From Actinomycetota bacterium (GTDB taxonomy: Bacteria; Actinomycetota; CADDZG01; WHSQ01): 37,508 nt of DNA. This document shows, in pieces, positions 1 through 37,508 of this stretch; positions within the stretch are counted from its first letter, which is position 1, and each line of letters opens with the position of its first letter. The position numbers were made by a program, and so were the translations under genes. The stretch spans positions 1-37,508 of the forward strand of contig WHSV01000029.1 in the NCBI GenBank assembly GCA_009379915.1. Reading direction: 5' to 3'. The notes under the pieces are model-generated. The model was not told where the DNA came from. It made no database searches and saw nothing but the letters and a program-made list of their open reading frames with translations.

Positions 1-21
1 CTTAGACGTGCTCCCTGCGAT

Positions 22-37
22 GGTCTCATTTGAGACC
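22..37. promoter_or_regulatory. Inverted repeat upstream of the BTAD regulator gene
   Basis: A perfect inverted repeat has arms GGTCTCA and TGAGACC separated by TT. It lies 42 bases before the TTG start at 80, where a regulator dimer could bind. Autoregulation of the downstream AfsR/SARP-like gene is an inference from position only. No clear -35/-10 pair was recognised next to it. Confidence 0.4.
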
Positions 38-79
38 GTGCTGGTAAGAGAAAACTTGAGAAACGGTAGATAGGGACAA

Positions 80-3000
80 TTGGAGCGAATGCGGTTCTCG
101 ATCCTGGGACCTCTCGAGGTCATCCGTGACGGCCGAGCCCTGGCTCTCGGCGGGGCCAAGCAACGCAGCCTGATCGCGATCCTGATTCTGCATGCTAACG
201 AGCAGGTTTCGTCGGACTCCCTCATCGAGGAGCTCTGGAGGGACTCACCCCCGGCGACCGCGGGCAAGACTCTCCAGACATACATTTCGCACCTTCGGAA
301 GCTGCTCGAACCAGAACGGGTTGCCGGGGAACCGTGGCGACTGCTGCTCACCGTCCATTCGTCATATTCCCTCCGAGTGGAACCCGACCAGCTCGACAGC
401 CTACGGTTCGAGCGATTGGTGCGAGACGCGAGGACGGCGATTGCGTCAAGAAACCACGACCGAGGACGAGTCAAGCTGGAAACTGCCCTGGGTCTTTGGA
501 GGGGGCCGGTCCTGGGAGACATGGCGTCCGAGCCATTCGCTCGATCGGAGGCAGCACGACTGGAGGCGCTTCGCCTATCCGCGCTCGAGCTGCGCGTGGC
601 GACCGATCTGGAATTGGGTCGTCACGCAGAAATCGCGCCTGAGATCGAGGAAGCGGTTCGCACCTATCCGTTCCGAGAAGGATTCACCGGCCATCTCATG
701 GTCGCGCTCTATCGGAGCGGACGTCAGGCCGACGCACTGTCGGCTTTTCAGCGCCTGAGAGAGGCGCTCGTCGATGAGCTGGGAATCGAACCGAGTCCTG
801 ATCTCCAGGACCTTTACCAACGAGTTCTTCGTCAGGATCCGGCGCTTAGGCCCCCGGAATCATCGACCGCAGCAGCGTCCCCGCGTCCCTCCGGTGGTAT
901 CGGTGACGCCGACGCGCGTCCCCGCGTCGCCGGCGGCCTGCCTCTGGTCGGTCGCGATCGGGAGCTCGAGATGCTCCGTGCGCAATGGAATCTAGCGCGT
1001 GGCGGCACCTTTAGGTTTGCAACGATCGGGGGTGAGCCGGGGATCGGCAAGAGCCGACTGGCGCGGGAGGTAGTGGTGCTCGCACGCGATGAAGGCGCAA
1101 CGGTTCTGGTTGGTCACTGTGCCGAAGAACCTCTCCTTCCTTACCAGCCGTTCGTGGAGGCCCTGAGGGAGAACCCCGAGGTGATAGAGATGGTCGATCT
1201 CCCAACACCTACCGGGCGTGATCGATTGCTACGGCTCATTCCCGATTCGATGGACGGTTCGGAGTCGCTCGACCCCTCTGACGAAGACCATGAGCTCAGC
1301 CGGTACCAGCTTTTCGATGCCGTCACTTCGATGTTTACCGCCGCGTCGCAGCGGACGCCGCTTCTGGTTGTCCTCGAGGACCTGCATTGGGTCGACAAGG
1401 CAACGTTCGCGCTCTTGAATCATGTAGCGCGGGTTCCCGACATTCCACTTCTGATCCTGGGCACATACCGGCAGAGCGACGTTTCCGACCGGCACCCCGT
1501 CGCCCGGTTGCTGTCCGATCTTCACGCCAGCCGGCGATTGGAGCATATTGCTCTCGAGTCGCTGGACGCCAAGTCCATCGCTCGCATGACCTCGCTGATT
1601 GTTTCCGGCGAGCCCCGAAGCAAGTTCGTAGAGGCGCTCACGGACATGACCGACGGTAACCCGTTCTATATCGAGGAGCTTCTTCGTCATCTCATCGACA
1701 CTGGTGCGCTCGACCCGTCCGGCGATCTCTGGCCCGATTCGGAGTCGCTCGAGGAAGCCGGGATCCCTCACAGCGTGAGAGTGATCATCCGACGGCGGCT
1801 CTTGCGACTGTCGGATTCGGCGAGCGATGTCCTGGCGCAGGGCTCGGTTCTTGGTCGGCAGTTCGATTTCCATATGCTCGGGGGACTTGCCGGAATGGAA
1901 GAAGAACTGATACCCGTCGTCGAGGAAGCTGTGTCGGCGGGGTTGCTCATTGAGAAGAAGACGACCTGGGCTGCGAACTACGCGTTCTCGCACGCTCTGG
2001 TACGCCGGACCCTTTATGACGGTCTCAGTCAACCCCGGCGCCAGCGCTTGCATCTTCGGGCCGCCGAGCTCATCGAAGCCTCGGCAGAGCCCGGTTTCGG
2101 CACGATCAGCGCGGCCGCCGCACACATTCACCTTGCGGGATCGGCCGCCGAGAACGATGTTGCGATTCCGCGCTTGATGGCCGCGAGCGAAGCTGCGAGC
2201 AGCGTGTACGCCTGGGATGACGCGATAGCCCACCTTCGTCTCGTGCTCGAACGATTGCGTCGCTCGGGGGCCCCGCGCGAAGACCGAGCGGCCCTTGCCG
2301 AACGCATAGGCGCTCTCACCTATGCAACTGGGGCTGAGTATGAACTCGGCCTCGCTTGTCTCCGGGAAGCCCTCGACCACTTCGAGGCCATAGGGGACGA
2401 AAGGAGTGCTGCACGGGTGCACTCCAGGCTCGGGTTGCAGTTGGCGACTTATCCGACCGTCATGGACATCCCTGCGGCTCTCAGCCACTATCACGCCGCA
2501 AAGGACGTTCTGGGCGAGGACGAGAGCGTGACGGCCGGCTACCTCTACCTTGGGATGGCTATCGCCGCAGTCTTCGCCCTCGAAACCCGCTCAATCGGTG
2601 CGGCTTCGGCGCGTGCCGTGGAGCTTGCCGAGACAATCGGCAACGAACAACTAGTTCAATCGACCGAGTATTCGCGCTGTTGGTATCTGTTCAACCAGGG
2701 CCGGCTGGCCGAGAGTTTTGGCCTCAACGATCGCATCTGGGAGCGGGCTCGCCGGCTCGACAACACTCGCACGGCCGCGTGGTGCGCCTTCGGTCGCAGC
2801 ATCTGGAGCGGCATCTACCTCGCAAATCCAATCGAGGCCGAGGCCTGGTGCACCCGCGGACTCGCGCTGCCCGACCTGACCGCCTTTTCACGGCAGCACA
2901 AGAATCTTCTCGACCGGAAGGGTGAGGTCTACGGAACACGAGGGGATCTGGCGCGAGCGCGAGAGTCTCTTGCCGACGTAGGAGAGAACTCGGTCGTCGA

Positions 3001-3640
3001 ACGACTGGTCCACTTCTGGGACGGTGAATGGGAGCGAGCTGAGCGGGCGTGGGCGGACGCTGAAGCTGCCGACCTTCGTGCCGGTAATCGCCTCGAGGCG
3101 GCGCTGAACTGTTATTGGTTGGGCCGCGTCCGCCGCGTCGGGGACCGACCGGAGGCGGGCCTCGACGCATTACAGCGCGGATTGACCATGGCGCTCGACG
3201 GCCCCCAGGTTCCGCTCGAGCTCATGCTCCGCACGGAGATCGCGGAGGCATGCCTCGACATGCGACAGCTCGACGACGCGCGTTCTCACCTAAATAGATG
3301 CCGAGAGATTCTCGCCACAGGCGAGGATTGGGGTGGTCGTGCTGGTCAGGTGTCCCTGGCCGAAGCGCGACTTCGCTCCCTCGACGACCGCGGGCCCGAG
3401 GCGGATCGGGACTTTGCCGAGGCAATCGAACTCCTCACGCGGTGGAGTCTCGTCTGGGAGGAGGCGGAAGGTCACCTCGGATGGGCACGGGCTCTGATCG
3501 AGGCTGGTCGAGCCGGTGAGAGCCGCGAGCACATTGCGATCGTCAAAGACACCTACCTTCGGATCGACGCGGGAACCCGCTGGAGCGAACGGGCCACGGC
3601 GGCAGGCGATCCTCAGGGGTCAATCTCGACGACCCTGTGA
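80..3640 (+). CDS. BTAD/SARP-type transcriptional regulator with AAA ATPase domain
   Basis: This 1186-aa protein has the AfsR-like layout. Residues about 1-95 form an OmpR-type winged helix for DNA binding and about 100-245 form the bacterial transcriptional activation domain. An AAA_16-type ATPase follows, with a P-loop GEPGIGKS near residue 318 and an acidic Walker B stretch VVLEDLHW near 430. The last ~500 residues are helical and TPR-like. Such proteins activate secondary metabolism or stress genes in response to ATP and ligand binding. The chosen start is TTG with AGGGA just upstream; an in-frame ATG at 89 is the alternative. The targets are unknown, although a short peptide gene and a cupin gene follow. 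The reading frame is intact throughout. Confidence 0.93.
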   Translation: MERMRFSILGPLEVIRDGRALALGGAKQRSLIAILILHANEQVSSDSLIEELWRDSPPATAGKTLQTYISHLRKLLEPERVAGEPWRLLLTVHSSYSLRVEPDQLDSLRFERLVRDARTAIASRNHDRGRVKLETALGLWRGPVLGDMASEPFARSEAARLEALRLSALELRVATDLELGRHAEIAPEIEEAVRTYPFREGFTGHLMVALYRSGRQADALSAFQRLREALVDELGIEPSPDLQDLYQRVLRQDPALRPPESSTAAASPRPSGGIGDADARPRVAGGLPLVGRDRELEMLRAQWNLARGGTFRFATIGGEPGIGKSRLAREVVVLARDEGATVLVGHCAEEPLLPYQPFVEALRENPEVIEMVDLPTPTGRDRLLRLIPDSMDGSESLDPSDEDHELSRYQLFDAVTSMFTAASQRTPLLVVLEDLHWVDKATFALLNHVARVPDIPLLILGTYRQSDVSDRHPVARLLSDLHASRRLEHIALESLDAKSIARMTSLIVSGEPRSKFVEALTDMTDGNPFYIEELLRHLIDTGALDPSGDLWPDSESLEEAGIPHSVRVIIRRRLLRLSDSASDVLAQGSVLGRQFDFHMLGGLAGMEEELIPVVEEAVSAGLLIEKKTTWAANYAFSHALVRRTLYDGLSQPRRQRLHLRAAELIEASAEPGFGTISAAAAHIHLAGSAAENDVAIPRLMAASEAASSVYAWDDAIAHLRLVLERLRRSGAPREDRAALAERIGALTYATGAEYELGLACLREALDHFEAIGDERSAARVHSRLGLQLATYPTVMDIPAALSHYHAAKDVLGEDESVTAGYLYLGMAIAAVFALETRSIGAASARAVELAETIGNEQLVQSTEYSRCWYLFNQGRLAESFGLNDRIWERARRLDNTRTAAWCAFGRSIWSGIYLANPIEAEAWCTRGLALPDLTAFSRQHKNLLDRKGEVYGTRGDLARARESLADVGENSVVERLVHFWDGEWERAERAWADAEAADLRAGNRLEAALNCYWLGRVRRVGDRPEAGLDALQRGLTMALDGPQVPLELMLRTEIAEACLDMRQLDDARSHLNRCREILATGEDWGGRAGQVSLAEARLRSLDDRGPEADRDFAEAIELLTRWSLVWEEAEGHLGWARALIEAGRAGESREHIAIVKDTYLRIDAGTRWSERATAAGDPQGSISTTL

Positions 3641-3811
3641 GCCATCACAAGCTCTAGGAGAAGGCTTCCCGGCTCCTCGTAACGCCACCGTAACTCCCCC
3701 GTTCCAACGGAACCCGACCGCGCCATCGCACGATGCGTTCTGGGCAACAATGCGTGACGTGGCCCCCTGAGCTGGACGTCAGTCGATCCGGGCAGAGCCA
3801 ACGAGGAGAAC

Positions 3812-3949
3812 ATGGCAATGAAACAGCATCGAAGGCTTGGGGTCGTTCTGTCAGAACCGACCCAGGCGCAGCAGCCACGCACGGAGCCAGTCCCAACTCC
3901 ATCCCCGCTCAATATCAGCGTTGCTGGCGCTCGCTCGGTGAGCAGGTAA
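3812..3949 (+). CDS. Candidate 45-aa small protein, function unknown
   Basis: A short ORF starts MAMKQHRRLGVV and ends SVAGARSVSR. It has a strong ribosome site (GAGGAG, five bases before ATG) and its stop is followed within 6 bases by a GC-rich hairpin, so it looks like a complete transcription unit. The N-terminus is basic, the middle is rich in Pro, Gln and Thr, and there is no Cys, no signal peptide and no membrane helix. Its last codons and stop resemble the end of a second ORF ending at 5134 (SVAAPRM), which also precedes a copy of the cupin tail. It lies 171 bases after the SARP regulator. I do not recognise a family; a peptide substrate or regulatory peptide is possible but unproven. 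Confidence 0.5.
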   Translation: MAMKQHRRLGVVLSEPTQAQQPRTEPVPTPSPLNISVAGARSVSR

Positions 3950-3954
3950 GTCGT

Positions 3955-3985
3955 CCCGGGAGGTGGTCGCTACTCTCCTCCCGGG
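3955..3985. terminator. Hairpin between the 45-aa ORF and the cupin gene
   Basis: CCCGGGAG and CTCCCGGG form a perfect 8-bp stem around a 15-base loop. It sits between convergent genes, six bases after the small ORF stop and ten bases after the cupin stop on the other strand. There is no T tract, so it may act in either direction or by stalling. The duplicated copy of this junction near 5134-5141 lacks the hairpin. Confidence 0.55.
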
Positions 3986-3986
3986 G

Positions 3987-4018
3987 TGACTGTTATCAGT
4001 GGGAGTGCGATCCGACCT
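3987..4018. repeat. 32-bp direct repeat, copy 1 (over the cupin stop codon)
   Basis: This copy covers the last codons and stop of the cupin gene (…VGSHSH then TGA, read on the minus strand) plus nine bases downstream. It is identical over 32 bases to 5141-5172. The sequence begins TGACTGTTATCAG. The repeat therefore derives from duplicated cupin-tail sequence rather than a mobile-element end. Confidence 0.85.
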
Positions 4019-4538
4019 TCATCGAGCAATCGTCCGGCGCTTCGACACCCTCGGTGATGGTCAGAGGGCCGGTCTCGGGGACGTCGTAGAAGGTCGCATA
4101 CACGACGGTCACGCCGTTGGTGGGATTAAAAGCGGTGTGCACGGCCTTCTTACCGGGATCGACGAAAGCAGTGCCTGTCGGATAAGGCCGTTCCACGCAA
4201 TCGTTGGCTCGGACGTAGACCAGTTCGCCCTGGGCGACGTTTACCAGCACCGGGCCGGGATGAGTATGCCAGGGGAAACGGGCACCGGGCTGGACCGTGA
4301 TGCGCGCCACCGCGGTGCGAGAGGCGTCCTTGAGCTTGATGACCCGGCGCCGCGTGGTTCCGTCGAGCCTGTAGTGGACCTTGAGGCCGACGTCGTCGGT
4401 GAATTCGCCGCGCGGTGTAAGCAATTCGACGGCGATCGGAGGAGGTTCGGTCTGCGCACCCGACGGCAGCACCGTCGCCATCGTCACGCCGAGTACCGCC
4501 AACACGACACTCACGGTGGCCATGAGTTTCCTCTTCAT
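3996..4538 (-). CDS. Secreted cupin-domain protein
   Basis: A 180-aa protein with an N-terminal signal peptide (MKRKLMATVSVVLAVLG…, cleavage near SGAQT), so it is probably exported. The rest is a single cupin barrel: FPWHTHPGP supplies the first metal-binding histidines, followed by GELVYV, a turn with a lone Cys, and PGKKAVHTAFNP with the last histidine. The start at 4538 is favoured over a longer frame to 4619 because AAAGGAG lies just upstream and the signal peptide begins there. Cupins of this kind bind metals or small molecules, and the substrate is unknown. The C-terminal codons are duplicated at 5141-5172. It is convergent with the small ORF and downstream of the tautomerase gene on the same strand. 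Confidence 0.88.
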   Translation of the reverse strand: MKRKLMATVSVVLAVLGVTMATVLPSGAQTEPPPIAVELLTPRGEFTDDVGLKVHYRLDGTTRRRVIKLKDASRTAVARITVQPGARFPWHTHPGPVLVNVAQGELVYVRANDCVERPYPTGTAFVDPGKKAVHTAFNPTNGVTVVYATFYDVPETGPLTITEGVEAPDDCSMKVGSHSH

Positions 4539-4589
4539 CTGTGTCTCCTTTCGAAAGGCATGGAAGCCTTCTTTTTGACTGTTGCTCTT

Positions 4590-4620
4590 CTTGACCCGGT
4601 ACTCGTAGGCCCGGGTCAAG
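4590..4620. terminator. Perfect 10-bp inverted repeat between tautomerase and cupin genes
   Basis: CTTGACCCGG and CCGGGTCAAG flank an 11-base loop. It lies 41 bases after the tautomerase stop and 52 bases before the cupin start on the minus strand. With no T tract it could be a terminator for the tautomerase gene, an attenuator for the cupin gene, or an operator. The sequence alone does not decide. Confidence 0.5.
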
Positions 4621-4661
4621 CTTCAAAGCGGATCGCTTGGTGCTATCGGACGCTCGAGTCT

Positions 4662-4889
4662 CTATCCGACGGGCGCGCCTTGCGCGAGGTCCCTGACGTC
4701 TTGAGTTGTGAGGACCTTGCCTCCGATACCCCAGTCGCCGCTTCGAACCTCTTCGATGACGACCATCGTGACACCGCGCATGTTTTCGCCTTCGATGGAC
4801 ACCATCGTGTCGGTGAGCTTCTCGACGATCTCCCGCTTCTGCTGTGGCGAGAAGACCTCTTCGATGAGCTTGACGTTGATCAAGGGCAT
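4662..4889 (-). CDS. 4-oxalocrotonate tautomerase-like protein
   Basis: A 75-aa protein starting M-PLINVKL. Removal of the initiator Met exposes the N-terminal proline that is the catalytic base of the tautomerase superfamily. A mid-protein stretch KREIVEKLTDTMVSIEGENMR and the VVIEEV beta strand fit the 4-OT fold, which assembles into hexamers from ~60-75-aa subunits. The start is fixed by GGAGGTG eight bases upstream and by the need for Pro2; a longer frame to 4937 would bury that proline. The family isomerises enol/keto acids in aromatic degradation, but no catabolic genes are adjacent, so the substrate is unknown. Confidence 0.9.
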   Translation of the reverse strand: MPLINVKLIEEVFSPQQKREIVEKLTDTMVSIEGENMRGVTMVVIEEVRSGDWGIGGKVLTTQDVRDLAQGAPVG

Positions 4890-4972
4890 GTTGCACCTCC
4901 AGGGTTGTGAACCAACTTTCCATGCACATTGCGGCACGGCGGTTGAGTTGCGGTTGAAGACCGGTTGAGTGG

Positions 4973-5134
4973 ATGTTGCGGCATGTCCGTCGCCATGCGA
5001 AAGAACGTCCGTTTCCTGCTACCTCGGCCCCCGTCTATGAGCACTACTCGTCGGCGCCCGCCTGCCAGCACCAGCTTGGCAAGCATCCCTTCAGGACCTT
5101 GATCGATACCAGCGTTGCGGCCCCGCGCATGTAA
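4973..5134 (+). pseudogene. Possible decayed duplicate of the 45-aa ORF (3' end)
   Basis: A 53-codon frame runs from ATG at 4973 to TAA at 5132. Only its end resembles the small ORF at 3812: both share AGCGTTGC, then a GTAAGTCG stop region, then the cupin-tail repeat. The tails read NISVAGARSVSR and DTSVAAPRM. No good ribosome site precedes 4973 and the first ~45 codons do not match. I read it as a remnant of a duplicated peptide/cupin junction rather than a working gene. Confidence 0.3.
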
Positions 5135-5140
5135 GTCGAC

Positions 5141-5172
5141 TGACTGTTATCAGTGGGAGTGCGATCCGACCT
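5141..5172. repeat. 32-bp direct repeat, copy 2 (orphan cupin tail)
   Basis: Identical over 32 bases to 3987-4018. Read on the minus strand it encodes VGSHSH and a TGA stop, but no cupin gene is attached: the gamma-glutamyltransferase gene starts 93 bases further on. It marks one end of an old duplication or an insertion junction. Confidence 0.85.
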
Positions 5173-5265
5173 CGGTGCGATTGGACGCAAACGGAGGTCG
5201 GTGAGACGATTTCGGCGTAGCCGTGTCGCCCGTTCTGGGCCCTTTGCTTCGCAAGGAGGCGCGCC

Positions 5266-7041
5266 GTGACAAGAAGTACCCGCTCCGCCCTCACCCTGAC
5301 GCTCGCCCTCGTCCTCGTCCTCCCCGGGACCCTCGGCGTCACGCCGACGACTGCGCAGGTAACCAAGCAACCTACCGCCGTCGGCACTGGCGGGGCCGTG
5401 GCCTCCGTGGAGCTCCTGGCCTCGGAGGCGGGCATCGAGATCCTCCGGGCCGGCGGTAATGCGGTGGACGCCGCGGTGGCCGCCGCGGCCGTGCTCGGCG
5501 TCACCGAGCCCTTCTCCTGCGGCATCGGCGGGGGCGGCTTCATGGTCGTGTACCGAGCCTCCGACCAATCCGTGACCACGATCGATCACCGCGAGACGGC
5601 GCCCGCCGCCATGCGGCCCGACTCCTTCTGGGAGGGAGGCGCTCCGCTTTCCTTCTCGGACGCTCGGTGGAGCGGTCTGTCCGCCGGCGTCCCAGGGTCC
5701 GTCCGCGGCTGGGAGGAGGCGCTGGATCGGTTCGGCACCATGAAGTTCCGTGACACCCTCCGGCCGGCCATTCGGGTGGCACGGGAGGGCTTCGAGGTCG
5801 ACCAGGTGTTCCACGACCAGGTGGCTGCCGTCGAGGACTTCTTCGACGACATCTCCTCGACGAAGGAGACCTTCCTCGACCCGGACGGAACCGCCCCCGA
5901 CGTGGGCTCCACTTTCCGCAACCCCGACATGGCTCGGGCCTACGAGAGGATCGCCCACCTCGGGTCCAAGGGCCTCTATCGAGGCGCCATCGCCTCCGCC
6001 ATGGTCCGTGCGGCGCAGGAACCGCCCCTCACCCCCGACGCGAACCATGTCTGGCGGCCGGGCGACATGACCATGCGGGACCTGATGGGCTACCGCGCCC
6101 CCCTCCGTGAGCCCGCGGCGGTCTCGTACCGGGGTCTGGACGTGTACGGGATGGGTCCGCCCTCCAGCGGCGGCTCGACCGCGGGGGAGGCCCTGAACAT
6201 CCTGGAGGGCTGGGACCTGGGGGCGCTGCCCCGGGAGCAGGCGCTTCACTATTTCCTGGAGGCCTCCGCGTTCTCGTTCGCCGACCGGAACGCCTATCTC
6301 GGTGACTCGGACTTCGTGGACGTGCCGCTCCAGGGGCTGCTTTCGCAGGGGTTCGCCGACGAGCGGCGGGCCCTGATCGGCGAGACGGCCGCCGCCAAGC
6401 CGGTTCCGCCGGGCGATCCATGGCCCTTCGAGCCCGGCAGCGGGAGCGTGGCGACGGCCGCGGCGGCCGGGCCGGGCGGCGAGACCACCACCCACCTCAC
6501 GGTGTCGGATCGGTGGGGAAACGTGGTCTCGTACACCTACACGATCGAGTCCACGGGCGGCAACGGGATCACCGTGCCCGGGTGGGGCTTCCTGCTCAAC
6601 AACGAGCTCACTGACTTCGACTTCGCCCTCCTGGACCACCCCAACAGCGTCGAGGGCGGCAAGCGGCCCCGGAGCTCGATGAGCCCGACGATCGTGCTGG
6701 AGAACGGGCGGCCGGTGCTGGCCGTGGGGTCGCCGGGCGGCTCCATGATCATCACCACCGTCCTCCAGATCCTTGCGAACCACCTCGACTTCGGGATGAG
6801 CCTCCCGGACTCGATCGCCGCGCCGCGGGCGTCCCAGCGCAACAGCGCGGACGTGTTCGCCGAGCCGGCCTTCCGGAGCGCCTGGGAGGCGCCGCTGGCC
6901 GCGCGCGGTCATACGTTCACGACCAGCGCCGAGATCGGGGCCGCCACGGGGATCGCCTTCCTCCCGGAAGGGCTTGTGGTGGCGGCGGCGGAACCCGTGC
7001 GACGAGGCGGTGGCAGCGCCATGGTGGAGAACCCCGATTGA
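5266..7041 (+). CDS. ggt: Gamma-glutamyltransferase (secreted)
   Basis: A 591-aa Ntn-hydrolase precursor. An N-terminal signal peptide (hydrophobic LTLTLALVLVL, cleavage near TTAQ) sends it out of the cytoplasm. The family cleaves itself into large and small subunits before a threonine that becomes the nucleophile; here this is the first Thr of TTH at residues 408-410 in GETTTHLTV. The small subunit keeps STGGNGI, the GFLLNNELTDF loop, and PRSSMSPTIV/GSPGGSMI, the usual substrate site. It would cleave gamma-glutamyl bonds of glutathione or related peptides. GTG start with AAGGAGG upstream. Composition is unusual: 58 of 60 codons in 6421-6600 end in G or C, against 48 of 60 in a comparable stretch of the next gene, suggesting separate origin. 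Confidence 0.95.
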   Translation: MTRSTRSALTLTLALVLVLPGTLGVTPTTAQVTKQPTAVGTGGAVASVELLASEAGIEILRAGGNAVDAAVAAAAVLGVTEPFSCGIGGGGFMVVYRASDQSVTTIDHRETAPAAMRPDSFWEGGAPLSFSDARWSGLSAGVPGSVRGWEEALDRFGTMKFRDTLRPAIRVAREGFEVDQVFHDQVAAVEDFFDDISSTKETFLDPDGTAPDVGSTFRNPDMARAYERIAHLGSKGLYRGAIASAMVRAAQEPPLTPDANHVWRPGDMTMRDLMGYRAPLREPAAVSYRGLDVYGMGPPSSGGSTAGEALNILEGWDLGALPREQALHYFLEASAFSFADRNAYLGDSDFVDVPLQGLLSQGFADERRALIGETAAAKPVPPGDPWPFEPGSGSVATAAAAGPGGETTTHLTVSDRWGNVVSYTYTIESTGGNGITVPGWGFLLNNELTDFDFALLDHPNSVEGGKRPRSSMSPTIVLENGRPVLAVGSPGGSMIITTVLQILANHLDFGMSLPDSIAAPRASQRNSADVFAEPAFRSAWEAPLAARGHTFTTSAEIGAATGIAFLPEGLVVAAAEPVRRGGGSAMVENPD

Positions 7042-7384
7042 GAAGGAGCTGACGGAGACCCAGGCCGGCTGGACCCGCGCGGGCACGACTTGCTTCAGTG
7101 AATCGGTGTCCGCTGTGGTAGCACCTGCACGGATATCCGATTCGCCAGGAGGTGGTGGCTGATGCGAGGCACCCCAACGGCTGTCTTCCAGCCGCACCAA
7201 GTGCTCCAACCACTTGATTACAACCCCTTCCGAGCCGCGACGGCTTGTTACACGTCGATCGAGCCGGGGAGCCGTGAGGCCCAGACTGCGGCCTGCGGCC
7301 GCGGGCAGGACCCCATGACCGACGAGCGCGTCACTCATATTCTTGGTTACGTCGCTTCTAGCCGAGTAGCGAAGGGAGTTCGAC
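7042..7384. other. Intergenic region between ggt and the haem dioxygenase gene
   Basis: A 343-base gap. A small GCGGCC-TGC-GGCCGC hairpin lies within it. An 87-codon frame begins at 7162 after an AGGAGG box and runs 41 bases into the next gene. Its predicted protein matches nothing I know and its codon use is not gene-like, so I leave it uncalled. I see no clear promoter. Confidence 0.5.
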
Positions 7385-9178
7385 ATGTCGGGATTTCTTG
7401 CGCGGATGTGGACCAGCTCCGCTAACGCACTGGACAACCGGTTCCACTGGGATCGCATGCCGCGGCCGTTGGGGATCTTCACCCTCGCGGGATTGCGCAA
7501 CCTCTACCGTGAAAAGAACCTCTACGACACGAACACGACGTCACCCACCGAGGAGGCGGTGAGGAAGGAAGAGGCGCCGGCCAACACCAATACCCGCACG
7601 CTCGACGGCAGCTATAACGATCTCAACGACCCCGCGATGGGGAGCATCGGCAGCCGCTTCGGGCGCAACGTTCCACTCGAGGCCACGCATCAGGAGAAAG
7701 AACCCGACATCCTGGAGCCAAGTCCTCGACTGATCAGCCGACGGCTGCTGACCAGAGACGAGTTCATCGCAGCCACGACGTTGAACGTCCTTGCCGGTGC
7801 GTGGCTACAGTTCGAGGTCCACGATTGGTTCAGCCACGGCAAGAACGAACCGGAGAAACCCTGGAAGATCGAGCTCGACGAGGGCGACGACTGGGCCCAG
7901 GACCCCATGGAGATACAACGCACCCGCCAGGACCCGACCTCCGACTTCGACGAAGCAACTCCCCCCACCTACGTCACCGACGACAGCCACTGGTGGGACG
8001 GTTCGCAGATCTACGGAAATACGCGCGAGTTCGCCGACAAGCTGCGTGCGCACGAGGACGGAAGGATCCGGATCGACTCATCGGGTCTGCTTCCGAAGGA
8101 TCTGGAAGAGGGACTCGACCTCACCGGAGCGCAGGGCAACTTCTGGATCGGCCTCGGCCTGCTGCACACGCTCTTTTCGCTCGAGCACAACGCCATCTGC
8201 GAGCGGCTACGGGACGCCTATCCGACGTGGTCGGATCAAAAGCTCTACGACCACGCACGGTTGATCAACGCGGCGCTGATGGCCAAGATCCACACCGTCG
8301 AGTGGACGCCGGGGATCATCGCCCACCCCACCACCAAGCTCGCCATGAACGCCAACTGGTGGGGCCTGATGGGAGAACGATTCAGAAAGCGCTTCGGACG
8401 GGTCGGGTCGAGCGAGATCCTCAGCGGCATCCCTGGAGCTCCGACGAAGCACTTCGGAGTGCCCTACTCGCTAACGGAGGAGTTCGTCGCCGTCTACCGA
8501 ATGCATCCTCTCCTCCCCGACGACTTCACCTTCCGCTCGCTCGAGAACGACGGCGTCCTTCAGGAGAGGACCTTCCGCGAGGTCGGAGCGCTCGAAACCC
8601 GCACCCGCATCGAAGAGATAGGAATGGCGAACGCGCTGTATTCGTTCGGAGTCGCGCATCCAGGAGCGATCACGTTGCACAACTATCCTCGTTTCCTTCA
8701 GACCTTCGAACGCCCTGACGGAACCAAGATGGACCTCGCGGCCGTGGACATCATGCGAACGCGTGAGCGCGGCGTCCCTCGCTACAACGAGTTCCGCAGG
8801 CTCTGGCACCTCAAACCCGCGGAGTCCTTCGAGGATCTGACCCAGGACGCGGCGCGGGCCGAGGAACTGAGCAGCATCTACGGTGGAGACATCGAAAAGC
8901 TCGATCTCATGATCGGTCTCTATGCCGAGCCACTCCCAAAGGGGTTCGGGTTCAGCGACACGGCCTTTCGGGTCTTCATCCTCATGGCGTCCCGGCGGCT
9001 CAACAGCGACCGCTTCTTCACGATCGACTACAGGCCCGAGGTCTACACGCAAGAGGGCATCGATTGGGTGAGCAACACCACGATGGTCGACGTGTTGCTG
9101 AGGCACTATCCGCAGCTCGCGCCGGCCCTCAGTGGAGTTGAGAACGGCTTCGGCCCCTGGAAGAGGGTTCGTCCCTGA
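7385..9178 (+). CDS. Alpha-dioxygenase-like haem peroxidase family protein
   Basis: A 597-aa member of the animal-type haem peroxidase superfamily, closest in motif pattern to plant and bacterial fatty-acid alpha-dioxygenases. The distal haem histidine is in FEVHDWFSHG (H146). The catalytic tyrosine and proximal haem histidine are in VYRMHPLLPD (Y371, H374). The conserved KIHTVEWTP and NYPRFL blocks are also present. Such enzymes add oxygen at the alpha carbon of fatty acids to give 2-hydroperoxides. There is no signal peptide, so it is probably cytosolic or membrane-associated. The ATG start follows GAAGGGAG. It stands alone, with a VOC protein gene downstream. The function is inferred from motifs; related peroxidase-cyclooxygenase activities cannot be excluded. 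Confidence 0.88.
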   Translation: MSGFLARMWTSSANALDNRFHWDRMPRPLGIFTLAGLRNLYREKNLYDTNTTSPTEEAVRKEEAPANTNTRTLDGSYNDLNDPAMGSIGSRFGRNVPLEATHQEKEPDILEPSPRLISRRLLTRDEFIAATTLNVLAGAWLQFEVHDWFSHGKNEPEKPWKIELDEGDDWAQDPMEIQRTRQDPTSDFDEATPPTYVTDDSHWWDGSQIYGNTREFADKLRAHEDGRIRIDSSGLLPKDLEEGLDLTGAQGNFWIGLGLLHTLFSLEHNAICERLRDAYPTWSDQKLYDHARLINAALMAKIHTVEWTPGIIAHPTTKLAMNANWWGLMGERFRKRFGRVGSSEILSGIPGAPTKHFGVPYSLTEEFVAVYRMHPLLPDDFTFRSLENDGVLQERTFREVGALETRTRIEEIGMANALYSFGVAHPGAITLHNYPRFLQTFERPDGTKMDLAAVDIMRTRERGVPRYNEFRRLWHLKPAESFEDLTQDAARAEELSSIYGGDIEKLDLMIGLYAEPLPKGFGFSDTAFRVFILMASRRLNSDRFFTIDYRPEVYTQEGIDWVSNTTMVDVLLRHYPQLAPALSGVENGFGPWKRVRP

Positions 9179-9311
9179 CTCCGCTACGATCGTTGCTCCC
9201 CACGTTCATGTGCTCAAAGTAGAACGAGACGTGTGACAGCAAGGGCAGGGTTGGTGCTTCTAGAGTTCAAGAAAAGGTGTCTCGCCGGCGCTCTCGGGAG
9301 GAAGGGATCAC

Positions 9312-9662
9312 GTGAGGATCGGCTCCGTCGTAATCGACTGCAACGACTTCGACACGATGTCGGCCTTCTGGCAGGAGGCTCTCCGCTACGTCCCCCGGGA
9401 CCCACCCGAGCCGGATTGGGTGGTCCTGCGAGACCCCGATAGCGCCAACGTCAACGTTTCGTTGCAACAGGTTCCCGAAAAACGCGTGGGGAAGAACCGG
9501 TTGCACCTCGACCTCTACACCGATGATCCGGCCACCGAGATCGAGCGCCTTCTTGGGATCGGAGCGACCCGGCACCCCCGGACACCCGGGCCGGACGAAG
9601 ACTTCGTTGTCCTCGAAGACCCCGAGGGCAACCTCTTCTGCATCATCGATAAACAAAGCTAA
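9312..9662 (+). CDS. VOC family (glyoxalase-like) protein
   Basis: A 116-aa single-repeat VOC protein. It opens MRIGSVVIDCNDFDTMSAFW, the usual first beta strand and helix, has NRLHLDLYTDD in the middle with a likely metal-binding His, and ends FVVLEDPEGNLFCIID, the classic closing strand with its Glu. Members bind a metal and act as glyoxalases, dioxygenases or antibiotic-binding proteins; the sequence does not say which. GTG start with GGGAGGAAGGG just upstream. It is probably its own transcription unit, 133 bases after the haem enzyme gene and 69 bases before the LigD polymerase gene. Confidence 0.88.
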   Translation: MRIGSVVIDCNDFDTMSAFWQEALRYVPRDPPEPDWVVLRDPDSANVNVSLQQVPEKRVGKNRLHLDLYTDDPATEIERLLGIGATRHPRTPGPDEDFVVLEDPEGNLFCIIDKQS

Positions 9663-9731
9663 CAATCAGCTCGGGCGGATCCGGCCGATCCTCGCATCCG
9701 TCGGCCAGGAGCAGTCGCTTAGGGTTGTCGT

Positions 9732-11072
9732 ATGCTCGCGAGCAAGGAGATTCTCGATGTCGGTGGGCGCGAGGTTGCGATCTCGAATCCCGGCAAGATC
9801 TTTTTCCCCGGCACCGGACACACCAAGCTTGACCTCGTTCATTACTACCTTGCCGTAGCCGACGGCGCGCTGCGCGGGGTTAGGGCCCGTCCGATGGCAC
9901 TCAAGCGCTACGTGAACGGCGCGGAGGGTGACTTCTTCTTCCAGAAGCGGGCCCCGAAGTCCAGGCCCGAGTGGATCGACACGGTGGAGCTGAGCTTTCC
10001 ATCGGGGAGGACGGCCGAAGAGGTCGTGGTTGGCGACGCCGCCCAACTCGCGTGGGTGATCAATCTCGGATGCATCGACCTCAACCCGCACCCCGTCCGC
10101 GCTCACGACCTCGAGCACCCCGATGAATTACGCGTTGATCTCGACCCCGTGCGGGGAGTTCCGTGGTCACAGGTCAGGAAGGTCGCCCTGGCAACGCGAA
10201 GGACGCTGGAGGACTTCGGGCTGGTGGGCTGGCCCAAGACGTCGGGTTCTCGTGGCTTCCATATCTATTGCAGGATCGTACGCCGGTGGAGCTTCACCGA
10301 GGTTCGCCGCGCCGCAGTCGCGCTCGCCCGCGAGGTGGAACGGAGGGTGCCCGATCTGGCGAGCAGCAAGTGGTGGAAGGAGGAACGCCACGGCGTCTTT
10401 CTCGATTACAACCAGAACGCCAAGGACCGCACGATCGCGTCCGCTTACTCCTTGCGTCCAACCTCCGATGCACGCGTATCAACCCCGCTGATCTGGGACG
10501 AGGTCGCGGACTGCGAGCCGGAGGCGTTCACGATATCCACGGTGCCCGAGCGCGTTTCGTCCGTGGGGGACCCTTCGGAAGGAATCGACGAAGCGACCGG
10601 TTCCATCGAGGCCCTTCTCGAGCTAGCCGACAAAGACGAAGCCGCCGGATTGGAAGACGCCCCCTGGCCCCCGCACTTCACGAAGCAAGAGGGCGAAGCG
10701 CCACGAGTGCAACCGTCCAAGCGCAAGAGGGGGGCCGGGCGCGGCAAGCGCGCCGGCAGCGTGCCCCCACCGGCACCCGGCCAGAGCAGTGGACCGACCG
10801 GCCGGCGCAGAACGACAGTGCCACTCATCGAGATCGCGCGCGCCGCGACGGAGGCTGAGGCACTCGAAGGTCTCGAACGCTGGAAGGCTCGGCACTCCGA
10901 CGTGTGGCCCCACCTTGCGCCGGCGGATGTGTTGATCGATTCGATGCGCGGCCGCAGCAGGACCTGGACGCGCATCCGGCTCAACCTCAAGAACGTCCCC
11001 GAGGCCGATCGTCCCGGCCAGGAACCGCTCGAGGTCGACTACGACCCCACCGAGGAGTGGAAGAGCAGGTGA
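9732..11072 (+). CDS. ligD: Stand-alone LigD-type DNA polymerase/primase domain protein
   Basis: A 446-aa protein matching the polymerase domain (PolDom, archaeo-eukaryotic primase fold) of bacterial non-homologous end-joining LigD. The catalytic metal-binding pair is in VDLDP (D136, D138), followed by SGSRGFH (171-177) for nucleotide binding and DYNQNAKDRTIASAYSLR. Residues ~330-360 are a basic, proline-rich linker. A C-terminal tail of about 80 residues (LIEIARAATEAEALEGLERWK…) is not part of the classic domain. In the family it fills gaps and adds ribonucleotides at broken ends. The ligase and nuclease domains are absent and no Ku gene is in this window, so partners must be elsewhere. The ribosome site is weak. 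Confidence 0.9.
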   Translation: MLASKEILDVGGREVAISNPGKIFFPGTGHTKLDLVHYYLAVADGALRGVRARPMALKRYVNGAEGDFFFQKRAPKSRPEWIDTVELSFPSGRTAEEVVVGDAAQLAWVINLGCIDLNPHPVRAHDLEHPDELRVDLDPVRGVPWSQVRKVALATRRTLEDFGLVGWPKTSGSRGFHIYCRIVRRWSFTEVRRAAVALAREVERRVPDLASSKWWKEERHGVFLDYNQNAKDRTIASAYSLRPTSDARVSTPLIWDEVADCEPEAFTISTVPERVSSVGDPSEGIDEATGSIEALLELADKDEAAGLEDAPWPPHFTKQEGEAPRVQPSKRKRGAGRGKRAGSVPPPAPGQSSGPTGRRRTTVPLIEIARAATEAEALEGLERWKARHSDVWPHLAPADVLIDSMRGRSRTWTRIRLNLKNVPEADRPGQEPLEVDYDPTEEWKSR

Positions 11073-11135
11073 TGGGTCGGGCCCCCGGGAAGGGACCACA
11101 ACATCGAGGCCGGCCCTGATTGGCATGATGGTGTC

Positions 11136-11891
11136 GTGGACAGATCCGTCGAGGTCCGTGTCTATGCAGAGCTGAATGACTTCCTGCCACCCGATCGTCG
11201 GTCCGTGACCTTCCGGCATCCGCTCGGGTTGCGGCAGACGGTCAAAGATCTGATCGAAGCGACCGGGATCCCTCACACGGAGGTCGACGCGGTAATCATC
11301 GACGGAACCTCCGTTGGGTTCGATCATCGCCCCGGCCACGATGACTTGATTAGCGTCTACCCAATATTCGAGTCCATCGACATCAGACCGATCCTACGTC
11401 TAAGGCCCGAGCCCCTTCGCAATACTCGCTTCGTCGTCGATTCGAACCTAGGCGGACTTGCACGCCACCTGCGGATGCTCGGATTCGACGCGGTTTTCCG
11501 AAACGATTTCGCCGACGACAAAATCGCACGGATCTCTGCCTCGGAGAAGAGAGTGCTGCTGACCCGCGATGTCGCCGTGCTGAAGAGAAAGGAAATCACT
11601 CACGGCTACTACGTGAGGGCGACCGACCCAGTCGAACAAGCATCGGAAATTGTCCGTCGTTTCGATCTCGCCGGCAGCCTCCGTTCGTTGTCGCGGTGCC
11701 TCGAATGTAATGAGCCGCTGGAGGCAGTCGCCGTCGAGGAGGTGAGGGACCTCCTCCCGGAGGCCACACTACGAGAACACAATACCTTCAGTCGTTGCCG
11801 AGTCTGCGGGCGCTCCTACTGGCCCGGTTCCCACTACTCGCGGATGAAAAAGAGGATCGACGAGATCCTGCAACGCGCCCAGGCCGACTGA
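11136..11891 (+). CDS. Mut7-C RNase domain protein with N-terminal ubiquitin-like fold
   Basis: A 251-aa two-domain protein. Residues 1-85 resemble the MoaD/ThiS-like beta-grasp found in front of Mut7-C. Residues ~95-250 are the Mut7-C (PIN-like) nuclease domain: FVVDSNLGGLARHLRMLGFD carries the first acidic residue (D102), LLTRD the second (D145). Two CxxC pairs (C188/C191 and C221/C224) form the zinc ribbon near the C-terminus. The combination is a recognised bacterial architecture predicted to cut RNA, but its substrate is unknown. GTG start, with only a poor ribosome site. It lies 63 bases after ligD on the same strand and may share its transcript. Confidence 0.88.
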   Translation: MDRSVEVRVYAELNDFLPPDRRSVTFRHPLGLRQTVKDLIEATGIPHTEVDAVIIDGTSVGFDHRPGHDDLISVYPIFESIDIRPILRLRPEPLRNTRFVVDSNLGGLARHLRMLGFDAVFRNDFADDKIARISASEKRVLLTRDVAVLKRKEITHGYYVRATDPVEQASEIVRRFDLAGSLRSLSRCLECNEPLEAVAVEEVRDLLPEATLREHNTFSRCRVCGRSYWPGSHYSRMKKRIDEILQRAQAD

Positions 11892-12215
11892 GTGAACTAC
11901 TCTCCGAATGGATCGTTCATCGCTCCTCTCCTCGATAGGTGCCGATGCTCCGCAGGGTTCTCTTCAGATCGCAGTCGCTCGAATGAAACCGAGATACGAA
12001 CGGTGATCGAGGACTGGGCAAAAGCTGTTCGTGAGGTCGATATGGGCGGGATACTCGCGCACCACACCGAGGACATCTTGATGTTTGATGTGCCGCCTCC
12101 GCTCCAATGGAAGGGCATAGAGGCGTACAGGAAGACATGGGATCTGTTCTTCAATTACAGCGACGGAGGCGAGGGATCATTCGACCTTCATTCATATCCA
12201 TTGGAGTCCGAGTGA
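11892..12215 (+). pseudogene. Truncated SnoaL/NTF2-like protein remnant
   Basis: From about residue 31 this 107-codon frame reads like a SnoaL-like ketosteroid-isomerase-fold protein (NETEIRTVIEDWAKAVREVD, then HHTEDILMFDVPPPLQWKG and WDLFFNYSDGGEGSFDL). Full members run ~130-150 residues and continue with several beta strands. Here the frame stops soon after SFDL and no other frame carries the missing part. The 30 residues before NETEIR do not resemble the family, and no start with a ribosome site lies near the true beginning. GTG at 11892 follows the previous stop directly. I read it as a relic missing its 3' half and probably its start. Confidence 0.6.
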
Positions 12216-12245
12216 GCCGTAACCGGGTATCACGTGCCGGCATTT

Positions 12246-12272
12246 GGAGCCCCCGAACCGCTTGGGGTCTCC
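12246..12272. terminator. GC-rich hairpin after the SnoaL remnant
   Basis: GGAGCCCC pairs with GGGGTCTCC with one bulged base, around a ten-base loop. It lies 30 bases after the SnoaL stop. No T tract follows, so the terminator call is tentative. Confidence 0.35.
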
Positions 12273-12364
12273 AGGGAACGCAAGCGGGTGAGGCCGTGCA
12301 TCTCCGAGGCAAGTGAGACGACCGGCAACTAGAGCATGATCGACAAGATCAAAGGAGCACTCCA

Positions 12365-12859
12365 ATGACGGAACTGCAGTACCCGAACACCAAGGGCACC
12401 GAACGAGAACTCTTGAACGAGTATCTGGAGTGGTACCGCTCTGCGATCCTCCGAAAGATCGAAAGCGCTTCGGGCGAGACCGTTCGGGCGCGGATCGTTC
12501 CTTCGCAGACGACTCTGCTGGGAATTGTCAAGCACCTCGCATGGATCGAGATCTGGTGGTTCCAGATGGTCTTCGCGGGACGACAAGTTGACTTTCCCAC
12601 GAGCGATGAGGATCCCGATGCCGACTGGCGTATCGAACCCCAGGAAACGGCGGAGCAGATCATCGCTTTCTATCGCGAGGCATGTGCCGAGAGCCGCGCC
12701 ATCGTCGCCGGGACCGAAGACCTCGATGCGGAGTCTGTGCGCGCCGGTAAGAAGTACAACCTTCGTCGGATCCTGATCCACATGATCGAAGAGACCGCGC
12801 GCCACACGGGACACGCCGACATCTTGCGCGAACTGATCGACGGACAGACCGGCGACTGA
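12365..12859 (+). CDS. DinB family (DUF664) protein
   Basis: A 164-aa four-helix-bundle protein. It has the DUF664 pattern: an early helix ELLNEYLEWYRSAILRKI, then TTLLGIVKHLAWIEIWWFQ with the first metal-type His, a PDADWRIEP segment and HMIEETARHTGHADILRELIDG at the end with two further histidines. DinB-like proteins bind a metal through three histidines, and some are thiol-dependent S-transferases using mycothiol or bacillithiol. The substrate here is not known. ATG start with AAAGGAG upstream. It is followed by a hairpin and a convergent gene. Confidence 0.92.
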   Translation: MTELQYPNTKGTERELLNEYLEWYRSAILRKIESASGETVRARIVPSQTTLLGIVKHLAWIEIWWFQMVFAGRQVDFPTSDEDPDADWRIEPQETAEQIIAFYREACAESRAIVAGTEDLDAESVRAGKKYNLRRILIHMIEETARHTGHADILRELIDGQTGD

Positions 12860-12920
12860 GCGGCCATCGGCAGCACCAGGATCTGGATAGGAGCGCGCCC
12901 CGCTAGCGGCCGGCAGGGTG

Positions 12921-12950
12921 GCGGTTCGCGCGATCAACCTGACGAACCGC
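12921..12950. terminator. Inverted repeat between convergent DinB-like and GerW-like genes
   Basis: GCGGTTCG and CGAACCGC form a perfect 8-bp stem with a 14-base loop, centrally placed between the two convergent stop codons. There is no T tract on either side. A bidirectional termination role is inferred from position. Confidence 0.45.
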
Positions 12951-12993
12951 TCGACGTACGTGCGGATCGCTGCTGGGACCCCGGCGAACGGAG

Positions 12994-13353
12994 CTATCTC
13001 GAACGGCGGTCAGCGTGACGCAGGACGGCTCGGAGCGTGAGCAGCGCCACCACGGCCACGACCTGGGCGCCGAGGACGATGCGGTTCACGTCGACGGCCG
13101 GCTGCCAGCGCACCGAGTCCCCCTGGATCACGTAGGCACCAGCCGGCTTGGCCGTGAGCCCGAAGCCGCTGCCCTCTCCGCGGCCTTGCCCTTGACCCTC
13201 GGGGCCGGTGCCCTCGCCCCCTCCTCCACCCGCGCCGCCTTTGACGGTCGCCGCGGGGATGACGGTCACGCCGTTGCGCTCGTAGGGGTCGCCGAAGACC
13301 CGCTTCACCGTAATCGCATCGCGGGCCTGCCCGACGATCGATTCAACGTCCAT
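12994..13353 (-). CDS. GerW (YtfJ)-like sporulation-family protein
   Basis: A 119-aa protein beginning MDVESIVGQARDAITVKRVFGDPYERNGVTVIPAATVKGG, the conserved core of the GerW/YtfJ family. A glycine-rich low-complexity run follows (about residues 52-72), then GFGLTAKPAGAYVIQGDSVRWQPAVDVNR. A hydrophobic helix (IVLGAQVVAVVALLTLRAVL) near the C-terminus suggests membrane anchoring. The Bacillus member is needed for spore germination, but actinobacterial members occur in non-sporulating species and their role is unclear. The start at 13353 is fixed by AAGGAGGGG; a longer frame to 13404 has no such site. Confidence 0.87.
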   Translation of the reverse strand: MDVESIVGQARDAITVKRVFGDPYERNGVTVIPAATVKGGAGGGGGEGTGPEGQGQGRGEGSGFGLTAKPAGAYVIQGDSVRWQPAVDVNRIVLGAQVVAVVALLTLRAVLRHADRRSR

Positions 13354-13571
13354 AGGCCCCTCCTTAGGGGAGGTACTGGCGTTCCATGAGCATGATGACC
13401 CCATCTTCCACGGTCAGGAGGCGACCGAACACCGTTCCAAACTAGTCCAAGATGGCGGTGTGACTCAGATTGCCTCGAGGTCACGGAGCATCGCGAGATC
13501 TGTGCTCTAGCAACGCTTAGCTACGCGCGGTGAGGAGTGTAGATGAGCCACCACAGGGTTCGCAGCCCCTG

Positions 13572-14006
13572 ATGGCTGGGGGTGGCGTGAGGGCACTCGG
13601 CGATCTACCCGAGCCGGTGCGCGCATTGCTCGCACGTGAGCGGCGCGGTGTCATGACGACTCTCAATCCAGATGGGAGCGGGCATTCGGTCCCCGTTGTC
13701 TTCGTGGTGATCGGCGACGAGATCGTGTCGCCGATCGATAACAAACCTAAGTCCGGCCGGAAACTCCAACGCTTGAGCAACATCGAGCGCGACGACCGCG
13801 TCACTCTTCTCGTCGATCACTGGGACGAAGACTGGACACGGCTCGCGTGGGTGATGGTGCGAGCACATGCGGCGGTGGATGCGGGAGCACCACACGAACT
13901 AACGACGGCGCTTCACGCGCGCTATCCGCAATATACGCCCGATGAGCAACCCGACACCTGGATACGCATGCGCCCGGCCAAGCTGACATGGTGGACCTGG
14001 GAATGA
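13572..14006 (+). CDS. PPOX-class F420-dependent oxidoreductase-like protein
   Basis: A protein of ~144 aa with the split-barrel flavin/deazaflavin fold (LPEPVRALLARERRGVMTTLNPDGSGHSVPVVFVV…). It continues with DNKPKSGRKLQRLSNIERDDRVTLLVDHWDEDWTRLAWVMVRA and ends MRPAKLTWWTWE. This pattern matches the actinobacterial Rv0121c-like subgroup of predicted F420 binders. The start is uncertain: ATG at 13572, GTG at 13587 and GTG at 13530 are all in frame and none has a strong ribosome site. An LLM-type F420 enzyme gene follows after 103 bases on the same strand. The cofactor is inferred from the family. Confidence 0.88.
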   Translation: MAGGGVRALGDLPEPVRALLARERRGVMTTLNPDGSGHSVPVVFVVIGDEIVSPIDNKPKSGRKLQRLSNIERDDRVTLLVDHWDEDWTRLAWVMVRAHAAVDAGAPHELTTALHARYPQYTPDEQPDTWIRMRPAKLTWWTWE

Positions 14007-14109
14007 ACCGCGCCTGGGGGTGATCGGAGTCGACCCCTTCCCTTATGGGTGGGAATCCACGTGTGCGAACTCTGTTGTTCTATCCGAGCGGCAAGGAGAG
14101 GAGTGTGAC

Positions 14110-14967
14110 ATGAGAATCGGCGTCGGACTGCCCAACCCCGTCCCGAATACCGATGGTGCCACGCTAGTGGAATGGGCTCGGCGGTCAGAGGTCGCCGGGT
14201 TCTCGACTCTGGCCACGATCGACCGCATCGTGTATCCGAGCTACGACTCGCTGATCTCCCTCGCGGCCGCGGCGGCCGTGACCGAGCGCATCGGGTTGAT
14301 GACCAACATCCTGATCGCCCCGGCCCGCGACGCAGTGTTGCTGGCGAAGGAGGCGGCGTCGGTGGACCGGCTCTCCGGCGGGCGGCTGACGCTGGGCCTC
14401 GCCCCCGGGGGCCGAAGAGATGACTTCGAAGCTGTGGACGAGGAGTTCGAGACGCGCGGTGCGCGCTTCGAGCAACAGCTCGCGGTCATGGGCAAAGTAT
14501 GGCGAGGCGAGCAGCTCTCCGACAGCGCGCAGCCCTCGGCCCCCCTGCCCGGACGCGAGGTGCCGATCCTGATCGGTGGATCATCCGACAGGGCGGTCGA
14601 GCGCACGGCTAAGTTCGGTGTTGGATACACCGCCGGAGGCGGGGGCCCGGACATGATGGCGCCCATCGCCGAAAAGGTGAGGAAGGCTTGGACAGAGTCG
14701 GGCCGCGACGGCGAGCCGCGCTTGGTTGCCCTGAGCTACTTCGCGTTGGGACCGAATGCTAAGGAAGGATCCTCGAAGTATCTCAAGGACTACTACGCCT
14801 ACCTCGGGGAGTGGGCCGACGGAATCGCGGAGTCGGCCCCCACAACGCCCGACGCGCTGAAAGCACTGGTGATCAGCTTCGAGGACCTTGGCGTCCACGA
14901 GCTGATTCTGGATCCGACCATCCCAGAACTCAGTCAGGTCGACCTCCTGGCCGACGCTCTGCTCTGA
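14110..14967 (+). CDS. LLM class F420-dependent oxidoreductase-like protein
   Basis: A 285-aa luciferase-like TIM-barrel protein. It begins MRIGVGLPNPVPNTDG and carries the typical blocks: TLATIDRIVYPSYDSLISLAAAAAVTERIGL, LLAKEAASVDRLSGGRLTLGLAPGGRRDDFEA, VPILIGGSSDRAVERTAKFGVGY and a C-terminal ELILDPT. Family members use F420H2 or FMN. The adjacent PPOX-type F420 protein favours F420, but that is inference, and the substrate is unknown. The start at 14110 is set by GAGAGGAG eight bases upstream; a longer frame to 14020 adds residues that do not match the fold. The broken DM13 frame from the other strand runs 38 bases into its 3' end. Confidence 0.9.
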   Translation: MRIGVGLPNPVPNTDGATLVEWARRSEVAGFSTLATIDRIVYPSYDSLISLAAAAAVTERIGLMTNILIAPARDAVLLAKEAASVDRLSGGRLTLGLAPGGRRDDFEAVDEEFETRGARFEQQLAVMGKVWRGEQLSDSAQPSAPLPGREVPILIGGSSDRAVERTAKFGVGYTAGGGGPDMMAPIAEKVRKAWTESGRDGEPRLVALSYFALGPNAKEGSSKYLKDYYAYLGEWADGIAESAPTTPDALKALVISFEDLGVHELILDPTIPELSQVDLLADALL

Positions 14968-15059
14968 CCCGCTCTCTCCCCCGAGGGCTCGGCGTCGGCA
15001 TCAGGCGCCCTGCCCCCGCCTCCGGCTGTTGGCCGAGGGTCGATCCGGTGGCTCGAAGT

Positions 15060-15769
15060 TCAAGAGGCTTCGAGGGATGCCGAGGTGAATCCCACGCTGA
15101 ATGCCGGCACCAGATGACCACGTTCGAGAACGGGTCGAGATCGAGATTATTCGGGATGTCGTACTGCTGATCGCCGGCGTTTCCCTTGAGCGCTCCCACG
15201 TCCTTGAACTCCCCCAGCTCCCTGCTCTGGGCCGGGTTCTTGGTTGACAGGTATACCCGCAGGTCCGGGCCGTTGTCGGTGGCGAACTTGGTGAGCGTCA
15301 GCTTGCGCCCGCCTTCCGCCAAGGCCACGACCGCGGCCACGCCCGACCCGGGATGGGCGAGCCCAACGAAAAGACCACGCGCCAGCTCGACGTTGCGCGG
15401 AGGCCGTTCCCCCTCCTCATCGGGAACTTGCTCTGACTGCTCGTCGCGAGAGGTCTCACTTACAGGCTCGCCCGTGACGACTCGCTCGTTTACCTCGTCG
15501 GTCTGAAACATGGGCAGTCCCACAAGAATCGTCGTAGCGACCGCAACGACCGCGAATCAGAGGGCCATCGGGACACGCAACTCCGTGCGTGCGCGCGTCG
15601 CCAAGTAGCCACCGGCCAACACGGCACCGGACCACAGAGTCGTGAAGAGCATGGCCAGACGGTCGTCGTTCGCCACCCTGCCCCAAAAGAAGACCCCGGC
15701 GACGAGCACCGCCACGACGATGAGACCGGCGAGCAGTTTGCCGGCCGGACCGGCTTGCGGAGCGTCCAT
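15060..15769 (-). pseudogene. DM13-domain membrane protein, broken by a stop and a frameshift
   Basis: Read across its lesions, this is one membrane protein of ~236 residues. Two or three N-terminal helices (KLLAGLIVVAVLVAGVFFWG, LFTTLWSGAVLAGGYLA, then FAVVAVATTILVGLPMF) precede a DM13 domain (GRKLTLTKFATDNGPDLRVYLS … NVVIWCR). An in-frame TGA at 15557-15559 lies between …RVPMAL and FAVVAV. A second break after the VIWCR motif (15099-15104) is a net one-base loss; restoring it gives the expected FSVGFTSASLEAS and a stop at 15060. Without that correction the frame runs on 130 bases into the LLM gene. DM13 domains are thought to be extracytoplasmic redox or cytochrome-like modules. The start at 15769 is the best guess; GTG at 15781 is an alternative. 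Confidence 0.75.
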
Positions 15770-15930
15770 TTCCGGCACGCTAACGCGGTCACCACGCTTT
15801 GATCGGAGATCCACATTACGAATCGATGAAATCGCACATCGGCTCTTGTGCCCACCGTCCAACTGAGGCGCCAATAGACTCCGGCGGTAATGAAGGAGAC
15901 ACCTTCGACTATCGGGGAGCACGAAGGACG

Positions 15931-16628
15931 GTGACCAACAGAGTCGTCGTGATAACAGGCGCGAATCGCGGAATCGGTTTGGAGCTCACTCGCCAGGTAG
16001 CGGCAGCCGGAGATACCGTGGCGCTTAGCTCGCGTGAGTCGGCGAAAGGTGAACAAGCGGCCGGGGTCCTCGCAGGGAAGGGCCTCGACGTTCTTCCGAG
16101 AAGACTGGACGTCACCCAGCAGGATTCCTGAGCGACTTGGCCGACGAGGTCTTGCATCGATTCGAACGCGTCGACGTCCTGGTCAACAGCGCCGCCATCC
16201 ACTACGACACATGGCAGCAAGCTAGTGAGGCCGACCTCGAGGTTGTTGGCGAGGCCCTCGACACGAATCTGCTCGGGGCGTGGCGAACTACGCTCGCGCT
16301 CCTGCCTCTGATACGCGCGAGCGAGCACGGTCGAATCGTCAACGTATCGAGTGGTGCGGGTTCGCTCACCGGTATGTCTGGTGGCATCCCCGCCTATCGC
16401 GCGTCCAAAGCAGCGCTCAACGCTTTGACGCTCATGCTTGCCGACGAGTTGCGGGGCGACGGAATCCTCGTCAACGCAGTCAGTCCCGGATGGGTCGCCA
16501 CGGACATGGGTGGCCGGGGTGGCAGGCCTGTGAGAGATGGCGCCGCCAGCGTCCGGTGGGCAATCGAACTTCCCGACGAGGGACCAACCGGAGGTTTCTT
16601 TCGCGACGGGAAACGAGTGCCTTGCTGA
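15931..16628 (+). pseudogene. Short-chain dehydrogenase/reductase with a frameshift
   Basis: Two abutting frames (to 16131 and from 16137) make one SDR of ~232 residues. The first half has the NAD(P) motif GANRGIG after VVVITG and ends LDVTQQDS. The second begins SDLADEVLHRFERVDVLVNSAA and holds the catalytic Ser (NVSSGAGSLTG), YRASK with Tyr and Lys, the PGWVATDMGG block and the ending GGFFRDGKRVPC. A one-base loss at 16128-16130 separates them; an extra C (CC to CCC) would restore D-S-L-S-D-L. GTG start with GAAGGAC nearby. It resembles carbonyl-reductase-like SDRs. All catalytic residues survive, so the lesion is recent or a sequencing error. Confidence 0.8.
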
Positions 16629-16813
16629 ACCGAGAATGGTTGACGTCTTGATGCCGTTCGTTTTGGCATCCCGTAACTCTGTCCATTCCAAAATCCAGGT
16701 GGTGCCGGCACTTCCGGCTGATTTCAGACGTCGAAAAGGCAAGACTCACATCCTCGATCTCTGGCCCGTTATTAGGTTGAGCACCCTCAAAAATCTGATG
16801 GAGAGGAGCATCA

Positions 16814-17302
16814 GTGATCGGTTACCGAGTGATGGTGATCGAGGACCAAATCGCAAAGGAGGTCAGGCGAACGGGCGAAGCTCCGGGGTGGGGTCATCCC
16901 GCTTTCACCGACGTCGCGACCAGTTACGGCCCCTGCCGGCTTTGCCTGCGGACGTTCGAGACGGGCACGGACAGGCGGATCCTGTTCACCTATGACCCCT
17001 TCGAGCAGCTCGAGCCCTTCCCTCTTCCCGGCCCCATCTACGTCCGCGAGAACTCGTGCGGTCGCCATCCCGAGCACCAACCGATGCCGGGCGAGTTGGA
17101 AGAGCTTCCCCTGACCTTCAACGGCTACGGGCGAGGGCGATTACTGCACGCGCAAGAGCGCACTACCGATCCCCTAGCGATCGAGACCACGATCCAACGA
17201 ATGCTCGGTCGCCCCGACGTCGACTACATCCACGTCAGGAATACCGAGGCGGGTTGCTACATCCTTCGAATCGAGCGGAAAGATGACGGGACGGCCTCTT
17301 AG
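16814..17302 (+). CDS. DUF1203 family protein
   Basis: A 162-aa protein matching DUF1203. It contains GPCRLCLRTFETGTDRRILFTYDPF with a CxxC pair, PGPIYVRENSC, and VDYIHVRNTEAGCYILRIER at the end. The family has no established function; its conserved cysteines could bind a metal. GTG start with GAGAGGAG seven bases upstream. Both neighbours are separated from it by non-coding DNA, so it is probably transcribed alone. Confidence 0.88.
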   Translation: MIGYRVMVIEDQIAKEVRRTGEAPGWGHPAFTDVATSYGPCRLCLRTFETGTDRRILFTYDPFEQLEPFPLPGPIYVRENSCGRHPEHQPMPGELEELPLTFNGYGRGRLLHAQERTTDPLAIETTIQRMLGRPDVDYIHVRNTEAGCYILRIERKDDGTAS

Positions 17303-17552
17303 TCGTTTCGTCTGCGTGCGGCGACTCCTGAGAGGTCGATGTCACGAGTACGACGGAGCCGCATCGTTGCCGGCGCGTGTGGACTCGTAACGGTCGCCCC
17401 GGTGGAGCGAGGGCACGTACTCGAGCTCGGCCTCCTCTTTATCGAGCGCCACGCCGGCGTTCCACGAGGCGCTCGGCATCAAGTCGCTCGAACGGCACGG
17501 TCCGGGCTCGCTTCTATGACCCCGAGGTCATGGTCCGAGGCACAAGAGGTGG

Positions 17553-18035
17553 CTACAGCTTCTTGTTCTTCGCGCTATCCCAACCGAACTTGACGGGGCT
17601 GCCCAACGTGCCGTCCGGCCTCACTACTCGGTACTCGACTCGGATCTGAGAGAACTTCAGGGCGGCCGAGTCAACCGGGGCCGTCTCGCTCTCAGTGCCA
17701 CCCGTCTGATAGGAGGTAACCAGGACGTCGGAGAGAGCGAACGTCAGGAACTCCACATTCCCGCCCCCGGCCCTGCGGGCGGTGAGTACGGCATTCTTTA
17801 TGTGTTTGCCGGAGGCGCACGCCTCCATCAGTTTCGGACTTGCCTTCGAGATCAAGGACGTGAAGTGAAAGTCCTGGAACTGCACCTTGCCGGAACCGGC
17901 TCCCGACCCAGTTCCAGGTTGGCCCACGGCCGACTCCCCCCACGACCAGGAGAGGATTTCGATCTCTTCTTTGTGCTTGGCATCCCGGCTCTCTCCGGGG
18001 ATGCCATCGATCCTGAGGAAGTAATCGACGGCCAC
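17553..18035 (-). CDS. hcp: Orphan Hcp family protein (type VI secretion tube-like)
   Basis: A 160-aa protein of the Hcp family. It shows AVDYFLRIDGIPGESRDAKHKEEIEILSWSWGES at the start, VQFQDFHFTSLISKASPKLMEACASGKH in the middle and FSQIRVEYRVVRPDG near the end. Hcp rings stack into the inner tube of type VI secretion systems. The GTG start at 18035 is set by AAGGAGGAG; a longer frame to 18086 has no ribosome site. No sheath, VgrG, ClpV or membrane-complex gene is in the window, and classical T6SS is not expected in this phylum. Isolated Hcp-like proteins are known in Actinomycetota and their role is unclear. It is divergent from the aconitase gene. Confidence 0.87.
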   Translation of the reverse strand: MAVDYFLRIDGIPGESRDAKHKEEIEILSWSWGESAVGQPGTGSGAGSGKVQFQDFHFTSLISKASPKLMEACASGKHIKNAVLTARRAGGGNVEFLTFALSDVLVTSYQTGGTESETAPVDSAALKFSQIRVEYRVVRPDGTLGSPVKFGWDSAKNKKL

Positions 18036-18148
18036 CGCTTTCTCCTCCTTGTCGGGCAGGTCGAATCCTGCTTCGACCCCGACCACAAGTCAAGAACGCA
18101 CACTGGTGACCGGATCCGTGCCCGCGAGGGCCCAGGCGGTTTCGATGC

Positions 18149-18154
18149 TATAAG
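18149..18154 (+). promoter_or_regulatory. Extended -10 promoter of a likely leaderless aconitase mRNA
   Basis: TGC-TATAAG reads as an extended -10 element. Transcription would start 7-10 bases downstream, at or next to the aconitase ATG at 18164. No Shine-Dalgarno sequence precedes that ATG. Together these suggest a leaderless transcript, which is common in actinobacteria. Confidence 0.5.
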
Positions 18155-18163
18155 TGGCTTCTA

Positions 18164-20131
18164 ATGGGACTCAACGTTGCTCAGAAGTTGATCGAGTCGC
18201 ACCTCGTGAGCGGGAACATGTCCACCGGTGAGGAGATCGGCATCAAGATCGACCAAACGCTCACCCAGGATGCAACCGGAACGATGGTCATGCTCGAGCT
18301 CGAGGCGATGAACCTCGACCGGGTCAGAACCGAGCTGTCGGCGCAGTATGTCGACCACAATCTTCTCCAGACGGACGAGCGCAACGCCGACGATCACCTC
18401 TTTCTCTTGAGCGCCTGTCAACGCTTTGGCATCTGGTACTCGAAAGCCGGTAACGGAGTCAGCCATCCGGTACACATGCAACGCTTCGGCGTTCCCGGCA
18501 AGACGCTCGCCGGATCCGACAGCCACACACCGGCAGCGGGTTCATTGGGAATGCTGGCGATCGGTGTGGGGGGACTCGAGGTCGCGATGGCGATGGCGGG
18601 AGAGCAGCTCTACCTGTCGATGCCGGAGATCTGGGGAGTCAAGCTCGTCGGAGCTCTGCCGCGCTGGGTGAGCGCCAAGGACGTCATCCTCGAGATGCTC
18701 CGGCGCCATGACGTCAAAGGTGGTCGCGGTCGAATCATCGAGTACCACGGTCCGGGCTTGAACGGCCTCAGCGCAATGGATCGTCATGTCATCGCAAACA
18801 TGGGGGCCGAGCTCGGAGCGACTACGACCGTGTTCCCCGCCGACGACGAGGTTAAGCGGTTCCTCGAGTCCGAGGGCCGGGGCGACGACTTCGCGGAAGT
18901 AACCGCGGACGCCGACGCGTCCTACGACATCGACGAGGAACTGGACCTCTCGACGCTGCAGCCACTGATCGCAAGGCCGTCGAGCCCCGGCAATGTCGTG
19001 CCGGTGTCGGACGTTGCGGACGAGGAGATCTACCAGGTCGTGATCGGTTCGTCCGCGAATCCGGGGCTTCGGGACTTCGGCATTGCGGCCGAGATTGTCG
19101 CCGGTCGCCAGACGCATCCGCGCGTCTCGTTCGACATCAACCCGACGTCGCGCCAGACGCTGACCAACATGGTGAACCTGGGCTTCCTCGCAAAGCTCGT
19201 GCAAGCCGGCGCACGCATACATCAGAGCGGCTGCATGGGCTGCATCGGGATGGGACAGGCCCCCGCGACCGGCCAGAACAGTCTTCGCACCGTCCCGCGT
19301 AACTTCCCCGGCCGTTCCGGCACCAAGGAAGACTCTGTTTTTCTGTGTTCGCCGGAAACGGCGGCCGCGAGCGCGCTAACCGGGACCATCACGGACCCGC
19401 GCCAACTCGAAGAGCTCTTCGACATGAGCTACCCGTCGCTTGATCTCGGTGTGAAACCGCAACCGACCAACACCGAGATGCTCGTGCCGCCTCCCGAGGA
19501 CGGCCGCGCTGTCGAGCTGGTCAAGGGACCCAACATCTCGAGCTTGCCCGACTTCGATGAGGTCCCCGACGACCTCGAACTCCAGGTTCTGCTGAAAGTC
19601 GGAGACAACGTATCGACCGATGAGATCATGCCCGCGGGCCAGCGAGTGTTGCCCTACCGAAGCAACATCCCGAAGATCTCAGAGTTCGTCTACTACCAGA
19701 TAGACGGGGACTATCCGGCTAAGGCGATCGAGCTCCGAGATTCCGGCGATGGTCACATGGTCGTGGGAGGGAGCAACTACGGTCAGGGTTCGAGTCGGGA
19801 GCACGCGGCGATCGCGCCTCGGTATCTCGGGCTGCGGGTAGTTCTCGCCAAGAGTTTCGCCCGTATCCACTGGCAGAATCTCGCCAACTTTGGAATCGTC
19901 GCGCTCGAGTTCGACGACGAATCCGACTACGACGCGATCGAGCAAGGTGACGTCATGCGGTTCTCAGGACTACAAGAGGCGCTTACCTCGGCCGATCGCA
20001 CTCTCGTAGGCGAGAACACGACCAAGGACCAGCGCCATCGGCTCAGGCACTCGCTGTCGAAACGGCAGGTCGACGTGCTGCTGGCCGGGGGGCTCATCCC
20101 CGTCTTCAGACAGAGACTGAGCTCCCCCTAA
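18164..20131 (+). CDS. Aconitate hydratase
   Basis: A 655-aa aconitase of the shorter, mitochondrial-like type, interconverting citrate and isocitrate in the TCA cycle. The N-terminal domains carry FGVPGKTLAGSDSHTPAAGSLGMLAIGVGG. The iron-sulfur site shows C357 and C360 in SGCMGCIGMG, but the usual third ligand position in the GSCTN-type motif reads GSSANPG with Ser297. The swivel domain follows (VGDNVSTDEIMPAG, then GGSNYGQGSSREHAA and AKSFARIHWQNLANFG). ATG start with no ribosome site but a TATAAG box eight to nine bases upstream, suggesting a leaderless message. A homoaconitase-like or other hydro-lyase role is possible, though the full length and motifs favour aconitase. Confidence 0.93.
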   Translation: MGLNVAQKLIESHLVSGNMSTGEEIGIKIDQTLTQDATGTMVMLELEAMNLDRVRTELSAQYVDHNLLQTDERNADDHLFLLSACQRFGIWYSKAGNGVSHPVHMQRFGVPGKTLAGSDSHTPAAGSLGMLAIGVGGLEVAMAMAGEQLYLSMPEIWGVKLVGALPRWVSAKDVILEMLRRHDVKGGRGRIIEYHGPGLNGLSAMDRHVIANMGAELGATTTVFPADDEVKRFLESEGRGDDFAEVTADADASYDIDEELDLSTLQPLIARPSSPGNVVPVSDVADEEIYQVVIGSSANPGLRDFGIAAEIVAGRQTHPRVSFDINPTSRQTLTNMVNLGFLAKLVQAGARIHQSGCMGCIGMGQAPATGQNSLRTVPRNFPGRSGTKEDSVFLCSPETAAASALTGTITDPRQLEELFDMSYPSLDLGVKPQPTNTEMLVPPPEDGRAVELVKGPNISSLPDFDEVPDDLELQVLLKVGDNVSTDEIMPAGQRVLPYRSNIPKISEFVYYQIDGDYPAKAIELRDSGDGHMVVGGSNYGQGSSREHAAIAPRYLGLRVVLAKSFARIHWQNLANFGIVALEFDDESDYDAIEQGDVMRFSGLQEALTSADRTLVGENTTKDQRHRLRHSLSKRQVDVLLAGGLIPVFRQRLSSP

Positions 20132-20214
20132 TACCGGGCCAATCAGCGCCCCGGCGAAAGACTGCTGACTGGGCTGCAACCTTCCCTGTCTCGTTGAGTG
20201 TCATAGGGAGTGAG

Positions 20215-20715
20215 ATGCGAATTCGAGACCGTGATTCGGAGTTCAAGGACTTCTACAGACACGAGGCGCCCCGGTTGAGGCGGCTTGCGGTAATGCTCAC
20301 GGGTGATTCCGAGCGAGCTTCCGACTTGGCGCAGGACACTCTGATCAAGATGTACACCGGTTGGAACCGGATCAGGAACGACGATCCAGCTCCATACGCA
20401 AGGCGTGTGCTCGTCAACCTCTGTCGCAGCGCGTACCGCCGAAGAATGCTCGAATTGAGAAAGGCGCCGGCGCCTCCCACCGATGTCGTCGACAAGGAGG
20501 GCCGGGTCGAGGAGGCCCTCCGCGTGGCCGCCGCCCTTTCGGCTCTCTCGACGATCCAGCGCGCGGTCGTCCTCTTGCGCTTCTACGAGGACATGACTCA
20601 GCCGGAGATCGCCCAGGTGCTCGACCGCCCACTCAACACCGTGAAGTCCGACCTGAGGAGGGCGCTGGAGAAACTGCGACCGATGCTCGACGACGACATC
20701 AGGGAGTCCAGATGA
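20215..20715 (+). CDS. ECF-like RNA polymerase sigma factor (SigE family)
   Basis: A 166-aa sigma factor with region 2 (FKDFYRHEAPRLRRLAVMLTGDSERASDLAQDTLIKMYTGWNRI) and region 4 (LSTIQRAVVLLRFYEDMTQPEIAQVLDRPLNTVKSDLRRALEKLRPML). It matches the SigE-like family of actinobacterial extracytoplasmic-function factors that lack regions 1 and 3. The start at 20215 is favoured by GGGAGTGAG upstream; a TTG at 20194 lengthens the frame by seven residues. Its stop overlaps the next start (ATGA), so it is translationally coupled to a membrane protein that probably acts as its regulator. Confidence 0.92.
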   Translation: MRIRDRDSEFKDFYRHEAPRLRRLAVMLTGDSERASDLAQDTLIKMYTGWNRIRNDDPAPYARRVLVNLCRSAYRRRMLELRKAPAPPTDVVDKEGRVEEALRVAAALSALSTIQRAVVLLRFYEDMTQPEIAQVLDRPLNTVKSDLRRALEKLRPMLDDDIRESR

Positions 20716-21734
20716 ACACCGAAGACCGGCTGAGAGAACTCACGCTAGCGGCACGAGCGGAGTCGACCGCCACAGAGGCCGAGTGGAACAACTTCAGCCG
20801 GCGCGCCCACAGATCTTTGATCGTGCGCCGGGCCGCGGCCGTCACCGGAGCGCTGGTGCTCATAGGGGTCGCTGCCCTCTCGGCCGGCGCGCTCACATCC
20901 GATCGTGCGAACGATCGCCTCCTACAACCCGTTTCTACGCCGAACGAGTCCCCGGAGGCGAACCAACCCGCAACCGTTCGGGTCCCGGTCTCCGAGTTCG
21001 AACTCTGGTTCGTGCAGGACGGTCGCTTGTCGTGGGGGTCGACCGTCATGGGCGGGGAGCTCCCTGCCGAGCTCGCCACCGATGACCCGGTTACGCGGAA
21101 CGCGGCTTTCTGGCTACGGATCCTCCTCGGCGGGCCCACTGGCCCCGACCAGGAGGTGGGGGCGACGTCCGCAATCCCCGCTGGAACGGAGCTCCTCGGC
21201 GTGTCGCGCGAGGGCTCGGTGATGGCGGTGGACGTGAGCTCACGTTTCGAGTCCGGCGGCGGAGGCCCGGCGATGCAGCTACGAGTCGCTCAGATCGTCT
21301 ATACCGCCACACAGTTCGAAGGCATTGAAGCTGTGCGGATCCTCGTCGACGGCGAGCGGGCGAACTCGATGAGTGACAACGGGGTGGATTCTTCCGAGCC
21401 GTTGACCCGGCGGGACTTCCAGGACGTGGCTCCGTTCATCGTGGTGGAGTCGCCGAAACCTGGAGGCGAGGTGACGAGTCCCGTCACCGTCACCGGTTTC
21501 GCCAACGTCTTCGAGGCAAACGTGAACATCGTGATCCGAGACGAGAACGGCGACGTCCTAGGGGAGACCTTTGCCACCGCGACCTGTGGCAACGGTTGCT
21601 GGGGCGACTTCTCGGAAGCGGTCGCCTTCGAGGTCGACGAACGGCAGAGGGGGCGAATCGAAGTGTTGACCTACTCCGCCGAGGACGGTTCCGAGCAGAA
21701 CGTCGTGTCGATTCCGGTCATCCTCGTTCCCTGA
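20712..21734 (+). CDS. Membrane protein with GerMN and Gmad2 domains, possible anti-sigma partner
   Basis: A 340-aa protein. Residues 1-37 are cytoplasmic (MNTEDRLRELTLAARAE…), 38-61 are a membrane helix, then comes a Pro/Ser-rich linker. A GerMN domain occupies ~95-215 (LSWGSTVMG … AFWLRILLGGP … MAVDVSSRFESGGG). A Gmad2 immunoglobulin-like domain occupies ~235-340 (VESPKPGGEVTSPVTVTGFANVFEANVNIVIRD…). The start overlaps the sigma gene stop by ATGA. This arrangement with a SigE-like factor is recurrent in actinobacteria, so a sensor or anti-sigma role is plausible, but no zinc anti-sigma motif is visible. The domains are presumed extracytoplasmic and may bind cell-wall material. Confidence 0.88.
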   Translation: MNTEDRLRELTLAARAESTATEAEWNNFSRRAHRSLIVRRAAAVTGALVLIGVAALSAGALTSDRANDRLLQPVSTPNESPEANQPATVRVPVSEFELWFVQDGRLSWGSTVMGGELPAELATDDPVTRNAAFWLRILLGGPTGPDQEVGATSAIPAGTELLGVSREGSVMAVDVSSRFESGGGGPAMQLRVAQIVYTATQFEGIEAVRILVDGERANSMSDNGVDSSEPLTRRDFQDVAPFIVVESPKPGGEVTSPVTVTGFANVFEANVNIVIRDENGDVLGETFATATCGNGCWGDFSEAVAFEVDERQRGRIEVLTYSAEDGSEQNVVSIPVILVP

Positions 21735-21758
21735 ACGCGACCCGTCACCAGGTTCAGG
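21730..21758. terminator. Inverted repeat between convergent genes
   Basis: CCTGAAC and GTTCAGG form a 7-bp stem with a 15-base loop across the convergent stops of the GerMN gene and the small zinc-ribbon gene. There is no T tract. A shared terminator is inferred from location. Confidence 0.35.
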
Positions 21759-22002
21759 CGATCGGAAGGGCCCTCGGTAACTCCTCGGGTGAGTTCAGCC
21801 TGATTACGATCGCGGCTCGTTTGCGGAACCCGGGAACACCTCGGAAGCCGTCGTGTCGCTTCATCTCGCTGCCCAGACATGACGGACACAGCTCCAGCCG
21901 GTACCGCACCTTGTCGACCTGGTAGAGGACCTCCTTGGACGCTTGATCCGGGACGGGGCGACTGCAAACGTCGCAGAGGATGAGCGTGCTGTGTCCCTGC
22001 AT
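21754..22002 (-). CDS. Small zinc-ribbon-like protein
   Basis: An 82-aa protein with two CxxC pairs, C10/C13 in LCDVCSRPVPD and C39/C42 in LCPSCLGS, 26 residues apart, which suggests a bound zinc. Between them is a short beta-rich stretch (KEVLYQVDKVRYRLEL). The second half is basic (EMKRHDGFRGVPGFRKRAAIVIRL). No family is recognised with confidence. ATG start with GGAGG eight bases upstream. It is convergent with the GerMN gene. A nucleic-acid-binding role is a guess. Confidence 0.7.
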   Translation of the reverse strand: MQGHSTLILCDVCSRPVPDQASKEVLYQVDKVRYRLELCPSCLGSEMKRHDGFRGVPGFRKRAAIVIRLNSPEELPRALPIA

Positions 22003-22110
22003 GGCAAAGCCTCCATGGTCGGCCGATCCCGAAATGCTACCGCCCCCTCACCGCTACGCCGCTGCTTACGACCTTATCTGGTCATATTCGGACGCTCTTC
22101 CACCGACCGG

Positions 22111-22415
22111 CTACACCTCGCGCAATCCGCGCACTGCGACGAACGAACATGCGACCATCAGGGAGAACAAGACGGCGATGCCTGAACCATGCCAGTTTCC
22201 CACCATCCGCTCTGCAGCGCCTCAACCGCGTATGACATCGGGAGAGCGTTTGCGACGAAAACAACGCCGGCGGGCAGTATCGGCTCGGGTGGACCTCCGC
22301 CCGAGATGAAGAACATCCAAAGAACAGCAGCAGTCCGATCGACTGAGCGGCACGAGCGCTTGGAAGAAGGGTTGCCAGAGCAACGCCTAGGGCGCAAAAC
22401 GTAACGAGGGCCTCA
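22111..22415 (-). pseudogene. Relic of an ABC-2 type transporter permease
   Basis: Three consecutive frames on the minus strand read as the last ~95 residues of an ABC-2 permease. They are TFCALGVALATLLPSARAA with QSIGLLL, then MFFISGGGPPEPILP with VANALPMSYAVEALQSGWW, then GIAVLFSLMVACSFVAVRGL ending in a TAG stop. The two junctions (about 22320-22325 and 22183-22190) are each a net loss of one base. The N-terminal part and the ATPase gene are absent. It lies directly after the response regulator gene, the usual place for the export operon such a two-component system controls. It cannot make a working permease. Confidence 0.7.
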
Positions 22416-22434
22416 TCGTCGGAATCGACGACTC

Positions 22435-23097
22435 TCAGCCAGAGCCGGGTTTGATCAGACCCGTCTCGTAGGCGAACACGACTGCGTGCATCCTGCTCAC
22501 CAAGTTGAGCTTCGTAAGAATTCGAGAGACGTGCGTCTTTGCAGTGAGCTCGGAGATGACCAGCCGTTCTGCGATCTGGGCGTTCGACAACCCCCTCGCC
22601 ATCAGGGTAAGCACTTCGAGCTCACGCTCCGTCAGAGCCTTCAAGGATTCGGGTGTGGGTCGCTCGTCCGGCCGAGCCGCAACGAGATTCCGGACCAGTC
22701 GACGGGCCGTGCCGGGCGAGATAACGGTCCCTCCATCGGCGGTGTGATGAACCGCGCGCAAGAGCTCGACCGGAGGAGTGTCCTTCACGAGGAAACCTGA
22801 GGCCCCCGCGCCGAACGCTTCGTAGACATAGTCGTCCGTGTCGAAGGTCGTGAGGATCACAACCTCCGGCGGGTAGGCGAGATCCCGAAGCGCACTCGTT
22901 GCCTTGATCCCATCCATCACAGGCATCCGGATGTCCATCAACACGACGTCGACCTCGGTCCTGCTCGCAAGCTCAACCGCCACAGAACCGTCCGCGGCCT
23001 CGCCCGCAACCTCGATGTCGGGATCCGATCCCAAAAGGGCTACGAAACCGGCTCTGACGAGCTCTTGATCATCGACGACCAATACCCGAACGCTCAT
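22435..23097 (-). CDS. NarL/LuxR-family response regulator
   Basis: A 220-aa regulator. The receiver domain has the acidic pair DD (9-10), phospho-acceptor D55 in VVLMDIRMP, and a TT/K pattern (ILTTFDTDDYVYEAFGAGASGFLVKDTPP). A LuxR-type helix-turn-helix follows at ~150-215 (LTERELEVLTLMARGLSNAQIAERLVISELTAKTHVSRILTKL). It would be phosphorylated by the adjacent histidine kinase, whose ancestral stop overlapped this start as ATGA. The downstream ABC-2 permease relic suggests it once controlled a transporter. The frame is intact although its kinase is broken. Confidence 0.93.
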   Translation of the reverse strand: MSVRVLVVDDQELVRAGFVALLGSDPDIEVAGEAADGSVAVELASRTEVDVVLMDIRMPVMDGIKATSALRDLAYPPEVVILTTFDTDDYVYEAFGAGASGFLVKDTPPVELLRAVHHTADGGTVISPGTARRLVRNLVAARPDERPTPESLKALTERELEVLTLMARGLSNAQIAERLVISELTAKTHVSRILTKLNLVSRMHAVVFAYETGLIKPGSG

Positions 23098-24225
23098 AGA
23101 GCGTCCACCGGAAGGGTTCGACCACGCGAAAACCGTCGTTGCAGGGACCTGCTTCCACCGAGCCCCCGTACAGCTCCACGCGTTCGCGCATTCCCTTCAG
23201 CCCCTGGCCCCCGTCGTTCGGCGCGGGATCGGGCGACCCACCCGAGTCCACGATCTCGATCACAATGTCATCGGGCCCATAGCGAAGGGTCAGACTGGCT
23301 TTGGCCCCCGGCGCGTGCTTGACGCTGTTGGTCAGCGCCTCTTGAGCGATCCGGTAGGCCGTGAGCTCGAGACCTGCGGGAAGGGGCCGTGCAACGCCCT
23401 CGATGGTCACCTGAACCGGCGTCCCCGCCGACTCAACGTTGGCCACGAGGAGATCGATTGAGTTCAGTGTTGGCTGGGGCTGAGTAGGGAACTCGTCGGA
23501 GCGCAGGGCACCAAACATGCGACGCATGTCGTCGAGCGCACTGCGCCCCGTCTTCTCGATTGAGCGCAAGGCAGCCTCCGCCTTCTCGGGCGAACGCTCG
23601 ATCAAGTGTGCCCCGACACCGGCCTGGACGGTAATGACGCTCATGGCGTGAGCCACGATGTCTGGAGGTCACGCGCGATCCTGGTGCGCTCCTCGCTGAC
23701 CGCCCGCCGAGCCAACTCCTCCCTCGCTTCCTGAAGCGCTACGGTCGTCTCGGTGAGTGCTCGAGTGTGATCCCTCCGCGATCCCAGCGCAACGCCGAGC
23801 GCCCACACCACCGCAAAGACAATGGCGATGTAGCCGATCTCCGGGAAGTCGACGTCCCAGATTCCCAGAAGGGCGGCACACATCATCTCGATCGGCGCAA
23901 TTAGCGCAATTGCGCGCCACCACAGCGGTCTCGGTGCCGCTTCCGTCGCAGCGAGAGCAGCCAGGGTGGGAAGGGACTGCATTATGTGTGTCGGATAGTC
24001 GAACATGGCCCAGGTTGGATAGGCGACGCTCAACGCAAGGGCGACGGCCAGGGGATTGTGCCGCAAACCGAGCACAGGGACGGTGTTGGCGCCGAGCATC
24101 AGCCATCCGAATGCATCGAGAGAGCGAGCTTCGTCGTTCGAAGCCAGCGTCGAAACGATGAAGATCGCACCCAGGCCCACGGTGAGTCCAACGTCGAGCG
24201 CGGTCGGTCGAATGCGGAGCCACAT
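23094..24225 (-). pseudogene. Sensor histidine kinase (HisKA_3) with two frameshifts
   Basis: The gene would encode ~377 residues: about five membrane helices, a short coiled coil (TTVALQEAREELARRAVSEE), the HisKA_3 dimerisation/phospho-acceptor segment and a HATPase domain (AYRIAQEALTNSVKHA, VDSGGSPD, GQGLKGMRERVELYGG). The first break falls between 23662 and 23663. The frame reads RIARDL-CA then shifts; adding one base gives RIARDLHDIVAHAMSV, so the missing base belongs to the codon of the phospho-acceptor histidine. The second break, at 23118-23119, removes one base; restoring it gives FRVV-x-TLPVDAL and a stop overlapping the regulator start. As given, the protein is split and dead. Confidence 0.8.
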
Positions 24226-24402
24226 GAGGTCAAGCTACCGAGAAAGGGGATCGGTGTGCGTCCCCCACCGGGAGCAGCGCCCGCATACTCCGCTCGCGGT
24301 AGTGATTCACCTCAAGGGGGCGAGTCCGACCCGAAAGAGCACACGAATCACGTCGTTTCTGGGTCAGACCTCCAGCGGGACCGAACTAAGGGGGTCCGAC
24401 GC

Positions 24403-26925
24403 TTAGGAGGCGGACTTGACGATGTAGGGACGCTCGAATGACTCGGTGATGTCACCGAGCGGGCGAGGAGGTGCGAATAGATAGCCCTGGCCGAGCTCGC
24501 AACCCATGGCCTCCAGAATCTCGTTCTGGATCGGCGTCTCGATGCCTTCGGCGATGATCGCCAAGCTCATCGTCACGCCCAGGTTGAGGATGGCGCGCGT
24601 CAGCGTCGGATCACCGTTTTCACCCAAGCTGCAGATGAAGGTGCGATCGATTTTCAGAATGTCGATGGGGAAGCGATCGAGATAGCTCAGCGAGGAGAAG
24701 CCGGTCCCGAAGTCATCGATGGCGAGCCTTACTCCGAGTTCCGAGAGAGCCTCCAGAATCTCAGCGCCGTTCTCGTCCATCAACGCGCTCTCGGTGATCT
24801 CGAGAATGAGTTGCCCGGGCTCGATGCCCGACCGGGCGATCGTCTCCTTGACGGTCTCGAGCAACTTTGAATCTTCGACCTGGCGCGGCGAGAGGTTCAC
24901 AGAAACACTTAGGTCTGGATTGTCGTAGGCCGCGGCTAGAGACGGCAGTTGAGTGCAGGCTTGTTCGAGGACCCACCGCCCGATCGAAAGGATCAGGCCG
25001 CTCTCCTCCGACAGAGAGATGAACTCACTGGGCGTAAGCAAGCCACGTTGGGGGTGCCGCCACCTCACGAGAGCCTCGACTCCGATCACGCGCTCGTCCT
25101 CGAGCCGGATCACAGGTTGGTAGTAGACCTCGAACTCGTCGCGCTCGAGGGCCTGGGCGAGTCCGCGCTTCATCTCAAGGCGTTTGGAGGCCGAGCGCTG
25201 CATCTCCGGCTCGAAGAGCGCGTAGTCATCCTTGCCGTTTCGTTTGGCCGCGTACATGGCTGCATCCGCGTTGCGCATCAACGCCTCGACCGTGTCACCG
25301 GGCTGCACGACCGCGAATCCAACGCTTGCGTGCAGGGTCAGGACTTGACCCTGCACGCGAACAGGCTTGCGCAAGGTCGTAAGGATTCGCTGAGCGACTC
25401 CGTGGACATCCTGATCGCTGTCGAGATCCTCGAGAAGAATCGCAAACTCGTCTCCCCCGAGCCTCGCTGCGGTGTCGGCGGGCCGCAAGCACCTCTTGAG
25501 GGCGCCGGCCACGGCAACGAGCGCCGCATCACCGGCAGCGTGTCCGAGACTGTCGTTCAGGGTCTTGAAGTCGTCGATATCGATGAACGCGACGGCAAGG
25601 TTCTTCGCACCCGGTCGGCGCTCGAGCGCGTGCTCCACCCGCTCCATGAAGAGCAAGCGGTTGGCTAGATGCGTGAGATCGTCGTGGAAGGCCTTGTGGC
25701 GCAACTGCTCTTTCAACTCCGTGACATCACTAAGCGAGTCCTCCAGCCGGCAGTTGCTGAGCGACACGCTGATGTGTTCCGTCAACGTCTGCAAGGTCTT
25801 GAGATCGAGGGTGGTGAACGAGGATGCATCACCGAGGCGGTTCGCGACGATGACCGCGCCCGCAAGCCGTCCGTCGATGCGAAGAGGCGCTATGACTCCA
25901 TTACGTACTGAATGATCGGGGACCAACGAACGCAACAGGTCCGCCCGCTTCCAGGCACTGCTGAAGATTGGCTCGTCCAGAGAGTCGAGCTCGGCCAGAG
26001 TTCCAGAGGGCCACGCCTGGTTCTTAACATCCCCGTGAGTGGATGATCCGTCGCGATGATCGAGAGAAGAAACGATCACCTCCGGGGGCATCAACGCAAT
26101 CACCTGAGCGAACTCGGCCTCGAGCATTTCGCGGGTGGAGCGGGCCGCGGTCTTCAGAGTGGCTTCGAATCCCGGCGACGAGTGAAGCTGACGGGTCGCC
26201 TCGTAGAGTCCCACCATCCGCTCACGCTCGACTCGTTGGCCGGAGTAGGCACGGAAAGCCAAGAACAGCGTCAAGGTCGGAACCGCCGCCATCCAACCGG
26301 CGCTGGGTGAGGTCCACAGGATCACCACGGCGATGAGAGCCAGACAGGTTCCCATGAAGGTCGCAATGGCCCCTACGCCGAGGGTCGTGAGCATGTCACG
26401 AAAGCTGATGCGCGCGCCGGAGAGACGGATGGCGAGGTTGAGCAAGACATCTGCCACCATCAGAACGCAAATCGTAGCAGCGAGAGCCGCGACCCAGGAG
26501 ATGGGTTGCAGCGGACCCTGAGTTCCGTGAATCGAGTAGAAGACGATCGTTGCGAGGCTTGCCTGTAGAGCAAAGCTTGCGACGTTGAACCCCGCCTTCA
26601 CGAGACGCTGGCGTCGGAAGGTGACGAGTGCCAGTGTGGCACCACCGACGTAGACGGCAACAAGGGTGATGGGGTCGGCGAAGAACAAACCAAGGACGAG
26701 CGGCACTTCGCTCAGAGAGAACGAATGCGCCTCACCGGCCAAGAAGACGTGGACGACCGCGACCTCGGAGACGGCGAAGAGAACCAGCAGAGCCCACCAG
26801 GGGATACGGATGTCCGACGGGGTCGGATCCAGGCCCGCAACCGGCCACACGAAGAGAGTCAGCGCGATGCCGCCGATGGCGCAAATGAGCGGCCAGCGCG
26901 TCACCTCGTTGCTCCTAGCCGCCAC
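24403..26925 (-). CDS. Membrane GGDEF-EAL protein (cyclic di-GMP turnover)
   Basis: An 840-aa protein. Several membrane helices fill residues 1-~220, followed by a GAF-like sensor (~235-390), a short coiled coil (DSLSDVTELKEQLRHKAFHDDLT), a GGDEF domain (~395-560) with intact LGGDEFAILLED near 489, and an EAL domain (~575-825) with GVEALVRWRHP near 615. The EAL side keeps LEITESALM, IDDFGTGFSSLSYLDRFP and IIAEGIE. Both catalytic signatures look intact, so it could make or break cyclic di-GMP; which activity dominates cannot be told. GTG start with AAGGAAGGA upstream. The membrane region resembles no sensor family I can name. Confidence 0.93.
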   Translation of the reverse strand: MAARSNEVTRWPLICAIGGIALTLFVWPVAGLDPTPSDIRIPWWALLVLFAVSEVAVVHVFLAGEAHSFSLSEVPLVLGLFFADPITLVAVYVGGATLALVTFRRQRLVKAGFNVASFALQASLATIVFYSIHGTQGPLQPISWVAALAATICVLMVADVLLNLAIRLSGARISFRDMLTTLGVGAIATFMGTCLALIAVVILWTSPSAGWMAAVPTLTLFLAFRAYSGQRVERERMVGLYEATRQLHSSPGFEATLKTAARSTREMLEAEFAQVIALMPPEVIVSSLDHRDGSSTHGDVKNQAWPSGTLAELDSLDEPIFSSAWKRADLLRSLVPDHSVRNGVIAPLRIDGRLAGAVIVANRLGDASSFTTLDLKTLQTLTEHISVSLSNCRLEDSLSDVTELKEQLRHKAFHDDLTHLANRLLFMERVEHALERRPGAKNLAVAFIDIDDFKTLNDSLGHAAGDAALVAVAGALKRCLRPADTAARLGGDEFAILLEDLDSDQDVHGVAQRILTTLRKPVRVQGQVLTLHASVGFAVVQPGDTVEALMRNADAAMYAAKRNGKDDYALFEPEMQRSASKRLEMKRGLAQALERDEFEVYYQPVIRLEDERVIGVEALVRWRHPQRGLLTPSEFISLSEESGLILSIGRWVLEQACTQLPSLAAAYDNPDLSVSVNLSPRQVEDSKLLETVKETIARSGIEPGQLILEITESALMDENGAEILEALSELGVRLAIDDFGTGFSSLSYLDRFPIDILKIDRTFICSLGENGDPTLTRAILNLGVTMSLAIIAEGIETPIQNEILEAMGCELGQGYLFAPPRPLGDITESFERPYIVKSAS

Positions 26926-27096
26926 GGGTCCTTCCTTTCAACCCTGATTGCGAGCGCGAGTCCACCTTCGGTCTGTCTCACGGGGTGTTGGGCCCGCAGG
27001 AGGGTGAACGGATCTATGCGCATGGGTTTTTATCGAAACTCGATCGAGGGTCCTGGATGGTACCTATGAGCCATTTTTTTCCACACAGGGGGACTA
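26926..27096. other. Intergenic region upstream of the GGDEF-EAL gene
   Basis: Holds the palindrome CTCGATCGAG (27039-27048), a run of seven T (27074-27080) and most of a hairpin AGGGGG-ACTAG-CCCCCT (27087-27103). These lie upstream of the GGDEF-EAL start, which reads leftward, and may be part of its control region. No cyclic di-GMP riboswitch motif was recognised. Confidence 0.4.
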
Positions 27097-27435
27097 GCCC
27101 CCTCGGACAACTCGGACATTTGCGGGAATCCCGGTCGTATACGCGTTCATCTCGGAGTCGATGTCGATCTGCTACACAATCGACGGCAGCCGGCCCACCT
27201 TCGACTCGCCGACGCTCGAGTCCGCAGGAATTCGTGAGGGCGCAGAGACCCTGACAATCACGGAGACCACGGGCCTGAAGTGGTTCGCGGTCGACGCCAA
27301 GGCAACATCGAGAACAACTACGACCCGGACAAGACGTTCCAGGACAAATTCAACAAGGAGACCTACAGGATCCAGAATCAAGTCTTCTGCCGCAGTATGA
27401 GAAGGGGGGTGCCCAAGGCGCCCCCCTTTCTCTAG
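27097..27435 (+). pseudogene. Fragment of a chitobiase/beta-hexosaminidase C-terminal-like domain
   Basis: The frame from ~27097 reads FAGIPVVYAFISE, then ICYTIDGSRPTFDSPTLESA, GAETLTITETTG and LKWFAVDAK, the pattern of the CHB_HEX_C_1 fold that ends secreted sugar-binding or hydrolytic proteins. No start codon with a ribosome site precedes it and the upstream frame is closed by TAG. At 27301-27302 a net one-base loss occurs; adding a G restores AKGNIENNYDPDKTFQDKF and NKETYRIQNQVF, which fits the domain better than the Thr/Arg-rich continuation. It is therefore a 5'-truncated and frameshifted relic. It ends at a strong terminator hairpin. Confidence 0.55.
27402..27428. terminator. Strong bidirectional terminator
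   Basis: AAGGGGGGTGCC and GGCGCCCCCCTT pair over twelve positions (one G-T) around a CAA loop, followed by a short T-rich stretch. It lies at the end of the chitobiase-like relic and seven bases after the endonuclease gene stop on the other strand, so it can serve both directions. Confidence 0.8.
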
Positions 27436-28680
27436 CTACCGGCGTCCATCCGGTACATCGACGTCCGCCCAAACCAACCGATGGTCCGAGCTCGGGAACG
27501 GGAACACGCCGACCAGACGGAATAGCGGATCGTTTTGGAGGGGCCAGAAGACCTTCGCGGCGGTGAGCTTGAGCGGCCTGCTGGGCAGCACGTAATCGAC
27601 CCTCAGATTTCCCGGCGCGGTGTCGGCGAAGTCGGCGGTGTCGAACGCGGGGTCGGAGATGTGGGTCTCGTTGATGCCACCCTGGAGCTCTGCCTGCTCG
27701 GGCCCCCCTTTGCTCGAGGGCGTGATCTTGGTTCGCACGTGGGGCAGATCGAGGATCTGCTGGATGGCGCCAACAACGCTGTCACCGTCGTTGGGGTCGG
27801 AGTTGTAGTCGCCCATGATGACGTAGGGCTCACCGGAGGCGAGACCGCCGGTCTCTCCATCGTCGTCATAGATGTATTGCCCTCTGCGGGGCGAAACGTA
27901 GTCCGACCAGAATCCGATCTCGTCGAAGTTGCGGAGTCCGTTCCTGTCCTCCGGCCCATCGAACACAGGCGGAGTGGGATGAGCTGCGAGCACGTGCACG
28001 GTGCGCCGTCCGATCTCGATGGGAACATCCCAGTGGCTCTTGGACGACAGCCTCACGACCTCGAGCTCCTCAGGCGAGAACCAGTCATCCGGAGCAGGGG
28101 TGCTGGCATCGTCCGGCAGTCTGGCACCGGGCATGTCAGCCCAGAGGAAGTTCTGGAAGGTCCGGATCTCGCCGACGTCGATCGGGTAGCGAGAGTAGAG
28201 GGCCATTCCGAACTGACCCGGGAAGAACCCGAAGCCGAACGCGTCGTCCGGGCCCCCAATGCTCCCGTCGTTGTTTAGATCGAAGCCCGAGGGAATTCCG
28301 GTGTTCGAGGGCGCCGTGTACGCGTACTCGTAGTTGATGGACCGCGCTCCGTTCTGTTCCACGGACAGATAATTGTCCTGGAACAATCGCAGAGCCTCAT
28401 GACCCGCATCGAAATCAAACTCGTTGATCAGAAGCACGTCCGGCCTGTTCCGCTGAACGATCTCGGCGACAGTTTTCGCCTGATCGTTGTTCGGGGTGCT
28501 CAGATCCTGAATCAGCTGTCCCGCCGAGTTCCGGTTGAGTGATGCGTTGAAAGTGGCGAAGCGAACGACCCTGTTGTCGTCTCGTTTGTCATCGAACCTC
28601 GCAACCGCTCCCCCCGGAACGGCCGACAGTGCGAGCGCCGTGACCGCGATCCCCACGATCGTTCTACGAATGGACAGCAT
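27436..28680 (-). CDS. Secreted endonuclease/exonuclease/phosphatase family protein
   Basis: A 414-aa protein with a signal peptide (MLSIRRTIVGIAVTALALSAVPGGAVA). The EEP fold is shown by RFATFNASLNR, a catalytic acidic residue in DVLLINEFDFD, the YVIMGDYNSDPNDGD motif with catalytic Asp/Asn, and SSDHRLVWADVDV with the general-base His near the end. The internal DLNNDGSIGGPDDA looks like a calcium-binding dockerin-type loop. The fold cuts phosphodiester or phosphomonoester bonds; the substrate may be extracellular nucleic acid or lipid head groups. The start at 28680 is chosen because GGGAGG precedes it and a signal peptide begins there; a longer frame to 28785 adds non-matching residues. Confidence 0.9.
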   Translation of the reverse strand: MLSIRRTIVGIAVTALALSAVPGGAVARFDDKRDDNRVVRFATFNASLNRNSAGQLIQDLSTPNNDQAKTVAEIVQRNRPDVLLINEFDFDAGHEALRLFQDNYLSVEQNGARSINYEYAYTAPSNTGIPSGFDLNNDGSIGGPDDAFGFGFFPGQFGMALYSRYPIDVGEIRTFQNFLWADMPGARLPDDASTPAPDDWFSPEELEVVRLSSKSHWDVPIEIGRRTVHVLAAHPTPPVFDGPEDRNGLRNFDEIGFWSDYVSPRRGQYIYDDDGETGGLASGEPYVIMGDYNSDPNDGDSVVGAIQQILDLPHVRTKITPSSKGGPEQAELQGGINETHISDPAFDTADFADTAPGNLRVDYVLPSRPLKLTAAKVFWPLQNDPLFRLVGVFPFPSSDHRLVWADVDVPDGRR

Positions 28681-29480
28681 GCTTCCTCCCCTGCTCACGC
28701 CGTTGTACGAGCGACGAACTCCCAGGCCACTCACTCTATCCATGCCGGATTCAGCGCGCGATCGAACGTCTGCTGAACGTGGCATGAACGGGCAGAGCGC
28801 CCAAATCAGGCAGGCTTCTACCGGCTGGTGTCGAGAGCGAGTCGGAGCATTCGCCTTACGAACGAGGACGTCATGGGGACCGCGGCAAAGTGGAAGGAGT
28901 CGGCGTGGAGGCCATCCCTCATTTGCAGTTCGGGCGACTTCGAGCTTCTCCTCTTTTCAGAATCGCCGGTTTTCAACCGGACAAGACGCACCGATCGGGA
29001 TCAACCGCCGCGATCAAATCGGCAGGTTCCGGTCAGACCGGGCCGGCACGCTGCGCGAGGTGGCCTGGCGGGCGACGAGCCTTAATCGGACCCTCGGAGC
29101 CCGCGGTCAGAGCGATGCTTGGCTTCGCTCGGCCGTGAGCGATCGAGCGCGCGCGACCTCAGGGTCTCTTCGAGCCCTCGGGGACGAGGCGTGATTCGCC
29201 TCTAACCTCGACGGCGAAGGCATCCGAACCTGACTGAGCTACGGGACTCGGCTCCGACATCGCCCAAGAGCTCGAGTTCCTCGAACCTCCGGAGGGACGG
29301 TGGCCCCCCTAGATGCGCCGCTCCACCAGATCTCCGAGCAGTTCCTCGCCGGGCACAGCCACGGGCGACGCTGCCCACGATCTCGAGCGGGTTCACGGAC
29401 TCCCGCTTCCATCCTCTTTGCCACCGAGCGCTTAGGGTCTCTGAGTAAGTAGGGGCCCGGACCTGATCGATCGGGCCGCC
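28681..29480. other. Gene-poor region
   Basis: About 800 bases with no gene I can support. Open frames exist on both strands (for example one on the plus strand ending near 29194) but their products match nothing and lack ribosome sites. A small perfect hairpin CCGGTT-TTC-AACCGG lies at 28966-28980. This is the longest stretch of the window without a recognisable gene or relic. Confidence 0.6.
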
Positions 29481-29507
29481 TTGACCGTCTGCGTCAGCGC
29501 GTACAAT
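29481..29507 (+). promoter_or_regulatory. Likely promoter of the methyltransferase gene
   Basis: TTGACC at 29481-29486 and TACAAT at 29502-29507 resemble -35 and -10 boxes, separated by 15 bases, slightly short. They lie 32 bases before the ATG at 29540, leaving room for the GGGGGGTGG ribosome site. Confidence 0.5.
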
Positions 29508-29539
29508 CATCGGGCGGACCCCAGGGGGGTGGTACAGAG

Positions 29540-30265
29540 ATGGTCGATAGCGTCAACGAGGTCAAAGAGTTCGTTTGGAGAGGTCGAACCGGTCCTTTCA
29601 CGCTTCGAATGGGGCCCGATGTCTTCGCGCCCAGCAGTACCAGCACCATCGTTGCCGAGGCCCTCGAGATACACGAGGGCGACGTGGTGATCGACGCCGG
29701 ATGTGGAAGCGGGGTGCTGGCCTTCGTTGCCGCCCGGCTGGGGGCCGAGCGTGCGGTCGGATGTGACATCTCGGAGGAGTCGGTGCGGATGGCGAGCGAG
29801 AACGCTCGGCACTTGGGACTGGCCGACGTCACCGAGTTCAGGACGGGGAGCCTGCTCGACCCGGTTCGAGACGTGCAGGCCGACGTGATCATCGGCGATA
29901 TCTCCGGCATTCCCGACCCCATCGCGGAGCTGACGGGGTGGTTTCCCGGGGGCCGAGGTGGAGGACCCACGGGGGCGGAGCTCCCCGTTGCGATGATCGA
30001 TGAGATCGGTGACATCCTCAGGCCCGGCGGACGGATGTACCTCCCCACCGGGACGATCCAGGCGGAGAGCAAGGTGCTGGGCGCGGCTCGTCGGGTCTTC
30101 GGTGACAACATCGAGCAGCTCGTTTCGCGCGAGTTTCCGCTCCCGAACCTGGTGAGCCGCTCGAAGGACGTCGCGCGCCTCGTATCGGACGGACTGATCA
30201 GCTTTCGTCAGCGCGGAAGCAGGCTGCTCTGGCGGCTGACGATCTGGCGCTGCACCAAGAATTAA
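29540..30265 (+). CDS. Class I SAM-dependent methyltransferase
   Basis: A 241-aa Rossmann-fold methyltransferase. Motif I is VVIDAGCGSGVLAFVAARLG near residues 48-67, followed by the acidic residue in AVGCDISEESV and a DVTEFRTGSLLD loop. It resembles PrmC/HemK or PrmA-like enzymes that act on protein or small-molecule side chains. At the position where those enzymes have NPPY, this protein has GDISGIPDP, so the substrate is probably different. The C-terminus (REFPLPNLVSRSKDVARL…) is not one I recognise. ATG start with GGGGGGTGG upstream and promoter-like boxes before it. It is convergent with the FadR-type regulator gene. Confidence 0.87.
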   Translation: MVDSVNEVKEFVWRGRTGPFTLRMGPDVFAPSSTSTIVAEALEIHEGDVVIDAGCGSGVLAFVAARLGAERAVGCDISEESVRMASENARHLGLADVTEFRTGSLLDPVRDVQADVIIGDISGIPDPIAELTGWFPGGRGGGPTGAELPVAMIDEIGDILRPGGRMYLPTGTIQAESKVLGAARRVFGDNIEQLVSREFPLPNLVSRSKDVARLVSDGLISFRQRGSRLLWRLTIWRCTKN

Positions 30266-30342
30266 AACCCCCGACAAGCTCCTGGATCGAGTTCCGAAAA
30301 GACCCCCGTCAGTTCAGACGGAAAGCAGTCGCCCTTATGCGG

Positions 30343-31140
30343 TCAGGGGGAATCACCGCTTCCACCGCGATTGTCGAGAAGATCGTGCAGCGGCTGGGCC
30401 AGGCGCCCGAAGAGCTCGTCCCACGAATGGCCCGTGGCCTCGGCGATCTCCTCCTCGAGCATGATGAAGTGATCGTGCAGAACGACAGTGAGGGTCACGA
30501 CATCCCCGGCCCGCATGGCGCCGAGCTGCCGGGCATGAATGTCGAGAGTCTGACGGTCGCTGTCCAGCCCGCCTCTGTACGAATCCCGGATGGGGGCCAT
30601 CCGCCGGCTCAACCCCCGCATCGACTCGCTGAGCAGCGCGTTGCGACAGGCCCTGAGGACCGCCCGGTGAAACATCGCGTCGGTCTTCATCACCGCGTAC
30701 CGATCGCCGAGATGTTCCCTGGTCAGCGAGATCGTGTGTTCGATCTCGTCGAAGTCCTCCTCCGATGCGAACTGCATCGCCGCGAACGTGATCGCGCCTT
30801 CGAGCACTCGGCGGGCGTGCAGCACCTCGACGATGGCCTCCTCCTCGAGCGCGATTCCGCGGGAGATCTCGGCCGTGGGCACGAGGTCTGAGAGGATCGT
30901 GATTCCGCCGCCCTTGCCCGGCTTGACCTGGAGGTAGCCGACATCCTGTAGCACGCGGAGGCCCTGACGAAGCGTCGGCCTCGAGATGCCAAGCTGTTCC
31001 GCGAGTTCAGACTCCTTGGGAAGGGCGGAACCGGCACGCAGGCGTCCACGCTCGATGCCCTCGATGATGTGCTCGATCGCGGCCTCAAACGTCCGGGTTG
31101 TTTGAATCGGACGGGCAAAAGTCTGGTCTGACAGCGACAT
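30343..31140 (-). CDS. FadR-type GntR family transcriptional regulator
   Basis: A 265-aa regulator with an N-terminal winged helix (IEGIERGRLRAGSALPKESELAEQLGISRPTLRQGLRVLQDVGYLQVKPGKGGG), then an FCD effector domain. The FCD part shows LHARRVLEGAITFAAMQFA, a likely metal-binding DAMFHRAVLRACRN and HDHFIMLEEEIAEATG near the end. Such proteins sense small acids and repress nearby metabolic genes. The immediate neighbours are a convergent methyltransferase and a divergent secreted protein, so the target is not obvious. The ATG start follows AAGGTGAG. Confidence 0.92.
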   Translation of the reverse strand: MSLSDQTFARPIQTTRTFEAAIEHIIEGIERGRLRAGSALPKESELAEQLGISRPTLRQGLRVLQDVGYLQVKPGKGGGITILSDLVPTAEISRGIALEEEAIVEVLHARRVLEGAITFAAMQFASEEDFDEIEHTISLTREHLGDRYAVMKTDAMFHRAVLRACRNALLSESMRGLSRRMAPIRDSYRGGLDSDRQTLDIHARQLGAMRAGDVVTLTVVLHDHFIMLEEEIAEATGHSWDELFGRLAQPLHDLLDNRGGSGDSP

Positions 31141-31250
31141 TTGAACTCACCTTGGAGGGGATGCGGTTGCCACGTCAAGCACTCTCGACGCGACCACTCG
31201 AAATATTGGGGTTGTGCGCCTGAGCCCGTGCGAGCGGTGACTCTCCGTTA

Positions 31251-31264
31251 TCGAAACGTTTCGA
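31251..31264. promoter_or_regulatory. LacI-family-like operator palindrome
   Basis: TCGAAACGTTTCGA is a perfect 14-bp palindrome with the central GAAACGTTTC typical of LacI/GalR operators. It lies in the divergent region between the FadR-type regulator and the secreted TIM-barrel-like gene, 88 bases before the latter. No LacI-type regulator is encoded in the window. Confidence 0.45.
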
Positions 31265-31351
31265 ATCGAGTGGAGTTCGGGGGGGACCAAGCGCCGGGCT
31301 CTTGATACCGTTGCTCGGTCTCAATCGCGGGAAGGGAAGGAACATTCGATC

Positions 31352-32272
31352 GTGTGGCGGACGCGTGCTCTCGGCGCGGCCCTGGTGGCGACTCTGTCAC
31401 TGCCGGCCGCGACATATGTCATCCCCGACTCCTTACCTGGACCTGCTCGGGGTCCTGCTCGACCCGGCGGCCCGGAGGCAGGGCCGGCTTCCGCTTTGGG
31501 GACCTATGGGGGCCTCGCCACATGGGTCGACATGTTCGACAAGGGTCCCTGGAAGAACCCCGGGCGAACCACGCGCCGCATGGCCGAGCGCGGGACGGCG
31601 ACGCTCTTTCTTCAGACCTCGAACTACAGGAAGAACAATGACATCTACAGACCGCGCGCGATGTCCCGCTTGCTCGAGGCGGCCCACGCCAACGGCATGA
31701 AGGTCATTGCTTGGTATCTCCCGAGTTACGCACACCCCCGGCGAGACTGGCGCCGGACTAAAGCGGCGGTGACCTTCGTCAGCGGCAACGGCCAGTTCTT
31801 CGATGGTTTCGCTATGGACATCGAAGCGACCGTGGAACCGAAGATCGCCGTTCGGAATCGGCGCGCGATTGCTCTTTCCGACAGACTCAGACGGTACGTG
31901 GGCGACGACTACGCGCTGGGCGCGATCACCCCGGACCCCGTGACTCAACGGTTCTGGCCGAGCTTCCCATACAAGAAGCTGCGCGCTCGTTACGACGTAT
32001 TTCTGACGATGGCCTACTGGACGTTCAGAACTCGAGGGGAGCGCCGAGTCCACCGGTACGCGCGCGACGCGCTCGCGATCGTTCGAGCGAAGACGAATGA
32101 CGAGAAGGTTCCGGTGCACGTGATCGGTGGCATCGCAAGTGACGCTTCGGTTGCGGAAGTGCGCGGCTTTGCCCGAGCGGCGGTCAAGTTCGATGCCCTG
32201 GGTGCGAGCCTGTACGACTTCCCGATCACGAGCCACGGGCAGTGGACTCAGATGCAACGCCTCAACGACTAG
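31352..32272 (+). CDS. Secreted TIM-barrel (glycosidase-like) protein
   Basis: A 306-aa protein with an N-terminal signal peptide (MWRTRALGAALVATLSLPAATYV). A Pro/Gly-rich linker follows, then a domain with GTYGGLATWVDMFDKG, MAERGTATLFLQTSNYR, ANGMKVIAWYLPSY, GFAMDIEATVEP, DVFLTMAYW and VHVIGGIAS, evenly spaced beta strands as in a (beta/alpha)8 barrel. D and E in FAMDIEA are candidate catalytic residues. It resembles uncharacterised glycoside-hydrolase-like families but I cannot assign a substrate. GTG start, with GGAAGGAA ~9 bases upstream. A LacI-type operator lies upstream, in keeping with sugar-linked control. Confidence 0.72.
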   Translation: MWRTRALGAALVATLSLPAATYVIPDSLPGPARGPARPGGPEAGPASALGTYGGLATWVDMFDKGPWKNPGRTTRRMAERGTATLFLQTSNYRKNNDIYRPRAMSRLLEAAHANGMKVIAWYLPSYAHPRRDWRRTKAAVTFVSGNGQFFDGFAMDIEATVEPKIAVRNRRAIALSDRLRRYVGDDYALGAITPDPVTQRFWPSFPYKKLRARYDVFLTMAYWTFRTRGERRVHRYARDALAIVRAKTNDEKVPVHVIGGIASDASVAEVRGFARAAVKFDALGASLYDFPITSHGQWTQMQRLND

Positions 32273-32278
32273 AGCCTT

Positions 32279-33307
32279 CTACCGCTCGAACGTGCACCGC
32301 CGTGTTCCAAGGCTTCTCGATGCATCCTCGAAACGCTCTACACTGCGCTTGAGCTTCCGCTCGGCCTCTTGTGCTCGCCTGTTGTTGTTTGCTCTCTGCG
32401 ACACGTTCAGAGCCTCGACACCGCTTCCCACTTGCTCGAACGTGGATACGAACCTGTCGATCTCGCGGTCGTTACCCTCCGGCAGTTCGAGTTCTTCGAT
32501 CTCGAGGGTGATGTCCCCGATGATGGAGGCCGCACGCTCGGTGTTTCGCGCGCGCCCGCCGTTCAGGCCGGCGACGCGCGGCATGCGGTCGCGACACACA
32601 TCGTTGACGGAAGCCACGTATTCGGCTCTGGTCGGCGCTCCACCGGCAATGACCGTGTACAGCAGGTAGGCAACGATCCCGAACAGAACCACGCCGGCCA
32701 CGACGAGCATCGTGCGTTTGCTGGAACCGGCTCGTTGTACTCCGCCTCCGCCCACCCTCTTCCGGGAAGGGAGCTCCGCCGTCGGCTGGCGCGTTTCCGG
32801 ATCGGGAGGTTCCTCCGGTAGGTCCTCTACCCGTTTGGAAGAAGGCAAGGGGAGTTCGTCGACCTGCGACTCCGACGGAGGTGCAGGCTCGGAGGGTTCA
32901 CCGGGAACGTCCTCGGGGGGCGGGCTGTAGCCCGGCGGAGGGACTCGAGCGATGGGAGCGGAGTGCTCCTGTGTCGGGGGGGTCACGATACCGGAGACGA
33001 CCGTCTTGTTCGGATCCTCTTCGATCTCGAGGTCAAGACGGGTTTGGCCGACTCGCAGGATGTCGCCCGTGCTCAACCTGGTCGGCTCCGAGATCCTCCG
33101 CTCGTTGACGAACGTGCCGTTGGTAGAGCCGAGATCCTCGACCTCGACTCCGTCATCGGAGGCTCGAACCACGGCATGGTTGCGCGAGACCTCGCCGTCT
33201 CCCTCGATGAGGACGTCCGTGCTCTCGCGGCCGATGGTGACTTCGCCGGATTCAACCTCAAAGCGCCGACCCCGCAGGGGGCCGTCTCTTACGATCAGGT
33301 GAGCCAC
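32279..33307 (-). CDS. FHA-domain membrane protein
   Basis: A 342-aa protein. Residues 1-100 form an FHA domain that binds phosphothreonine, with TIGRESTD, SRNHAVV and DLGSTNGTFVNERRI. Then come NKTVVSG (a possible kinase site), a long Pro/Glu-rich linker (~105-195), a membrane helix (TMLVVAGVVLFGIVAYLLYTV) and a C-terminal region (~225-342) with two cysteines, probably outside the cell. Members often pair with PASTA-type kinases; one is encoded 2.1 kb downstream of this gene's 5' end. GTG start with AAAGGA upstream. The C-terminal part is not a family I know. Confidence 0.88.
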   Translation of the reverse strand: MAHLIVRDGPLRGRRFEVESGEVTIGRESTDVLIEGDGEVSRNHAVVRASDDGVEVEDLGSTNGTFVNERRISEPTRLSTGDILRVGQTRLDLEIEEDPNKTVVSGIVTPPTQEHSAPIARVPPPGYSPPPEDVPGEPSEPAPPSESQVDELPLPSSKRVEDLPEEPPDPETRQPTAELPSRKRVGGGGVQRAGSSKRTMLVVAGVVLFGIVAYLLYTVIAGGAPTRAEYVASVNDVCRDRMPRVAGLNGGRARNTERAASIIGDITLEIEELELPEGNDREIDRFVSTFEQVGSGVEALNVSQRANNNRRAQEAERKLKRSVERFEDASRSLGTRRCTFER

Positions 33308-33412
33308 GGCTGCATCCTTTGCGCGTTCGAAGGTTCCAAGCGGGTATGGCGTCCGGCAACGAATCGCCGAGTCAGAACAGTAGGTCTAAATCACCTCCCC
33401 AAGGAGGCAAAC

Positions 33413-34315
33413 ATGAGAATACTGATCAGCGGCGCGAGCGGCTTCATCGGATCCGCGCTGGCAGACAAATTGACCTCTTCGGGACACCGCGTCATCCGTC
33501 TTACGAGACGACCGGTGTCACCCGGCAAGGACGCGGTGCACTGGGACCCGGAGTCGGCCCGTCTCGCAGTCGCCGACCTCGAGGGGCTGGACGCAGTCGT
33601 GCACCTCGCCGGAGAGGGCATCGGCGACCACCGGTGGACCGAGGGACACAAAGCCCGGGTGCTCGACAGTCGGGTGCGCGGGACCCACCTTCTCGCCGAG
33701 ACCATCGCCGGCCTTGAGACTCCGCCGAAGGTCATGGTGAGCCAATCCGGGGCCCACTACTACGGGTACGAGAGCGGAGAGCGCCCGCTTACGGAGGACG
33801 CTCCTCCCGGGGGCGGCTTCCTCGCGCGCGTCGTCGAACAATGGGAGGCAGCCACCGAGCCAGCGGAAAAAGCCGGCATCCGCGTCGTCCGGACTCGGAG
33901 CGGCGTCGTCCTCAGTCCCGACGGCGGGGCGCTGCAGAAACAGCTCCTCCCCTTCAGGCTCGGCATCGGGGGCAAGCTCGGATCGGGGCGTCAGTACTTC
34001 AGCTGGATCTCGCTCGAGGATGAGGTGGCGGGGATGGAGTTCCTGCTCGAGCGCGACGCCATCTCCGGACCCGTGAACCTGGTGGCTCCTAATCCCGTTA
34101 CGAACGCCGAATTCACACGTGCTCTGGGGCAAGCGCTGGGGAGGCCGACCTTCATGCCGGTGCCGTCACTCGCCATCAAGCTCCTGTTCGGCACCGAGAT
34201 GTCGGAGGAGATGATATTCGGCGGCCAGCGCCTGCTACCCAAGCGACTGCAGGACGCGGGCTTCGAGTTCCGCGACCCGGAGGTAGGGGCCGCTCTTCGC
34301 AGGATGCTGAGCTAG
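33413..34315 (+). CDS. TIGR01777-type NAD-dependent epimerase/oxidoreductase
   Basis: A 300-aa extended short-chain dehydrogenase fold protein. It starts MRILISGASGFIGSALADKL with the NAD(P) glycine motif. It also has DAVVHLAGEGIG, SGAHYYGYESGERPLTED, RTGVVLS-like RTRSGVVLS and FSWISLEDEVAGMEFLLE, all marks of the YfcH/TIGR01777 family. The biochemical role of the family is not settled. The start is fixed by AAGGAGG seven bases before ATG; the same frame is open far upstream through the FHA gene but without a start. Its TAG stop shares the CTAG tetramer with the stop of the convergent adenosine deaminase gene. Confidence 0.93.
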   Translation: MRILISGASGFIGSALADKLTSSGHRVIRLTRRPVSPGKDAVHWDPESARLAVADLEGLDAVVHLAGEGIGDHRWTEGHKARVLDSRVRGTHLLAETIAGLETPPKVMVSQSGAHYYGYESGERPLTEDAPPGGGFLARVVEQWEAATEPAEKAGIRVVRTRSGVVLSPDGGALQKQLLPFRLGIGGKLGSGRQYFSWISLEDEVAGMEFLLERDAISGPVNLVAPNPVTNAEFTRALGQALGRPTFMPVPSLAIKLLFGTEMSEEMIFGGQRLLPKRLQDAGFEFRDPEVGAALRRMLS

Positions 34316-35303
34316 GTCGACACTCGATCTTCCAGGCGAGACCGCTCGTCGGGTGGCGCAAAGGCCGCGCGCGCGGCCCGGCGCTGAAGTTCAAGGACGT
34401 CGTTCCGCGTCAGCATTGCGAGCCGGGCCGCGTGGCCGAGCTCGTGGGCGAGCGTGGTCGAGAAGAACGGCGGGTCGTCGCTGTTAACGGTCACGTTGAC
34501 TTCCGACCGCCACAGTTCGGGGAACGGATGCGCGTCGAGGGACTCGAAGATGCCGAGCGACACATTGGACGAGGGACAGACCTCGACCGGGATGCCGTCT
34601 CGCGCCAGTCGCTGAACGAGTGCTTCGTCGCGCACGCTGGCGACGCCGTGTCCGATGCGGTCGGCGCCGAGATCGTCGAGCGCGGCCCACACTCGCTCGG
34701 GACCTCCTGTCTCTCCTGCATGAACCACAAGGCCGAGATCTAGTTTGTCCGCCGCCTCCCGAAGCACGCGGAACTCGCCCTCGGGCGCCGAACCCTCGAT
34801 GCCCGTCAGGCCGAGCCCCACGACCAGCGCGTCGGCCACTTCGACCATCTCGACGGTTCGGTGCGCGGCCTCCACGCCGTTGTCGCGCGGAGTGTCAGCG
34901 ATGAGTCCCACGTTGCCGCCCCCCGCCTCGAGCCCCTCGCGCAGGGCGCCCCACATCTCATTCGGATCCATTCCCCAGCGGACGTGAGTTATCGCGGTGA
35001 ACGTCGTCTCGGTGTAGACGATGTTCTGCTTCGCCCGTGCCTGGGTGAACGCCTCGGCGATGACCTGCAGGTCGCCGGGCTCCCGGATCTGGGCGCTCAC
35101 CGCCAGGTAGATGTCGAGGAACTCCTGGAAGTCCGTGAAGCGTTTCGGGTAACGCCCGTCGACCAGTCGCCGGACGGCGGCGGGATCGTGGCCGTGTCGG
35201 CGGCCAAGTTCGACGGCCGTGTCGGCGGTGACGCTGCCCTCGAGATGAACGTGGAGCTCGATCTTCGGGTGGGATTCGAGATCGAACTTGTCGAAAGCGA
35301 CAA
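34312..35303 (-). pseudogene. add: Adenosine deaminase with a frameshift at the fifth codon
   Basis: Codons from PKIELHVHLEGS to the stop encode a complete adenosine deaminase of ~330 residues: the zinc HxH pair, VVHAGETGG, RIGHGV, VCPSSNV and NSDDPPFF are all present. The enzyme turns adenosine into inosine. The body of the gene has no usable start in frame. A TTG at 35303 has a proper ribosome site (GAGGAG, six bases before), and its frame reads M-S-L-S-T before breaking. Adding one A (AA to AAA near 35288) gives MSLSTKFDLESHPKIELHVHLEGS. Starting at GTG 35100 instead would delete the zinc site. Either the gene is newly broken or a base was missed in sequencing. Confidence 0.8.
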
Positions 35304-35432
35304 CCGGATCTCCTCGCGATCAGGTTTCCGACACTCTACGTCCGTAACGAAACCGAGACCACGGCGCTTAACTAGGTATGGGTCTCTGCAAGACTCTCAG
35401 TGGCGTGATTTCACGAACGGAGTTGCCGGAAC

Positions 35433-36785
35433 ATGGCGATTGACGCAGGTCAAAGAGTCTTCGGGGGGCGCTACGAGGCGAGGCGTCGCGTGGGTAGCGG
35501 GGGCATGGCCGAGGTCTACCTCGCTCACGACCAATTGCTCGACCGCGAGGTGGCGGTCAAGGCACTGAACGACCAGCTCGCGCGCGACCCTCAGTTCGTC
35601 GAGCGCTTCCGGCGCGAGGCCCGGGCTGCGGCTCGGCTGAGTCATCCCAACATCGTCGCGCTCCACGACTACGGCGCCACCGAGGACGCTTCCTACATCG
35701 TCATGGAGTTCATCGACGGACGCACGGTCGGCGAGCTCGTCGAGGTTCAGGGACCGATGCCTCCGGTGCGAGTTGCCGGGATCGCGGCCGACGTTGCAAG
35801 CGCGCTCGAGCGAGCGCATCGCTCGGGGCTCGTCCACAGGGACGTCAGTGCGGAAAACGTGATGATCAGCTCGACCGGCGAGACAAAGGTCACCGACTTC
35901 GGCATCGCTCGCGTGATGGACGAACACGATCAGCAGACGACGGCGGGGGCCGTGGCGGTCTTCGGGACCGCTGCCTATATCTCGCCGGAACAGGCGCAAG
36001 GTCAGAGCGTCGACGAGCGCACAGATATCTACTCGCTCGGCGTCGTCATGTTCGAGATGCTCACCGGTCGACCGCCGTTCCTCGCGGAGAACTCACTGGC
36101 ACTCGCGTCCCAACACGTTCTGAACGATCCACCGCGCCCATCGACGTTGAATGGCGCCGTGCCGCCTCAACTGGATGCGATCGTGTTGCGCGCCCTGGCA
36201 AAGAGACCGGAAGCGCGCTATCAGTCGCCTGCCGAGATGCGCGACGAGCTGGGCCGTTTCGTTGCCGGCAAGAAGGTGCGCTCGACTCTCGTGCTCGACG
36301 AACCGGTGTCTCCGTTGGAGCAGACGCGCGAGCGAGTTGCGACTGCTCGTCGGAACTTCAACCCGATGCTGGTCGCGCTGGCATTGTTAGCAGGGTTGCT
36401 CGCCCTTGCCGGTGTGTGGCTCGTCGCGGACAGAGTGACCGCAGAGGACGTTTCGACAACTCCGACCTTCGAGGGGCGTTTCCTTCGGGACGCCCGGCGA
36501 CAGGGTGAAGAGTTGAAAGTCAGGCTCGCGGTGCAACGAAGCTTCAGCGACGAACCCGTCGGGATGGTCTTATCTCAGCGACCCGAGCCCGGCACCGAGA
36601 TCCGCCCGCGGGACACGATCCTTCTGGAGGTGTCGAAGGGCCCGGAGCCGTCGCTCGCGGAGCGCATCGAAGACGGCTTCAATAATGCCGTCGATGGAGC
36701 ACGCGAAGGTATCGACGATGCCTTCCAGGGAGCGCGCGACGGCCTCGGTCAGGCCTGGGACGAAGTAACGACCACCTGGCCGTGA
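35433..36785 (+). CDS. PASTA-type serine/threonine protein kinase
   Basis: A 450-aa Hanks-type kinase. The N-terminal domain has the glycine loop GSGGMAEVYLA, ATP-binding K43 in VAVKAL, the catalytic loop HRDVSAEN (D137, N142) and DFG at 155-157. The Lys two residues after HRD-x, nearly always present in Ser/Thr kinases, is Ser139. TT in the activation segment (169-170) may be autophosphorylated. A membrane helix (311-332) leads to one PASTA-like domain (~340-407) outside the cell, then a glycine/alanine-rich tail. PASTA domains sense peptidoglycan fragments. ATG start with a GGAG box ~10 bases upstream. The next start overlaps its stop (GTGA), so the pair is co-expressed. Confidence 0.93.
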   Translation: MAIDAGQRVFGGRYEARRRVGSGGMAEVYLAHDQLLDREVAVKALNDQLARDPQFVERFRREARAAARLSHPNIVALHDYGATEDASYIVMEFIDGRTVGELVEVQGPMPPVRVAGIAADVASALERAHRSGLVHRDVSAENVMISSTGETKVTDFGIARVMDEHDQQTTAGAVAVFGTAAYISPEQAQGQSVDERTDIYSLGVVMFEMLTGRPPFLAENSLALASQHVLNDPPRPSTLNGAVPPQLDAIVLRALAKRPEARYQSPAEMRDELGRFVAGKKVRSTLVLDEPVSPLEQTRERVATARRNFNPMLVALALLAGLLALAGVWLVADRVTAEDVSTTPTFEGRFLRDARRQGEELKVRLAVQRSFSDEPVGMVLSQRPEPGTEIRPRDTILLEVSKGPEPSLAERIEDGFNNAVDGAREGIDDAFQGARDGLGQAWDEVTTTWP

Positions 36786-37225
36786 AACGCTGGCTGATAC
36801 GTCTGATCCTCGCCGGCGCGGTCGTTTTCGTGTTGATCCAGTTCGTTCCCTACGGCCGTGCGCACGACAACCCACCGGTGACTCAAATAGTCGAGTGGGA
36901 AGGCGTGCGCACCGAGCAGCTCTTCGACGACGCCTGCGCCGACTGTCACAGCAACGAGACCGAGTGGCCGTGGTACTCGAATGTCGCTCCGCAATCGTGG
37001 TTGGTTCAGCGGGACGTCGACGCGGGACGTGCGGACCTGAACTTGTCCGAGCTCGATCGAGAGCAGGAAGAGATCAAGGACCTCATCGAGGTCATCGCCG
37101 ACGACGAGATGCCGCCGCTGGGCTACACCTTTCTTCACCCGGAAGCCAGGCTCAGCAACGCCGAGAAGCAGGCTCTGATAGATGGAATCGCCCGGACTTT
37201 CGGGGGCGAGGTAGACCAAGACTGA
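36782..37225 (+). CDS. Haem-binding domain protein (CxxCH, membrane-anchored)
   Basis: A 147-aa protein with an N-terminal membrane helix (WLIRLILAGAVVFVLIQFVPYG) and one c-type haem motif, CADCH (C52, C55, H56), within FDDACADCHSNETEWPWYSNVAPQSWLVQRDV. A distal Met in DDEMPPLGYTFLHPEARLS could be the second axial ligand. This matches the bacterial haem-binding domain family of small cytochrome-like proteins, thought to work in the periplasmic space or cell-wall layer. GTG start overlapping the kinase stop by GTGA. Its functional tie to the kinase is unknown. Confidence 0.9.
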   Translation: MKRWLIRLILAGAVVFVLIQFVPYGRAHDNPPVTQIVEWEGVRTEQLFDDACADCHSNETEWPWYSNVAPQSWLVQRDVDAGRADLNLSELDREQEEIKDLIEVIADDEMPPLGYTFLHPEARLSNAEKQALIDGIARTFGGEVDQD

Positions 37226-37318
37226 CGAGCCATCGTCGGACGGTCTAGGGGCCGTGTTCGTCCTCGATGTATTGGGTTCACGTTGGGTTCGCGCGCACCA
37301 TGCTCGCTAAGCGAACAT

Positions 37319-37348
37319 CCTGAACCACAAATAGGGACTGGGTTCAGG
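37319..37348. terminator. Inverted repeat downstream of the haem-binding gene
   Basis: CCTGAACC and GGTTCAGG pair perfectly with a 14-base loop, 94 bases after the haem-binding gene stop and 84 bases before tRNA-Glu. No T tract follows. Termination or processing is inferred only. Confidence 0.3.
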
Positions 37349-37431
37349 GCCGCTGCGATCACCAGGTCTCACCGTCGCTGGGTCGGGGGCCGGTAAGCCC
37401 CGTGTACGCTTGCCGCGCGCGATTTCGCGAG

Positions 37432-37506
37432 GGCCCCATCGTCTAGCCAGGTCCAGGACGCCGCCCTTTCAAGGCGGTAGCACGGGTTCAAATCCCGTTG
37501 GGGCCA
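37432..37506 (+). tRNA. tRNA-Glu (anticodon TTC)
   Basis: A complete cloverleaf: acceptor GGCCCCA pairs with TGGGGCC and discriminator A is at 37506. The anticodon stem is CCGCC/GGCGG with loop CTTTCAA, giving TTC at 37468-37470, and the T arm is ACGGG-TTCAAAT-CCCGT. The next two bases are CC and the window ends there, so whether CCA is encoded cannot be seen. Glutamate tRNA is identified from the anticodon. Confidence 0.95.
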
Positions 37507-37508
37507 CC

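Follow-up and report, generated by a model that had tools for sequence, protein, structure and literature searches.

A duplicated cupin gene end in an actinobacterial contig, and the association of BTAD-domain regulators with its cupin family

The DNA analysed here (hereafter the window) is 37,508 bp long and constitutes the whole of contig C10 in a 3.39-Mb draft genome from the Actinomycetota. Close to its left end, a sequence that includes the end of a cupin gene occurs twice in the same orientation, in a small group of genes that follows a large SARP-type regulator. An earlier note on this DNA attributed the repeat to an old tandem duplication of a unit comprising a short peptide gene and the cupin gene, and regarded the combination of a SARP regulator, a short basic peptide, a secreted cupin and a tautomerase as unfamiliar from described systems. 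The locus raises the question of what was duplicated, whether the proposed peptide gene is real, and what the proximity of regulator and cupin might signify.

The regulator gene (80-3640, plus strand) encodes a protein of 1186 residues in which a winged-helix DNA-binding domain (Trans_reg_C, 37.0 bits) is followed by BTAD (157.5 bits) and AAA_16 (88.8 bits) domains, all scoring above the Pfam cut-offs, and by TPR_12 and TPR_19 matches that fall below them. A winged helix followed by BTAD is the arrangement that marks AfsR/SARP proteins, and the complete order of winged helix, BTAD, AAA_16 and weak TPR matches is also that of AfsR/SARP-type regulators; since, however, the protein reaches 186.5 bits against the NCBIfam AfsR equivalog, for which the cut-off is 1430 bits, we describe it as SARP-type and not as AfsR itself. 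Unlike the regulators of antibiotic clusters, it lies in a stretch where a scan of 16 window proteins revealed no enzyme typical of such clusters. A gap of 171 bases separates the end of the regulator gene from the start of the 45-codon open reading frame (ORF; 3812-3949, plus strand) proposed as the peptide gene, beyond which lie the cupin gene (3996-4538, minus strand), convergent to the regulator, and, on the same strand and upstream of the cupin, the tautomerase gene (4662-4889). The first gene to the right of the second repeat copy encodes a gamma-glutamyltranspeptidase (5266-7041, plus strand; PF01019, 492 bits). Beside it the window carries, in a bacterial genome, an animal-type haem peroxidase (7385-9178; PF03098, 375 bits), and a protein of the mycothiol-S-transferase family (PF04978) is encoded at 12365-12859.

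The cupin scores 29.6 bits against Cupin_2 (cut-off 27.2) and carries the metal-site motifs FPWHTHPGP ... DPG ... HTAFN, so that profile score and HxH-plus-His metal residues together place it in this family. Across 29 sequences H92, H94, H135 and N139 (residue numbers run one higher than when counted from the initial Met) are invariant, as are the elements PWHTHPGP, DC, H and N. The AlphaFold model (pLDDT 83.7) matches cupin barrels, the best solved match by fold and by profile being the manganese cupin TM1459 (Foldseek E 1e-6; profile E 2e-4 to 4e-4), and among the best 50 structure matches listed are cupin hydroxynitrile lyases; the HxH ... H site of these small Mn/Fe cupins is retained in the window protein. 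All these fold matches are distant, with query TM-scores of 0.36-0.46 and identities of 12-28% among the best 50 listed. The protein falls below the cut-off of the NCBIfam (R)-mandelonitrile lyase model NF049940 (31.2 against 140 bits), and no enzyme activity is predicted for it with confidence. It differs from the small Mn/Fe cupins in its length of about 180 residues, in its one invariant and one near-invariant cysteine and in its predicted export, which is probable in view of a hydrophobic N terminus and of a lipobox-like LAGC or similar motif visible by eye in several relatives; it may be an extracellular enzyme acting on a small compound. The tautomerase exceeds the Pfam cut-off for PF01361 (53.7 against 22 bits), lies just below that of the 4-oxalocrotonate tautomerase family TIGR00013 (53.3 against 56.9 bits) and begins Met-Pro, the second residue of which we take to be the catalytic proline. 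Most likely the two genes form a small operon, whose tautomerase would stay in the cytoplasm and whose metal-binding cupin would be exported.

The repeat itself is unambiguous. The 32 identical bases reported earlier are present as an exact direct repeat (3987-4018 and 5141-5172), the stop region GTAAGTCG is indeed shared by both copies, and a search of the 3.39-Mb genome allowing up to 3 mismatches places this core at these two positions only. Within it, 23 bases belong to the cupin gene, comprising the last six codons (VGSHSH), the stop codon and two bases of a seventh codon, and the remaining 9 are 3' flank; copy 2 accordingly reads VGSHSH-stop on the minus strand, a cupin tail lacking its body. 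To the left of the core the likeness continues in decayed form, with 32 of 36 aligned bases identical between 3909-3953 and 5103-5138 and gaps of 1, 1 and 7, a score that was reached by none of 2000 dinucleotide shuffles of the anchored stretch and by 2 of 500 of a wider stretch. This decay implies that the duplication is not recent. In the other direction, into the cupin body, 4019-4620 and 5173-5300 align no better than shuffled sequence (265 of 500 shuffles reach the score). The repeat is, then, an old duplication of the cupin 3' end and its downstream flank.

Between the two parts of copy 1 lies the hairpin that the earlier note had called a terminator and had found to be missing from the second copy. 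Its arms fall within 3949-3991, between the convergent SARP and cupin genes, and the region 3945-4000 folds at -30.3 kcal/mol (z -4.58; none of 200 shuffles as stable); in copy 2 the corresponding 33 nt (3954-3986) are represented by the dinucleotide AC. A strong hairpin that is absent from the second copy is thus confirmed, whereas its description as an intrinsic terminator is not, as no T-run follows it and a terminator scan does not list it. It may end transcription of the two convergent genes. The genome holds one other GC-rich palindrome of such shape, giving no sign of a repeat family, and Rfam returned nothing credible for 3600-5300.

The history that we favour, with moderate confidence, treats copy 2 as the remnant of a tandem duplicate now lying beside the transpeptidase gene, and the tautomerase-cupin pair as an operon near the SARP-type regulator and probably controlled by it. 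On this account the whole cupin unit, possibly with the tautomerase (about 1.15 kb), would have been duplicated in tandem, after which the body of the right-hand copy would have disappeared, so that six or seven codons, the stop codon and the flank survive beside the gamma-glutamyltranspeptidase gene. We prefer it because the copies share one orientation and are spaced 1154 bp apart, approximately one cupin-plus-tautomerase unit. Tandem duplication followed by loss can leave gene remnants, and the direct repeat, decayed flank and truncated partner expected of such remnants are all found here, with nothing unusual about them; the duplication by itself is ordinary. A complete second cupin most likely once existed, a conclusion that stays at the level of inference because the sequence to the right of copy 2 shows no recognisable cupin body and the bases adjoining it are not cupin-like beyond chance.

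These last observations equally suit a shorter event, in which about 70-110 bp of cupin tail and flank were copied beyond the tautomerase gene and a second cupin never existed. We consider this possible, if doubtful. Consistent with it, the similarity ends sharply at 5172, and the 36 bases adjoining the copy 2 core show no likeness beyond chance to copy 1 or to the tails of four relatives; in ungapped comparison 1913, 2097 and 2690 of 5000 shuffles did equally well over 9, 18 and 36 bases, respectively, and in gapped comparison 151 of 2000 did so. Against it stand the spacing and orientation just described, as well as the decay of the left part, which dates the event early enough for a cupin body to have been deleted since, although neither point is decisive; a tail-only duplication would leave the same trace as a tandem duplication with subsequent loss of the body. 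The codon next to the core had at first seemed to argue well for a second cupin in the past, as it is GAG (Glu) in copy 2 and AAG (Lys) in copy 1, and the four relatives, L028-L031, have Glu there (GAG or GAA), with tails IEVGSHSN (L028, past an early stop), VEVGAHGSH (L029), VEVGSHAHP (L030) and VEAGAHGSH (L031). This agreement amounts to a single base that could be a chance match, and was given less weight once the further bases proved not to be cupin-like beyond chance, a result that also made the larger duplication less probable, and the shorter one more probable, than we had judged before. One of these relatives (L028:8785-9366, in the same-family genome G009) is itself a cupin gene with an early TAG, after which codons resembling the old C terminus, IEVGSHSN, remain.

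A functional origin, with the 32-bp repeats serving as recombination or regulator sites at the borders of a mobile cupin-tautomerase cassette, is improbable. It would explain why 32 of 32 core bases are identical beside a stretch at 89% identity, why two genes are bracketed by direct repeats, and why the SARP gene is not common to the rest of the family. However, 23 of the 32 bases are simply cupin gene, the genome contains no further copies, no integrase or transposase occurs among the 16 window proteins scanned, and 32 straight matches at 11% divergence are an event of about 2% (0.89 to the 32nd power), which is not extreme.

The model of the earlier note, in which a peptide gene and the cupin were duplicated together and the peptide is made, fares worse still, and we regard it as very improbable. 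The 45-codon ORF exists, and its claimed strong ribosome site is present as GAGGAG three bases ahead of the ATG at 3812; moreover, the gaps between the copies total 9 nt, so that a short C-terminal stretch can stay in frame. Yet an ATG-initiated ORF of at least 45 codons arose on the same strand in 638 of 2000 shuffles (32%) of the 355-bp intergenic stretch, and the codon log-likelihood of the ORF, -5.7, is typical of spurious frames: 51% of 268 spurious open stretches score at or above this value, and 1.5% of 137 real 45-codon chunks at or below it, under a codon model whose training set, 12 window genes, was also the source of the chunks and with the proviso that small genes can differ in codon use. 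Where the two copies align without gaps over 26 nt, five codons differ, four of them (judged by eye) encoding a different residue, with no bias towards synonymous change.

Homology searches give the same picture. The 45-residue product matches no Pfam or NCBIfam model; in its own genome it finds itself and one chance match (E 0.27, with an internal stop), and in 23 other genomes of the class nothing better than E 0.03, four of the eight matches between E 0.03 and 0.1 running across stop codons. Nor does the pairing of short ORF and cupin, whose recurrence the earlier note proposed to check, reappear: no peptide match at E 1e-3 occurs in the fetched loci holding cupin relatives, and low-threshold tblastn against these loci returned noise among the matches listed. 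The intergenic DNA (3641-4020), compared with 24 genomes, recovers itself and the known repeat, all other matches being at E 0.068 or worse. The earlier note had itself named a lack of homologs of the ORF in related genomes as grounds for refutation, and within the genomes and loci searched this is what we find. Of the proposed duplication, therefore, the cupin tail and flank stand, and the peptide part, which has neither homologs nor codon signal, does not; the ORF is not supported as a coding gene and looks non-coding, although a very young or unusual small gene at 3812-3949 remains conceivable.

That the draft contig is misjoined at the repeat is most unlikely, for although the core is about the length of a k-mer and GC, about 0.6 ahead of the transpeptidase gene, reaches 0.70-0.74 there, the flanks differ on both sides of both copies, a misjoin would not create the decayed left similarity, the transpeptidase gene is GC-rich in relatives too (GC 0.65-0.68, GC3 0.75-0.84), and GC returns to 0.61-0.63 beyond it. 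The window transpeptidase gene (GC 0.71, GC3 0.90; contig GC 0.63) is richer in GC than its relatives, which are themselves GC-rich. We rejected the idea that it was inserted as foreign DNA and thereby destroyed the second cupin, given GC-rich genes with 58-67% identity in four genomes of the family; the flanks of these four loci (up to 1.5 kb per side) contain no cupin, tautomerase or SARP match.

There remains the question of what the regulator and cupin have to do with one another. The cupin is rare: at E 1e-20 or better it is present in 12 of 396 sampled genomes of the phylum, a count that includes the genome of the window. A single pattern-based scan of a species-genome collection supplied 30 named cupin loci, several of them truncated by contig ends. 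BTAD regulators stand beside this cupin family in excess of chance: they occur in 14 of the 30 loci against 0.56 expected under random placement, from each genome's own BTAD count and amount of locus DNA (P about 1e-17), and, when the Nitriliruptoraceae are removed, in 7 of 19 against 0.23 (P about 5e-10), these P values being a guide only, since real gene placement departs from randomness and related genomes do not count as separate observations. Plain tblastn with the window regulator detects 15 of the 30 loci, the match in one of them (L048) being confined to the AAA part. Of the regions taken from these 12 phylum genomes, with the two weakest cupin hits (G049, G062) set aside, five lie on contigs not already counted; a BTAD match is present in three of the five (strong in L118, at a distance of 5 kb; weak or partial in L119 and L120) and an oxidase adjoins the cupin in two (L119, L120), whereas L115 and L116 have neither. 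Plasmid records yielded one distant cupin, and phage records none.

The profiles used to look for other partners had been built from the same 30 loci, and part of the matches were checked against Pfam, so that the counts of these partners are descriptive. A LuxR-type regulator occurs in eight loci (L036, L038, L042, L043, L049, L050, L056, L057), with shorter matches in L048; a methyltransferase lies directly upstream of the cupin in six (L037, L039, L047, L048, L053, L055); and another six (L029, L034, L040, L044, L045, L052) have a berberine-bridge-type FAD oxidase either next to the cupin or separated from it by a single gene, L047 and L053 having one at a greater distance. HxlR regulators occur near the cupin in L046 and L053 and farther off in L047, and a tautomerase is near it in L035. 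Five loci (L032, L041, L051, L054, L058) hold none of these partners, L051 having a winged-helix TPR regulator. In four of the six methyltransferase loci (L037, L039, L047, L055) the methyltransferase gene is divergent from that of the BTAD regulator, as seen at L037:2720-3775 and L039:2902-4386. Contrary to the impression that the grouping at the window is without parallel, regulator, tautomerase and cupin also occur together in an Ilumatobacter MAG (L035), in which the tautomerase and cupin genes almost touch and the regulator is divergent, and the pairing of regulator and cupin is common.

When 40 BTAD domains are placed in one tree, those from the five oxidase-linked loci (L034, L040, L044, L045, L052) form one clade (SH-aLRT 99) although their hosts are Halomonadaceae (Pseudomonadota) and Nitriliruptoraceae and Hoyosella (Actinomycetota), which suggests, from the branching, cassette transfer between phyla; three methyltransferase-linked BTADs form another clade (SH-aLRT 100). 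Taken together, the 15 cupin-linked BTAD rows are modestly clustered (9 changes against 12.3 when shuffled; 18 of 500 shuffles as low), and the window regulator falls in no supported clade of them. Partner types are also clustered on a cupin tree of 29 rows (14 changes against 19.8 when shuffled; none of 200 as low), for which host kinship may partly account.

Several observations speak against a regulator-cupin module in the window itself. Its regulator is convergent to the cupin; elsewhere the pairs are divergent or co-directional. The window regulator has no homolog at E 1e-80 in the 15 other genomes of the family, and homologs with 35-40% identity in four of the eight other genomes of the class. 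The 10.4-kb contig of G009 that carries the nearest cupin in the family, about 70% identical, lacks any BTAD match. In another genome of the class (G016, contig C43; L013, L141), a distant cupin (E 6e-6) lies some 6 kb from a regulator homolog of 35% identity. Among the open-licence PMC papers listed, none was seen to describe BTAD and cupin genes as a pair; one of them (PMC5748679), on a GAF-BTAD protein that regulates denitrification in Thermus, appears to be unrelated to these loci.

Returning to the preferred reading, control of the tautomerase-cupin operon by the window SARP is probable, the argument being one of analogy, as it draws on the wider association of BTAD regulators with this cupin family. 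We read these neighbourhoods as a candidate regulator-linked module built around an exported cupin, with exchangeable enzymes. In its window version the SARP, acting as an AAA-TPR switch, would respond to a small compound and then raise transcription of the tautomerase and cupin genes, and the exported cupin, with Mn or Fe bound, would convert a related compound outside the membrane. As a complete chain this is a tentative proposal: the association at its base is observed, and the regulation, metal and substrate are conjectural.

With similar reserve, we suggest that the loci may represent an undescribed modular system present in more than one phylum, in which a regulator, often one small-molecule enzyme, and a three-histidine exported cupin would make or remove a diffusible compound sensed by the regulator, the window being the tautomerase version with the scar of a second copy. 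The component parts, assigned no more firmly, would be a BTAD-AAA-TPR, LuxR or HxlR regulator and a berberine-bridge-type oxidase, methyltransferase or tautomerase. The duplication scar is of little import, and the association of cupin and regulator is the part worth following. Should this neighbourhood hold, it would provide a handle on the role of the many uncharacterised BTAD-AAA-TPR regulators; if the reading is true, these regulators have as neighbours an exported protein and a small enzyme for which a substrate might be identified, and would thereby offer a testable target outside antibiotic clusters.
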